NCBI GenBank assembly: GCA_944325065.1
Contig: CALUYS010000013.1
Coordinates: forward strand, 1 to 52,106
DNA from: Candidatus Gastranaerophilales bacterium
Lineage (GTDB): Bacteria; Cyanobacteriota; Vampirovibrionia; Gastranaerophilales; Gastranaerophilaceae
Direction: 5' to 3'
Length of the DNA: 52,106 bases
The position numbers and the translations under genes were made by a program. Under the pieces are notes generated by a model, which was given only the letters and a program-made list of their open reading frames with translations, was not told the DNA's origin and did not search any database. Each line of letters opens with the position of its first letter. Positions within the stretch are counted from its first letter, which is position 1. Positions 1 through 52,106 of this stretch are shown one piece after another.

Positions 1-358
<358 letters not shown>

Positions 359-464
359 TTTTGCAACTTCGGTTGTGTAGGAAATTGATAATTACGTTAA
401 GTTTATTGCATTATGTAATTTTAAGAGTACAAATAGCATTGAAAATTTCAATGTAAAAAGAATT

Positions 465-582
465 TCTGGTGACAAAGCGGCAGCATTCCACCCGTTCCCA
501 TCTCGAACACGGTCGTAAAGACTGCTTGCGGTGACGATACTTGGAGGGTGACCTCCTGGCAAAATAGCTAGTTGCCAGATCC
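465..582 (+). rRNA. 5S ribosomal RNA
   Basis: A 118-nt 5S rRNA lies about 106 nt after 23S in the usual bacterial order. Its ends pair as helix I (TCTGGTGAC at the 5' end with GTTGCCAGA at the 3' end, including a G-U pair). The internal CCACCCGTTCCCATCTCGAA stretch is the conserved loop B/C region. It is followed at once by a rho-independent terminator, so it closes the rRNA operon. Confidence 0.95.
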
Positions 583-590
583 TTTTTTAA

Positions 591-620
591 AAAAGCGAGA
601 ATACAATTCTCGCTTTTTTT
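591..620 (+). terminator. rRNA operon terminator
   Basis: A perfect 8-bp stem (GCGAGAAT, loop ACA, ATTCTCGC) is flanked by A5 and T7, giving a strong intrinsic terminator directly after 5S. The A-run makes it plausibly bidirectional. Confidence 0.9.
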
Positions 621-630
621 ATTATAATAT

Positions 631-658
631 TTTACTTTTTAAACTTTTATTGTAAAAT
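631..658 (+). promoter_or_regulatory. aroE promoter, leaderless start
   Basis: TTTACT (631-636), a 16-nt spacer and TAAAAT (653-658) form a sigma-70 type promoter. Exactly six bases separate the -10 box from the aroE ATG, which puts the A of the ATG at the expected +1. No Shine-Dalgarno sequence is present, consistent with leaderless translation. Confidence 0.5.
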
Positions 659-664
659 TATTAT

Positions 665-1528
665 ATGATACAAAATAAAATTAAAAATATAAAATTGGGT
701 TTAATTGGACATCCTTTAGGACATTCTTTGTCGGCTGTTATTCATAGTGCAGCTATGAAAAGTCTAGGTATTGAAGGTGAATATTTACTTTTTGATACTG
801 AGCCTGAGTATTTAATTAATCAGGTAAAATATTTTAGATCTCAAAATTTTTTGGGTTTCAATGTTACAATTCCATTTAAAGTTCCTATTACTTTATTTTT
901 AGACGATGTTGACAATTTAGCTAACCTTATTTCTTCAGTTAATACTGTTAAAATTACAACGGATAAAAGATTAATAGGTTATAATACCGATGTTTATGGA
1001 TTTAAAAATGCTATTCCTTTTGATTTTGATTTGAAACGTAAAAAAGCTGCTTTAATTGGTTTAGGTGGTGCTTCTCGTGCTATTTTAGCTGCTTTTTCTC
1101 AAATTGATCTTGAATGTGTTGATGTTTATGTACGGAATGTTATTAATGCAAATGAATTTTTGTCTAATTTTCGTATTAATTTTTCAAATCTTAAAGTAAA
1201 TTTATTTCAAATGCAAAATTTGAAAACACTTGAACCTTATAAATTACTTGTAAATGCTACTCCTGTTGGTATGCGTGGACATTCCATGGATTTATCTCCT
1301 GTTGGTGAAACTTTACTTGAAACTTTTAGTAAAGATGCAATTGTTTACGATATTATTTATAATCCTATTAAAACTAAACTTATTAAAGATGCTATGAAAC
1401 TTGGAATAAGAACTATTAATGGTCTAGACATGCTTGTTTTTCAAGCTGCTAAAGCATTTGAGATTTGGACAGGTTTTTCTCCTGATGTTAAGTTAATGAA
1501 AATAGCTGCTTTAGAACAGATGCTTTAA
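665..1528 (+). CDS. aroE: Shikimate dehydrogenase
   Basis: NADP-dependent shikimate dehydrogenase reduces 3-dehydroshikimate to shikimate in chorismate and aromatic amino acid synthesis. The 287-aa protein has the family length. The substrate domain shows GHPLGHSLS (15-23) and NVTIPFK (66-72), with K72 as the catalytic lysine. SVNTV and GYNTD follow, with D109 as the paired catalytic Asp. The nucleotide domain carries GLGGASRAI. The ATG at 665 lies six bases after a TAAAAT -10 box and has no ribosome binding site, so the mRNA is probably leaderless. It heads a run with the flavin reductase (22-nt gap) and radA. Identification is secure. Confidence 0.95.
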   Translation: MIQNKIKNIKLGLIGHPLGHSLSAVIHSAAMKSLGIEGEYLLFDTEPEYLINQVKYFRSQNFLGFNVTIPFKVPITLFLDDVDNLANLISSVNTVKITTDKRLIGYNTDVYGFKNAIPFDFDLKRKKAALIGLGGASRAILAAFSQIDLECVDVYVRNVINANEFLSNFRINFSNLKVNLFQMQNLKTLEPYKLLVNATPVGMRGHSMDLSPVGETLLETFSKDAIVYDIIYNPIKTKLIKDAMKLGIRTINGLDMLVFQAAKAFEIWTGFSPDVKLMKIAALEQML

Positions 1529-1550
1529 GTATTTTTTGTGGGGAATTTTT

Positions 1551-2057
1551 ATGTTTAAAAAATTTGATATTGATAATTTTAATCAAAATCCTTTTAATTT
1601 AATTGGTAATGAATGGATGTTAATTACTTCAAAAAATAAACAAAATAAAAAAGTTAATGCGATGACTGCTTCTTGGGGTGGGCTTGGAATTATGTGGGGA
1701 AAACCTGTTGCATTTGTTGTTATTCGACCTCAAAGATATACAATAGATTTTGTTAATTCTTCAAATAAATTTTCTTTGTGCTTTTTTAATGAAAAATATA
1801 AAAAAACTTTGTCTTATTTTGGTACTGTATCAGGGCGTGATGAGGATAAAATTAGCAATTCGGATTTGACAATCGTTGAAAATTCTGACATTCCTTATTT
1901 TTATGAGTCAAAAATTGTTCTTTTCTGTTCAAATTTATATAAACAAAAATTTGAAGAAAATTGTTTTATAGATAAGCAAATAATTGAAAAATGGTATCCA
2001 AATAAAGATTATCATTATATTTATATAGCTTCAATAAATCAAATTTTACAAAAATAA
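1551..2057 (+). CDS. Flavin reductase-like protein
   Basis: A 168-aa member of the flavin reductase-like (FMN-binding split barrel, DIM6/NTAB) family. These proteins bind FMN and reduce flavin or act as flavoprotein partners; the substrate cannot be read from sequence. The N-terminal NAMTASWGGLGIMWGKPV stretch is the typical FMN-phosphate region, followed by FVVIRPQRYT and NKFSLCFF. An in-frame TTG at 1536 would add five residues, but GGGGA at 1540-1544 sits seven bases before the ATG at 1551, so the ATG is the better start. It lies between aroE and radA (14-nt gap), probably co-transcribed. The specific role is unknown. Confidence 0.8.
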   Translation: MFKKFDIDNFNQNPFNLIGNEWMLITSKNKQNKKVNAMTASWGGLGIMWGKPVAFVVIRPQRYTIDFVNSSNKFSLCFFNEKYKKTLSYFGTVSGRDEDKISNSDLTIVENSDIPYFYESKIVLFCSNLYKQKFEENCFIDKQIIEKWYPNKDYHYIYIASINQILQK

Positions 2058-2071
2058 ATCGGTATATTTAT

Positions 2072-3469
2072 ATGGAAAAAGTTAAAACTAAGTGGATTTG
2101 TCAAAATTGTGGGTATGAAACTGCAAAGTATTTAGGTAAATGTCCTGATTGTTTTAGTTGGGGTACTATTGTTGAAGAAAAAGTTTGTAGTCAAAATAAT
2201 AAAACATCTAGTTTGTCAATTAAAAATTTTAATAATCAAAAGCCTGAATTATTATCAAGTATAAATTTTAATCAAATTGATAATATAAAACGTCAAAAAA
2301 GTGGTATTGATGAATTTGACCGTGTAACAGGTGGTGGTTTGGTTTTAGGTTCTTTAAACTTAATAGCTGGAGATCCTGGCATTGGAAAGTCGACACTTTT
2401 GCTTCAAGTCTGTTCAAAGTTGGCTAAAAATGGTTTAAAATTGCTATATGTTTCTGCTGAAGAATCGGCTATTCAAATTAAACTTCGTGCTAATCGTTTA
2501 AATATTAATTCTGATAACTTATATATTTATACCAATACTAATTTTGAATTAATTGAAATGCAAATTAATGATTTAAAGCCTGATATTTTAGTTATTGATA
2601 GTATTCAAACTATATTTAAATCAACTTTAAGTTCTGTTTCAGGAACTGTTTCTCAAATAAAAGAATGCACGTTATCATTTATGCAAATCGCCAAAACATT
2701 AAATATAACGATAATAATTGTTGGGCATGTTACTAAAGATGGCAATATTGCTGGTCCAAAAATTCTTGAGCACATGGTAGATAGTGTATTTTATTTTGAA
2801 GGTGATAAGTATAAATCTTATAGAATATTGCGTTGCAATAAAAATAGATTTGGTGCAACTGATGAACTTGGAATGTTTGAAATGGAAGAATTTGGGTTAA
2901 GACAAATTTTAAATCCAAGTGAGTTATTTTTAAATAAACATAAAGAAGATGATAATGGTATTTCAGGTAGCGTTATTGTTGCGACAAATGATGGCAATCG
3001 TCCTTTGCTTGTTGAAATTGAATCTCTTGTTGGTGTAACTCCATATCCATCCCCAAGGCGTGTTGCTAATGGTGTTGATTATAACCGCTTACTTCAAATT
3101 TTGGCTGTGTTAGAAAAAAGACTTGGATTAAATTTAAGTAAGCAAGATGTTTATGTTAATGTAGCTGGTGGGTTAAATATTTATGAACCATCTTCTGATT
3201 TAGGTATTGCTGTTGCTATTTTATCTTGTGCTTATGATGTTGTTTTTGACCCTAAAACGGTTCTTTTAGGTGAAATATCACTATCTGGTTATATAAAAAA
3301 TGTAACTAATATTGAAAAACGTATCTTAGAAGCACAAAAGTTAGGATTTAATCGTATTATTATTCCAAAACAACAAAATAAAAAATTTAAAGATTTCAAA
3401 ATAAAAATTCTTGAAGTTGAAAAATTAAAAGATGTTGTCAAGTTGTGTATTGGAAATTTAAAGAAATAA
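2072..3469 (+). CDS. radA: DNA repair protein RadA (Sms)
   Basis: RadA is a RecA-like ATPase and helicase that drives branch migration during recombination and repair. The order of parts is canonical for 465 aa. An N-terminal C4 zinc finger (C10, C13, C24, C27) is followed by a RecA core with Walker A GDPGIGKST near residue 105. The RadA-specific KNRFG motif follows, then a C-terminal Lon-protease-like domain (VYVNVAGGLNIYEPSSDLGI) that serves as a scaffold rather than a protease. It is the last gene of the aroE run; the following 1.5 kb contains no intact gene. Confidence 0.96.
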   Translation: MEKVKTKWICQNCGYETAKYLGKCPDCFSWGTIVEEKVCSQNNKTSSLSIKNFNNQKPELLSSINFNQIDNIKRQKSGIDEFDRVTGGGLVLGSLNLIAGDPGIGKSTLLLQVCSKLAKNGLKLLYVSAEESAIQIKLRANRLNINSDNLYIYTNTNFELIEMQINDLKPDILVIDSIQTIFKSTLSSVSGTVSQIKECTLSFMQIAKTLNITIIIVGHVTKDGNIAGPKILEHMVDSVFYFEGDKYKSYRILRCNKNRFGATDELGMFEMEEFGLRQILNPSELFLNKHKEDDNGISGSVIVATNDGNRPLLVEIESLVGVTPYPSPRRVANGVDYNRLLQILAVLEKRLGLNLSKQDVYVNVAGGLNIYEPSSDLGIAVAILSCAYDVVFDPKTVLLGEISLSGYIKNVTNIEKRILEAQKLGFNRIIIPKQQNKKFKDFKIKILEVEKLKDVVKLCIGNLKK

Positions 3470-4103
3470 AAATAATTTATCTATTTTTAATTATTTCTAT
3501 AAGAAAATTGTTACTAATTTTTATTGGTTCAATTTGATGTAAGTTTCTATAAGCAATAAGTATTTATTATTTTTTTTTAGTACGATAAATAGCATTCATA
3601 ATTTTTAATAACATTACTTACATTTCTTTAATACCACTTAAATTATTATTTGTATATTTTTTTGATTAAATTTATTCATTCAATTTAAAGTGTCAGTATT
3701 TATCAATTATATTTCCATCTTAGAATCATCCTAATTGTTCTCAAAGCAACCCTGCTTTTGTATATTTTTCGCTATTAATTAAATTATTATCAATCGTTAT
3801 ATCAATAGCTATTACTTTTTCTTATTTGCTATTTTGGTGAATTCCTGTCTTATTTTCACCATAAATATGAGTATATTTATTATAAAGCTATTTTTCTTAT
3901 TCTTAAGTTCGTAAACTACTTCCTATATCAAATTTTATATTATTTCTATAATATAATTTATAAAATTCAAAAATTTTTTTTGCCTTTTGGAGAAAGTTTA
4001 TTCATTTTTTTTAAATTACTTTCTCCGATAAATGATTTTAATATTTTGTTTATTGATTAATAATACTACAAAAAGAATTTATTTATTAAATAAGTTTAAT
4101 AAA
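3470..4103 (-). other. Gene-free AT-rich stretch, decayed coding relic
   Basis: No intact gene is present. On the minus strand, roughly 3930 to 3640, one frame reads like worn coding sequence (YGENKTGIHQNSK, later KVIAIDITIDNN) broken by many stops, so a dead gene is likely; its family is not recognisable. A 9-bp inverted repeat (GGAGAAAGT 3989-3997 and ACTTTCTCC 4018-4026) lies near the right end without a T-run. The block ends where the IS30-like element begins. Confidence 0.35.
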
Positions 4104-4864
4104 CAATTGCAACACTATTACTTAAGATGAAGTAGAATAGCAAGGAAAAGGAAATAGTAAATATAAAACAATTTTAGAACATTTAAGTTTTATAGAACGA
4201 AATAAAATAACAATACTTCATTGCAAAAGTTTATCAATAAGAAAAATAGCAAAAGAATTAGGCAGAAGCCCAAGTACGATATCAAGAGAATTAAATCGTC
4301 CAGAAGCCTTTTATTACAGAGGTAAATACATAGGCTCTCAAACAGACATCAGAGTCAAAAATAAATGAAAAGAATTGCATAAAAATGAAAGAATTCATAT
4401 CTGTCATTACGTTGGGTACAAGATTTTATTAAAAATAACTTAAAATATGGTTATTTTACCCAAAAAATAAATTATGGTATTTATTACTAGTATGCCCAAA
4501 TGGAAGACAAACAAGAATACTGGGATTTTTATATCGTTGAACAGGAAAGAATTAAAATAAATGAATAAAAAAAATTAGTTCGTTTTGAAGCATATAAAAT
4601 AGAATTAAGAAGAATAAAAAAGAAATAATCAAGCTGTTTAACATTTATGGTTAATAGATTTAGCCCGTAAAATTATTATTAAAAAAAACGGTTTAAAAAA
4701 ACATCTAACACCACATCCAATTTGATAAGTAGTCAAATAAGACCGTATCGAAATACAGTTAAAAGTATAAGATATAATAATGTATGTTAGTTCTTTAAAT
4801 AAGAAAAAGAATCTTACTTATATTTCATCTGAACAAGTTTTCAAACTTCATATTGTTGCGGTTG
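4104..4864 (+). mobile_element. IS30-like element, degenerate deletion derivative (copy 1)
   Basis: The ends are near-perfect inverted repeats: CAATTGCAACACTAT (4104-4118) and ATATTGTTGCGGTTG (4850-4864). The left part encodes a transposase N-terminus with an IS30-type helix-turn-helix (LSIRKIAKELGRSPSTISRE) before stops and frameshifts. The DDE catalytic core is absent. Right-end sequence near 4795-4864 resembles the extreme C-terminus of IS30 transposases. At 761 bp it is shorter than a full IS30 (about 1.0-1.2 kb). It shares its arrangement with the copy at 25534-26370 but has lost a further internal segment, so it is inactive by itself. Confidence 0.75.
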
Positions 4865-4972
4865 ATTTTTAAACTCTTGCAAAATGTAATTATGTGTATT
4901 TATTTGAATATTTTATGATTTTGTATTATTCTCAATAATAGAATAAAGATTATATTAAAATGAGGAAAAGAT

Positions 4973-6070
4973 ATGTTAAGAGCTGGTATTGTTGGGCTTC
5001 CAAATGTTGGTAAATCGACTTTATTTAATGCATTGACTCAAAGTGTGAATGCTCAAAGTGCTAATTATCCTTTTTGTACTATTGAACCTAATGTTGGTGT
5101 CGTAACTATTCCTGATGAACGATTATATATTTTACAAGATTTAGTCAAAACACAAACTGTTATTCCAACAGCAATTGAATTTGTAGACATTGCAGGACTT
5201 GTAAAAGGTGCAAGCAAAGGTGAAGGGCTTGGCAATCAGTTTTTGGCAAATATTCGTGAAGTTGATGCCATTATTGAAGTTGTTCGTTGTTTTGATGATC
5301 CAGACACTATTCATGTTAACGGAAAAATTGACCCTATTTCTGATATTGAAACTATTAATCTTGAGCTTGCTTTGGCGGATTTATCATCTATCGAAAAAAG
5401 AATTGCAAGAATTGCTAAAAATGTTAAATCAAAAGACAAAGAAGCAATAATTGAAAATAACGTACTTCAAAAAATGTCAAAACTACTTGAAGATGGCAAA
5501 TTTGTAAATATTTACGATAATTTTGAAGGTGATGAACTTGAAGCTATTAAAAAAATGCACTTTTTGACAATAAAACCTGTTATTTATGCTGCAAATGTTT
5601 CTGAGTTTGATTTAAAAAATGGTAATGATTATGTTAATAAAGTTAAAGAATATGCAAAAACACATAATGCTGAAGTTGTTATAATTTCTGCGGCAATTGA
5701 AGCGGAATTATCCCAACTTGACAAAAAAGAAGCAAAAGATTATTTAAATGAGCTTGGTGTTGAATCATCAGGCATTGAACGTATGATAAAATCGGTTTAC
5801 CATTTACTTGATTTAAGAACTTATATTACAGCTGGTGTTAAAGAAGTGCGTGCTTGGACTATTCATGCTGGTGACACAGCTTCGCAAGCAGCAGGAGTCA
5901 TTCATACAGATTTTGAAAGAGGCTTCATTCGTGCTGAGGTTGTTTCCTACAATGATTTTGTTTCCTCAGGCTCTTTAAACACTGCAAAAGAGAAAGGTCT
6001 TGTTCGACTTGAAGGAAAAGATTATATTGTTCAAGATGGTGATATCATGCACTTTAGGTTTAATGTTTAA
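4973..6070 (+). CDS. ychF: Ribosome-binding ATPase/GTPase YchF
   Basis: YchF (OLA1 family) is a universally conserved Obg-related P-loop NTPase that prefers ATP and binds ribosomes. The 365-aa protein has the G1 motif GLPNVGKST (8-16), the switch region FVDIAGLVKGASKGEGLGN, and the family's altered G4. It ends in a TGS-like domain (IHTDFERGFIRAEVVSYNDF). GAGGAAAAG seven bases before the ATG supports the start. The 3' end overlaps the convergent phospholipase D-like gene by 11 bp. Confidence 0.96.
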   Translation: MLRAGIVGLPNVGKSTLFNALTQSVNAQSANYPFCTIEPNVGVVTIPDERLYILQDLVKTQTVIPTAIEFVDIAGLVKGASKGEGLGNQFLANIREVDAIIEVVRCFDDPDTIHVNGKIDPISDIETINLELALADLSSIEKRIARIAKNVKSKDKEAIIENNVLQKMSKLLEDGKFVNIYDNFEGDELEAIKKMHFLTIKPVIYAANVSEFDLKNGNDYVNKVKEYAKTHNAEVVIISAAIEAELSQLDKKEAKDYLNELGVESSGIERMIKSVYHLLDLRTYITAGVKEVRAWTIHAGDTASQAAGVIHTDFERGFIRAEVVSYNDFVSSGSLNTAKEKGLVRLEGKDYIVQDGDIMHFRFNV

Positions 6071-7829
6071 GTTTGCAAAATTTATCAGCTTTATCAATGA
6101 ATCCGTCATAATTGTTGTCAACTCCATCACAACACGAATTTATACTATCTAAAGATTCAGGTTTTGGGATTTTGTATAGCCATTTTTCATCTATACGTTC
6201 CCAATTATACATAAAATAATTTATTATATCTTTTGCTATAAACTTATCTTTAAAAATAATTGTGTTTTCATCATTTTTATTGACACCTGCGAAACTAAAA
6301 TTCATGGAGCCTAAAATTACATACTTTTCATCAATAACCATTGCTTTTGTATGCATTTTACCTGCCATATTTTCAACTTTAACTTTTATTCTATTTTTTC
6401 TTAATAAATCAACTTTTGAACTTTTGTGGTTTGCACTTGTGGCATCCATTAATATAAATATATTTACATTTCTTTTTTGTGCTTCGATTAACGCTGTTAT
6501 TAATTCTTTATGTGTTAAATAAAAAATCGGGATATAAATATTTTTTTTACTATTTTTGACTAATGGTATAATTTTGTTTGTGATTACATCATATTTTGGT
6601 GAAAAATAAATATTTATATCAAAATTATTCATCTTTATATTTTCAAAATTATTAAGATTTTTTTTATTATGAAATTTACCATCATACATTTGTTCAAATT
6701 CAGTTAAATATGCATTTGCAACATTTTTATTTTTTATATAAACTAAAATATTTGAATTAAAACCATTTATACAACTATCTGTCAAATTTGTTGAACCTGT
6801 TATTACTTCTTTATTGTCTATAATTATAAATTTGTTATGCATCAATTTATCATCTTTTGAATCTGTATTGTCAGATGTTGAATATTTAATTTTTGAAATT
6901 AATTTTATAGTATCATTGTAATAGCTTTCATTCTTTGAATTTAAATCATATACAATTCTAACTTTAATATTTTTTTTATTTTGGGCATTTAAAATTGCTT
7001 TTTCAATATCAGGTACATTTTCATAACCAAAAATGGCTATATCAATTGTTGATAATGCATTATTGATAGCATTTAAAACAACTTTACACATTTTATTGTC
7101 GCAATTAGAACTTGGTCTTTCTTTATTTATAAAATTTGAATAATAAAAACAAATATCACTATAACACTTTTCATCAATAAATTTGTATTTATATTGTCTT
7201 ATAGAATCCTTCAAAATACAGTTATGACAGGGGTTATAATTTCTAATATCTTTTATAATTTTTGGTTTTTTAATATCAAAAATATATTTGCAAGTAAATT
7301 TATGATAAATATTATTTTTTGTGTTTAAAACATAATAATTATGTTTTTTTAAAATATCAAAATTATTTTTGACTTTATAAATATCTTGATATTTTGAATA
7401 TTCATATTTTTTATAACAATTTGGATCTATAATTGCAAGACCATTTTTAAGAAGGGTAATAGCTAAATTTTGATTATCAATATAAATATCGCCATAATAA
7501 TCAGATTCTTTTGTTTTCATATAATTTTTTAAAATAATCTTTTTATCTTTAACATTTGTATTTAAATATTTTAAAATATTTTCTTCAAGTGCTAAATAAT
7601 AAAGTTTATTAAACCCAAGGTTTGTTTCATTTTGTTTAAAATTATATATACCATTAATATAAACAACTTCGCAATTTGTTTTATTGTCAAAATTAATACA
7701 CAATTTATTTGGTGATAATATTCGATTAACATTCCCTGTTTTTGTATCATGTTTTAATGTAATAAACAAAATAAATATAAAAATAATTATTAAAATTGCA
7801 ACATAATATATAATATTTTTTAATTTCAT
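6060..7829 (-). CDS. Membrane-anchored SNase-like / phospholipase D-like fusion
   Basis: A 589-aa protein with an unusual set of parts. It starts with one membrane segment (about 5-26). Next is a staphylococcal-nuclease-like fold (SDYYGDIYIDNQNLAITLLK, ending in GLAIID) in which the catalytic arginines are not evident. A Cys cluster follows (FTCKYI then YNPCHNCI), like the Ada-type zinc domain found beside such folds. Two phospholipase D motifs come next: MHNKFIIID (H331, K333) and MHTKAMVID (H493, K495), each with a GSTN/GSMN follow-up, the pair needed for one active site. The C-terminus has CCDGVDNNYDGFID, a Ca-binding-like motif as in MopE-type repeats. It probably faces outward as a nuclease or phosphodiesterase; the substrate is unknown. 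Confidence 0.75.
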   Translation of the reverse strand: MKLKNIIYYVAILIIIFIFILFITLKHDTKTGNVNRILSPNKLCINFDNKTNCEVVYINGIYNFKQNETNLGFNKLYYLALEENILKYLNTNVKDKKIILKNYMKTKESDYYGDIYIDNQNLAITLLKNGLAIIDPNCYKKYEYSKYQDIYKVKNNFDILKKHNYYVLNTKNNIYHKFTCKYIFDIKKPKIIKDIRNYNPCHNCILKDSIRQYKYKFIDEKCYSDICFYYSNFINKERPSSNCDNKMCKVVLNAINNALSTIDIAIFGYENVPDIEKAILNAQNKKNIKVRIVYDLNSKNESYYNDTIKLISKIKYSTSDNTDSKDDKLMHNKFIIIDNKEVITGSTNLTDSCINGFNSNILVYIKNKNVANAYLTEFEQMYDGKFHNKKNLNNFENIKMNNFDINIYFSPKYDVITNKIIPLVKNSKKNIYIPIFYLTHKELITALIEAQKRNVNIFILMDATSANHKSSKVDLLRKNRIKVKVENMAGKMHTKAMVIDEKYVILGSMNFSFAGVNKNDENTIIFKDKFIAKDIINYFMYNWERIDEKWLYKIPKPESLDSINSCCDGVDNNYDGFIDKADKFCKLKH

Positions 7830-7934
7830 ATAAAAGATTATAATACAATTGTATTAAAAAGGCTGGTAAATTAAATAAAAAAATAGTAAAATAGAAGAAA
7901 AGAAAGATAAATATAATGGATAGAATAGATTAAA

Positions 7935-10166
7935 ATGCAGCAAATACATTCATTTGAAGAATTAAAAGAAATTTTAGTTGAACAAAAACGTGATAAAAAA
8001 GATATAGAAGAAATAGAACAGGCATATTTTTATGCAAAAAAAGTACATGAAGGTCAATATCGTGTAAGTGAAGAACCGTATATTGTTCACCCACTTGTTG
8101 TTGCAAAAATACTTGCAGATTTGATTGTTGACAAATCGACGATAATTGCTGCGTTGCTTCATGATGTATTGGAAGATACAGATACAAAGCCCGAAGCAAT
8201 TAAAGAACGTTTTGGAGATGATGTTTTAAATTTAGTTTTAGGCGTGACAAAATTAGGGAAATATCAGTTTAAATCAAAAGAACAACGACAAGCTGAAAAC
8301 TTTCGTCGTATGATAATAGCGATGGCAAATGATATACGTGTTATATTTTTAAAACTTGCTGATAGACTCCATAATATGCGAACACTCAATTATATGGCCC
8401 AAGCGAAACAACAAAAAATAGCACAAGAAACTTTGGATATATTTGCACCACTTGCTCATAGACTAGGTATTGGTAAAATAAAAGCTGAGTTAGAAGATTT
8501 ATCATTAAGATATTTGCATCCTGATAAATATTTTGAAATAGCCCAGCTTGTTTCACAAAAAAAACAAGAACGAGAACAGACTGTTCAAATGCTCATTGAA
8601 AGTATTTCTAAAACACTAAAACTTAACGGAATAAATGCACAAATTCAAGGTCGGGCAAAACATTATTATAGTATTTACAATAAAATGAAACGTACAAATA
8701 TGGCATTTCACGATTTGTATGATATAACAGCTGTTCGAGTTATTGTTGAAACAGAACGAGAGTGTTATGAAGTTTTAGGCATAATTCACTCTCAATTTAA
8801 ACCCATAGCTGGAAGATTTAAAGACTATATAGCAATGCCTAAAGCAAACATGTACAGATCGCTACATACATCAGTTTTAGGTCCACGTTCAAAACCATTA
8901 GAAGTCCAAATAAGAACCAGACAAATGCATGAAGTGGCAGAATATGGTGTTGCCGCACATTGGAAGTATAAAGAAGCAGGTGGTCCTGCAATAAATAATA
9001 AAGAAGAAGATATCAAATTCAGCTGGATGAGAAAATTTATTGAGCTAGATAAAGAAGCTAATAATACTAATGAATTTGTAGACCAAGTAAAATCGTATTT
9101 TTATGAAAATGAAGTTTTTGTTTTTACTCCTATGGGAGATGTTTTTGATTTACCACAAGGTGCTACAGCTATTGATTTTGCATTTCGCATACACTCTGAT
9201 GTTGGAAGTAAAACGGTTGGTGCTCTTATTAATGGACGTATTGCACAACTTGATACGGCACTTGTTAATGGTGATATTGTTGAAATTCTTACATCAAAAA
9301 ATGCAACTCCAAGACTTGATTGGCTTAATTTTGCAAAATCAAAAGCAGCTCAAAGCAAAATAAAACAGTGGTTTAAGAAAAATAAACGTGAAGAACATAT
9401 AATTATTGGTCGTAATCTTCTTGAAGCGGAGTTAACCAAAAATGTTTTTGACGAAAAAATTAAAAGTGAAGAATTAAATAAAGTTGCATTGGAGATGAAT
9501 TATAGAACTGCTGAAGATTTACTTGCAGCTTTAGGATATGGAGAAACTACGGTTGTTAAAATTATTAACCGACTTAAAAAAGATGAAGAAACTGAAAAAG
9601 AATTAAAAGATAACGAAAGTTTTATTCAAACAAGAAAAAAACGTAAAACAAAGGATGACATTGTTGGGCTTGAAGGTATGCTTTATACTTTTGCAAAATG
9701 TTGTTCACCTGTTCGTGGTGAAGAAATTGTTGGTGTTGTGACTTGTTCAAAGGGTGTATCTATCCATCGTAAAGATTGTAATTCTTTATATAATGTTCCA
9801 CAGGAAAGGTTAATGAATATTACTTGGGCTGAAAATACTTCAAATAAAACCTATATAACCTCAATACGTGTTGATGTTCAGGATAAATTAGGAATGTTAA
9901 AGGAAATTTTAACAACCTTAACAGAATGCAATGCTAATGTAAGCTATGCTAATATTAAATCAAATAAAGCAAAAAATATAGGTATACTATATTTAGGGAT
10001 TGAGGTTGACAATATAGATAGACTTCGTCGTGTAATAACTTCACTTCAAAGTATTCCTGAAGTTTATTCTGTCAAACGTGTTTCTGTTAATAACTGTTTA
10101 AAAAATAACGGTAAAGCTAATAAAACTCAAACGAGCAGCTCCAACCGCAAAACTCATTCAAAATAG
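7935..10166 (+). CDS. rel: Bifunctional (p)ppGpp synthetase/hydrolase Rel
   Basis: This is the stringent-response enzyme that makes and degrades (p)ppGpp. The 743-aa protein has the full long-RSH order. An N-terminal HD hydrolase domain carries YIVHP and HDVLEDT (H76, D77), so hydrolysis is likely intact. The synthetase domain shows GRFKDYIA, NMYRSLHT and EVQIRT, then AEYGVAAHWKYK. A TGS domain begins near VFVFTPMGDV, followed by a Cys-rich region (AKCCSPVRGE, IHRKDC) and a C-terminal ACT domain. TATAAT at 7912-7917 gives a very short leader with no Shine-Dalgarno. The gene converges on nadE with a 13-bp overlap. It is also called relA or spoT; only one long RSH is seen here. Confidence 0.95.
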   Translation: MQQIHSFEELKEILVEQKRDKKDIEEIEQAYFYAKKVHEGQYRVSEEPYIVHPLVVAKILADLIVDKSTIIAALLHDVLEDTDTKPEAIKERFGDDVLNLVLGVTKLGKYQFKSKEQRQAENFRRMIIAMANDIRVIFLKLADRLHNMRTLNYMAQAKQQKIAQETLDIFAPLAHRLGIGKIKAELEDLSLRYLHPDKYFEIAQLVSQKKQEREQTVQMLIESISKTLKLNGINAQIQGRAKHYYSIYNKMKRTNMAFHDLYDITAVRVIVETERECYEVLGIIHSQFKPIAGRFKDYIAMPKANMYRSLHTSVLGPRSKPLEVQIRTRQMHEVAEYGVAAHWKYKEAGGPAINNKEEDIKFSWMRKFIELDKEANNTNEFVDQVKSYFYENEVFVFTPMGDVFDLPQGATAIDFAFRIHSDVGSKTVGALINGRIAQLDTALVNGDIVEILTSKNATPRLDWLNFAKSKAAQSKIKQWFKKNKREEHIIIGRNLLEAELTKNVFDEKIKSEELNKVALEMNYRTAEDLLAALGYGETTVVKIINRLKKDEETEKELKDNESFIQTRKKRKTKDDIVGLEGMLYTFAKCCSPVRGEEIVGVVTCSKGVSIHRKDCNSLYNVPQERLMNITWAENTSNKTYITSIRVDVQDKLGMLKEILTTLTECNANVSYANIKSNKAKNIGILYLGIEVDNIDRLRRVITSLQSIPEVYSVKRVSVNNCLKNNGKANKTQTSSSNRKTHSK

Positions 10167-12292
10167 TTTAAATTATTTAGTTCATTAAATATTTCATCAT
10201 CGGTTTTAAAATCACAAAAATTTATTTTATTTGAAATAATACTTTGCCGATAATCATTTTTATTGATAGAACGGGGTTCTACAATGCAAGATGGTGGCAT
10301 TATTGTCCATTTATATAAAGCTTTTGACATTCTTGTGTAAAACTTTTCAAGCCATTTTTGTTTTTGTTCTTGTGAAATATTATTTTTTGTTTCGTAAAGG
10401 AATGTTGAATCAAGCATATCAAAGTAGCTTTCGTGTTTATTTTCAATTCTCCATATAACTTCATCTAGGAATTCATAAGGCATTAAAGCATCTTCTGCAA
10501 CAAGTGGTTTGCCTGTTTTTTCATCAATTGCAAGCTCGGCACCTGGTTTTTTGTTTATTATTTCAATTGGAATAGCATTTTTTTTTGTTCTGTTTTCATT
10601 CAAAAACCTTGCAAGAGCAAAAAGTTTTGTTTTAGGTACATCAGCAATAGGTGCAAAGCCTCCTGACATATCACCGTTTATTGTTGCATACCCCATATAC
10701 AATTCAGATTTATCAGATGTTGCAATAGGGATGCAAGCTTCAAATTCATTTGCAATACCCCACAATATTATAGCTCGACTTCTTGCTTGAATATTATCCA
10801 TTGTATATGATTTTTTATATCTAAAATCCCATTTTTTTTGAATATTGTCAAATAAAGGTTTAAAAGTGCCATTAATTTCATCTACCATTGATGTTATCGG
10901 CACCTCAATAAAATTTATTCCAAGATTTTTTGCCAACAATTTTGCATCATTTTTAGATTCATCACTTGTAATTTTTGACGGCATGCTAACACCATAAACA
11001 TTTTCTTTTCCTATTGCATCTGATACCAAGCAAGCACAAACCGATGAATCCAAACCACCAGACAAACCTAAAACAGCGTGTTTTAAATTATTCTTTCCAA
11101 AATATTCAGAAATAGCACACTTTATAGTTAAATAAGTTCGCATTAAATCATTTTCATAGTTCAAGGTGAACCTTTTTTCATCATTTAATGTTTTATCTAA
11201 TCCCATAACCAAAGGATAAATTTTTCGTTTTTTTTCAACTTCTATTTTCTCTTTATTCTTTTTAAATTCAAACAGGTAAAATTGCTCAACAAATGATTTC
11301 AAGCGAACTATCAAATCCCCATTCTCATCATAAATTCGACTTGCACCATCAAATGTTATATCATCCGTTGAACCAACTTGATTTAAATATATAAAAGGTT
11401 TTTTATATTTTTTTGATAAAAAAGAAAGCATATTATGCTTTAACTGCTCTTTTTTGCTTCTTGTTGGAGAAGCTGAAATATTAAGAAAAATATCAGGATT
11501 TAACTTCGACAATTCATATATCGGATCAAAATTATACAAATTATTTTCAAAAAACTCAATATCATTCCAACAATCCTCGCAAATAGACAAGGCATAATGG
11601 ACATCATTAACGTCTAAAAGTTTTGCTTTCTTTTGTTTTGAGGTTTCATTATTTATTAAATTTGTTTGATATTGACATCCTACAACTTTTGAAGGTTCAA
11701 TATAGCGATAATCATTAAATTCACTATAATTTGGAAGAAGACATTTCCTAACAATTGAGTTAATTTTTCCATTTTTAATTACTGCAAGAGAGTTATAATA
11801 TTTCTTACCACAATTTCTGTTAATATCTTCACGTTTTTCAACAAAACCGATTATCGCTGTTATGTTTTGTGTAAATTTTGCTATTTGTTTTAAGTAACGA
11901 ATATTTTCATCAACAATAAACGGGTATCTGTCAATAGTGTCGTGTATAGGATATCCCATTAATGCAAGTTCTGGAAAAACAATCATTTGAGCGTTGATGT
12001 TTTTTGCACTTTTTATATAATTTATTATTTTTTTTGCATTTCCTGAGATGTTTCCTGCTTGTGTATTTATTTGAGCAAGCACTATTGAATTTGAATTTTT
12101 ATCTCTTTCATTTTTTATTTTATTTTCAATATATAAACGTTTTTCAACATCAACTTTATTTATACAATTATTGCCGTGTAAAAAAACATCAAGAATTTCG
12201 CACAGATATGACAATTTGTCGTTTTTTTTGTTTAACTTTTCTTCAACTTTATTTGTAAACTCATTAAAATTTAATGTTATCAATTCTTCCAT
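10154..12292 (-). CDS. nadE: Glutamine-dependent NAD+ synthetase
   Basis: Performs the last step of NAD synthesis: ATP-dependent amidation of deamido-NAD using ammonia from glutamine. In 712 aa it joins an N-terminal nitrilase-type glutaminase (E in FPELALMGYP, K in VRKCLLPNYSEFNDY, nucleophile C238 in ICEDCWND) to a C-terminal synthetase with P-loop GLSGGLDSS near residue 409. About 65 residues precede the glutaminase core (IVLAQINTQAG). This extension is unusual; no internal start has a better ribosome binding site, so the ATG at 12292 is kept with moderate confidence. No Shine-Dalgarno is visible. Confidence 0.95.
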   Translation of the reverse strand: MEELITLNFNEFTNKVEEKLNKKNDKLSYLCEILDVFLHGNNCINKVDVEKRLYIENKIKNERDKNSNSIVLAQINTQAGNISGNAKKIINYIKSAKNINAQMIVFPELALMGYPIHDTIDRYPFIVDENIRYLKQIAKFTQNITAIIGFVEKREDINRNCGKKYYNSLAVIKNGKINSIVRKCLLPNYSEFNDYRYIEPSKVVGCQYQTNLINNETSKQKKAKLLDVNDVHYALSICEDCWNDIEFFENNLYNFDPIYELSKLNPDIFLNISASPTRSKKEQLKHNMLSFLSKKYKKPFIYLNQVGSTDDITFDGASRIYDENGDLIVRLKSFVEQFYLFEFKKNKEKIEVEKKRKIYPLVMGLDKTLNDEKRFTLNYENDLMRTYLTIKCAISEYFGKNNLKHAVLGLSGGLDSSVCACLVSDAIGKENVYGVSMPSKITSDESKNDAKLLAKNLGINFIEVPITSMVDEINGTFKPLFDNIQKKWDFRYKKSYTMDNIQARSRAIILWGIANEFEACIPIATSDKSELYMGYATINGDMSGGFAPIADVPKTKLFALARFLNENRTKKNAIPIEIINKKPGAELAIDEKTGKPLVAEDALMPYEFLDEVIWRIENKHESYFDMLDSTFLYETKNNISQEQKQKWLEKFYTRMSKALYKWTIMPPSCIVEPRSINKNDYRQSIISNKINFCDFKTDDEIFNELNNLNYFE

Positions 12293-12349
12293 AATCTTAT
12301 ACCATAATATTTTGACATATATTATTATATCTCAAAAAATATTAAGAAT

Positions 12350-12400
12350 AAAAAACGCCTAAACCATATTAATATTTAAAAATTGAAATATGTTTTAGGC
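12350..12400 (-). terminator. fabI terminator
   Basis: On the minus strand GCCTAAAACATA (12400-12389) pairs with TATGGTTTAGGC (12368-12357) across a 20-nt AT-rich loop. It is followed by a T-run, so it is an intrinsic terminator between fabI and nadE. Confidence 0.7.
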
Positions 12401-12424
12401 AATTTTAAAAATAAAAAAGATAAA

Positions 12425-13222
12425 TTATCCAAGCATAGCTTCCATTTCATCAAGTGAAGAATAAACACTATGACAACCTGCATCAACAAAAACTGTTTCC
12501 CCTGTGACGCCTGAAGACAAATCAGAAAGAAGATAAAGCCCTGATTTACCAACATCTTCTAAAGTAATATTTTTACTCAAAGGTGATTTTAAAACACCAG
12601 CTTTAAGCATTTTATCAAAACCAGATATACCTTTTGCAGCAAGAGTTTTAACAGCACCTGCTGAGAGACAATTTACTCGAACACCATTTTTACCTAAATC
12701 TGTAGCAAGATAACGAGCTGAAGATTCTAAAGCAGCTTTAGCTACACCCATAACATTATAATTTGCAACCATTTGAGTAGACCCTAAATATGTTAAAGCC
12801 AAAACAGCCGCACCTTCGTTGAATAGATGACGAGCATTTCGACACATACTTACAAGCGAATAAGCACTTACACCCAATGCAAGATCCCAACCTTCTTTTG
12901 ATGTATCAATAAACTCACCCATTAAATCTTCTTTATTTGCAAAAGCAACAGCATGAAGCATAAAATCAAGCTTACCATAAATGTTTTCATAAGTTGAAAA
13001 TGTATTTTTTAAATCGTCTTCTTTAGTCACATCGCATTCAATGCACATTTTTGAGTTCATTTCATCAGCTATAGGTTTAACACGTTTTTCCATAGCTTCA
13101 TTTGCATATGTGAAAGCTAATTGAGCCCCTTGTTTATACAACTCATTTGCAATACCATAAGCAATACCATGTTTATTACTTACACCAAAAATTAACCCCT
13201 TTTTACCTTCCATTATACCCAT
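12425..13222 (-). CDS. fabI: Enoyl-[acyl-carrier-protein] reductase FabI
   Basis: NADH-dependent enoyl-ACP reductase of type II fatty acid synthesis. The 265-aa short-chain dehydrogenase begins with the FabI-type nucleotide motif GVSNKHGIAYGIA. It carries the catalytic YNVMGVAK (Tyr-x6-Lys) characteristic of FabI, and GETVFVDAGCHS near the C-terminus. AAGGAGA at the right distance supports ATG 13222; a second ATG three codons later is less well placed. It has its own promoter (13262-13290) and terminator, so it is a single-gene transcript. Confidence 0.95.
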   Translation of the reverse strand: MGIMEGKKGLIFGVSNKHGIAYGIANELYKQGAQLAFTYANEAMEKRVKPIADEMNSKMCIECDVTKEDDLKNTFSTYENIYGKLDFMLHAVAFANKEDLMGEFIDTSKEGWDLALGVSAYSLVSMCRNARHLFNEGAAVLALTYLGSTQMVANYNVMGVAKAALESSARYLATDLGKNGVRVNCLSAGAVKTLAAKGISGFDKMLKAGVLKSPLSKNITLEDVGKSGLYLLSDLSSGVTGETVFVDAGCHSVYSSLDEMEAMLG

Positions 13223-13261
13223 AATTTTCTCCTTACAAAAATATTTCTCCCATTATCTTTT

Positions 13262-13290
13262 ATTTTATAATTAAAATACAAATATGGCAA
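13262..13290 (-). promoter_or_regulatory. fabI promoter
   Basis: On the minus strand TTGCCA (13290-13285), a 17-nt spacer and TAAAAT (13267-13262) match sigma-70 consensus at 5 of 6 positions each. It lies about 40 nt before the fabI start, directly after the upstream gene's stop. Confidence 0.6.
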
Positions 13291-13295
13291 ATTTT

Positions 13296-14021
13296 TTAAG
13301 GGTTTTGTATATTAATTAAACCTTCACATAAAAGAAAACGACCTAAAGTTTCAACTTCACAATATTTTTTTAAACTTGTTAAATAAGCATTAAAATTGCA
13401 AAAGCCACCTGAAAGATATATTTTTTGAGGTTTATTTGCAAAACAAAAACTATTATAAGCTATACCGTGAATAAGACGACTTATTGCATCATTAGGAGTT
13501 AAACCATGTGAAATGTCATCCATTATTTTCTCAAATGCAAAAATACCACAAGTAAAATTATATTTTTCATTTTGATATTTTATATCATAAGATTTTAAGT
13601 CATAAAATTTAAGTAGCATTTCGATTGTTGCACCTGTTGAACTTCCACAGCTCACATTCCAATCTAAATCACAAAATTTACCATTAGTAAAACGTATCCA
13701 TTTGGAATCACGACTTCCCAAATCCAAAATTATAGCCTCTTTTTCATTTTCTATCTTTTTTTTTACCCCATTTGCAAGTGCTATAATTTCATTATAATGA
13801 TTATTATGATTTTTATTTTTTAGCTTTGCCATATGACCTGTTGTATAATCAAATGATATATTCATTTGTTTTATTAATTTAGAAGGTAAAATATAATATG
13901 ATTTAATGTCTGAACTTTTTACAAAATAATTTTTGTATTCATTATAAAATTCTTTATTATCATTTAAAACAACAAGTTTTGACCAAGTTGTTCCAGCATC
14001 AACAAAAAACATTTTTTTCAT
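13296..14021 (-). CDS. BadF/BadG/BcrA/BcrD-type ATPase
   Basis: A 241-aa ATPase of the BadF/HgdC superfamily. Members use ATP to inject low-potential electrons into (R)-2-hydroxyacyl-CoA dehydratases, benzoyl-CoA reductases or related double-cubane enzymes. Visible motifs are phosphate-1 FFVDAGTTWSK, a phosphate-2-like IILDLGSRDSKW, SCGSSTGATIEM and the adenosine motif IYLSGGF. It is slightly shorter than HgdC (about 260 aa). The usual CxxC-type iron-sulfur ligands are not obvious, so electron transfer is uncertain. Its ATG overlaps the stop of the upstream gene as ATGA (14018-14021), so the two are translationally coupled and probably form one system. Confidence 0.7.
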   Translation of the reverse strand: MKKMFFVDAGTTWSKLVVLNDNKEFYNEYKNYFVKSSDIKSYYILPSKLIKQMNISFDYTTGHMAKLKNKNHNNHYNEIIALANGVKKKIENEKEAIILDLGSRDSKWIRFTNGKFCDLDWNVSCGSSTGATIEMLLKFYDLKSYDIKYQNEKYNFTCGIFAFEKIMDDISHGLTPNDAISRLIHGIAYNSFCFANKPQKIYLSGGFCNFNAYLTSLKKYCEVETLGRFLLCEGLINIQNP

Positions 14022-14749
14022 CTTAAATTAATAAAAGCCTCTATCTTTGCAACAATAGAATTTGTAGCAATATCATCAATATCAACATAAAGCCCATTAT
14101 ATTTAAAACTTAAATACTTTGCAAGCGATGCTTTAGCACAAAAAGCTTGAGAATAAAAAACAGTTGGAACATTTTCATCAACCATTATTTCTGTTTCATA
14201 ACACGCTGGTACTCCCATTTCAACACATCTTGTCCAACCATAAACATGAGTATCATCTGGAAATAGATTTAATATTGATAAATCATTTGGCGGTACTCCC
14301 CAAAAACCAAATCTTGGATTGACTCGATTTAATTTGGTTTTGTCAATAGGCTCAATAATTTCTTTTGTAATAAGTTGTATTTTTTCAACTAATGGCAAAC
14401 TTGACGTCGAAATAATTGGTTCTTTTTTTATAGTTTCAATATTTTCATATTTTGTTTCAATAATATTAAATCCCATATTTTTAAGAATAACAGAAGCTAA
14501 AGCAGCACTATCACATTTTTCACGTCCAGTTGCCATAATTATTGTAATCAATTTATCTTTATAATAAACAGCATTATTAACAATATTTTTTATAATTTTA
14601 CAATATACTTGTGGCAAAATTTTATAATCAGGAACAAAGGAAAGTTCAACATCCAAATCAACCCAACAAGCATCTGGGTATTGAACTTTCAATTTATTTA
14701 TTATATATGGGTCGGGATAGCCACAAAATCCTATAGTTGATTTGTCCAT
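14018..14749 (-). CDS. Uncharacterised partner of BadF-type ATPase, internally duplicated
   Basis: I do not recognise a characterised family. The 243-aa protein looks like two related halves. One starts with GFCGYPDPYII (about residue 7) and the other with GFWGVPPNDLSIL (about 147). Each is followed 60-70 residues later by a strand-Cys-helix segment (TIIMATGREKCDSA and TVFYSQAFCAKAS). Seven or so cysteines are spread through it, including RCVEMGVPACYE. The ATGA overlap with the ATPase gene argues for a shared task, by analogy with activator plus reductase pairs, but no dehydratase subunit is encoded nearby. It could bind a cofactor or metal cluster; that is inference. Confidence 0.5.
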   Translation of the reverse strand: MDKSTIGFCGYPDPYIINKLKVQYPDACWVDLDVELSFVPDYKILPQVYCKIIKNIVNNAVYYKDKLITIIMATGREKCDSAALASVILKNMGFNIIETKYENIETIKKEPIISTSSLPLVEKIQLITKEIIEPIDKTKLNRVNPRFGFWGVPPNDLSILNLFPDDTHVYGWTRCVEMGVPACYETEIMVDENVPTVFYSQAFCAKASLAKYLSFKYNGLYVDIDDIATNSIVAKIEAFINLR

Positions 14750-14758
14750 AAAGCGAAA

Positions 14759-16135
14759 TTAAAACTTGGCATCTTCACTATCATCATCGTCATCATCATT
14801 ATCTTTAACGTTTAAAAGTAGATCATAATTAAATTCATTTTCATTATCTGCAATTATACCAGCAATAACTGCATCACTTGTAACATTATTTAAGGTTCTA
14901 AACATGTCAAAAATCCGTTCAAACGCAAATAAGAATGCAAAACCTTCGACAAGTTGGTTTGGAGTTAACCCAAGTCCGTTCAATATTAAAGCAATGGTAA
15001 TTAAACCAGCACCTGGTATTCCTGCACAAGTACTTGATGAAACTATAGCTAATGTTGCAATTAAAACTATTTGAACAGGCTCTAAAGTAACACCATATGC
15101 TTGCATAAGAAAAAACACACAAACAACTTGAAACAATGCTGAACCGTCCATATTTAAAGTAGCACCTAATGGAAGTACAAAACTGGCTACTTTATTTGAT
15201 ATACCACGTTTTTCACAACAAGCAATAGTCAATGGCAAAGTTGCTGATGAACTTGCTGTCCCAAAAGCTACCATCATTGCTTCTGCTATTGCACTATAAT
15301 ATAACATAACTGGTACTTTACTAAATATTTTCATAAGCAAAGGATAAATTATAAAAAACTGTATTCCAAATCCAATTAATAATACAGCTGACAATTTAGC
15401 TATACTATCAAAAATAGTAATACCATAATTTGATATTGCAATTGCTGTTAAAGCAAAGACACCTGGTGCTGCAAGATACATAATCCAATCAGTAACTTTC
15501 ATTGTTGAGGCAAAAATACTTTCAAAAAACGAAATTACAGGTCGATTTATCTCACCAACTTTTGACAATGCAATACTGAAAATTACAATAAATATTATAA
15601 TAGGTATCATGTCAGCTTGTGCAAAAGCTGCTATTGGATTTTGAGGAATTAGATTTAACAATATATTTGATAAATTTCCAGATTGTGCTTGCAAAGCTTC
15701 TTGAACAAAACCCTGAATATCACTTGCACTTTGAACACTTATAAGTGATTGTACTCCAAGTCCTGGTTTTATAGTCAGAGCTAAAATAGAGCCTAAAACA
15801 ACTGCTAAAACAGTAATTATACCATAATATAACAACATTTTAATTCCTAATTTTCCAAGTTGTTTACTATCGCCTATACTTGTTATACCAATAACTATTG
15901 CACTAAATACCAAAGGGATTACTACCATTTGAATTAAACGAATAAAAATTTGACCAACAAAATCTAATGTTGCAATTATTCCACTATAAAAAAGAGGATT
16001 AGCTATTTCAAAATATCCTTTTTTTGCGTTTAAAATAATGCCAAGTATTATACCTAAAATGAGCCCTAAAAATATGTGCCAATTTCGTTTAATTCCAAGT
16101 CCCAAAGCAATAAATACCTGCATATGTAATTTCAT
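14759..16135 (-). CDS. Dicarboxylate/amino acid:cation symporter (DAACS)
   Basis: A 458-aa GltP/DctA-type secondary transporter importing glutamate, aspartate or C4-dicarboxylates with Na+ or H+. It shows the family serine-rich hairpin (GTASSSATLPL), the NMDGSALFQ motif in TM7 and the second hairpin (SSSTCAGIPGAG), with eight or so membrane helices. The exact substrate cannot be read. AGAGGAG before ATG 16135 supports the start. The C-terminus is strongly acidic (seven Asp in a row), an unremarkable cytoplasmic tail. It has its own strong promoter; the gap to the downstream partner gene is only 9 nt, so all three genes may be one transcript. Confidence 0.88.
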   Translation of the reverse strand: MKLHMQVFIALGLGIKRNWHIFLGLILGIILGIILNAKKGYFEIANPLFYSGIIATLDFVGQIFIRLIQMVVIPLVFSAIVIGITSIGDSKQLGKLGIKMLLYYGIITVLAVVLGSILALTIKPGLGVQSLISVQSASDIQGFVQEALQAQSGNLSNILLNLIPQNPIAAFAQADMIPIIIFIVIFSIALSKVGEINRPVISFFESIFASTMKVTDWIMYLAAPGVFALTAIAISNYGITIFDSIAKLSAVLLIGFGIQFFIIYPLLMKIFSKVPVMLYYSAIAEAMMVAFGTASSSATLPLTIACCEKRGISNKVASFVLPLGATLNMDGSALFQVVCVFFLMQAYGVTLEPVQIVLIATLAIVSSSTCAGIPGAGLITIALILNGLGLTPNQLVEGFAFLFAFERIFDMFRTLNNVTSDAVIAGIIADNENEFNYDLLLNVKDNDDDDDDSEDAKF

Positions 16136-16169
16136 AGATATCTCCTCTTATATTTTTTATGTGCATGCA

Positions 16170-16198
16170 ATTATACTACATTTTTTTTATTTTGACAA
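16170..16198 (-). promoter_or_regulatory. Symporter promoter
   Basis: On the minus strand TTGTCA (16198-16193), a 17-nt spacer and a perfect TATAAT (16175-16170) form a strong sigma-70 promoter 34 nt before the symporter ATG. A TGCATGCA palindrome lies at the expected start site and could be an operator. Confidence 0.7.
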
Positions 16199-16214
16199 AG
16201 TTTTTTTATATTTA

Positions 16215-17906
16215 TTAGTCTATAATTATTTCTTTTTCATTGCTATATGTAACAAAAGCTAAACCTTTTGAAGTACCTTTATCAACATATTTTTTCATTG
16301 TATATATAATAGGAACTTTACTTGATTTTTGTCCATAGGAAATATTTTTTAAAATCTTTGCAACGTTTAAAATTATCCTATTAGGCAATATTTCCAATTT
16401 ATTAATGTTTTTAACAATAATATGTGCACTTGGAACATCTTTAATATGAAACCAAAAATCATTAGGCTTTGATAGTTTTGATAAAATATAATCATTTTGT
16501 TTATCATTTTTACCAATAAATATGGTATAGCCATCTATTTCTATTGTTTCAATATTTATCATATTCTTTTTATTTTTGTCTTGTTTTTTTTCATTATCTT
16601 TACTATTTTTAATTTCTATTGTTTCCCAAATTTGCTCCAAATCACAAAGATTACTTGCGATATTGACATAATGAGTAATTTCTCTTATCTTGTTTAATTT
16701 ATTATTTAATAAATCCAAACGTTCATTTAAAAAATCTTTGGACTTTTTTAGCTTGTTATATTTTTTATAATATTTATTTGCATTTTCAACAATATTTAAA
16801 GATTCCTCAAGTGGTATATTTATTTTTTCAGCTGTATCATAATCTTCTAGGATTAAATCTTTTTGATTTTTTAAATCCTGCAAATTGTAAATATTCATCA
16901 TAAGTAAGTCGGCATATTGTTTGTATATATGATTTTTTTTCGTATCGTTTAGTTCGATTTGCAAATTAAGTATATTTGTTTCTAATTTTTTTGTTTCTTT
17001 ATTTAAATTAGTTATAATTTTTTGTTTTAAACTATTAAATTTATTATCTAGTATATAAAATTGATAATAGTTATTTAACATTTCATTTATTGTTAAAACT
17101 TTTTTATTACAAAATCCAAAAATTGAAAATGTTTTATAACTATCATCATAACTTGGATTAATATCTTTTAAATTAACACAATCAACTAATTTATTATATA
17201 AGGTTTCAACATCTTTTTTGCAATTTTGCTTAAAGTTATCGAAAGTTGATAAAAGTTTTGATGCAAAATCATTTGTAATATCATAAAAGTTTTCATTTAA
17301 AAAATTTTTTATAGGAATTTTCGAGGTAGATATTTTCTCAAAAAAGTCTTCAAATGATATGTTCTTTATGTCAATTTTTTCTTTTTTATTCGGATAAATA
17401 TAAGGTAAATTACCAAAAATTTCTCGATATTGGCTTTTTTCTTTTCCAACATTATGAATAGAACCTAATATAATTTTTGTATCATAATTATAGAGAATGA
17501 TATTGCTATGTTTACCCATTAATTCAATAGCCAAAACAAGTTTTTGTGTTTTAAAGTTATCATTTATAGTTTCAAAAAATAGTTCAATGATTCTTTCATG
17601 TTCTGGTCCATTTATTTTTATAATTTTGCTATTTTCAATATATTTTCTTAAAAGCATACAAAACATTAAAGCACTTTTTGGTGTTTCAATTTGACGTTTT
17701 TCTATATCTTCTAAGCTCAAGAAACCGATATGATAATAAAAAGCATTAATATTAATATAAAACCTAAAACTTTTTCCACCATTTCTCAACACAAGTAATA
17801 ACTCTTTACGACTTGGTTGTTTCACTTTTTGAACGTATGCATTTGTAAAAATATGACTATTTTCTTTTAAAAAAGCTTTTAAAGTCAAACTATCAATATG
17901 TATCAT
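16215..17906 (-). CDS. rqcH: Rqc2/RqcH-type NFACT protein
   Basis: NFACT family protein (formerly fibronectin-binding protein A). In bacteria RqcH binds obstructed large ribosomal subunits and directs C-terminal alanine tailing of the stalled chain. The 563-aa protein has NFACT-N from residue 1 (VQKVKQPSRKELLLVLR, LMGKHSNIILYN). A central coiled-coil/HhH region rich in Lys and Asn follows, then a C-terminal NFACT-R domain (YTIFIGKNDKQNDYILSKLS, DFWFHIKDVPSAHIIVKN). TGCTATAAAAT lies about 8 bases before the ATG, so the leader is very short and no Shine-Dalgarno is visible. Confidence 0.9.
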   Translation of the reverse strand: MIHIDSLTLKAFLKENSHIFTNAYVQKVKQPSRKELLLVLRNGGKSFRFYININAFYYHIGFLSLEDIEKRQIETPKSALMFCMLLRKYIENSKIIKINGPEHERIIELFFETINDNFKTQKLVLAIELMGKHSNIILYNYDTKIILGSIHNVGKEKSQYREIFGNLPYIYPNKKEKIDIKNISFEDFFEKISTSKIPIKNFLNENFYDITNDFASKLLSTFDNFKQNCKKDVETLYNKLVDCVNLKDINPSYDDSYKTFSIFGFCNKKVLTINEMLNNYYQFYILDNKFNSLKQKIITNLNKETKKLETNILNLQIELNDTKKNHIYKQYADLLMMNIYNLQDLKNQKDLILEDYDTAEKINIPLEESLNIVENANKYYKKYNKLKKSKDFLNERLDLLNNKLNKIREITHYVNIASNLCDLEQIWETIEIKNSKDNEKKQDKNKKNMINIETIEIDGYTIFIGKNDKQNDYILSKLSKPNDFWFHIKDVPSAHIIVKNINKLEILPNRIILNVAKILKNISYGQKSSKVPIIYTMKKYVDKGTSKGLAFVTYSNEKEIIID

Positions 17907-18049
17907 AATATTTTATTTTATAGCAAATATAAAAAGTTTAACAAATAATAAATTAACTTTTAAAAATTATAAAAAAATACTTTTAAATATAAGCAAAATA
18001 TGTTTTAATAAAAAAATAGAAAGAAGTAAATTAAGGGTATATAAAGAAA

Positions 18050-19375
18050 ATGAAAACACCAAATCAAAATATTAAGCCATTAACAACAAAAATAAACAAA
18101 AGAGGAAACTTGGAAATTGGTGGATGTGACCTTGTTGAGGTGGCAAAAAGATACGGGACACCTCTATATTTATATTGTGAAAAAACAATAAGAGAAATGG
18201 CAAGAGCTTATAAGGATGCTTTTTCAAGCTATAAAAAAACAAATTTTATGTATGCTTCAAAAGCATTTATGACAAAAGCAATTATTCAAATCCTTTCATC
18301 AGAAGGTTTTGGTTTTGATACTGTATCTAACGGTGAAATGTTTACTGTAAAAAGTGTTTTAGGCGATTTAAAAACTTGTCTGTTAAATGGAAATAATAAA
18401 AGTGAAGAAGAATTAAATATGGCAGTTGATAATAATATTGGTTTTATTTCCGTTGATAATTTTTTGGAACTTGCAATGCTAGATAGAATTGCTAAATCGA
18501 AAAATAAAACAGTTGATATATTACTTAGAATTACACCTGGTATAGAATGCCATACACATAAATATATTCAAACAGGACATTTAGATTCAAAATTTGGTTT
18601 CGATTTAACTCAGCTTGATGAAGCTATTATATCTATAGTTGAAGATTATAAAAATCTTAATTTAAAAGGTCTTCATGCCCATATAGGCTCTCAAATATTT
18701 GAAACAAAGGTTTATTACGATGAAGTAAAAATAATATTAACTGAATTTAAACGAATATATGATAAATTTGGAATAAAACTTACAGAAATGAATTTAGGCG
18801 GTGGTTTAGGTATTAATTACACAAAAGATGATAAAGCTCCATCTGTTTATGAAATAGCAAAACAAATTATCGATTCAATTGATAAATATACAAGTAAGTA
18901 TGATTTAGAAAAACCTACAATATGCATTGAACCCGGTCGAAGCATAGTTGGAACAGCAGGTGTCACATTATATAAAGTCGGGACTTCAAAGAAAATCCCA
19001 GGAAGTGACAAAAAATATGTTGCAGTTGATGGTGGGATGGCTGATAATGCAAGACCTTCTTTATATCAAGCTATTTATGAAACTCAAGTTGCCAACAAAA
19101 AAGAAGATGATGACATCGACAATAAAGAAAAAGTTACAATAGCTGGTAGATATTGCGAATCAGGTGATATACTCATAAATGATATTGAACTTCCAAAACT
19201 CAATCCAAATGACTTTATTGTTGTTTATGATACAGGGGCTTATGGGTATTCAATGAGTAGCAACTATAACCGTACTTTAAAACCTGCTGTTGTTTTATTA
19301 AATGACGGTAAAAGCAAAGAAATTGTAAAAAGACAAACTTATAATCAACTTATTGAAAATGATGTAATATTATAA
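18050..19375 (+). CDS. lysA: Diaminopimelate decarboxylase
   Basis: PLP enzyme converting meso-diaminopimelate to lysine. The 441-aa fold-type III decarboxylase has the PLP lysine in YASKAF (K71) and HIGSQI. The glycine-rich phosphate loop is NLGGGLGI, followed by EPGRSIVGTAG and the CESGDIL motif with the active-site Cys. It is slightly longer than average because of an insertion near NKKEDDDIDNKEK. The ATG follows a weak purine stretch. The diadenylate cyclase starts 26 nt downstream, so lysA-cdaA is probably one operon. Confidence 0.95.
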   Translation: MKTPNQNIKPLTTKINKRGNLEIGGCDLVEVAKRYGTPLYLYCEKTIREMARAYKDAFSSYKKTNFMYASKAFMTKAIIQILSSEGFGFDTVSNGEMFTVKSVLGDLKTCLLNGNNKSEEELNMAVDNNIGFISVDNFLELAMLDRIAKSKNKTVDILLRITPGIECHTHKYIQTGHLDSKFGFDLTQLDEAIISIVEDYKNLNLKGLHAHIGSQIFETKVYYDEVKIILTEFKRIYDKFGIKLTEMNLGGGLGINYTKDDKAPSVYEIAKQIIDSIDKYTSKYDLEKPTICIEPGRSIVGTAGVTLYKVGTSKKIPGSDKKYVAVDGGMADNARPSLYQAIYETQVANKKEDDDIDNKEKVTIAGRYCESGDILINDIELPKLNPNDFIVVYDTGAYGYSMSSNYNRTLKPAVVLLNDGKSKEIVKRQTYNQLIENDVIL

Positions 19376-19401
19376 AAAATGATTAAAAAGCATGGTTCGT
19401 A

Positions 19402-20307
19402 ATGAATAATTATTTTACTAATTTATACTTTAAAATATATAATTTTATAAAATATTCAGATAATATTGATCTGGCAATAATGCTATTTCAGATTGTTACA
19501 ATTGTTTTTGCAATATATTTTGTATATCAAAAAACTATAAAAGGCACAAAAGCTGAACAATTAGTTCGTGGAATAATTGTTTTGATAATGCTATATGTAA
19601 TATCAGAAGTTTTAATACGTGTAAATCTTCAAATTTGGGGAGTATTTTTAAAAGGGCTATTAAGCATAATAGCTTTTTCGCTTATTGTCATATTTCAGCC
19701 TGAATTACGTCGTTTTTTAGGTTATTTAGGGCAAACCAATTTTGTTCATAATTTTTTTGTCGATAATCAATCTACAGTAAAAGATGATTATATGGATGAA
19801 AATATAATAGTACAAAAGTTAATTGATACTGTAAAATATCTTAGTAAAAATAAAACAGGTGCTTTAATTGTCTTACAAAAAGAAAGAGATTATAAGACAT
19901 ATTCAGAAGTTGGTGTGGAATTAAATGCAAGATTAAGTCCTGAGTTATTACTTACTATATTTCATCCCAACACCCCACTTCATGATGGAGCTTGTATAAT
20001 ATATAAGGATAAAATACTTGCTGCTGGTGCTTTATTGCCATTAACAGATGATCCAAAGTTAAGTTGGAAATATGGGACACGTCACCGTGCTGCAATTGGA
20101 TTATCTGAAATATCAGATGCCGCCTGCTTGGTTGTATCTGAAGAAACAGGTGATATTTCTATTGCTATGGATGGATTATTAAAAAAATATGACGATATTT
20201 CCAATCTAAGAACTGACTTACTTTTAATTTTGGGCTTAAATGAAAATAATCAAAAATCAAAAAAATATTTCTTTAATTTATCTAATCTTTTAAAAAGAAA
20301 AAAATAA
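19402..20307 (+). CDS. cdaA: Diadenylate cyclase CdaA
   Basis: Membrane-bound enzyme that joins two ATP into cyclic di-AMP, which controls potassium and osmotic balance and cell-wall homeostasis. Three N-terminal membrane helices (about 24-110) precede a DisA_N catalytic domain with DGA (D195-A197 in HDGACI) and RHR (R227-R229 in GTRHRAAIG), the signature residues. The 301-aa length fits CdaA rather than DisA. In Firmicutes cdaA is followed by ybbR and glmM; neither is here. It follows lysA, which feeds cell-wall precursor metabolism. Confidence 0.93.
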   Translation: MNNYFTNLYFKIYNFIKYSDNIDLAIMLFQIVTIVFAIYFVYQKTIKGTKAEQLVRGIIVLIMLYVISEVLIRVNLQIWGVFLKGLLSIIAFSLIVIFQPELRRFLGYLGQTNFVHNFFVDNQSTVKDDYMDENIIVQKLIDTVKYLSKNKTGALIVLQKERDYKTYSEVGVELNARLSPELLLTIFHPNTPLHDGACIIYKDKILAAGALLPLTDDPKLSWKYGTRHRAAIGLSEISDAACLVVSEETGDISIAMDGLLKKYDDISNLRTDLLLILGLNENNQKSKKYFFNLSNLLKRKK

Positions 20308-20341
20308 GAGATATACATTTATGTAAAAAAACGTAAATTTT

Positions 20342-20370
20342 TTGACATACCGTTATACTTATAGTCAAAT
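20342..20370 (+). promoter_or_regulatory. smc operon promoter (candidate)
   Basis: A perfect TTGACA (20342-20347) is followed after 17 nt by TCAAAT (20365-20370, 4 of 6 to consensus). It lies 44 nt before the smc start and is the only good -35 box in the gap. Confidence 0.45.
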
Positions 20371-20413
20371 AAAAATATATATTTTTAAATATGGGGAATT
20401 GTAAAAATTTGGC

Positions 20414-23400
20414 ATGTATATAAAACAACTTGAAGTTGATAATTTTAAATCTTTTGCAAATGAGGTAAATATCCCTTTTTTAAAGGGATTTACTACGATT
20501 TCTGGTCCGAATGGTTCAGGAAAAAGTAATATTATAGATTCTATATTGTTCGCGTTGGGTTTATCATCCTCCCGTGCCTTGCGTGCTGAAAAATTATTTC
20601 ACCTAATTTCAACCCATACCAGAAGAAATGAAGCATATGTAAAAGTCACTTTTGACTTGGAAGATGAAAAAGAACCTGATCTTACAATTGCACGACGCAT
20701 AAAAAAAACACCGTCAGGATTTAATAGCATTTATTATTTAAATGATAAAATATGTACATTGACTCAAGTTCATACCAAACTTGAACAGTATAATATTACA
20801 CCAAACAGCTATAATGTAATGATGCAAGGAGATGTAACAAGTATTACTGCTTGTTCATCATTTGACAGGCGTAAAATAATTGATGAAATAGCCGGTGTTG
20901 CTGATTTCGATAGACGTATAGAACAAGCTCAAAATGAACTTCAAACTGTTGAACAACGTGTGGAAAAATCTATTCTTATTCTAAATGAAGTGAATGTTAG
21001 GTTGGAAGAACTAAAAATTGAACGTGAACAAGCTTTAAAATATAAAGAATTAAAAGATGAAAAAACTAAGCTTGAAAGTCAAATTGATATTGTTAAATAT
21101 TTTGATGTTAAAAAATCATTAAATATGGTGCATGAAAATATTTTGGAGTTTGAGAAGAAAAAAGCTTTGGAAACTAAAAACTTGTCCAATCTTATAAAAG
21201 AACTTGAAGTAAAACAAAAAGAATTTGATGATATTTCAAAGTTAGTTAAAGAAAAAGGGGAATTCGAACAGTTAGAAGTAAAAAAACAAGTTGAAGAATT
21301 AAAAGGTGTTCTTGAACGTAAAAATTCGGCAATTATATTTATTGACAAAAATATCCAAGACAATTTAAAAACAGTTGAAAATGCTAAAAATGGTATTGTA
21401 GTTTTAAATAACAAAATTAATGATACAAAAAATAAAATAACTCAAAAACTTTCGGAAATTGACAAAATAAAAGAAAATATTGAAGCAAAAAAAAATGAGT
21501 TAAATAAAATTTTAGAGGAATTGACAGGGCTTAATGATAGTGCAGACGAGCACATACAAAAACGAGTTACTTTAAGAAAAGAATTAGAAGAATTAAAGGA
21601 CAAAGAACTTAATTTACAAAAAGAAAAATTACCTTTGGAAAATGATTTATTAAACATAAAAAACAAAATCCAACAATCAAAAGAAATTTTAGAAAAACTT
21701 TCTCAAAATGATATAGAAAATAATAAAGATAGATTAAAACTTCAAATTGATGAACTTGAAAAAGAACTTGGTGATTATAAAATAATACAACAGAACACTT
21801 TAAACGATTTAGATAAAACAAAAAATGAAATGAATGATCTTGCATATAACATTCGCATTGCAACATCAAAGGTGGCTCAAATGGAAGGAGCCAAACAAGC
21901 TTATGAAGCTGCAAATTATGGTGGAGCTATTGATGTTATAATGAATTCAAATATAAAAGGTGTCCATGCTCCTTTAGCTAAACTTGCTCAAGTTGATAAA
22001 GAATATTCACTTGCTTTAGAGGTTGCTATGGGTAATAGGATGAGGAATATTGTAGTTGATGACGATTATGTTGCTAAAAATGCTATTGAAATTTTAAAAT
22101 CAACAAACTCCGGTCGTGTAACATTTTTACCATTAAACAAACTTAAATCCGCTCCAAATTCTTTAAAATTACCAAAAGATAATGGTGTAATTGATTTTGC
22201 TATAAACTTGATCGAATTTGATGATAAATACTTAAATGCTTTTTACCTTGCACTTGGTGAAACTATAATTGTTGAAGATTATCAATGTGCTCAAAAGCTT
22301 ATAGGTAAATATAAAATGGTAACATTAAATGGTGAAGTTTTTGATAAGTCAGGTGCAATTACAGGCGGTTCTTCAAATAATAAAAGCGGCTTAAAGTTTA
22401 GTCAAACCCAAAATGAAGAACTTGAAGAGTATAAAAATCGTTTAAAACAAATCGAACATAAATATAAAAATGCTGAAATTAAAAAACTATCACTTGAAGA
22501 AAAATTAGATAAAGTAAGAAGTGATTATTCAAGTATTACAACTGAATTATCAAAAGCTAAAATTGAATACCAAAGTATTGTTCAAAATAGTGAATTAAAT
22601 TTAAGACAAATTGATGAAAATAAAAAACTTATCGCTGAACTTGAACCCCAAATACCAATTTTGGAAAAAAAACTTGATAAACTTGAGGAAACTGAATTTA
22701 GCTTAAATGAAAAAATCCTTAAGTTAAACGAAGAAATTGATATTATTGAATCTACTATGACTGAATCACAATTGGGTGAGTTAAAATCAAAAACACAAAA
22801 TGTCGAAAATGAAATTAAAACACTTGAAAATAATGTTTTAAAATCTCAAAACGATGTTAATGATTTTAATCGTGATATAAATTTTAATGTTGAAGTAATA
22901 AAAACAAAAGAAATACAAATTGAAAAATTACATAAAGATAATGAAATTTTAAAGCAAGATAAATTGAAATATGAAAATGAAATTGTTGAGATAAAAAAAC
23001 AAATTGAGGAATTAAACATAAAAATTGAAGAACTTGCAAAGGATTTAAAAGAGTATCAACAAAAACGTGATGAAAAAGAGCTTATAATTCGAGAATTAAC
23101 AAAAAATAAAGATAATTTTGAAAACTCAATCGAAAGAGTCAAAGAACAGATTGAGTCATTTAAATCAAGAAGAAGAGAGCTTGAACCAATTGAAGAAGAA
23201 TTGAGAAATAAGTTAAAAGAAGCAAATATTGATGTATTAAAAACTGAGACACCAAAATATTCAATTGACGAAATAAATAGCAAAATAAACAAACTTTCTC
23301 GTCAAATGGAATCAATGGAGCCTATAAATATGTTATCAATTACATCATATGATGAAGTCTCAACTCGAAAAGAAGAGCTTCAAGTGCGTATTGATACATT

Positions 23401-23908
23401 GTCATCTGAACGCAAAGAAATTCTAGAAAGAATGTCAAGCTATGAAAAATTGAAAAAAGACACTTTCTTGCAAACATACAACAAGATAAATGAAAACTTT
23501 AAAGATGTCTTTAATAAACTATCAGATGGTGAAGGCACTTTGATACTTGAAAACCATGAAAACCCATTTGCAGGCGGCTTAACTATTGAAGCACAACCAA
23601 GAGACAAGAAAAAACAACGCCTTGAGCTTATGTCAGGTGGTGAAAAGTCACTCACTGCACTTGCTTTTGTTTTTGCTATACAACGTTATATGCCATCACC
23701 ATTCTATGCCTTTGATGAGGTTGATATGCACCTTGATGGTATAAATGTTGAAAAATTATCAGAAATGATCCAACTTCAATCTAAAAATACGCAATTTATA
23801 GTAGTTAGTTTACGTAAACCTATGATAGAATCAGCTAATAGAACAATTGGTGTCACTCAAAAAGATAAGGGAATAACTAAAGTCACTGGAGTTAAATTAA
23901 GAGACTAA
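20414..23908 (+). CDS. smc: Chromosome partition protein Smc
   Basis: Structural maintenance of chromosomes ATPase, the core of the bacterial condensin that organises and segregates the chromosome. The 1164-aa protein has Walker A GPNGSGKS (31-38), then a long coiled coil. The hinge is near 505-630 (GVHAPLAKLAQVD, ending in GAITGGSSN), followed by a second coiled coil. The C-terminal head has signature MSGGEKSLTALAFVFAI and Walker B FYAFDEVDMHLD. The usual LSGGE signature leucine is methionine here, a conservative change. ScpA and ScpB follow with 6-nt and 3-nt gaps, giving the complete complex in one operon. Confidence 0.97.
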   Translation: MYIKQLEVDNFKSFANEVNIPFLKGFTTISGPNGSGKSNIIDSILFALGLSSSRALRAEKLFHLISTHTRRNEAYVKVTFDLEDEKEPDLTIARRIKKTPSGFNSIYYLNDKICTLTQVHTKLEQYNITPNSYNVMMQGDVTSITACSSFDRRKIIDEIAGVADFDRRIEQAQNELQTVEQRVEKSILILNEVNVRLEELKIEREQALKYKELKDEKTKLESQIDIVKYFDVKKSLNMVHENILEFEKKKALETKNLSNLIKELEVKQKEFDDISKLVKEKGEFEQLEVKKQVEELKGVLERKNSAIIFIDKNIQDNLKTVENAKNGIVVLNNKINDTKNKITQKLSEIDKIKENIEAKKNELNKILEELTGLNDSADEHIQKRVTLRKELEELKDKELNLQKEKLPLENDLLNIKNKIQQSKEILEKLSQNDIENNKDRLKLQIDELEKELGDYKIIQQNTLNDLDKTKNEMNDLAYNIRIATSKVAQMEGAKQAYEAANYGGAIDVIMNSNIKGVHAPLAKLAQVDKEYSLALEVAMGNRMRNIVVDDDYVAKNAIEILKSTNSGRVTFLPLNKLKSAPNSLKLPKDNGVIDFAINLIEFDDKYLNAFYLALGETIIVEDYQCAQKLIGKYKMVTLNGEVFDKSGAITGGSSNNKSGLKFSQTQNEELEEYKNRLKQIEHKYKNAEIKKLSLEEKLDKVRSDYSSITTELSKAKIEYQSIVQNSELNLRQIDENKKLIAELEPQIPILEKKLDKLEETEFSLNEKILKLNEEIDIIESTMTESQLGELKSKTQNVENEIKTLENNVLKSQNDVNDFNRDINFNVEVIKTKEIQIEKLHKDNEILKQDKLKYENEIVEIKKQIEELNIKIEELAKDLKEYQQKRDEKELIIRELTKNKDNFENSIERVKEQIESFKSRRRELEPIEEELRNKLKEANIDVLKTETPKYSIDEINSKINKLSRQMESMEPINMLSITSYDEVSTRKEELQVRIDTLSSERKEILERMSSYEKLKKDTFLQTYNKINENFKDVFNKLSDGEGTLILENHENPFAGGLTIEAQPRDKKKQRLELMSGGEKSLTALAFVFAIQRYMPSPFYAFDEVDMHLDGINVEKLSEMIQLQSKNTQFIVVSLRKPMIESANRTIGVTQKDKGITKVTGVKLRD

Positions 23909-23914
23909 TATAAT

Positions 23915-24757
23915 ATGATTAATGGAACAAATGCAATTAACTTAAAAAATCAAATTGATATAGAAAATGATCTACTAATCCAATGCCAAACAAATGAAAT
24001 TGACGGTATTTCAATTCTAGTGGAAATGGCTAAAACTGGAAAAGTTGACCCTTGGAATATTGATATTGTTGATGTTACTGATAAATATCTTTCACAAATT
24101 TTTAAAATTAAAGCTAACAATCTTCGTTTAACAGGCAGAACTTTGTTATTTGCTGCTATTTTGCTCAAACTTAAATCTAACATTTTAGAAGGAATAAATT
24201 TAAATCAGTTTGAAGAGAACCCACTTGAAGTCACTGGTAATGAAGAATATGATGAGCTTTATGATGAAGATATTCATAATTATGAAGAAGAAATACCTAG
24301 AAATAATGTAATTTCAATTGATGAGGTTTTGGAAAGAAGAACATCAATTCGCCTTAATCGAAATCGTGTTGTAACTTTAAAAGACTTAATTCGCCAATTG
24401 AAATTTTATGAAGAACTTGATAAAAAAAGAACATTAAAAAATACACTTGAAAGACATGCCAAAAGACGTGTAAGATCCTATGCAAACTTTACAGCTGATG
24501 ATATTATAAATATCGCACATGATGAATACATTGAAAAAAGTGTAGAAGTATTGCATGAAAACTTGCTTAGAATATTTGAAACAGAGGAAAAAGTGGAACT
24601 AAACACACTTACACTTCTTGGAATGGATAAAATAACTGCATATATTGCTTTATTATTTTTAAGTGTTAATGAAAATTATGACCTTGTGCAAGATGAATTT
24701 TATTCTGATTTATATGTAGTCAAACGTAAAGATAACTTAACTCAAGAGGTAATATAA
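23915..24757 (+). CDS. scpA: Segregation and condensation protein ScpA
   Basis: Kleisin subunit that bridges the Smc heads. The 280-aa protein shows the ScpA N-terminus (GISILVEMAKTGKVDPWNID, then VTDKYL), the helix LRLTGRTLLFAAILLKLKS, an acidic linker (about 95-125) and a C-terminal winged helix ending LLFLSVNENYDLVQDE. It starts 6 nt after the smc stop. Confidence 0.92.
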   Translation: MINGTNAINLKNQIDIENDLLIQCQTNEIDGISILVEMAKTGKVDPWNIDIVDVTDKYLSQIFKIKANNLRLTGRTLLFAAILLKLKSNILEGINLNQFEENPLEVTGNEEYDELYDEDIHNYEEEIPRNNVISIDEVLERRTSIRLNRNRVVTLKDLIRQLKFYEELDKKRTLKNTLERHAKRRVRSYANFTADDIINIAHDEYIEKSVEVLHENLLRIFETEEKVELNTLTLLGMDKITAYIALLFLSVNENYDLVQDEFYSDLYVVKRKDNLTQEVI

Positions 24758-24760
24758 AAA

Positions 24761-25267
24761 ATGCCATCAACCTTAAAATCAAGAATAGAAGCAGTTTTAT
24801 TTGTAGCAGCAAATCCTATGAGCGTTAAAGAAATAGCTCAAATTTTAAATCAGGAAGAAGTTGATATTGAAGAAGCACTTCTTAATTTAATGTTTGACTA
24901 TCAAAGTTCCGATGGGGCTTTAGAAATTGACGATGAAAACGGTTATATTCTGCAAGTAAAAAAAGAACATTTGGATATTGTTGAAAAATTATGTCCTGTT
25001 GAACTTCGTGGTGCTGTTTTAAAAACTCTGAGCGTTATTGCATTAAAAGAACCTATTCGCTTAACATACTTAAAAGAACTTCGAGGAACAGATAGTTATA
25101 ATCACGTTAATGAGCTTGTTGAAAAAGGGTTAATAACAAAAACAAAAGATAAAAATGGGCGGTCTTTTAATTTAAAAACAACACCTAAATTTAGTGAATA
25201 TTTTAGACTTAAAGGTGATACTCAAACCCTAGCTAAAATTCTTGATATTGAAAAAGCGAAAAATTAA
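24761..25267 (+). CDS. scpB: Segregation and condensation protein ScpB
   Basis: Winged-helix partner that dimerises and binds ScpA in the Smc complex. The 168-aa protein shows SRIEAVLFVAANPMSVKEIA at the N-terminus, a first wHTH, then the second wHTH with LKTLSVIALKEPIRLTYLKE and the RG(T)DS-type turn. It is last in the operon, 3 nt after scpA. The 266 nt up to the next IS-like element contain only AT-rich decayed sequence. Confidence 0.9.
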   Translation: MPSTLKSRIEAVLFVAANPMSVKEIAQILNQEEVDIEEALLNLMFDYQSSDGALEIDDENGYILQVKKEHLDIVEKLCPVELRGAVLKTLSVIALKEPIRLTYLKELRGTDSYNHVNELVEKGLITKTKDKNGRSFNLKTTPKFSEYFRLKGDTQTLAKILDIEKAKN

Positions 25268-25533
25268 AATAAATATTCTTGTTTTATAAGCGTTAATGAA
25301 TCTTATATATCTTGTAAATCTAATTTTTGTTGTTTTTAATTTCTATCTACTTCTTTTAAATTATGTTTAGAAATACCATAATACACTTTTGGGGAACTTG
25401 ATTTTATCTTTAAATCTTGTAAAACTCTTGTAAAACTTATATTTCTTAATTTTCCATTATAACATTTTTATCCCTAACAAAACATGTAAAATTCATATTA
25501 TGTTCATATTTTCTATTACATCAATTCAAGAAC

Positions 25534-26370
25534 CAATCGCAACACTATCGCCTAAAATGTATTAGAATAGGACAAAAAAGGAGATAGTAAAGATGAAACA
25601 GTTGCAACATTTAACTTCTAGCGAACTAGATGAAATAACAATACTTCAAGGAGAAGGATTATCAATACGAAAAATAGCAAAAGAATTAGGCAGAAGCTCA
25701 AGTACGATATCAAGAGAATTAAATCGTCCAGAAGCCCTTTATTACAGAGGTAAATAGAATAGGGCTTTTAAGCAGAGATTAGAGTCAAAAATAAATGTAA
25801 AAAATTGCATAAAAACGAGAAAATCCATATCTATCATTACGTTGGGTACAAGATTTTATTAAAAATAACTTAAAGTACGGATACTCTCCAGAAATAATAT
25901 CTCATCTTCTAAAAAAAGAGCATGGTATTTCCACTTTCTCACGAGAGAATATACATATACATTTATTCCCCAAAAAGAAAATTGTGGCATCTATTACTAA
26001 GACGCCCAAATGGAAAACAAACAAGAAATGTAGGAAGATTTTCTTATCGTGGAACAGGTAAGAATAAAAATAAATGAATATAAATTAGTTCGTTTTAAAG
26101 CATATAAAATAGAATTAAGAAAAATAAAAGGCAAATAATCAAGCTGTTTAACATTTATGATTGATAGATTCAGCCCGTAAAATTATTATTAAAAAACGAC
26201 TTAAAAAAAACTAACATCACGTTTAATTCGATAATTAGTGTAAAAAAGTTGTATCGAAATACAATTAAAAGTATAAGATATAATAATGTATGTTAGTTCT
26301 TTAAATATGAAAAAGAATCTTACTTATATTCCACCTGAACAAGTTTTTCAACTTCATAGTGTTGCGATTG
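25534..26370 (+). mobile_element. IS30-like element, deletion derivative (copy 2)
   Basis: Flanked by a perfect 15-bp inverted repeat, CAATCGCAACACTAT at 25534-25548 and its complement at 26356-26370. After AAGGAGA and an ATG near 25592 the left part encodes an IS30-type N-terminus (LSIRKIAKELGRSSSTISRE). It continues, after stops and shifts, through YGYSPEIISHLLKKEHG and LLLRRPNGKQTRNVG. The DDE catalytic core is missing. The right end reads KNLTYIPPEQVFQLHS, like the tail of IS30 transposases. No clear target duplication is visible. It shares its left, middle and right blocks with copy 1 at 4104-4864 but is less decayed. Confidence 0.8.
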
Positions 26371-26391
26371 CTTCTTGAATTCACCTATTAG

Positions 26392-26450
26392 AAAATGTTA
26401 AGAATTGTAACAAAAAATAAAAAATTTGAAATCTTAACATTTTTTATTTT
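26392..26450 (+). terminator. Terminator-like hairpin after IS copy
   Basis: AAAATGTTAAGA (26392-26403) pairs perfectly with TCTTAACATTTT (26432-26443), followed by TTTATTTTTT. The 28-nt loop is long, but the 12-bp stem and T-rich tail fit an intrinsic terminator. It may be the original smc-scpAB terminator now separated by the IS insertion. Confidence 0.55.
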
Positions 26451-26451
26451 T

Positions 26452-26469
26452 TATATATATATATATATA
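26452..26469. repeat. (TA)9 microsatellite
   Basis: Nine TA dinucleotides lie 27 bp before the ATG of the Ser/Gly-rich gene, just where a -10/-35 region would be expected. TA tracts of this length are prone to slippage. Confidence 0.7.
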
Positions 26470-26495
26470 AGAATTAAATAAAAAGGGAGTTTTTT

Positions 26496-26837
26496 ATGGC
26501 ATTAGGTTTCAATACAGCATCAAATTTACGACATTCAAATACTCAAGGGGCAAATTCAAATAATACAGAGACATCAGGTTCATTAGCTTCCAACAATAAT
26601 GCAGAAACATCTGGTTCTTTAGCTTCATTATTTGCACAACCTTCAGTTTCAAATTCATCTGTAGGAGTTTATACATCTTCAACATCCTCAAGTGCTTCAT
26701 CAAGCGGAGAATCAAGTGGTGGAGGTTCATCTTCATCATCTTCTAGTGATTCATCAGGAGGAGGTGGAGGTTCGTCTTCATCAGGTAGTGGCGGTGGTTG
26801 CTCATCAGGTGGCGGTGGTTTTAGTGCTTGTGTATAA
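26496..26837 (+). CDS. Small Ser/Gly-rich low-complexity protein
   Basis: 113 aa with no recognised domain and no signal peptide. The first half carries an imperfect repeat (NNTETSGSLAS then NNAETSGSLAS). The second half is almost only Ser and Gly, ending in GGGCSSGGGGFSACV with two cysteines. AAAGGGAG seven to eight bases before the ATG is a strong ribosome binding site, so it is probably expressed. A (TA)9 tract sits in the promoter region. Such composition fits a surface, adhesive or matrix-like protein, or the C-rich tail could be modified, but there is no maturation gene nearby. Function unknown. Confidence 0.6.
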   Translation: MALGFNTASNLRHSNTQGANSNNTETSGSLASNNNAETSGSLASLFAQPSVSNSSVGVYTSSTSSSASSSGESSGGGSSSSSSSDSSGGGGGSSSSGSGGGCSSGGGGFSACV

Positions 26838-26853
26838 ATAAGATTGTCTATTT

Positions 26854-27981
26854 TTATATAAATTTTGAATTTTTATATATATAACTATATTTTTTATAAT
26901 ATTCCTCGGGATTATTTTTAGCTTCGAGGATTTCACTTTGAACTTCAACAAAAAGTTTAGCCAAATTGGGGTCAAATTGTGTACCTGAACATTTTTCAAT
27001 TTCAGAAATAGCAATTTCATGTGTTAAAGCTTTACGATATGAACGAGTAGATGTCATAGCATCATAAGTATCAGCTAAAGCAATGATGCGAGATGAAAAT
27101 GGAATTTCTTCGCCTTTTAAACCTAATGGATAGCCACGACCATCCCATCTTTCATGATGTGTTTTTAGCCAGTTTGAAATAATTGATAATCTTTTTATAC
27201 CAGTTAATATTTTTTCACCTTTTTCAGGATGTGATTTCATAATAGCGAATTCTTCGTCTGTTAATTTTCCTGGTTTACATAAAATACTTTGAGGTATGCC
27301 AATTTTTCCTATATCGTGAAGAAGTCCGGCTGTTTCTATTTCTTCAAGCATTTTATCATCCAAATTTAATTTACGAGCTAAAATTAATGAATACATTGTG
27401 ACACGCATTGAATGTCCGTGTGTATAAGGGTCTTTTGAGTCAAGTGCTGATGATATTGCTTTTAAAGTATTATAAAATAAATCTTTTAAATCTTGAACCA
27501 TTAAAAGATTTGATTTAGCTAAATTATATTTTGTTAGTGCTTGACTTACTATAAATTTCAAATCAGTTGGTGTAAATGGTTTTAAAACATATTGATAAAT
27601 ATTACAATAATTAATTGCATCAATAATATCATTTGAATCTGAATATCCGGTAAGTAAAATTTTAATTATATTGGGATATTTAGGTGTAATTTTTTTTAGG
27701 AATTGGACACCTGTCATAATTGGCATAATTTGGTCTGTAATTATAAGTGAAATATTTTGACCTTGTTCATTAACAATATTAGAAGCTTCTTCACCATTTT
27801 GAGCAGTAAGAAGAGTATAACTAGACCTAAATGTTCTAACGAGTAATTGAAGATTATTTTCTTCATCATCGACTATTAAAATAGTTGGTTTTGTAATCAT
27901 ATTGTTAATATTAAATAGACCATCAAGTGAATCTTTTAATGAACTAATATTAGTTTCTTTATTATCATTTAATGATTGCAT
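26854..27981 (-). CDS. HD-GYP response regulator (c-di-GMP phosphodiesterase)
   Basis: 375 aa: an N-terminal receiver domain (ILIVDDEENNLQLL, phospho-acceptor Asp in LIITDQIMP, Lys in YVLKPF), then an HD-GYP domain (GLLHDIGKIGIP, HPEKGEKIL, HHERWDGRGYP). HD-GYP enzymes hydrolyse cyclic di-GMP to GMP, usually promoting motility over attachment. GGAAAAG precedes the ATG. It sits next to the fliD-like gene on the other strand; a second HD-GYP protein (45893-46717) lies next to flagellin. No cognate histidine kinase is in the window. Confidence 0.9.
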   Translation of the reverse strand: MQSLNDNKETNISSLKDSLDGLFNINNMITKPTILIVDDEENNLQLLVRTFRSSYTLLTAQNGEEASNIVNEQGQNISLIITDQIMPIMTGVQFLKKITPKYPNIIKILLTGYSDSNDIIDAINYCNIYQYVLKPFTPTDLKFIVSQALTKYNLAKSNLLMVQDLKDLFYNTLKAISSALDSKDPYTHGHSMRVTMYSLILARKLNLDDKMLEEIETAGLLHDIGKIGIPQSILCKPGKLTDEEFAIMKSHPEKGEKILTGIKRLSIISNWLKTHHERWDGRGYPLGLKGEEIPFSSRIIALADTYDAMTSTRSYRKALTHEIAISEIEKCSGTQFDPNLAKLFVEVQSEILEAKNNPEEYYKKYSYIYKNSKFI

Positions 27982-28084
27982 AACTTTTCCAATAAATTTA
28001 ACTTTATAAAAATCATTATATCATATATATGTTTATTAATAAAACTAATTCCACCATATGAATAAGAAGGGCTTTATATGAGTG

Positions 28085-28250
28085 ATTTTGTTACCTGCAA
28101 GTCTCCTGCAGGTGGGTTAGTGCCTAAATACATTCCATTTCCGGCTATGAGGAGTGGATTTTAAAGATTTTTAAAATAAAACCTGCCTATCATCTTGATT
28201 TTGCAGTCTTTTAGGTTAAAACCGCCATTCCCCCCGGTCTACTTCGGTAT
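28085..28250 (+). ncRNA. Candidate structured RNA, family unknown
   Basis: The gap 27982-28429 has no gene, but 28085-28250 is much richer in G and C than other gaps and folds into several local hairpins. ACCTGCA...TGCAGGT occupies 28093-28113. TCCATTTCC with GGAGTGGA lies near 28134-28158. AACCT...AGGTT lies at 28180-28217 with an inner CTGC/GCAG. ACCG...CGGT with a C-rich loop occupies 28221-28238. I compared it by eye with 6S, SRP, RNase P, tmRNA and common riboswitch cores and found no match. The strand is uncertain because hairpins read both ways; it could be a leader of fliD or an independent RNA. Confidence 0.35.
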
Positions 28251-28429
28251 TAAAAGAACAACTTATACCCTATTTATAAAGATGTAGGAACAAAATTGAA
28301 CCCATATAAAGCTAATAAGAATTATATCATTATTTTTTAAAAAAGTAAAATATATAAAACTTAACATTATGTTTACTACTACAAAAACTGTGGAATTGTT
28401 ACCTTGTAAGAAGTTTGGAGAATTTGTTA

Positions 28430-30778
28430 ATGTCATTTGTACCATTGAATTATAATCAATATGCAGCACAAGCTTTATGGGGAGGTTTTTCAAGTTCTGG
28501 AAGTAGCTCTTTGCTTAGTATAATTAAATCGAATATGCTTGAAAAGGCAAATTCTTTAAATAAAAATCTAATTTCAAGATATGAATCATATTCAAGCGAA
28601 TTAACTAATAAAATTAGTTATCTTGATAATTTAAAATCACAACTTGCAAATTTATCCACAAAAGCACAAAATTTAACAGGGTTAAAAAATAGAGTTAATC
28701 CAAATATTAATTTATCACAGGGTAGTTCTTCGCTTATCACAATAACAAATGATTTTATAATAAAAGGACAAGCTGCACAACCTGGTGGTGTTATTTCAAA
28801 TGACACTTCTGCTATTAATGTAGAAAATTATGAAGGCACTTTTGAAGCAGGTGATTATGCGATTATAACACCTAGTGATCTTCTAAGTGTTCAAGCAATA
28901 GGAACTACGCATACTAGGATGACCTTTTCTAAAGACAAACTTGGTCAACTACCGATTTTTCACATAGCAGGATACAATGTACCTCAATCAGGCACAGAAA
29001 CAGTTACAGTTAGTATTGGTGATAATGAACATAATATCAATATATCAAGAGGTACTACTGTTGATGATTTTCTTGCACAGTTACAAAATTTGCCAGAAAT
29101 AATTTATACAAATATATCATCAGATGATCAAGTAACTATACAAATAGCACAAGATTTTAAAAATCTTGATTTAAGTTTTTCAAGTTCTAATACAAGTGGT
29201 GGAAGTATAATTGATATTTTAGGGTTAAATACACTCTCAGACTATTATGATTATTATACTTCTTCTGTAAATATACAGCAAGATTCTTCAGGAAATTATT
29301 ATTATAATTTATATACAATAGGTTTACGTCAAGATGATACAATTTTAATAAATGAAGAAAGTTTTGATGTTAAACAAAGTTGGTCAATAAAAGATTTAAA
29401 TGATGCTATTAATAATCTTAATTCTGTAGATTCATATTTTGATTATAACTCTAATAAATTATATATAAAGAGAACAGATGGTATTTTTAGTTATATTGAT
29501 ATTAATTTTGCTTCTGATTCTTCTTATGATTATAATGTAAACTTCTTATCTTCTTTAGGTTTTATTAAAAAAGAAGAAAATGGGGATTTTGTGCTTAATA
29601 AAAACGTACAATATTTTCCAGATGCTAGTTATATAGGTATATCTGTGACTAAGGGGGGTAAATCTTATGATGTTACAAACATTAGTAGATTTGATGTTGT
29701 TGATGGGTCAGATGAAGTAATTGGTGTAAAATACACTGCAACTGTAATAAACAGGTCAACAGATGATCCAAATAATATTCTTGGTTCATTTAAGATTGAT
29801 ATAAATAAATTAGGTGAATATACTATAACAGTTAATGAAGCAACTGCTGCAACACCAGATATGGTTATTGAAGATTTATCAGGTGTGACAAATTATATTG
29901 AAAATATTGAAAAATCAGGTATATTAAGTAGTGATAATTATACTCTTGAAATACAAAAGATTAGTGACACTCAAATGTACATTATGGGATGGGACAAGAA
30001 TGGTAGTGTTATAGAACCTCAAACTATTTCTAAAAATGCAACGGATAATAAATTTTATTATACAATAGCACAATTTGATGAAAATGGAGATGCAAAGGGA
30101 TACATTAATTTTGAAGTCAAAAATGATGACGACTTTGAAATTGGTGATATAAGAGAAACTAATATTAAAATTGAAGCAACAACAAATGAAGGTGGTTCGC
30201 TTGAAGGTATTGATGATGCAATAAATAGTATTAATGAACAAATTGATGAAAATAATAAAAAAATTATCAATGAATTTATAAATGCATACAATGATGTAGC
30301 CAAAGAAGTAAGTAAAATAAATAAACTTTCAAGCACATCAACTTCATATTCTGATAAATTAGCTATTAATGAGCTTATGAAAAGTTTTAATAATATAATT
30401 AATCAAGTTGATACAACCTATGGATCAACAATTGGGTTAACTTTTAGTTATGATAGCAATTTAAATACGTCAGTTTTAAAATTAGACACTGATAAATTTT
30501 TATCTGCTTTAAATACCAATAAAGAAGTTGTTACAAATTATTTATCAAAAATATCTGAAAAAATTACATCATCAGTTGATGCATTTGTTAAAAGCAAATT
30601 TGCAAGTATATATTCAAGCAGCAATTCAAAACTAGATGAATATAATAATAAAATTTCAACATTAAAATCCCAAAATGATGAACTTATGGCTAAATTAGAA
30701 GCTGATTATAAAATAATAGAACAGTTGTTTAATCGAAGTTCAAATCAATATAGCGAGTTGTTTTCTGCATTATCTTGA
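28430..30778 (+). CDS. fliD: Flagellar hook-associated protein 2 (FliD-like cap)
   Basis: 782-aa protein with FliD architecture. The N-terminal helical region (about 1-95: IIKSNMLEKANSLNKNLISR, YLDNLKSQLANLS) is followed by long beta-rich insertions with flagellin-IN-like segments (VTVSIGDNEHNINISRGTTV). The C-terminal helical domain (FINAYNDVAKEVSKINKL, YNNKISTLKSQNDELMAKLE) resembles FliD_C. The cap protein is secreted through the flagellar exporter and guides flagellin assembly. An in-frame TTG at 28415 is rejected: GGAG at 28417-28420 sits nine bases before ATG 28430. The central region is divergent, so the call rests on architecture and on flagellin in the window. Confidence 0.65.
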   Translation: MSFVPLNYNQYAAQALWGGFSSSGSSSLLSIIKSNMLEKANSLNKNLISRYESYSSELTNKISYLDNLKSQLANLSTKAQNLTGLKNRVNPNINLSQGSSSLITITNDFIIKGQAAQPGGVISNDTSAINVENYEGTFEAGDYAIITPSDLLSVQAIGTTHTRMTFSKDKLGQLPIFHIAGYNVPQSGTETVTVSIGDNEHNINISRGTTVDDFLAQLQNLPEIIYTNISSDDQVTIQIAQDFKNLDLSFSSSNTSGGSIIDILGLNTLSDYYDYYTSSVNIQQDSSGNYYYNLYTIGLRQDDTILINEESFDVKQSWSIKDLNDAINNLNSVDSYFDYNSNKLYIKRTDGIFSYIDINFASDSSYDYNVNFLSSLGFIKKEENGDFVLNKNVQYFPDASYIGISVTKGGKSYDVTNISRFDVVDGSDEVIGVKYTATVINRSTDDPNNILGSFKIDINKLGEYTITVNEATAATPDMVIEDLSGVTNYIENIEKSGILSSDNYTLEIQKISDTQMYIMGWDKNGSVIEPQTISKNATDNKFYYTIAQFDENGDAKGYINFEVKNDDDFEIGDIRETNIKIEATTNEGGSLEGIDDAINSINEQIDENNKKIINEFINAYNDVAKEVSKINKLSSTSTSYSDKLAINELMKSFNNIINQVDTTYGSTIGLTFSYDSNLNTSVLKLDTDKFLSALNTNKEVVTNYLSKISEKITSSVDAFVKSKFASIYSSSNSKLDEYNNKISTLKSQNDELMAKLEADYKIIEQLFNRSSNQYSELFSALS

Positions 30779-30789
30779 AGTTTAAAAAG

Positions 30790-30818
30790 TTGACAATATA
30801 TTGAACTAAAGTTAAAAT
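30790..30818 (+). promoter_or_regulatory. DtxR-like gene promoter, leaderless start
   Basis: Perfect TTGACA (30790-30795), 17-nt spacer, TAAAAT (30813-30818), then seven bases to the ATG. The start point therefore falls at or one base before the start codon and no ribosome binding site is present. Confidence 0.75.
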
Positions 30819-30825
30819 TAAACTT

Positions 30826-31275
30826 ATGGTGTTAATTCAAGCAAAGAAGAAAATATCTGCAAGTTTAGAAGACTATTTAGAAGCTATATATTTAATTATT
30901 GAAGAAAAACAGGCTGTTAAAGCTGTTGAAGTTGCAAGGTTTTTAAATGTCGGACGTTCTTCTGTTACAGAAGCTTTAAAATCTCTTGCAAGCAAAGGTC
31001 TTGTCAACTATGGAAGGTATGATGTTTTGACTTTGACACCAAGTGGTGAAAAAATTGCTGAAAAAGTTATAAAAAAACATAAAATTTTATATAACTTTTT
31101 TAAAAATGTTTTAAATTTAAATGAAGAAGAAGCCAATCAAAATGCCTGTCAAATTGAACATATTATTTCAGAACATGCTTTTAATAAGTTTACTAAATAT
31201 ATTGAATTTAATGAAAAATACTCAAAAAATAATGAAGAATATTTTAAAAATCTAAAAGATTTTATGGAAAAATAA
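30826..31275 (+). CDS. DtxR/MntR-family metal-dependent repressor
   Basis: 149-aa regulator with an N-terminal winged helix (SLEDYLEAIYLIIEEKQ, VGRSSVTEALKSLASKGLV) and a dimerisation and metal-binding domain (HKILYNFF, CQIEHIISEHAFNKF, where the Cys-x2-Glu-His pattern supplies metal ligands). Family members bind Fe2+ or Mn2+ and repress metal uptake genes. There is no SH3-like third domain, as in MntR and short IdeR relatives. It converges on adhE, whose C-terminal half is an iron-dependent alcohol dehydrogenase; a regulatory link is possible but unproven. The start is fixed by the leaderless promoter. Confidence 0.85.
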   Translation: MVLIQAKKKISASLEDYLEAIYLIIEEKQAVKAVEVARFLNVGRSSVTEALKSLASKGLVNYGRYDVLTLTPSGEKIAEKVIKKHKILYNFFKNVLNLNEEEANQNACQIEHIISEHAFNKFTKYIEFNEKYSKNNEEYFKNLKDFMEK

Positions 31276-31291
31276 GTTTAAAAATAAGTTT

Positions 31292-33937
31292 TTATATATT
31301 CCCCCAATAAGCATCAATTAAAATTTGTTTTAATTCTTCTATCAATGGATAAATAGGATTAGCACTTGTGCATTGGTCGTCGAATGCAAGAAATGCTATT
31401 TCATCAAGTTTTGAATAAAAATCATTTTCTTCTATTCCATAATCTTTTATTGATAAAGGTAAATTAACATCAACTTTAAGCTTTTGTATTTCGTTAATTA
31501 AATTATCAAGCTTAATTGTTTCATTTTCTCCACTTATACAAAGTTCATCGGCGATTTGAGAGTATCTTTCAAGTGCTTGTGGATATTTGTATTGAGGGAA
31601 AAGTCCTATTTTATTAGGACAAACGTTTGAGTTGTATTTAATAACCTGACATATAAGAAGAGAATTGGCAACACCATGCGGGATGTTAAACGCAGCTCCG
31701 AGTTTATGTGCAAGAGAATGACAAATGCCAAGGAACGAATTTGCAAACGCCATACCTGAAATAGTTGCAGCATAGTGCATTTTTTCTCGTGCAAGAGGAT
31801 CAGATTTGCCATTATCATATGAGCGTTTTAGATATTTAAATATAAGTTTTATAGCTTCAAGTGCATTTGAATTGGTAAAATTTGTAGCTAATATACTAAC
31901 ATACGCTTCAATTGAATGGACGAGAGCATCAAAACCTGATGATGCTGTTAAACTCTTTGGCATATCATCAACAAAATTTGGGTCAATAATTGCCATATTT
32001 GGAGTAAGAGAATAATCGGCTATTGCATATTTTATATGTGTTTTTGGGTTTGTTATAATTGTAAATGGTGTAACCTCTGACCCTGTTCCAGATGTTGTAG
32101 GTATAGCGACAAAAATAGCCTTTTTGCCTAATGGTTCAATTTTGCATATTCGTTTTCGTATATCCATAAAACGAAGTGCTATATCATTAAATTGCGTTTG
32201 CTCTTGTTCATATAGTAACCATACAAGTTTTGCTGCATCAATTGGTGAACCACCGCCAAGTGCTATTATTGTATCAGGCTGGTATGTAAAAGCTATATTT
32301 AAAGCTTCATTAACAGTAGATATATCAGGATCTGGTTCTATGTCAAAAAATATTTGATAATCGACATTAATATTTTCCAATGCTTTTGTAATGTTAAAAA
32401 CAACTCCCTCATTAAATAAAAATCTATCTGTTATAATCAAGGCTCTTTTTTTACCTTTTAGTTCTTGAAGTGCAAAGTCACAAGCACCACGTTTAAAATA
32501 TATTTTAGGCGGCAATTGCTGCCAGAGCATGTTTTCCCGTCTTATTGCAACTGTTTTATAGTTAAGAAGATGTTGAATGCTCACATTTTCACTTGTTGAA
32601 TTTTTACCCCAAGACCCACAGCCTAAAGTCAATGAAGGGTCAAGTTTAAAGTTATATATATCGCCTATTGCACCGTGTGATGATGGAGAATTTATTACTA
32701 TGCGCCCTGTGTTTAAATTCGCACTAAAATAATTTATTCTATCCTCAAAACGGCAATCTGTGTGCAAAGAGGATGTATGTCCTTTCCCTGCAAGATTAAC
32801 AAGTTTTTTTGCAATTTCAACCCCGTGTTCAAAATCGTCTGCTTTATAAAGTGCTATAACAGGTGAAAGTTTTTCTAAAGAAAATGGCTCTTCACATGAA
32901 ATGAGTGTTGTTTCTCCAACAAGTATTTTTGTGTTTTGTTCAACATCAATCCCAGCCATTTGGGCAATTTTGCAAGCACTTTTACCTACTATGTTTGAGT
33001 TAAGTTTCCCATCAATAAAAATTGTTTTTGAAACTTTTTGTTTTTCTTCTTCATTTAAAATGTGGCAACATCTATATTTTAGTTCTTCAACAACTTGATT
33101 ATAGATACTTTCAAGTGCAATTATAGATTGTTCAGAAGCACAAATCATACCATTGTCAAAAGTTTTTGAAAGGATAATTGAAGATATGGCTTGCCTGATA
33201 TCAGCTTTTTCATCAATTAAAGCAGGAACATTTCCAGGCCCCACACCCAAAGCAGGTTTGCCGCTTGAATAAGCAGCTTTCACCATATTCGGTCCGCCTG
33301 TAGCCAAAATAACATCAATATCTTTATGATGCATTAAAGCGTTGGATAAATCAATTGTCGGGTTTTCAATCCATCCTATAATATTTTCTGGTGCCCCTGC
33401 TTCAATTGCAGCATTTAAGACAATTTTGCAAGCTTCAATTGTTGAATTTTTAGCATTTGGATGCGGTGAAAAAATTATTCCATTACGTGTTTTTAGTGCT
33501 ATTAATGATTTAAATATAGCTGTTGATGTTGGGTTTGTTGTCGGTACAATCCCTGCAATAATCCCAAGCGGCTCGGCTATTATTTTTATACCGTTAACAT
33601 TATCGCTAAATATCTCACCACATGTTTTTGCACATTTATATTTATTATATACAAACTCCGAAGCAAAATGGTTTTTAATAACCTTATCTTCTAAAACTCC
33701 CATTTTTGTTTCATCAATTGCCATTTGAGCTAATGGTATTCTCATTTCATTTGCTTTTTTGGCAGATTCATAAAATATTTTATCAACCATTTCCTGACTA
33801 AATTTTGAATATATTTTTTGTGCTTCTTTAACTTTTTCAATTAAATCATCCAGTTTTTTTATTTCATTTTGATTATTGTCCATTTCTTGATAAACCTTAA
33901 CAATTGTGTCCCTATTTTGAGAGTTTATCATTTGCAT
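31292..33937 (-). CDS. adhE: Bifunctional aldehyde/alcohol dehydrogenase AdhE
   Basis: 881-aa fusion that converts acetyl-CoA to acetaldehyde and then ethanol with two NADH, regenerating NAD+ in fermentation. The N-terminal half is a CoA-acylating aldehyde dehydrogenase with active-site Cys in NGMICASEQS (about residue 266) and the linker motif VGPGNVPALID. The C-terminal half is an iron-dependent alcohol dehydrogenase: GGGSPIDAAK, PTTSGTGSEVTPF, and metal-ligand His residues in HSIEAYVS, GICHSLAHKLGAAFNIPHG. Length and order are canonical; AdhE forms spirosome filaments. No Shine-Dalgarno is visible. It signals an anaerobic, ethanol-forming metabolism. Confidence 0.96.
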   Translation of the reverse strand: MQMINSQNRDTIVKVYQEMDNNQNEIKKLDDLIEKVKEAQKIYSKFSQEMVDKIFYESAKKANEMRIPLAQMAIDETKMGVLEDKVIKNHFASEFVYNKYKCAKTCGEIFSDNVNGIKIIAEPLGIIAGIVPTTNPTSTAIFKSLIALKTRNGIIFSPHPNAKNSTIEACKIVLNAAIEAGAPENIIGWIENPTIDLSNALMHHKDIDVILATGGPNMVKAAYSSGKPALGVGPGNVPALIDEKADIRQAISSIILSKTFDNGMICASEQSIIALESIYNQVVEELKYRCCHILNEEEKQKVSKTIFIDGKLNSNIVGKSACKIAQMAGIDVEQNTKILVGETTLISCEEPFSLEKLSPVIALYKADDFEHGVEIAKKLVNLAGKGHTSSLHTDCRFEDRINYFSANLNTGRIVINSPSSHGAIGDIYNFKLDPSLTLGCGSWGKNSTSENVSIQHLLNYKTVAIRRENMLWQQLPPKIYFKRGACDFALQELKGKKRALIITDRFLFNEGVVFNITKALENINVDYQIFFDIEPDPDISTVNEALNIAFTYQPDTIIALGGGSPIDAAKLVWLLYEQEQTQFNDIALRFMDIRKRICKIEPLGKKAIFVAIPTTSGTGSEVTPFTIITNPKTHIKYAIADYSLTPNMAIIDPNFVDDMPKSLTASSGFDALVHSIEAYVSILATNFTNSNALEAIKLIFKYLKRSYDNGKSDPLAREKMHYAATISGMAFANSFLGICHSLAHKLGAAFNIPHGVANSLLICQVIKYNSNVCPNKIGLFPQYKYPQALERYSQIADELCISGENETIKLDNLINEIQKLKVDVNLPLSIKDYGIEENDFYSKLDEIAFLAFDDQCTSANPIYPLIEELKQILIDAYWGNI

Positions 33938-33992
33938 ATTTTTATTTAATGCTCAATATTGGTAATTTTTTAGAGTAATGTTATTTGAGTTA

Positions 33993-34199
33993 TTAATGAT
34001 TTAATATGTTTAATATAACTGCTTTTTTAAATAATTCAGATGAGCGTTTAATATTTAATTTTTTAAAAATTTTAGATTTAGTTAAGTTATATTACCTATA
34101 ACTTAAACCATACCATTCCATAATAAAGTTATAATTTTGTCCTTCGATTAGCATCATCATTATTTCTTTTTCCATTTTGCTAAGTTTTTTATATATCAT
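33993..34199 (-). pseudogene. Broken small HTH gene (LuxR-like), in-frame ochre stop
   Basis: A 69-codon frame reading MIYKKLSKMEKEIMMMLIEG and ending FKKAVILNILNH is interrupted by TAA at 34092-34094 (codon 36). After the stop the frame stays coherent (YNLTKSKIFKKLNIKRSSEL). Its shape, acidic helix then recognition-like helix, matches the intact neighbour upstream (34201-34440), whose stop lies one base before this ATG. It is most simply a nonsense-mutated paralogue; a 35-aa product is the alternative. Confidence 0.5.
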
Positions 34200-34200
34200 T

Positions 34201-34440
34201 TTACAAATTGATAATCTTTTCTTCAATAATTAACTCTTTTTTAAAAGCCCAAAATACAAGCTGTCTGCGATTTTGAATATTGTATTTATGCATTAATTTT
34301 CGAATTTTGTAGACGAATTTGTTTTTATTTCTTAAATAGTATTTATTGGCTATTTCACGATAAGATAGCCCTTTAACGAGGTAATAAAAGATTTTATCGT
34401 TTTGTAATTCAAAATATTCGCTATCTATATCGTATTTCAT
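34201..34440 (-). CDS. Small LuxR-type HTH protein
   Basis: 79 aa, essentially a lone LuxR/GerE-like DNA-binding domain: FYYLVKGLSYREIANKYYLR, then VYKIRKLMHKYNIQNRRQLV. An earlier in-frame ATG at 34470 would add ten residues, but AAGG eight bases before ATG 34440 favours the shorter form. It has no sensor domain. It lies in a patch of small regulators and toxin-like peptides between adhE and trmL, and is followed by its broken relative. Target unknown. Confidence 0.6.
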   Translation of the reverse strand: MKYDIDSEYFELQNDKIFYYLVKGLSYREIANKYYLRNKNKFVYKIRKLMHKYNIQNRRQLVFWAFKKELIIEEKIINL

Positions 34441-34541
34441 AAAGATACCTTCAAGATTATTTGATATCATTTATAATAAAATTAAAATATTAAAATTGCA
34501 TAAACTAAATGTATGAATTTCACAGTTTTAAATTGCTTAAT

Positions 34542-34556
34542 TTTGCACATAGCAAA
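34542..34556. promoter_or_regulatory. Palindromic operator candidate before XRE gene
   Basis: TTTGC-ACATA-GCAAA, 40 bp before the XRE start. Extended context TTTTGCACATAGCAAAGTT matches a second site at 35261-35276 (TTTGCACGTATGCAAAGTT), which precedes the divergent 53-aa gene. A shared palindrome around a repressor gene suggests that the XRE protein binds both. Confidence 0.45.
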
Positions 34557-34595
34557 GTTGTGGTTTCAGATTCATTTATCAACTAAACTTAAAAT

Positions 34596-34928
34596 ATGTC
34601 TTTAAAAGCAAATTTAGGTAAACGAATAAAAGAATTACGTGAAGCAAACTTTTTGACTCAGGAAGCTTTAGCCGATAAAATTAATATTCATCGAAATACA
34701 TTATCAAGAATTGAAAACGGTGAAAGTTTTCCATCTGAAGCAACACTTGAAAAATTGATAAATATTCTTGGAGTTGAAGCATATGAGTTATTTAATTTTA
34801 ACAGCGAAGTTGTTCAAGACCCTTTAAAAATTTTAAAATTGAGGCTTAATGAACTAAGCGAAAAAGATTCAAAATATTTTATAAAATGTATTGAATTGTT
34901 TATAGAACACAGGAAGAATATTAGTTAA
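34596..34928 (+). CDS. XRE-family transcriptional regulator
   Basis: 110-aa Cro/C1-type helix-turn-helix protein: LGKRIKELREANFLTQEALA, DKINIHRNTLSRIENGESFP, then TLEKLINILGVEAYELFNF, and a short helical tail for dimerisation (LKLRLNELSEKDSKYFIKCI). No effector domain. It probably represses its own promoter through the palindrome at 34542-34556. A truncated second copy of the same gene type follows 9 nt later. Confidence 0.85.
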   Translation: MSLKANLGKRIKELREANFLTQEALADKINIHRNTLSRIENGESFPSEATLEKLINILGVEAYELFNFNSEVVQDPLKILKLRLNELSEKDSKYFIKCIELFIEHRKNIS

Positions 34929-34937
34929 AATTTTAAT

Positions 34938-35036
34938 ATGTCCATAAATAAAGATGAAGAACTTAAAAAATTAGGAAATAGAATTAAAGAACTAAGGATA
35001 AAAAATAATTTATCGATTAGTTCTATATGTTTTTAA
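34938..35036 (+). pseudogene. Truncated XRE regulator remnant
   Basis: 32 codons reading ELKKLGNRIKELRIKNNLS, the first helix of an XRE domain like its neighbour, then unrelated residues and a stop. The rest of the helix-turn-helix is missing, so this is the 5' stub of a second regulator gene. Its end overlaps the end of the convergent 53-aa gene. Confidence 0.6.
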
Positions 35037-35194
35037 ATACTTTTAATTTCATTTTCAATCTCAAGTGATAATTTGTTCATTGACTTGACAAAAGAGTGTA
35101 AGCCTTTGATTGTAGCGGTTTTATCTTCTTTAAGAATCCATAATAAATATTCGAACATGTTGTTTAATGTTTTTATTTTTTCAATAATTTGCAT
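35033..35194 (-). CDS. Small hypothetical protein, 53 aa
   Basis: A 53-aa helical, charged protein (MQIIEKIKTLNNMFEYLLWI, then SMNKLSLEIENEIKSI) with no recognised family. GGAG seven bases before ATG 35194 fixes the start; a longer frame from 35275 lacks support. Upstream lies the palindrome (35261-35276) shared with the XRE gene, so it is probably under the XRE repressor. The XRE stub lies at its 3' end, suggesting past insertion or rearrangement. Confidence 0.5.
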   Translation of the reverse strand: MQIIEKIKTLNNMFEYLLWILKEDKTATIKGLHSFVKSMNKLSLEIENEIKSI

Positions 35195-35260
35195 AATTAA
35201 TCTCCATACAATTTTAAATTTGTTTACAAGATTAATTGTAATATCAAAATTTTTAAAAAT

Positions 35261-35276
35261 TTTGCACGTATGCAAA
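35261..35276. promoter_or_regulatory. Second copy of XRE operator candidate
   Basis: TTTGCA-CGTA-TGCAAA, a perfect 6-bp inverted repeat about 67 bp before the 53-aa gene on the minus strand. It is the partner of the 34542-34556 site and is followed by the same AGTT. Confidence 0.45.
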
Positions 35277-35310
35277 GTTTTAAATATTTTTAAAATAATA
35301 AATTAAACAC

Positions 35311-35339
35311 TTGAAAAAAAGTAAAAATAATTATATAAT
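35311..35339 (+). promoter_or_regulatory. Antisense promoter of peptide unit 1
   Basis: TTGAAA (35311-35316), 17-nt spacer, perfect TATAAT (35334-35339). Start is predicted at the first or second G of GGTAGGG (35345/35346), i.e. on the strand opposite the peptide gene, at its 3' end. The RNA would begin with the hairpin at 35353-35380. Confidence 0.6.
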
Positions 35340-35344
35340 AAAAA

Positions 35345-35593
35345 GGTAGGGCGTTAAATTCGGTTGAGACCCGATTTAACTTTTAGTTTCTACAAGTTGT
35401 TAATTTTTAAGGGCTATAATAATTATTAAGATTAGAAATAGCTCTTTTTTATTTTTTCGTGTTAAACTAAAAAGCACGATTAAAAACAAAAATTCATTAA
35501 CCATACGCATCAACCTCCTTTCTTCATTTTTTATTTAACAAATAAGATGTAAGAAGAGGAGTTTTTTACGCACTGTAGAAACTAAACCCTACC
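35345..35593 (-). repeat. Peptide unit 1: type I toxin-like mRNA
   Basis: A 249-nt unit transcribed on the minus strand. The 5' end GGTAGGG...AGTTTCTACA pairs with the 3' end (TGTAGAAACTA, then CCCTACC after a branching hairpin with loop near 35364-35370), followed by U5, so ends-pairing and terminator coincide. In the leader an anti-Shine-Dalgarno ACTCCTCTTCTT (35562-35551) faces AAAGGAGGT (35521-35513). The first 98 nt of the transcript are identical to unit 2 (35864-35961). Folding and ends are read by eye. Confidence 0.7.
35400..35504 (-). CDS. Hydrophobic 34-aa peptide (type I toxin-like)
   Basis: The peptide MVNEFLFLIVLFSL ... LFLILIIIIALKN is 34 aa: two hydrophobic stretches around a basic TRKNKK turn. 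AAAGGAGGT precedes it. Two in-frame ATGs exist (35510 and 35504); the second has the better spacing. Size, hydrophobicity, sequestered ribosome binding site, paired mRNA ends and an opposing promoter are the hallmarks of type I toxins such as AapA, Fst or TisB. No sequence family is recognised. Toxicity is inference. Unit 2 encodes a diverged relative with MVN, a central KN and a C-terminal ALK in common. Confidence 0.6.
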   Translation of the reverse strand: MVNEFLFLIVLFSLTRKNKKELFLILIIIIALKN

Positions 35594-35598
35594 TTTTA

Positions 35599-35604
35599 AT
35601 TATA
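35599..35604 (-). promoter_or_regulatory. Peptide mRNA 1 -10 box
   Basis: Perfect TATAAT on the minus strand, five to six bases before GGTAGGG, where the paired 5' end of the mRNA begins. No good -35 hexamer is seen, so the sense promoter looks weaker than the antisense promoter of the same unit. Confidence 0.5.
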
Positions 35605-35681
35605 TTTATTTTTAAATGTACAAAGTTATCTTCCTTAGTTATAATAAAAATATGTATAAATGTAAAGTTTATTAACATATA

Positions 35682-35709
35682 TTGAAAAATATAAGAAAAA
35701 TGTTATAAT
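35682..35709 (+). promoter_or_regulatory. Antisense promoter of peptide unit 2
   Basis: TTGAAA (35682-35687), 16-nt spacer, extended -10 TGTTATAAT (-10 hexamer 35704-35709), then six bases to G35716 as +1. It drives RNA opposite to the peptide mRNA of unit 2. Confidence 0.65.
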
Positions 35710-35715
35710 AAAAAA

Positions 35716-35961
35716 GTAGGGTGTTAAATTCGGTTGAGACCCGATTTAACTTTTAGTTTCTACAATTGGTTTATTTTAGAGCTTTAATTATCAAATAGAT
35801 AATTAAAAGCTCGATACTATTTTTCTTTGCTAAAAATATTAACAAGATAAAAAATAATATTTTATTAACCATACGCATCAACCTCCTTTCTTCATTTTTT
35901 ATTTAACAAATAAGATGTAAGAAGAGGAGTTTTTTACGCACTGTAGAAACTAAACCCTACC
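35716..35961 (-). repeat. Peptide unit 2: type I toxin-like mRNA
   Basis: 246-nt second copy, 122 bp from unit 1 in the same direction. The leader is identical to unit 1 over 98 nt, including the anti-SD (35930-35919) and SD (35889-35881). The 3' hairpin region (35716-35765) differs at one base in 50. Only the peptide-coding middle has diverged, indicating selection on the RNA structure or recent conversion of the flanks. A run of six T on the minus strand ends the unit. Confidence 0.7.
35771..35872 (-). CDS. Hydrophobic 33-aa peptide (type I toxin-like), second copy
   Basis: The peptide MVNKILFFILLIFLAKKN ... LLIIYLIIKALK is 33 aa, hydrophobic with a KKN turn in the middle and a basic C-terminus. 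Start ATG 35872 (alternative 35878) follows AAAGGAGGT. Composition and layout match the unit 1 peptide although the DNA has diverged, which argues that both are translated. Likely membrane-acting; whether it is toxic, and whether the opposing RNA silences it, is untested inference. Confidence 0.6.
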   Translation of the reverse strand: MVNKILFFILLIFLAKKNSIELLIIYLIIKALK

Positions 35962-35967
35962 TTTTTT

Positions 35968-35973
35968 ATTATA
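35968..35973 (-). promoter_or_regulatory. Peptide mRNA 2 -10 box
   Basis: Perfect TATAAT on the minus strand followed by exactly six bases and then GGTAGGG, which makes the first base of the end-pairing stem the predicted +1 (35961). The -35 region is weak. Confidence 0.55.
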
Positions 35974-36073
35974 TGAAGTTTTGAATGTGCAATAAAATAA
36001 TTATAATGAAAATATGTACAAATTTAAATATTTGATTTTACTATAGATTGTATAGTTTCAATTTTTTTTGTTG

Positions 36074-36079
36074 TATAAT
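36074..36079 (+). promoter_or_regulatory. trmL -10 box, leaderless start
   Basis: Perfect TATAAT preceded by TTG, with exactly six bases to ATG 36086, so the A of the ATG is the predicted +1. There is no Shine-Dalgarno. Confidence 0.65.
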
Positions 36080-36085
36080 AAAGCT

Positions 36086-36547
36086 ATGGAAGAGAATTTT
36101 AATATAGTATTGGTTGAACCTGAAATACCACAAAATACAGGCAACATTGCCCGTCTTTGTGCTTGTGCGGGGTGCAATTTGTATATTGCAGGCAAACCAG
36201 GTTTTTTAATGACTGATAAATATATGAAACGTTCAGGACTTGATTATTGGGATAAGCTAAACTTAATAAAAATTGATACATTGGATGAGCTAATTGATAA
36301 TAATAAAAAATCAAATTTTTATTTTTTAACAACAAAATCAGAAAAAAGATACACAGATATAAAATTTAAGAAAAGTGATTTTTTGGTGTTTGGGCCTGAA
36401 ACACGTGGATTAAATAAAGAACTTTTAAAAAAATATAGTGAAAATGCAATCACTATACCAATGAAAGACGACACGAGAAGTTTAAATCTTTCAAATTCTG
36501 TAGCTATTGTGACTTATGAGGCAATACGTCAAAATGGATTGTTATGA
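36086..36547 (+). CDS. trmL: tRNA (cytidine/uridine-2'-O)-methyltransferase TrmL
   Basis: SPOUT methyltransferase that 2'-O-methylates the wobble base 34 of leucine tRNAs. The 153-aa protein shows the TrmL/YibK start (NIVLVEPEIPQNTGNIARLC) and the knot motifs FGPETRGL and ITIPMKDDTRSLNLSNSVAI. A TTG at 36068 would add six residues but overlaps the TATAAT box, so ATG 36086 is chosen. nnrD overlaps its end by 14 nt. Confidence 0.92.
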   Translation: MEENFNIVLVEPEIPQNTGNIARLCACAGCNLYIAGKPGFLMTDKYMKRSGLDYWDKLNLIKIDTLDELIDNNKKSNFYFLTTKSEKRYTDIKFKKSDFLVFGPETRGLNKELLKKYSENAITIPMKDDTRSLNLSNSVAIVTYEAIRQNGLL

Positions 36548-37445
36548 TATTGATGAAAATCTGGTAAAAACCATTTTGCCAAAACGTAAAAGTAATTCAC
36601 ATAAAGGGACTTATGGACATGTTTTAAATATTGCTGGGTCAAATGAATATCGAGGTGCTGCATATCTTTCATCAATAGGTGCTTTTAAGGCAGGCTGTGG
36701 TTTGGTTACATTGGCATCTTATAATAAAGTTATTGATATTGTTGCAAATTATAGCCCCATGATAATATACTTATCTTTAGTAGATAATGCATTCGCAAAA
36801 TTTTACAATCTAAGCAAAATAATTAAAAATATAGATAAATATAATGTTGTTTGTATTGGGTGTGGGCTTGGAATGAAAAGTGTAAGTATTTTTCTTGTTA
36901 AAAAATTGATTAAAGTTTTACGATATACCAACATTCCTTTTATTATTGATGCTGATGCGATAAATATTATTGCAAAAGAAAAAATAAATGTTTTACCTCA
37001 AAACACAATAATTACGCCTCATCCAAAAGAGCTTTCTAGACTTTTGAATTTAAGTATAGAAGATATTCAAAAGAATAGGATTGAAGCAGCAATTAAAGCT
37101 TCACAAAAATATAAATGCATTACTTTGTTAAAAGGAGAAAATACAATAATTTCAAATAAAACAGGTGAAAAAGTTTATATTAATACAAGTAAGGGCAATA
37201 GTGCTTTATCAAAAGCTGGGTCAGGTGATTTGTTATCAGGCATGATATCAGGATTTTTAGCACAAATGGTAAATGATGATGAAAATACTGATACAATTAG
37301 TGAAAAAATTATAAAAGCATCAGTTATTGGTGTATATATTCATCTTAAAGCAGCAGAAGCTGCGACAATTGATATGACACAATATTCAGTTTTGCAAGAA
37401 GATATTATAAATAGTATAGGTGGGCAGATAAAAAAGCTATTATAA
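36534..37445 (+). CDS. nnrD: ADP/ATP-dependent NAD(P)H-hydrate dehydratase
   Basis: Repairs hydrated NADH and NADPH. The 303-aa ribokinase-fold protein shows GTYGHVLNIAGSNEYRGA, FIIDADAIN, TPHPKELSRLL and GNSALSKAGSGDLLSGMISG with the catalytic Asp in the GSGD motif. It lacks the NnrE epimerase domain often fused at the N-terminus, so epimerase must be elsewhere or absent. An earlier ATG at 36516 is possible; GAGG before 36534 favours the shorter form. It overlaps trmL and is probably co-transcribed. Confidence 0.9.
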   Translation: MDCYDIDENLVKTILPKRKSNSHKGTYGHVLNIAGSNEYRGAAYLSSIGAFKAGCGLVTLASYNKVIDIVANYSPMIIYLSLVDNAFAKFYNLSKIIKNIDKYNVVCIGCGLGMKSVSIFLVKKLIKVLRYTNIPFIIDADAINIIAKEKINVLPQNTIITPHPKELSRLLNLSIEDIQKNRIEAAIKASQKYKCITLLKGENTIISNKTGEKVYINTSKGNSALSKAGSGDLLSGMISGFLAQMVNDDENTDTISEKIIKASVIGVYIHLKAAEAATIDMTQYSVLQEDIINSIGGQIKKLL

Positions 37446-37448
37446 CTA

Positions 37449-37477
37449 TTGCAAAAATATTGAAATTATGGTACTAT
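37449..37477 (+). promoter_or_regulatory. Promoter of small protein-dprA-topA run
   Basis: TTGCAA (37449-37454), 17-nt spacer, TACTAT (37472-37477) with a TGG extension just before it (extended -10). It lies four bases after the nnrD stop and would give a leader of about 64 nt. Confidence 0.5.
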
Positions 37478-37547
37478 AAATAGGTGCTTAAAAATGGTTA
37501 TGAGGTTTATCGTAACTTATAAATAAATTTGTAAAGGGGGCTTGGTT

Positions 37548-37823
37548 ATGAATCTAAGTTTAATGAATGTAAATAATCAAAACAAAAAAGAATGTCAACC
37601 GCTTCGCAATAATATAGGTGTTCAGCCACTACGTGGAAAAGCGATAAAAAATACAAGTTTTGCACGTTCAACAGTAGGTTTTAATAATTCTTCTTCTGTG
37701 TCACAAAAAGATTACGCTGATTTGCAAGCTAAATATGATTTAGCATGTCGTATAATTGCATCGCAAAGATTAGATGCTCAAAAAAATCAACAAGCAAATA
37801 AATCACTTAATTATCTTGCGTAA
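37548..37823 (+). CDS. Small conserved-looking hypothetical protein
   Basis: 91 aa, not recognised. The N-terminus has a repeated PLR pattern (ECQPLRNNIG, VQPLRGKAIK), then a Ser-rich stretch and a helix (DYADLQAKYDLACRIIASQR). A very strong AAAGGGGG seven bases before ATG 37548 supports translation and rejects the TTG at 37542. The stop is 2 nt before dprA, so it is co-transcribed with dprA and topA. Basic and mostly disordered; a nucleic-acid or protein-binding adaptor is possible. Confidence 0.6.
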   Translation: MNLSLMNVNNQNKKECQPLRNNIGVQPLRGKAIKNTSFARSTVGFNNSSSVSQKDYADLQAKYDLACRIIASQRLDAQKNQQANKSLNYLA

Positions 37824-37825
37824 AA

Positions 37826-38929
37826 ATGTTGGATAACGATAAGTATTTTATTAGTTTTGCTTCTATTGATGATATATCAACAAATTTTATAAATAAATTA
37901 TATAAGCATTTTAATGGTGATATAAAACGGGCATGGGAATGTGATGAATATTCTTTAAAAGAAATTGAGGGATTAAGGAAAAGTTCTGCTCAAAAGTTTT
38001 TAAAAAGTCGTGATAAAACTGATATTGACAAAGTTTTTAATTATATTATTGAAAATAATATAAATTATTTAACAATTGAAGATAAAAATTATCCAAAACT
38101 TTTAAAAGAAATAAATGAGCCACCTTTAAATTTATTTTATCTTGGTGATTTAAATAGGTGTAATTTTGGTAGATGTATAGCTATTGTAGGCTCAAGAAAT
38201 GCAAGTGGATCGTCAAAGAAAGTATTAAGAAATATAATAAATGAATTAAAACATACTGAATTATGTATTGTATCTGGTCTTGCACTTGGAGCTGATACTG
38301 AAGCACATAAGTGTGCTATTGAAAATAATTTATCAACAATAGCTGTGATAGGCGGGGGGTTTAATAAATTATACCCGCAGCAAAATAAGTGGCTTTTTGA
38401 CGATATAATAAATAAATATGGTGTTGTGATAAGTGAATCTTGGCCTGATTTTGAACCTATTGCTTGGCGATTTCCTCATAGGAATAGAATTGTTAATGGA
38501 CTTTCAAAAGGTACTTTGGTTATTGAAGCAAAGTTAAAAAGTGGTGCTATAATAACAGCTAATATGTGTTTAAATGAAGGAAGAGAATTAATGTGTATCC
38601 CAGGAGATATTTTAAATCCTAATACTGAAGGTATCTATTATCTACTTAAAAATGGTGCTACAATGGTAACTTGTGCGAGTGATATTTTAGATGTTTTAAA
38701 CTGGGATATATTAACACAAAAGGATGATATAAAAACAAAATTAAAAAATTTTGAACTTAATAAATATGAACAAAAGATTTATGATTACATTATTTTAAAT
38801 AATCCTAATTTTGATGATATAATGATAAAAACTTCATTAAATTCAGATGAGCTTTTATTACATTTGACAACTTTAGAATTAAAGGGTTTAATAAAACAAG
38901 TAGAGGGTAGTCGATATACGGTAATTTAA
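37826..38929 (+). CDS. dprA: DNA processing protein DprA
   Basis: DprA (Smf) loads RecA on incoming single-stranded DNA during natural transformation. The 367-aa protein has an N-terminal SAM/HhH-like region, the Rossmann core (IAIVGSRNASG, IVSGLALGADTEAHKCAI, FPHRNRIVNGLSKGTLVIEA, KSGAIITAN) and a C-terminal winged helix. It is canonical in length. Two bases separate its stop from the topA start; the dprA-topA pairing is common in bacteria. Confidence 0.95.
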   Translation: MLDNDKYFISFASIDDISTNFINKLYKHFNGDIKRAWECDEYSLKEIEGLRKSSAQKFLKSRDKTDIDKVFNYIIENNINYLTIEDKNYPKLLKEINEPPLNLFYLGDLNRCNFGRCIAIVGSRNASGSSKKVLRNIINELKHTELCIVSGLALGADTEAHKCAIENNLSTIAVIGGGFNKLYPQQNKWLFDDIINKYGVVISESWPDFEPIAWRFPHRNRIVNGLSKGTLVIEAKLKSGAIITANMCLNEGRELMCIPGDILNPNTEGIYYLLKNGATMVTCASDILDVLNWDILTQKDDIKTKLKNFELNKYEQKIYDYIILNNPNFDDIMIKTSLNSDELLLHLTTLELKGLIKQVEGSRYTVI

Positions 38930-38931
38930 AT

Positions 38932-41361
38932 ATGCCAAAAGTTAAGGAAGAAGATAATAAAACTGTTGAGAAAGCGGTTAAGAAAACAAAGAAAACAACA
39001 AGCAAGACCGTAAAGAAAACAGCAGCAAAGACAACCGGTAAGACGGTTTCAAGTCGTACAAAAAAAGTAGAAAAAGAAAATGTTGAAAAGAAAACATTAA
39101 AAAGTGTAAAATTTGACCCAAATAAAAAGTTAGTGATTGTTGAGTCACCTGCAAAATCAAAGACTATTCGTAAGATTTTGGGTAATGAATATCTAATTGA
39201 AGCAAGTTATGGGCATATAAGAGATTTTCCTGCAAAAGTGATGGGATTTGATGAAAAAAATAATTTTGCACCTATTTTTGAAATTATTCCTGAGAAAAAA
39301 GATGTTGTAAAAAAATTAAATGACTTAGCCCAAAAGGTTGGCAAGGTTTATTTAGCATCCGATCCTGATCGTGAAGGAGAGGCTATTGCGTGGCATGTTC
39401 GTCAAGTTCTTGATGTTGATGACGATAAAGTTTGTCGTATTTCGTTTAATGAAATTACTCCAAAAGCAGTTAAAGAAGCTGTAGAAAATTGTCGTTGTAT
39501 TGATATGGATCGTGTTCATGCACAACAAACACGTCAGATTCTGGATAGATTAGTCGGGTATTCAATAAGTCCAGTTTTGTGGGAAAAGTTAAAGAATAAT
39601 AGACTATCAGCAGGTCGTGTGCAAAGTGTTGCTTTAAAAATGATTTGTGAAAGAGAAAAAGAAATTGAAGCTTTTAGCCCACAAGAATATTGGACTATTG
39701 CTTCTTTGTTTGAAGCTAAAAAAATTAAATTTGAAGCAGCTTTAACAAAATATAAAGGAAAAAAGTTTGAAATAAAAAATGAAAATGAAGCAAACGAAAT
39801 ATTGACCAAATTGAAGGACAAAGGTGTTGAATATATCGTTTCACAAGTGCAAGAACGTGAAACAACAAGAAAACCCCAAGCACCTTTTATAACTTCAACT
39901 CTTCAACGAGAAGCATCTAATAAATTAGGTTATGGTGTTGCGAAAACAATGCAAATAGCTCAAAAATTATATGAAGGTTTAGAAATAGATGGTGAACCTG
40001 TTGGATTAATAACTTATATGAGAACAGACTCAACTCGTATTTCAGACGATGCTCAAGCTTCTGCAAAGGAATTTATAATTAATAATATAGGGCAGAATTA
40101 TTATCCACAAACTCCAAATATTTATACAAAAAGTAAAAAAAATACCCAAGATGCCCACGAAGCTATACGACCTGCATATATTGAAAAAACACCTGCCAGT
40201 TTAAAACATTTGCTTTCAGATGAACAATATCGTCTATATAAGCTTATTTGGGATAGATTTATATCATCTCAAATGGAAAATGCTAAAGTTGCAAATTTAA
40301 GTATTGAAATAAATGCACTTGAGTATACTTTTAGAACATCATCTTCAAAAATTATTTTTGATGGTTTTTTAAAACTATATAATGATACAGAAAATGAAGA
40401 TCCCGATAAAAATAACAAATTGCCAGATTTGGAAAAAGGTGAGTTGGTGAATTTAATAAAACTTGATTCAAAGCAACATTTTACTCAACCACCAAGTAGA
40501 TTTTCAGAAGCAACACTTGTTAAAGCATTAGAAGAATATGGCATTGGACGTCCGTCAACTTATGCTCCAATTATTACCAAAATTCAACAAAAAGGTTATG
40601 TTGAAAAACTTGAAAAAGCTTTGACACCAACTATTTTAGGTAGAACTGTTTCTGATCAACTTGATGAACATTTTAAAAATATAATGAATTATCAATTTAC
40701 AGCATCATTAGAAACACAGCTTGATGAAATTGCTGAACAAAAACTTGTTTGGACAAATGTTTTAAATGAGTTTTATCATCCCTTTTTAGAGGTTGTGAAT
40801 TTGGCTAAAGAAAATATGGATACTGTTTTAATAGATAGCGGAAAAGTTTGTCCCAATTGTGGTAAAAAAATGCTTGTGAAAACTAGTAGATTTGGTACCC
40901 AATTCTTGGGTTGCAGTGGATATCCGGAATGTAAAACAATGATGCCTTTAAAGGCTGATGAAACTATTAGTCAAATGAATGAAAAAACAGATGAAAAATG
41001 TGAAAAATGCCAAAGTCAAATGATTATTAAGCACGGACCATATGGTCCATATTTGCAATGTACAAATGAAAATTGCAAAAATCGTAAAGCTATTTTAAAA
41101 ACTATTGGGGTAAAATGTCCAAAAGATGGTTGTGAGGGTGAAATTGTTGCTAGAAAATCAAGATATGGTAAAGTATTTTATGGTTGCAATAAGTATCCAG
41201 ATTGTGATTTTGTATCTTGGTATGAACCTGTTAATGAATTTTGTCCTAAATGTAAAAGTATTTTAGTTAAAAATATAACAAAAAGATATAATCGACTAAA
41301 GTGCTCTAATAAAGAATGTGATTATATTCGTAATCTAGATAGTGAAGATGGACAAATTTGA
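38932..41361 (+). CDS. topA: DNA topoisomerase I
   Basis: Type IA topoisomerase relaxing negative supercoils. 809 aa: Toprim domain (KLVIVESPAKSKTIRKILG, ASDPDREGEAIAWH), catalytic Tyr362 in ITYMRTDSTR, and four C-terminal zinc-ribbon modules (CPNCGKK..., CEKCQSQ..., CPKDGCEG..., CPKCKSI...). Unusual is a 65-residue N-terminal tail made almost only of Lys, Thr and Ala-type repeats (KKTKKTTSKTVKKTAAKT), resembling histone H1 tails. Basic tails of TopA are usually at the C-terminus. The tail is in frame and its start is fixed by the 2-nt gap to dprA. Confidence 0.95.
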   Translation: MPKVKEEDNKTVEKAVKKTKKTTSKTVKKTAAKTTGKTVSSRTKKVEKENVEKKTLKSVKFDPNKKLVIVESPAKSKTIRKILGNEYLIEASYGHIRDFPAKVMGFDEKNNFAPIFEIIPEKKDVVKKLNDLAQKVGKVYLASDPDREGEAIAWHVRQVLDVDDDKVCRISFNEITPKAVKEAVENCRCIDMDRVHAQQTRQILDRLVGYSISPVLWEKLKNNRLSAGRVQSVALKMICEREKEIEAFSPQEYWTIASLFEAKKIKFEAALTKYKGKKFEIKNENEANEILTKLKDKGVEYIVSQVQERETTRKPQAPFITSTLQREASNKLGYGVAKTMQIAQKLYEGLEIDGEPVGLITYMRTDSTRISDDAQASAKEFIINNIGQNYYPQTPNIYTKSKKNTQDAHEAIRPAYIEKTPASLKHLLSDEQYRLYKLIWDRFISSQMENAKVANLSIEINALEYTFRTSSSKIIFDGFLKLYNDTENEDPDKNNKLPDLEKGELVNLIKLDSKQHFTQPPSRFSEATLVKALEEYGIGRPSTYAPIITKIQQKGYVEKLEKALTPTILGRTVSDQLDEHFKNIMNYQFTASLETQLDEIAEQKLVWTNVLNEFYHPFLEVVNLAKENMDTVLIDSGKVCPNCGKKMLVKTSRFGTQFLGCSGYPECKTMMPLKADETISQMNEKTDEKCEKCQSQMIIKHGPYGPYLQCTNENCKNRKAILKTIGVKCPKDGCEGEIVARKSRYGKVFYGCNKYPDCDFVSWYEPVNEFCPKCKSILVKNITKRYNRLKCSNKECDYIRNLDSEDGQI

Positions 41362-42274
41362 AAAAATTCATGAATTAAGAGATATTGTTAAAGCTGATAA
41401 TCAAAATTTTCAGGCTATGCGAGAGTTGTCTGTTTTGCTTTTGGATGTAGGCTTAAATGAAGAAGCTTTAAAATATCTTCTTGATTTAGTTAATATTTTT
41501 AAAAACGATGACCCTCGATTATATTATAATCTAGGCATAACTTGGGAAAAATTGAATAACTTAAAAATGGCTGAAAAAAATTATTTAATAGCTTTATCTC
41601 TTGATGAAAATGAAACTGATTTTAATTATAATCTTGGTCTTTTATATATAAATCAAAAAAAATATGATAAAGCATTAAAATATTTTAATAAAGTTTTGGA
41701 ATTTGATAAAAATGATGCAAATACTTATTTTAATTTTGGACAAATATATTTAAATCTTGGAAATTTTGATCAAGCAATAAATTCTTTTAAAAAAGCTGTG
41801 TCATTAAATCCACTGGATAGTATTGCTTTATATAATTTAGCTTATTCTTATTTTCAAAATGGTGAAATCAATATGTCGATTGAAACTTATAATAATCTTA
41901 TTGAAAAATTTCCTGATTATAGTTGGGCATATTTTAATTTGGGTGCTATTTATTTTTTACTTGAAGATAATAATAATGCAATTGAATACCTTAATAAAAC
42001 TGTAAAAATTAATCCAAAAGATATAAAAGCATATAAGATTCTTATTAAAATATATATTAAACAACAAATGTATGATAAAGCACAAATGGCTATTTCAAAA
42101 GCACTTGAAATTAACAATTTTGATGGTGATTTGTATTATTATCTCTCTCGTTGTTATAAAGATAATGATGTTGAGAAATATATTTTGAATTTAAAACAAG
42201 CTTTAAAAAATTATCAAAATTTAAGTTATGATATAAATTTGATAAAAAAAGAATTAAAAAAAGTGCAAAATTAA
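41348..42274 (+). CDS. Tetratricopeptide repeat protein
   Basis: 308 aa made of about seven tandem TPR motifs (for example PRLYYNLGITWEKLNNLKMA, TDFNYNLGLLYINQKKYDKA, ANTYFNFGQIYLNLGNFDQA). These form a superhelical protein-binding scaffold. No signal peptide or enzyme domain, so it is probably cytoplasmic. It overlaps the topA end by 14 bp (ATG 41348; a GTG at 41342 is possible). The partner is unknown. Confidence 0.85.
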   Translation: MDKFEKIHELRDIVKADNQNFQAMRELSVLLLDVGLNEEALKYLLDLVNIFKNDDPRLYYNLGITWEKLNNLKMAEKNYLIALSLDENETDFNYNLGLLYINQKKYDKALKYFNKVLEFDKNDANTYFNFGQIYLNLGNFDQAINSFKKAVSLNPLDSIALYNLAYSYFQNGEINMSIETYNNLIEKFPDYSWAYFNLGAIYFLLEDNNNAIEYLNKTVKINPKDIKAYKILIKIYIKQQMYDKAQMAISKALEINNFDGDLYYYLSRCYKDNDVEKYILNLKQALKNYQNLSYDINLIKKELKKVQN

Positions 42275-42442
42275 TTCTTAAATAAAAGGTGGTTTATATT
42301 GAAAAGATTAAATTTGATTTTGTATAGTATTTTTTATATTTTTAAATAACTTAAAGCAACGTTAAAAATAAATGATTACTATTTAACTACTTATAATTAT
42401 AATAATAATTGAACAGTGATATTTATATTATAAAAATACATT

Positions 42443-42471
42443 ATTACAATTAATATTTTTTTTGCTATAAT
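42443..42471 (+). promoter_or_regulatory. Helicase-nuclease gene promoter
   Basis: ATTACA (42443-42448), 17-nt spacer, extended -10 TGCTATAAT (hexamer 42466-42471). Start is expected near 42478, giving a 24-nt leader that contains GAGAG. The rest of the 42275-42501 gap is AT-rich without a supported gene. Confidence 0.6.
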
Positions 42472-42501
42472 CGTTATGTTAAATAATTAGAGAGAAATAA
42501 A

Positions 42502-45500
42502 ATGCTAAATGAAGCAACAAAAATTATAAATAATGCTTTTAATAATAGCTTTATTAAACGTTTGAGTTTATATTTACATGATTGTGTTCGAGAAGAGGTT
42601 AAAAGTTCAACATTTCGTAATCTTAATCAGGATAAAGACAATAAGTGTGTATTTTTAAATCAAAAAGCCAATGAAGAAGTTTTTTTTAAAAATTATCCAA
42701 ATAATTTAGTTTTAAATGGATTGGATAGTCAAATAACTGAGCTTATGATTCAATCTGAAATGAATCAAAAAGATAAACATTTAATTTACGGATTTTTATT
42801 TTTAGAAGGGAAAAATTTAAAGTCGAAAAAAAATAATGAGTTTTTAACACCTTTGCTTTACACAAGTGTTAAACTTGAAAGAAACGAAAAAAATATTATT
42901 TGTTCATTTGTTGATGAAACAATTTCATTAAACACAGGTGCCTTAGCAGTTTTGCTTTCTAAAAACGATACAAATGATGAAGATGAAACAAATGAGCAAA
43001 TGCTTTTTGGTTTGCTCGATGTGGTTCCACAACTTCCTTTGACAAAAGATTCTTTAGATATATTTTTAACTACTTTGAAATCTCTTCTACCAGAAATTGA
43101 ATATGAAAAGGAATTGTTAGATGAAATTATTACAAATGATTGTTTTATCAAAAATGAAAAAAAAGAAATAATTATTCAAGATGATTATGAAAATGAAGAT
43201 GAAAAAAATATTTTAAGTGATGAAATTATTGATAATGATGAAAATATTGAAGTAAAATCTAAAACAATAAAGCTGAAAAAAATATGTTTAACTTCAAAAA
43301 ATGCATTGATTTTAACAAAACGTCCAGCAATTACAGCAGGCGTTTTACATGAATTAACACAAATAGCAGAAAAACCACAAGGAGTTTTACGAGAAACTGC
43401 TTTAAATTGCATAAATGAGGAATATGAAGAGTCAAAATCAAATAAAAAAGTAACAAATCCAAATCTTGAAAATGAAACAAAAGAGGAATTTTTTCCTATT
43501 GTTCCACTTCCAATTAGCGATGCTCAGGAAAAGGTTATTGAAGCGATTGAAAATAATACAATAGTCTCAGTATTTGGACCACCTGGAAGTGGTAAATCTC
43601 AAACAATTGTAAATCTTATTTCTCATTTGGTTGCAAATGGGAAAACTGTTTTAATCTCATCAAGGATGGATAAAGCTGTTGATGTTATTTGTCAAAGACT
43701 TAATGAACTTGAAGCTCCTTTTTTAGCCTTAAGAGCTGGAAAACTTAATTATCAGAAAAAATTAAGTCAAGATTTAGAAAACCTAATCTCTAACAAAATT
43801 GATCTTGATTTCAATTGTGAAGATTATATCCTAACTCAAAATGAAGATATGAAAAAACTTCTTGATTTGATATCCGAACTTGAAAATAAATGTGAAAATA
43901 TAATCAAACTTGAACATGATTGGTGTCGTGTTTATTGTGAATTTAATGAGTTAAATAGTATTGTTCAAAATAATTACAATATTATAAAACTTAATTTAAC
44001 TTCAAATGACATTGCTTCTGTTGAAAAATTAATTAATGAAATTGAAATTTTATTTAATGCAAGAAATATTTTTATATCATTACTTTTGAAATTGAAATTC
44101 AGTAAACTTAAAAAACTTTTAAGATTAAAAAAAATTGATTATAGTTTAGTTGAATTGGCAAAAATAAAAGAAGAACTATCTTTATCCAAACTTAATGCAA
44201 GACTAAAAGATATAGAAAATAAAATTTATAAATTAGGAAATTTGCATTTATTTTTAAATGAGATAAAAAATAATCGAGAAAAAATAAGCGTTTTAGCGAA
44301 AAATATAATAAAAAATAAAAGACGTAATTCTTTAAAAAATTTATTAGGAGATAATAATAAGGTAAGACGTATAAAAATTCATTCAAAAGCTATAATACAA
44401 AGAAAAAAGAATTTGCAAACAAAGTTATTAGAAGAAGAAGATTTTAAACCATTGCTTGAAGCTTTTCCTTGTTGGGGAATTACAACATATCAGGTTTCAA
44501 ATTCATTACCTTTAAGACCTGGTTTGTTTGATGTTGTAATAATTGATGAAGCATCGCAATGTGATATTGCAAGTTGCATGCCACTTTTATATCGTGCTAA
44601 AAAAGCTGTTATTGTTGGTGATGATAAACAACTTCCTCATTTATCATTTTTAGAAAAAACAAAAGAACAATCATATTTTGCAAAATATGAAATCCCTGAT
44701 AAGTATCAGCTTATGTGGCAATTTAGAACCAATTCAATGTTCGATTTGGCAAATTATTATTCAAATATACAGGTGTTACTTGATGAACATTTTCGAAGCT
44801 TGCCACCAATTATTAATTTTTCAAATAAAGAATTTTATAATGATAATATAAAAGTTATGAAAGAAAATGACCCAAATAATATGTCACTTGAACTAAATGT
44901 AGTTGAAAATGGAAAAATCGATTATGGCGTCACGAGAAATGAAATAGAAATTGAGGCTATAATTAAACGATTATATCAAATTATTTTAAGCGAAGAAAAG
45001 AATGAAAAACCTTTATCAATAGGTATAATTTCACCATTTCGAGCACAAGTTGATGCAATTAAAAAAGCATTATTGATGGTTTTGACAAATGATGTAATCG
45101 AAAGACACAAAATTGAAGTCGGAACAGCTCACACATTTCAAGGTGATGAACGCGATATTATTATAATATCTTGGACGTTAGCACAAAATAGTTATTTTCA
45201 AAGTTTAACTTTTCTTCAAAAACCCAATCTCTTTAATGTTGCTATAACACGTGCTAAAAAAAAGGTTATTTCATTTATATCAACAAATCCTAAAACTTTA
45301 AGTAATGGACTTTTAAAAGACTATTTAGAATATATTCAAAATTATATCAATAAAAACAAATCTGAAATTTTAAAAGTAACAAATAATAATTATAAAAATG
45401 AATTTGAGAAAGAAATTGCAAGTACATTAAAAGAAGCTGGTTATGAAGTTATTGAAAATGTAAAACTTGCAAATTTTAATTGTGATTTAAAAATTATTGA

Positions 45501-45690
45501 TAAAAATAAAGATAAAAAAGTAATTGTGGAAGTTGATGGTGTTGAAGACAATAAAAAAACATATATTACAAATATGAAAAAACAGGCTATAATTGAAAGA
45601 TGTGGTTTTCAAGTTGTAAGAATAACTTATCGTGAATGGTTATTAAGTCAAAAAATATGTATTGAACGTGTTGCTAAAGCTTTTATATAA
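42502..45690 (+). CDS. SF1 helicase (AAA_11/AAA_12) fused to Vsr/DUF559-like nuclease
   Basis: 1062 aa. After a 340-residue N-terminal region with no recognised domain comes a DNA2/UPF1-like SF1 helicase: Walker A FGPPGSGKSQ (about 359), Walker B VIIDEASQCD (D682), VGDDKQLPHL, LDEHFRSLPPIINFSN, GTAHTFQGDERD and NVAITRAKK. Between motifs I and II is a coiled-coil insertion. The last 110 residues form a PD-(D/E)xK domain like DUF559/Vsr: NCDLKI (D995), VEVDG (E1010, D1012), then VVRITYREWL. Such fusions occur in DNA repair and in anti-phage loci; here no other defence gene is adjacent. GAGAG precedes the ATG. Confidence 0.85.
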   Translation: MLNEATKIINNAFNNSFIKRLSLYLHDCVREEVKSSTFRNLNQDKDNKCVFLNQKANEEVFFKNYPNNLVLNGLDSQITELMIQSEMNQKDKHLIYGFLFLEGKNLKSKKNNEFLTPLLYTSVKLERNEKNIICSFVDETISLNTGALAVLLSKNDTNDEDETNEQMLFGLLDVVPQLPLTKDSLDIFLTTLKSLLPEIEYEKELLDEIITNDCFIKNEKKEIIIQDDYENEDEKNILSDEIIDNDENIEVKSKTIKLKKICLTSKNALILTKRPAITAGVLHELTQIAEKPQGVLRETALNCINEEYEESKSNKKVTNPNLENETKEEFFPIVPLPISDAQEKVIEAIENNTIVSVFGPPGSGKSQTIVNLISHLVANGKTVLISSRMDKAVDVICQRLNELEAPFLALRAGKLNYQKKLSQDLENLISNKIDLDFNCEDYILTQNEDMKKLLDLISELENKCENIIKLEHDWCRVYCEFNELNSIVQNNYNIIKLNLTSNDIASVEKLINEIEILFNARNIFISLLLKLKFSKLKKLLRLKKIDYSLVELAKIKEELSLSKLNARLKDIENKIYKLGNLHLFLNEIKNNREKISVLAKNIIKNKRRNSLKNLLGDNNKVRRIKIHSKAIIQRKKNLQTKLLEEEDFKPLLEAFPCWGITTYQVSNSLPLRPGLFDVVIIDEASQCDIASCMPLLYRAKKAVIVGDDKQLPHLSFLEKTKEQSYFAKYEIPDKYQLMWQFRTNSMFDLANYYSNIQVLLDEHFRSLPPIINFSNKEFYNDNIKVMKENDPNNMSLELNVVENGKIDYGVTRNEIEIEAIIKRLYQIILSEEKNEKPLSIGIISPFRAQVDAIKKALLMVLTNDVIERHKIEVGTAHTFQGDERDIIIISWTLAQNSYFQSLTFLQKPNLFNVAITRAKKKVISFISTNPKTLSNGLLKDYLEYIQNYINKNKSEILKVTNNNYKNEFEKEIASTLKEAGYEVIENVKLANFNCDLKIIDKNKDKKVIVEVDGVEDNKKTYITNMKKQAIIERCGFQVVRITYREWLLSQKICIERVAKAFI

Positions 45691-45892
45691 TATGTAAATA
45701 AATGTAAATATTAAATATATATTCCTTAACATATCCATAATTCTTTATAATAAAGGTTTATGGAGATTTATGTAAACTTATGTAACATAAAATATAGCAA
45801 CTTTTACAATAATAGTCAATTTTTTTAATAAAAAGGTTTTTATATAAGAGTAATAAGCTAAATAATATAAAAATAAGAAACGGAGTTTATAA

Positions 45893-46717
45893 GTGGCAAC
45901 AAAACAATATAACAATAGTAATGTACAAGCATTGGTAGCAAATAACCAATTAAATAATATGATAGATTATCATATTAAATCATCCTTAAAAATCGAGCCT
46001 AAACCTTTTGATTATATAAAAAAACATTTCTTTAATGAACGTGTTGAAAAATTACTTTCAAAAGTACAGTTATATGAATTTACCGATAAAAAAATAATAT
46101 TAAATTTAATCCGTGGAAATGATAAAATATCTAATTTATTGAAACAAAATAATATTGAGCTTGAAATAAATATAAAAAATTTAGAATCAATAACCAGTGC
46201 ACATTTAAATCCAACATTGGAAATTGCGTATCGAATTATGGAAGAATTGTCATCGTATTTTTGTTTTTCAATTAGTGATAAAAAAGCTATAATACGTGGT
46301 GCTATATTTCATGATTTTGGTAAAGTTTTAATACCTGATAAAATTTTAAATAGCAAATGTCGTTTAGAAGGAGATAAAAGAAAAATTGTAGAATTACATG
46401 CTCAATTAGGTTATGAATTATTGAAAGCAAGTAAACAATTTGATGAAAAGACATTAAATATAATAAGAAATCATCATAAATATATGGATGGTTCAGGTTA
46501 TCCACAAAATGAAATTGAAGTTGATATTTTAACACAAATTATAACAGCTGCGGATATATATACAGCATTACGAGAAAAACGTTCATATAAAGAATCCATT
46601 TCAAAAGAAAAAGCTTTAAAAATTATTAAAAAATTAGTTGAAGAAAATAAATTATTAAATGAAGTTTATGACGCATTAAAAAAACTTGTTCAAAATAAGA
46701 ACACAAGGCATAATTAA
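45893..46717 (+). CDS. HD-GYP domain protein
   Basis: 274 aa starting at GTG (45893), supported by CGGAG eight bases upstream. The C-terminal two thirds are an HD-GYP phosphodiesterase domain: IFHDFGKVLIPDKIL, HAQLGYELLKAS, HHKYMDGSGYP, ITAADIYTALREKRSYK. The first 110 residues are unrecognised and lack a receiver domain, so the input differs from the response regulator at 26854-27981. Likely cyclic di-GMP hydrolase. It converges on flagellin and shares a terminator at its stop, suggesting a motility role. Confidence 0.8.
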   Translation: MATKQYNNSNVQALVANNQLNNMIDYHIKSSLKIEPKPFDYIKKHFFNERVEKLLSKVQLYEFTDKKIILNLIRGNDKISNLLKQNNIELEINIKNLESITSAHLNPTLEIAYRIMEELSSYFCFSISDKKAIIRGAIFHDFGKVLIPDKILNSKCRLEGDKRKIVELHAQLGYELLKASKQFDEKTLNIIRNHHKYMDGSGYPQNEIEVDILTQIITAADIYTALREKRSYKESISKEKALKIIKKLVEENKLLNEVYDALKKLVQNKNTRHN

Positions 46718-46735
46718 TTTTTGCCTTGTGTTTTT
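46700..46735 (+). terminator. Terminator overlapping HD-GYP stop
   Basis: AACACAAGGCA (46700-46710) pairs with TGCCTTGTGTT (46722-46732), followed by TTT. The stop codon lies in the loop. On the other strand it could also serve flagellin, whose stop is 26 bp away. Confidence 0.85.
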
Positions 46736-46761
46736 GTTACGTGGAGAGAATAAATTTTTTA

Positions 46762-47652
46762 TTAACTTCCCAAAAGGGATAATGCTATTTGAGGTAGATT
46801 ATTAGATTGCAATAACGAATTTGATGAAGTTTGTTGTAAAATTTGATATTTAATCATATCGGAACTTGCTTTAGCAACATCAACATCAATAATTGATGAT
46901 TTAGTAGATTCAAAATTTTCATTCATAGTTGTCATATTTGCAGATGTAGATTCAAGTCTATTTGTATACGCACCTAACATAGATCTATCAGAAGCTATTT
47001 TATCAATTGCAGCATCAAGTTTGTCTAAATATTGACGTATCATATCACCTGTCCACGTTGCACCATCCAAAGCACCGCCAGCACTTACGCCATTACCTAA
47101 AGATGTAATATCAAGTTTTATGTCAAGTCCTCCTGCAGAAATATGTAAGTTTGTCATAACGGGACCTATATCAACAGTATTTGTTGCAGAAAGTGAATTT
47201 GCACCTGTTTGTATTACTAAGCTAGAAACTGAACCATTCAACATTGTTTTTCCTGCAAAAGTTGTTGTTTCTGCTGTTACATCAATATTTTCAATCCTTT
47301 GCTTAATTTCGTTCATTATAGCTTGTTTTTTATCAGCTTCATATATGTCACTAGCTGCCTGAACACATAATTCACGGATACGAAGCAAGTCATCAGTAGC
47401 ACTTTGCATACCTCCTTCTGCTATTGCAATAACATTTATAGCATTTTCAATATTTTTAATAGCCTGATCATTACCACGTATTTGAGCTTTTAAAGCTTCT
47501 GAAATAGCTAAACCTGCAGCATCATCTTTTGCATTGTTAACTCTTAAACCTGTTGATAATTGTTTCATTGTGCTCTCTAATGATTTTGTGTTTTTGGCAA
47601 GTGCATTTTGTGAAATCAACGATGAAACATTTGTATTTACTCGAATTGCCAT
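46762..47652 (-). CDS. fliC: Flagellin
   Basis: 296-aa filament protein secreted through the flagellar type III exporter. It has the conserved D0/D1 N-terminus (MAIRVNTNVSSLISQNALAK, STGLRVNNAKDDAAGLAIS) and C-terminal coil (VAKASSDMIKYQILQQTSSN, LLQSNNLPQIALSLL). A very short variable middle makes it a small flagellin. The region recognised by TLR5 in other flagellins (LxxIRELxVQA) reads LLRIRELCVQAASD. AAGGAGAG fixes the start. A sigma-28 type promoter precedes it. It is also called hag. Confidence 0.96.
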   Translation of the reverse strand: MAIRVNTNVSSLISQNALAKNTKSLESTMKQLSTGLRVNNAKDDAAGLAISEALKAQIRGNDQAIKNIENAINVIAIAEGGMQSATDDLLRIRELCVQAASDIYEADKKQAIMNEIKQRIENIDVTAETTTFAGKTMLNGSVSSLVIQTGANSLSATNTVDIGPVMTNLHISAGGLDIKLDITSLGNGVSAGGALDGATWTGDMIRQYLDKLDAAIDKIASDRSMLGAYTNRLESTSANMTTMNENFESTKSSIIDVDVAKASSDMIKYQILQQTSSNSLLQSNNLPQIALSLLGS

Positions 47653-47702
47653 TTTATTTTTCTCTCCTTATGTTTTTTCTCCACAAATTGGTTTACGGAT
47701 TT

Positions 47703-47729
47703 TTATCTTCATACTTTAGTTATACTTTA
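47703..47729 (-). promoter_or_regulatory. Flagellin sigma-28 (FliA) promoter
   Basis: On the minus strand TAAAGTAT (47729-47722), an 11-nt spacer and GAAGATAA (47710-47703), against the FliA consensus TAAAGTTT-N11-GCCGATAA (7 of 8 and 6 of 8, exact spacing). The leader would be about 45 nt. Confidence 0.7.
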
Positions 47730-47745
47730 TCATACTTTAGTTATA
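47709..47745. repeat. Direct repeat with 21-bp period in flagellin promoter
   Basis: TCATACTTTAGTTATA occurs at 47709-47724 and again, identically, at 47730-47745. The period of 21 bp is two helical turns, so both copies face the same side of DNA. The repeat overlaps the sigma-28 -35 box and may be a regulator site or a slipped duplication. Confidence 0.6.
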
Positions 47746-47755
47746 AAAAAATATT

Positions 47756-47780
47756 AAAAACCTTGAAATTCAAGGTTTTT
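47756..47780. terminator. Bidirectional terminator-like palindrome
   Basis: AAAAACCTTGA-AAT-TCAAGGTTTTT, a perfect 11-bp stem with A-runs and T-runs on both strands. It lies between the divergent flagellin and rsmE genes, upstream of both, where no transcript should end. It may insulate the two promoters. Confidence 0.6.
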
Positions 47781-47826
47781 GGATGTATTATGTTATTATT
47801 TTTAAAATACACTTTATGGAGGAGAT

Positions 47827-48558
47827 ATGCCACATTTTTTTATCAACTCAAAATATATAATTAACAATAAAATCAATATTTTTGATGAAAATAATATTTT
47901 TCATATTTCTATAAGCTTAAGATGTAAAGTTAATGAAATTATTAAACTTATTGACGAAAATCAAATTGTTTATGAAGTACAAATTAATAATATTTCTAAA
48001 AAATTTATTGAAACAACAATTATAAACTCATATAAATCTAAAAGAATAAGTCGGTATAAGATTTGTTTGGCCCAAGGTTTTTTAAATTCTGATGATCAAT
48101 ATGATATTATAAAAATGGCAACGGAATTGGGTATAAGTGAGATTTTCCCAATTATTACTGATAATTCAAGTATAAAAAAAGATGTTGCTTTAAAGAAAAT
48201 ATCAAAGCTGGAAAAAGTTGCCTATGAAGCTGCAAAGCAATGTGAAAGAGCAAATTTACCACAAATTGTACCAAATAAAACTTTGGATGATTTAGCTATT
48301 GATAAATCATTTGATAAAATTTTTATATTTTCAGAAATTGAAGAAAAATATACATTAAAAGAATATTTTAAAGAAAATACTATAAATAAAAATGACAAAA
48401 TATTAATAGTTATTGGACCAGAAGGTGGGTTCTCAAAAAAAGAATTTGAGTTATTTTATAAATATAAATTACCTCAATTTACTTTAGGCAACTTAATTTT
48501 AAGGGCTCCTACAGCTTGTGTTGCTTCTATTTCTCATTTATTATATGCTTTAAGTTGA
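47827..48558 (+). CDS. rsmE: 16S rRNA (uracil-1498-N3)-methyltransferase
   Basis: SPOUT methyltransferase that methylates U1498 of 16S rRNA. The 243-aa protein shows an N-terminal PUA-like domain, then LAQGFLNSDDQYDIIKMATE, CERANLPQI, and the knot motifs VIGPEGGFSKKE and LGNLILRAPTA. GGAGGAG four bases before the ATG fixes the start. cca begins 1 nt after its stop. Confidence 0.93.
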   Translation: MPHFFINSKYIINNKINIFDENNIFHISISLRCKVNEIIKLIDENQIVYEVQINNISKKFIETTIINSYKSKRISRYKICLAQGFLNSDDQYDIIKMATELGISEIFPIITDNSSIKKDVALKKISKLEKVAYEAAKQCERANLPQIVPNKTLDDLAIDKSFDKIFIFSEIEEKYTLKEYFKENTINKNDKILIVIGPEGGFSKKEFELFYKYKLPQFTLGNLILRAPTACVASISHLLYALS

Positions 48559-48559
48559 G

Positions 48560-49972
48560 ATGAAAAATTTAATATTAAATAAAATAAACAAAGATGAAAT
48601 TTTAAAAAAAGTTATAGAAAATACGCCAAATGATGCAAATATTTATTTAGTAGGTGGATATTTACGTGATGGTTTAATAAATAAAGAATCTTTTGATAGA
48701 GATATAATTGTCAATAATATTTCATCTTATGATTTTGCAAATATAATTGGTAATATTTTTAAAGTAAAACCGATATTATTGGACAAAGAAAATCAAATTT
48801 ATCGTCTTGTTTTACAAAATAAAAAGGATTTTTTTGATATTACAAAAATAAATGGCACAAGTTTGATTGAGGATTTAAAATCTCGTGATTTAACAATTAA
48901 TTCTCTTGCAATAAACTTGAAAACATTTGAAATAATTGATGAATGTAATTCTATGAATGATTTTGGTAATAAAATATTAAAAACATCCGATGTCAAAAAT
49001 ATGTTAGTTGATCCGTTAAGGATGTTGAGGATTTTTCGTTTTGCTTCGAATTTAGGTTTTAAGATAGATAAATCATTGCTTAATTTTATTAATCAAAATG
49101 CTAGTCAAATAAATAATATTTCAAGTGAGCGGATAGTCTATGAAATGTTGAAGTTTTTTGAGGGGAAATATAGCAACATTGCTTTTTTAGACCTTCAATA
49201 TAATCAATTGTTAAAGGAATTGTTTCCATTTGTGGAAGAACTTAAAAAAGTGCCCCCGAATTTGCATCACCATTTGTGTTTATTCCATCACTCAATCGAA
49301 ACATCAAATCAAATACAAAAGTTTTATGATAGTTCAAATGTTAATATAAAGGCTCATTTTAATGAAATATTTAGTTATAATATTTCACGTCTAGCTCATA
49401 TAAAGCTTGCAGGTTTTTTACATGATATTGGAAAACCAAAAACTTGGGTTATTGAAAAGGACACCCAACGACATAGATTTATAAAGCACGATGAAGTTGG
49501 AAGTGAACTTGTTGTGCCTTATTTAACAAAGCTAAAATTTCCCAAAAAGGCAATAAGATATGTAGAAAAAATGATAAAACATCATATTTATCCTTCAAGT
49601 TTAATATCAAGTCCTGATGTATCCAAAAAAGCAATAGATAGGTTTTATCGCAAAATGGATGAGGATACATTGGATGTTATAATTCTTGCAAAAGCAGATA
49701 GAAAAAGTGCTTTAGGTGTTGAAATAACAAAAGAAATTGTTAATAATAACATAAAAAATTTGACAAAACTTGAAGAGGGTTGGTTTAAATTTTGCCAAAA
49801 TAACAAAGAAATTCCAAAACTGATAAATGGGCTTGAGATTATGGAGTTATTGAAGCTTAATTCACCTAAAAAACTTTCATCTATAATAAATGCTTTACAT
49901 AATGCTCAATATGATGGCACTGTTATAACAAAAGATGATGCTATAAATTTTTTATTAGAAAATTTTAAATAA
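48560..49972 (+). CDS. cca: CCA tRNA nucleotidyltransferase / poly(A) polymerase family
   Basis: Class II nucleotidyltransferase, 470 aa. The catalytic head shows YLVGGYLRDG and the metal-binding DRD in SFDRDIIV; then SRDLTINSLAINL and DPLRMLRIFRFASNLGF. An HD domain follows (LAGFLHDIGKPKTW, IKHDEVGSELV, KHHIYPS). HD-containing members add or repair the tRNA 3' CCA; in some lineages the work is split between CC- and A-adding enzymes, which sequence alone does not settle. It runs into the 3' end of the restriction gene (8-bp convergent overlap). Confidence 0.88.
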   Translation: MKNLILNKINKDEILKKVIENTPNDANIYLVGGYLRDGLINKESFDRDIIVNNISSYDFANIIGNIFKVKPILLDKENQIYRLVLQNKKDFFDITKINGTSLIEDLKSRDLTINSLAINLKTFEIIDECNSMNDFGNKILKTSDVKNMLVDPLRMLRIFRFASNLGFKIDKSLLNFINQNASQINNISSERIVYEMLKFFEGKYSNIAFLDLQYNQLLKELFPFVEELKKVPPNLHHHLCLFHHSIETSNQIQKFYDSSNVNIKAHFNEIFSYNISRLAHIKLAGFLHDIGKPKTWVIEKDTQRHRFIKHDEVGSELVVPYLTKLKFPKKAIRYVEKMIKHHIYPSSLISSPDVSKKAIDRFYRKMDEDTLDVIILAKADRKSALGVEITKEIVNNNIKNLTKLEEGWFKFCQNNKEIPKLINGLEIMELLKLNSPKKLSSIINALHNAQYDGTVITKDDAINFLLENFK

Positions 49973-50735
49973 ACCTAATAGAGCTAACATTTTTTTTATT
50001 AAATAAGTCAGTTGGATCTAGCTTAAATTGCAACATATTTGCAGTATTTCTACCATTGTCGCCACCTTTACGTTGTATAGTAACTTTACCAACATATAAA
50101 GAGCCTTTTGGACTAATAATAGCATCACCTTCTGAATAATGTTGTAAAGCTTTATTTATATTAATAAGCACCCAACGTGCGTTATTATCTATCTTTTGAG
50201 CAACTAAAATCCATTCAGCACTAAATTGCCCACGTCCTTTTATTATATCACTTAAAACAAGCATTTTGTTTTTGTTAAACCAATTTAATATTAACCTTTG
50301 TTCTGACTCTTTAAATTCTTTAATAAACATTCGTCTTGGGTCTTTAGGATTTTCTATATATGGTTTAAGTTCACCTGTATAATATTGTAGCAGTTTGAAA
50401 ACGTCATTAGGAATGTTCCACATTTCTTTATAGTGCAATAACCAACGTTTATCCACCTGATTAAACCCTTTTTTATTGGATACCAGTTTTACCTGTATAT
50501 TTTCTTTATCAATAGCTGACTTTAATTTTATTTGTATCTGTACATTTATATCAGCTTTGTATCCATGCAATGTAACTGCTTTTACAAATTCAATATCTTC
50601 TAAATTGTAGTTCATAATGATAAACCACTTTTGAGCATCTGTATCTTTAAACTAATTATTAAATTTTTCACATATTTCTTGCTCGTTTCTAAAACCATTT
50701 TTAGCAGTTTGAGAGCCTTTTTGTATCAGTTTCAT
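49965..50735 (-). pseudogene. HinP1I-like type II restriction endonuclease with amber codon 28
   Basis: From ATG 50735 the frame reads MKLIQKGSQTAKNGFRNEQE and continues for 27 codons to TAG (50654-50652). It then stays open as FKDTDAQKWF... to the end, 257 codons in all. As I recall R.HinP1I, it aligns along its length (GSKTAKDGFKNEK, QVKLVSNKRGFNQ, TIQRKGGDNGR, NMLQFKIDP), with Trp28 at the TAG, so TGG to TAG is the simplest change. The catalytic AD-x18-QVK pattern is intact. Met41 (ATG 50615) could start a 216-aa product without a Shine-Dalgarno. HinP1I cuts GCGC. The start overlaps the methyltransferase end by 35 bp. Probably inactive unless the stop is read through. Confidence 0.85.
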
Positions 50736-51696
50736 TTTCAAGATTATCTACCCCTATATATTTCAACAAACATTTACCTATTTCACGGATTACATTTACT
50801 GTCATGGCGTTACCAGCTTGTGATAATAATTTATTATTATTTAATTCTTTAGCTTTTAAAACATATTCTTTACTAAAACCTTGTAGCATTAAGGCTTCAA
50901 CTCCCTGTAATTTATACAATTCTCCACCTTTTGTATACAAAAGTCCATGTCGACCTGTCCTTAAGGTTGGACATTTATTTTCGTAAACTCTTAAATCAGA
51001 CTGCCTTGTATCTATGATACAAAAATCTTTTTTCAAAATATCGTTTATATCGACTTTACCTTTGTTATATTTATTATTCAAATATTTTTGAAACGTTGGG
51101 TGCTTAATATCTTGTTTTATATTGTTAGAGTCTAACAAAAATTTTTTTAGACCGATTGGTTTTTGAGTAATAGGAAATTTGAACTCTTTAAAGCACAAAT
51201 CTTTTCTTATACCAACAAAGTAAATACGTTCTCTTAATTGTGGGACGCCATAATCCACACTATTTAAAACTTTATAAAATACTTTATATCCAACATTATT
51301 TAACAGTTCAACAATACTATTTAATGTTTTGCCCCCGCTATGATTTACAAGACCTTTTACATTTTCAAATATAAAATATGGTATTTTTTTTTCTTTTAAA
51401 ATCTTGGACAAGTAATAAATAATTTGACCTCTGTCATCATCAAAACCTGCTCTTTTACCGACAATAGAAAATGTTTGACAAGGGAAACCTGCTATTAAGA
51501 TATCGGCTATTGGTATTTTATCATAAGCTAAAGTTGTTAAATCACCTAAATTATTTTCATCTGAATAAAACAACTTATATGTAAAATCAGAATCCATATT
51601 TATTTCACTATGTGCCAAACATTTTAAGCCTAAAGATTCTAGCCCTAATCTTCCCCCACCAATTCCAGAACAAAAATCTATAAAAGTTAATGTCAT
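50701..51696 (-). CDS. DNA cytosine-5 methyltransferase (restriction-modification)
   Basis: 331-aa m5C methyltransferase with the motifs in order: FCSGIGGGRLGLE (I), the PCQ nucleophile loop GFPCQTFS with C73 (IV), FENVKG (VI), GVPQLRERIYFVG (VIII), a target region with RQSDLRVY and CPTLRTGRHG, and AGNAMTVNVI (X). It would protect host DNA against the HinP1I-like enzyme encoded next to it, so GCGC is the likely target; this is inferred from the partner. AGGGG 11 bases upstream favours ATG 51696 over GTG 51708. With the endonuclease broken it may persist as an orphan methylase. Confidence 0.92.
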   Translation of the reverse strand: MTLTFIDFCSGIGGGRLGLESLGLKCLAHSEINMDSDFTYKLFYSDENNLGDLTTLAYDKIPIADILIAGFPCQTFSIVGKRAGFDDDRGQIIYYLSKILKEKKIPYFIFENVKGLVNHSGGKTLNSIVELLNNVGYKVFYKVLNSVDYGVPQLRERIYFVGIRKDLCFKEFKFPITQKPIGLKKFLLDSNNIKQDIKHPTFQKYLNNKYNKGKVDINDILKKDFCIIDTRQSDLRVYENKCPTLRTGRHGLLYTKGGELYKLQGVEALMLQGFSKEYVLKAKELNNNKLLSQAGNAMTVNVIREIGKCLLKYIGVDNLENETDTKRLSNC

Positions 51697-51784
51697 GTTT
51701 TTAAACACCCCTACTATATTAGTTTAACATCAATAAACTTCATTATTGAAATTTCTGGATAAAATATATTTTGCTATGTTTTGT

Positions 51785-52106
51785 GTAACAAAAATTAGAA
51801 TTGCTTATTACGTGAAACGTGCGAACTTAAGTCGTGGTCGGGATGACACGATTTGTTTCAAATTGTCAAAGAGCTTTTTTTAAAAAGCGATTTGCAACAA
51901 TTTGATATCAGGTTATTAGCAATTCTTTTTTGTGGTAACAAAAATTAGAATTGCTTATTACGTGAAACGTGCGAAGGATGAATATAAATTTTCGGGATGA
52001 CACGATTTGTTTCAAATTGTCAAAGAGCTTTTTTTAAAAAGCGATTTGCAACAATTTGATATCAGGTTATTAGCAATTCTTTTTTGTGGTAACAAAAATT
52101 AGAATT
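51785..52106. repeat. Tandem array of 150/154-bp units with variable 13/17-bp cores
   Basis: Two complete units (51785-51934, 51935-52088) and the first 18 bp of a third. Each has an identical 41-bp left part (GTAACAAAAATT...GTGCGAA), a core that differs completely (51826-51838, 13 bp; 51976-51992, 17 bp) and an identical 96-bp right part (CGGGATGACACG...TTTTTTGTG). Each unit folds: AGAATTGCT with AGCAATTCT at the ends, TCAAATTGT with ACAATTTGA inside, an A/T-rich GCTTTTTTTAAAAAGC hairpin, and CGTG with CACG closing a loop that contains the core. No ORF. The array continues past the window. Confidence 0.9.

Follow-up and report, generated by a model that had tools for sequence, protein, structure and literature searches.

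Two tandem units in a Candidatus Gastranaerophilales genome are probably members of a new family of type I toxin-antitoxin-like systems specific to their lineage

The window, i.e. the whole stretch of DNA analysed here, comprises 52,106 nucleotides of contig CALUYS010000013.1 from a Candidatus Gastranaerophilales bacterium. A gap upstream of a TrmL-like gene harbours two units on the minus strand, at the positions reported by the first-pass annotation. The predicted toxin mRNA of unit 1 (35345–35593) has its 5' end at 35593 and its 3' end at about 35345; a sense -10 box (TATAAT, 35599–35604) lies five bases ahead of the 5' GG. The 5' arm of the end pairing (GGTAGGGTTTAGTTTCTACAG, 35573–35593) is followed by the leader segment ACTCCTCTTCTTACATC (35546–35562), which pairs in the fold with the Shine-Dalgarno (SD) sequence AAAGGAGG (35514–35521), and by the peptide ORF (35400–35504, stop codon included). 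Counted from the second, well-spaced ATG, the peptide has 34 residues, MVNEFLFLIVLFSLTRKNKKELFLILIIIIALKN, and contains a core, KELxLILxIIxALK, that is kept across genera; a possible earlier ATG is located at 35510. The 3' arm (35345–35395) consists of TTGTAGAAACTAAA, a hairpin (35353–35380), and GCCCTACC, and relatives possess the same topology. For unit 2, the predicted toxin mRNA extends over 35716–35961 with its 5' end at 35961, and the sense -10 box TATAAT is found at 35968–35973. Here, the same SD sequence (35882–35889) pairs with leader positions 35914–35930, and the ORF (35771–35872, stop codon included) encodes 33 residues, MVNKILFFILLIFLAKKNSIELLIIYLIIKALK, again counted from the second, well-spaced ATG; a possible earlier one is at 35878. 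The mRNAs starting at 35593 and 35961 are identical in their first 98 bases, through ATGCGTATGGTTAAT, and nearly identical at their 3' ends, and their hydrophobic peptides differ; all of this had been noted in the first pass. An XRE-type helix-turn-helix protein is encoded close to the units (34596–34928). Farther away, the window contains a 113-aa reading frame of low complexity, rich in Ser and Gly (26496–26837), and, as judged by eye from the sequence, genes for a large helicase-like protein (42502–45690) and a C5 DNA methyltransferase-like protein (50701–51708).

Among 11 promoter-like sites in the region, the two plus-strand TTGAAA promoters rank best. The first of them (TTGAAA-N17-TATAAT, 35311–35339, 11 of 12 matches) would give rise to a predicted antitoxin RNA 1 (35345–35457), which is deduced from this promoter and a terminator-like hairpin and whose first bases, GGTAGGG, are those of the mRNA. 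The hairpin (35410–35457; stem 35410–35417/35438–35445; T-run 35445–35457) lies inside the toxin ORF and covaries in relatives. From the second promoter (TTGAAA-N16-TATAAT, 35682–35709), a predicted antitoxin RNA 2 (35715–35824) would be transcribed, which contains a hairpin at 35779–35812 and then a weaker T-run at 35820–35824. The two predicted antitoxins have most of their first ~50 nt in common. The hairpin inside the ORF, designated hairpin 2, had been overlooked in the first pass. On the opposite strand it reads AAGCGCTA...TAGCGCTTTTTC and is terminator-like, with the Glu-Lys codons supplying the T-run; it looks like the terminator of the candidate antitoxin RNA. A terminator scanner detected no terminator, because its loop limit is 8. 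Due to the position of the hairpin within the ORF, the predicted antitoxin has a length of approximately 110 nt and comprises the 3' UTR plus the 3' part of the ORF.

Relatives of the two units were found in large number. A peptide-independent search of all loci, which combined the antisense promoter with an SD-led ORF, yielded 134 units, nearly all of them with short hydrophobic ORFs and all from the bacterial family of the window. Photosystem II occurs in other members of the phylum and in no listed genome from this family; the host is therefore a non-photosynthetic cyanobacterium. A typical genome contains one to eight units, often in tandem; it has to be noted that the relatives' genomes are drafts, probably mostly metagenome-assembled. 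A peptide profile search found short frames across the family with a tandem spacing of often 300–370 bp, and an improved profile matched 109 of 383 genomes at the level of the order, which belong to 21 of 52 genera (E<=0.001). In the class- and phylum-level samples, every one of the matches listed lies in the window's own family, and a scan of GTDB contigs added only three loci, apparently from genomes of this family that had already been counted. In a typical unit, a structured mRNA with paired ends occurs together with a strong SD sequence, a hydrophobic peptide of about 20–35 residues, and a near-perfect antisense promoter (TTGAAA/TTGACA-N16/17-TATAAT) that fires back from the mRNA 3' end. 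In a typical relative, AAGGGYAAGCCCTT, the leader, and AAAGGAGGTGAT are followed by the 23-aa peptide MxFSITEKALxLILLIIxALK, by GGGGCTTTTAAAG[hairpin]CGCCCTT, and by the reversed promoter ATTATA-N16/17-TTTCAA. The first-pass annotation had regarded the RNA rather than the peptide as conserved. The first half of this statement holds; the contrast fails, because the peptide core KxLxLILxIIxALK is kept over about 20 genera. The absence of a described family was corroborated: neither the covariance models of Rfam nor Pfam, NCBIfam, PHROGs, or PADLOC contained a match, and in NCBIfam only TatA models appeared, far under the cut-off.

Intact and decayed copies exist side by side. Most copies possess an intact peptide frame and a strong SD sequence. 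In the host genome itself, a third copy (contig C29, 12129–12347) has lost its peptide frame by a single-base deletion while its RNA framework is largely intact, and a partial copy (contig C10, 46454–46570) has kept leader and SD and lacks the 3' part. At the nucleotide level, the sister species possesses a tandem pair and a third copy; a copy of a shorter type is found at locus L163. Such a coexistence of intact and decayed copies is usual for toxin-antitoxin loci. When the family was searched at the nucleotide level, 19 weak matches outside the genus were obtained, of which only L008 and L009 were clear at first. The others were initially interpreted as A/T-rich chance similarities; L011 was then recovered as a unit by means of its peptide, and L010 and L018 adjoin related units that encode a different type of peptide. 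Scans of IMG/VR gave no viral copy. Multiple, often tandem copies in unrelated neighbourhoods could also be expected of a repeated non-autonomous mobile or structural DNA element in which the small ORF is incidental. We consider this very unlikely, since the peptide is conserved behind a strong SD sequence and in frames that are intact in most copies, no terminal-repeat or transposase signal was seen, and the base pairing respects the RNA strands and is in register with the promoters and the terminator-like element. The neighbourhoods also bear on the idea of a leader-peptide attenuator or a riboregulator of an adjacent gene. A short peptide with a strong SD and an adjoining structured RNA with T-runs would suit this role, but there is no conserved neighbour gene: the largest common flanking family occurs at 4 of 52 loci, which makes such a function very improbable. 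The tandem units of locus L035 are flanked by an XRE-type protein similar to that of the window, which is the only neighbour the two loci have in common.

About 109 of the 134 units encode a peptide of type A. Two further types have the sequences MKRxIIKSAIxVLIALLQIIxLFL (type B; matches in 12 of 117 genomes at E<=0.01) and MxxFNISLLLIFLILYILKNGSYLNR (type C), and a few units resemble chance ORFs. By inspection, end pairing and reversed promoter of types B and C are the same as those of type A. Mixed loci are L209 (B, C, possible D, C, C), L203 (B, C), L120 (A, B), L122 (A, C), and L132 (A, B). At least three unrelated peptides ride on one RNA framework and are mixed within arrays, which makes antitoxin cross-talk directly testable. 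A possible fourth type, MDLLIYLFLDYLIQKYKKKVPDLELLELFIKS and MILVLLLLCKQYKEKVPILEVLELFLFN, was seen at L202 and at L209 (2145, minus strand). At L209, L203, L201, L122, L120, and L132, up to five units per locus were observed, with types side by side. The diversity of peptides is also of relevance for the alternative that the units encode an antisense-regulated small membrane peptide without toxic function, such as a modulator that is induced by stress and acts on a membrane complex or on the membrane potential. A dedicated function of this kind would be in line with conservation over some 20 genera; however, the patchy presence in 109 of 383 genomes, the tandem multiplication, the decayed copies, and the fact that unrelated hydrophobic peptides replace one another on a common framework fit toxins better than a protein that binds a specific partner. 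We therefore judge this alternative to be unlikely.

The antisense promoter is located approximately 40–60 nt past the stop codon. Its 12 bases are exact in 47 of 58 units of the family and contain one mismatch in 10 more, so that 57 of 58 possess an exact or near-exact site; in a shuffled control, one to five mismatches were counted, mostly three to four, and chance is therefore not the explanation. A search with the 3' pattern only found 43 sites in 146 genomes, whereas the reversed control pattern found 2. Conservation of the sense promoter is weaker than that of the antisense promoter. On the antisense strand of the ORF, a terminator-like element (at least three G/C in the stem) is present in 57 of 58 units versus 26 of 58 codon-shuffled ones. 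The conservation of promoter and terminator-like element supports the plus-strand RNA as a candidate antitoxin, the role that had been proposed for it in the first pass.

Folding of the mRNAs argues for selection at the RNA level. The minimum free energies (MFE) are -69.4 kcal/mol for unit 1 (z = -7.0 versus dinucleotide shuffles) and -79.5 kcal/mol for unit 2 (z = -9.3), and none of 200 dinucleotide shuffles folded as well. In both MFE folds, the SD sequence is paired with the leader anti-SD, and the 5' arm GGTAGGG...TTTAGTTTCTACA is paired with the mRNA 3' end and encloses the 3' hairpin, as had been predicted. For the whole mRNAs of 53 sampled units, the mean z was -5.7 and the number of end-to-end pairs 11.6 versus 4.7 in shuffles. 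A structure of 36 pairs, comprising the end pairing, the 3' hairpin, and two ORF hairpins, was then evaluated for 45 units: the structure was 86.7% paired, and 95 cells had changed on both sides and were still paired, compared to 29.6 after shuffling and 10–35 after sliding by 1–3 columns, controls which ignore phylogeny. These compensatory base changes back the end pairing and two hairpins within the coding sequence. With the default MAFFT alignment A3, RNAalifold yielded only weak folding (-8 kcal/mol); the end pairing emerged with an L-INS-i alignment. The ORFs of type A were more stable than their synonymous recodings in 108 of 108 cases (mean z -3.5), and all of them were likewise more stable than versions in which their own codons had been permuted among identical residues (mean z -3.0). 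The RNA structure of the units is under selection, and codon choice serves this structure. Sequestration of the SD is modest family-wide (unpaired fraction 0.25 versus 0.32 for shuffled leaders) and stronger in the window (0.16). Trimming of the 3' end did not free the SD: its predicted pairing was unchanged by removal of the 3' end (0.25 unpaired). A switch operated by 3' trimming is therefore unsupported in silico.

The hairpins within the ORF couple amino acids. Hairpin 2 pairs the codon that follows Glu-Lys (X) with a codon near the C terminus (Y). The X-Y combinations are GCG-GCG (48), GCA-GTG (15), GAA-GTT (10), GCG-ACG (8), GCG-GCA (8), GAG-GCT (6), GAG-GCC (5), and a few others. Pairing between the third base of X and the second base of Y is seen in 104 of 107 units; the expected number is 66, and 10,000 shuffles reached at most 82. 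If Y encodes Val, X ends in A (25/25); in the remaining units, X ends in G (78/81). Val replaces Ala at Y solely where the partner codon has changed as well (25/25). Hairpin 1 couples residues 4 and 6 in the combinations Ser-Thr, Ala-Ser, and Thr-Ser. Since the toxin codons would form both the putative antitoxin terminator and an mRNA hairpin, base pairing would dictate which toxin amino acids are permitted. A change of Val/Ala or Glu/Ala that tracks its pairing partner makes this dual-coding hairpin an unusually clean natural test of the influence of RNA folding on a protein.

Taken together, we regard it as probable that the window contains a tandem pair of modules which belong to a new family of type I toxin-antitoxin-like systems confined to one lineage. 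For the more far-reaching concept of a clade-wide modular type I platform, in which one framework accepts unrelated toxins, toxin codons serve as terminator, and the antitoxin mimics the mRNA 5' end, the evidence tips the balance only slightly in favour. In each of the two modules, a stable mRNA locked by its end pairing and by a leader hairpin that sequesters the SD would encode a short hydrophobic peptide, whose probable action is to insert into the inner membrane and damage it. The strong promoter just beyond the mRNA 3' end would produce the antisense RNA of about 110 nt, which spans the 3' UTR together with the 3' portion of the ORF and would stop at the terminator-like hairpin. Because the two ends of the mRNA are complementary to each other, the first bases of the predicted antitoxin are nearly those of the mRNA (in unit 1 GGTAGGG...TTTAGTTTCTACA). 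Owing to this similarity it could compete for the mRNA 3' end with the near-identical mRNA 5' end, and binding would presumably lead to a duplex and to mRNA decay, a block of translation, or both. Transcription, toxicity, and antitoxin action of the family members are what we infer; in hydrophobicity, the peptides are similar to type I toxins that act on membranes. Several points count against a type I reading, namely the modest family-wide sequestration of the SD, its failure to be freed by trimming, the weaker sense promoter, and the weak T-run of unit 2.

Like the members of this class, the units encode a small hydrophobic peptide with its own SD. With aapA/IsoA of Helicobacter pylori they have in common the occurrence as multicopy chromosomal units, a toxin mRNA of about 250 nt, and a hydrophobic peptide of about 30 residues (PMC6733600). 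Long-distance pairing of the mRNA 5' and 3' ends, an upstream anti-SD hairpin, a strong antisense promoter, and structural roles of the ORF sequence are shared as well. IsoA is described as being encoded opposite the small ORF (PMC6733600). In aapA/IsoA the promoter is located inside the ORF, whereas the antisense RNA predicted here starts at the mRNA 3' end. Moreover, the peptides appear unrelated by eye, Pfam and NCBIfam gave no family for them, the Rfam models gave no match, removal of the 3' end makes no difference to the predicted pairing of the SD, and several peptides use one framework. With hok/Sok, the units share a fold-back mRNA with paired ends, a membrane peptide, and an antisense RNA, the latter two being predicted here. 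Sok overlaps with mok and the 5' part of its mRNA, and Hok consists of about 50 residues. In contrast, the predicted antisense RNA of the units is positioned at the 3' end, and Rfam again gave no match. The UUGA loop highlighted in the first pass occurs in the window, but a YUNR loop is present in only 12 of 58 units and is not a feature of the family. The type I toxin-antitoxin-like design proposed in the first pass is supported, and the analogy to hok and AapA is incomplete with respect to the start of the antisense RNA.

In the type I systems txpA/RatA and bsrG/SR4 of Bacillus, a convergent antitoxin overlaps the 3' end of the toxin mRNA, and the same arrangement is predicted here. The peptides are different, Rfam gave no match, the mRNA ends pair in our units, and the first sequence of the predicted antitoxin equals that of the mRNA. 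The Ibs peptides of E. coli (18–19 residues, almost wholly hydrophobic) resemble those of the units in being very short, hydrophobic, and encoded in multiple, often tandem copies; Sib, however, covers the whole ibs gene, and the libraries searched gave no sequence relation. Within the same phylum, msoT1/msoA1 of Microcystis aeruginosa encodes a 63-aa toxin with two predicted membrane helices and a cis antisense RNA that covers the 3' UTR and the adjoining end of the coding region; the named homologues of MsoT1 are from other cyanobacteria (PMC12390103). The antisense RNA predicted for our units has a similar position, whereas a two-helix toxin of 63 residues differs from peptides of about 20–36, and no framework for multiple toxins has been described for msoT1/msoA1. 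The paper, published in 2025, presents this single type I candidate as the first in Cyanobacteria (PMC12390103). It was also the only cyanobacterial one found in our literature search, which for the lineage of the window in combination with type I systems gave nothing relevant and mostly did not cover subscription journals. To our knowledge, type I toxin-antitoxins have been reported from very few phyla. If our interpretation is correct, non-photosynthetic Cyanobacteriota harbour a large type I family that can be recovered by its RNA architecture instead of its toxin, and such systems may go unnoticed in other phyla, since known peptides are the starting point of searches. Among the known systems, the units appear to work most like aapA/IsoA with respect to the folding of the mRNA, and most like the 3'-overlapping antitoxins with respect to geometry.
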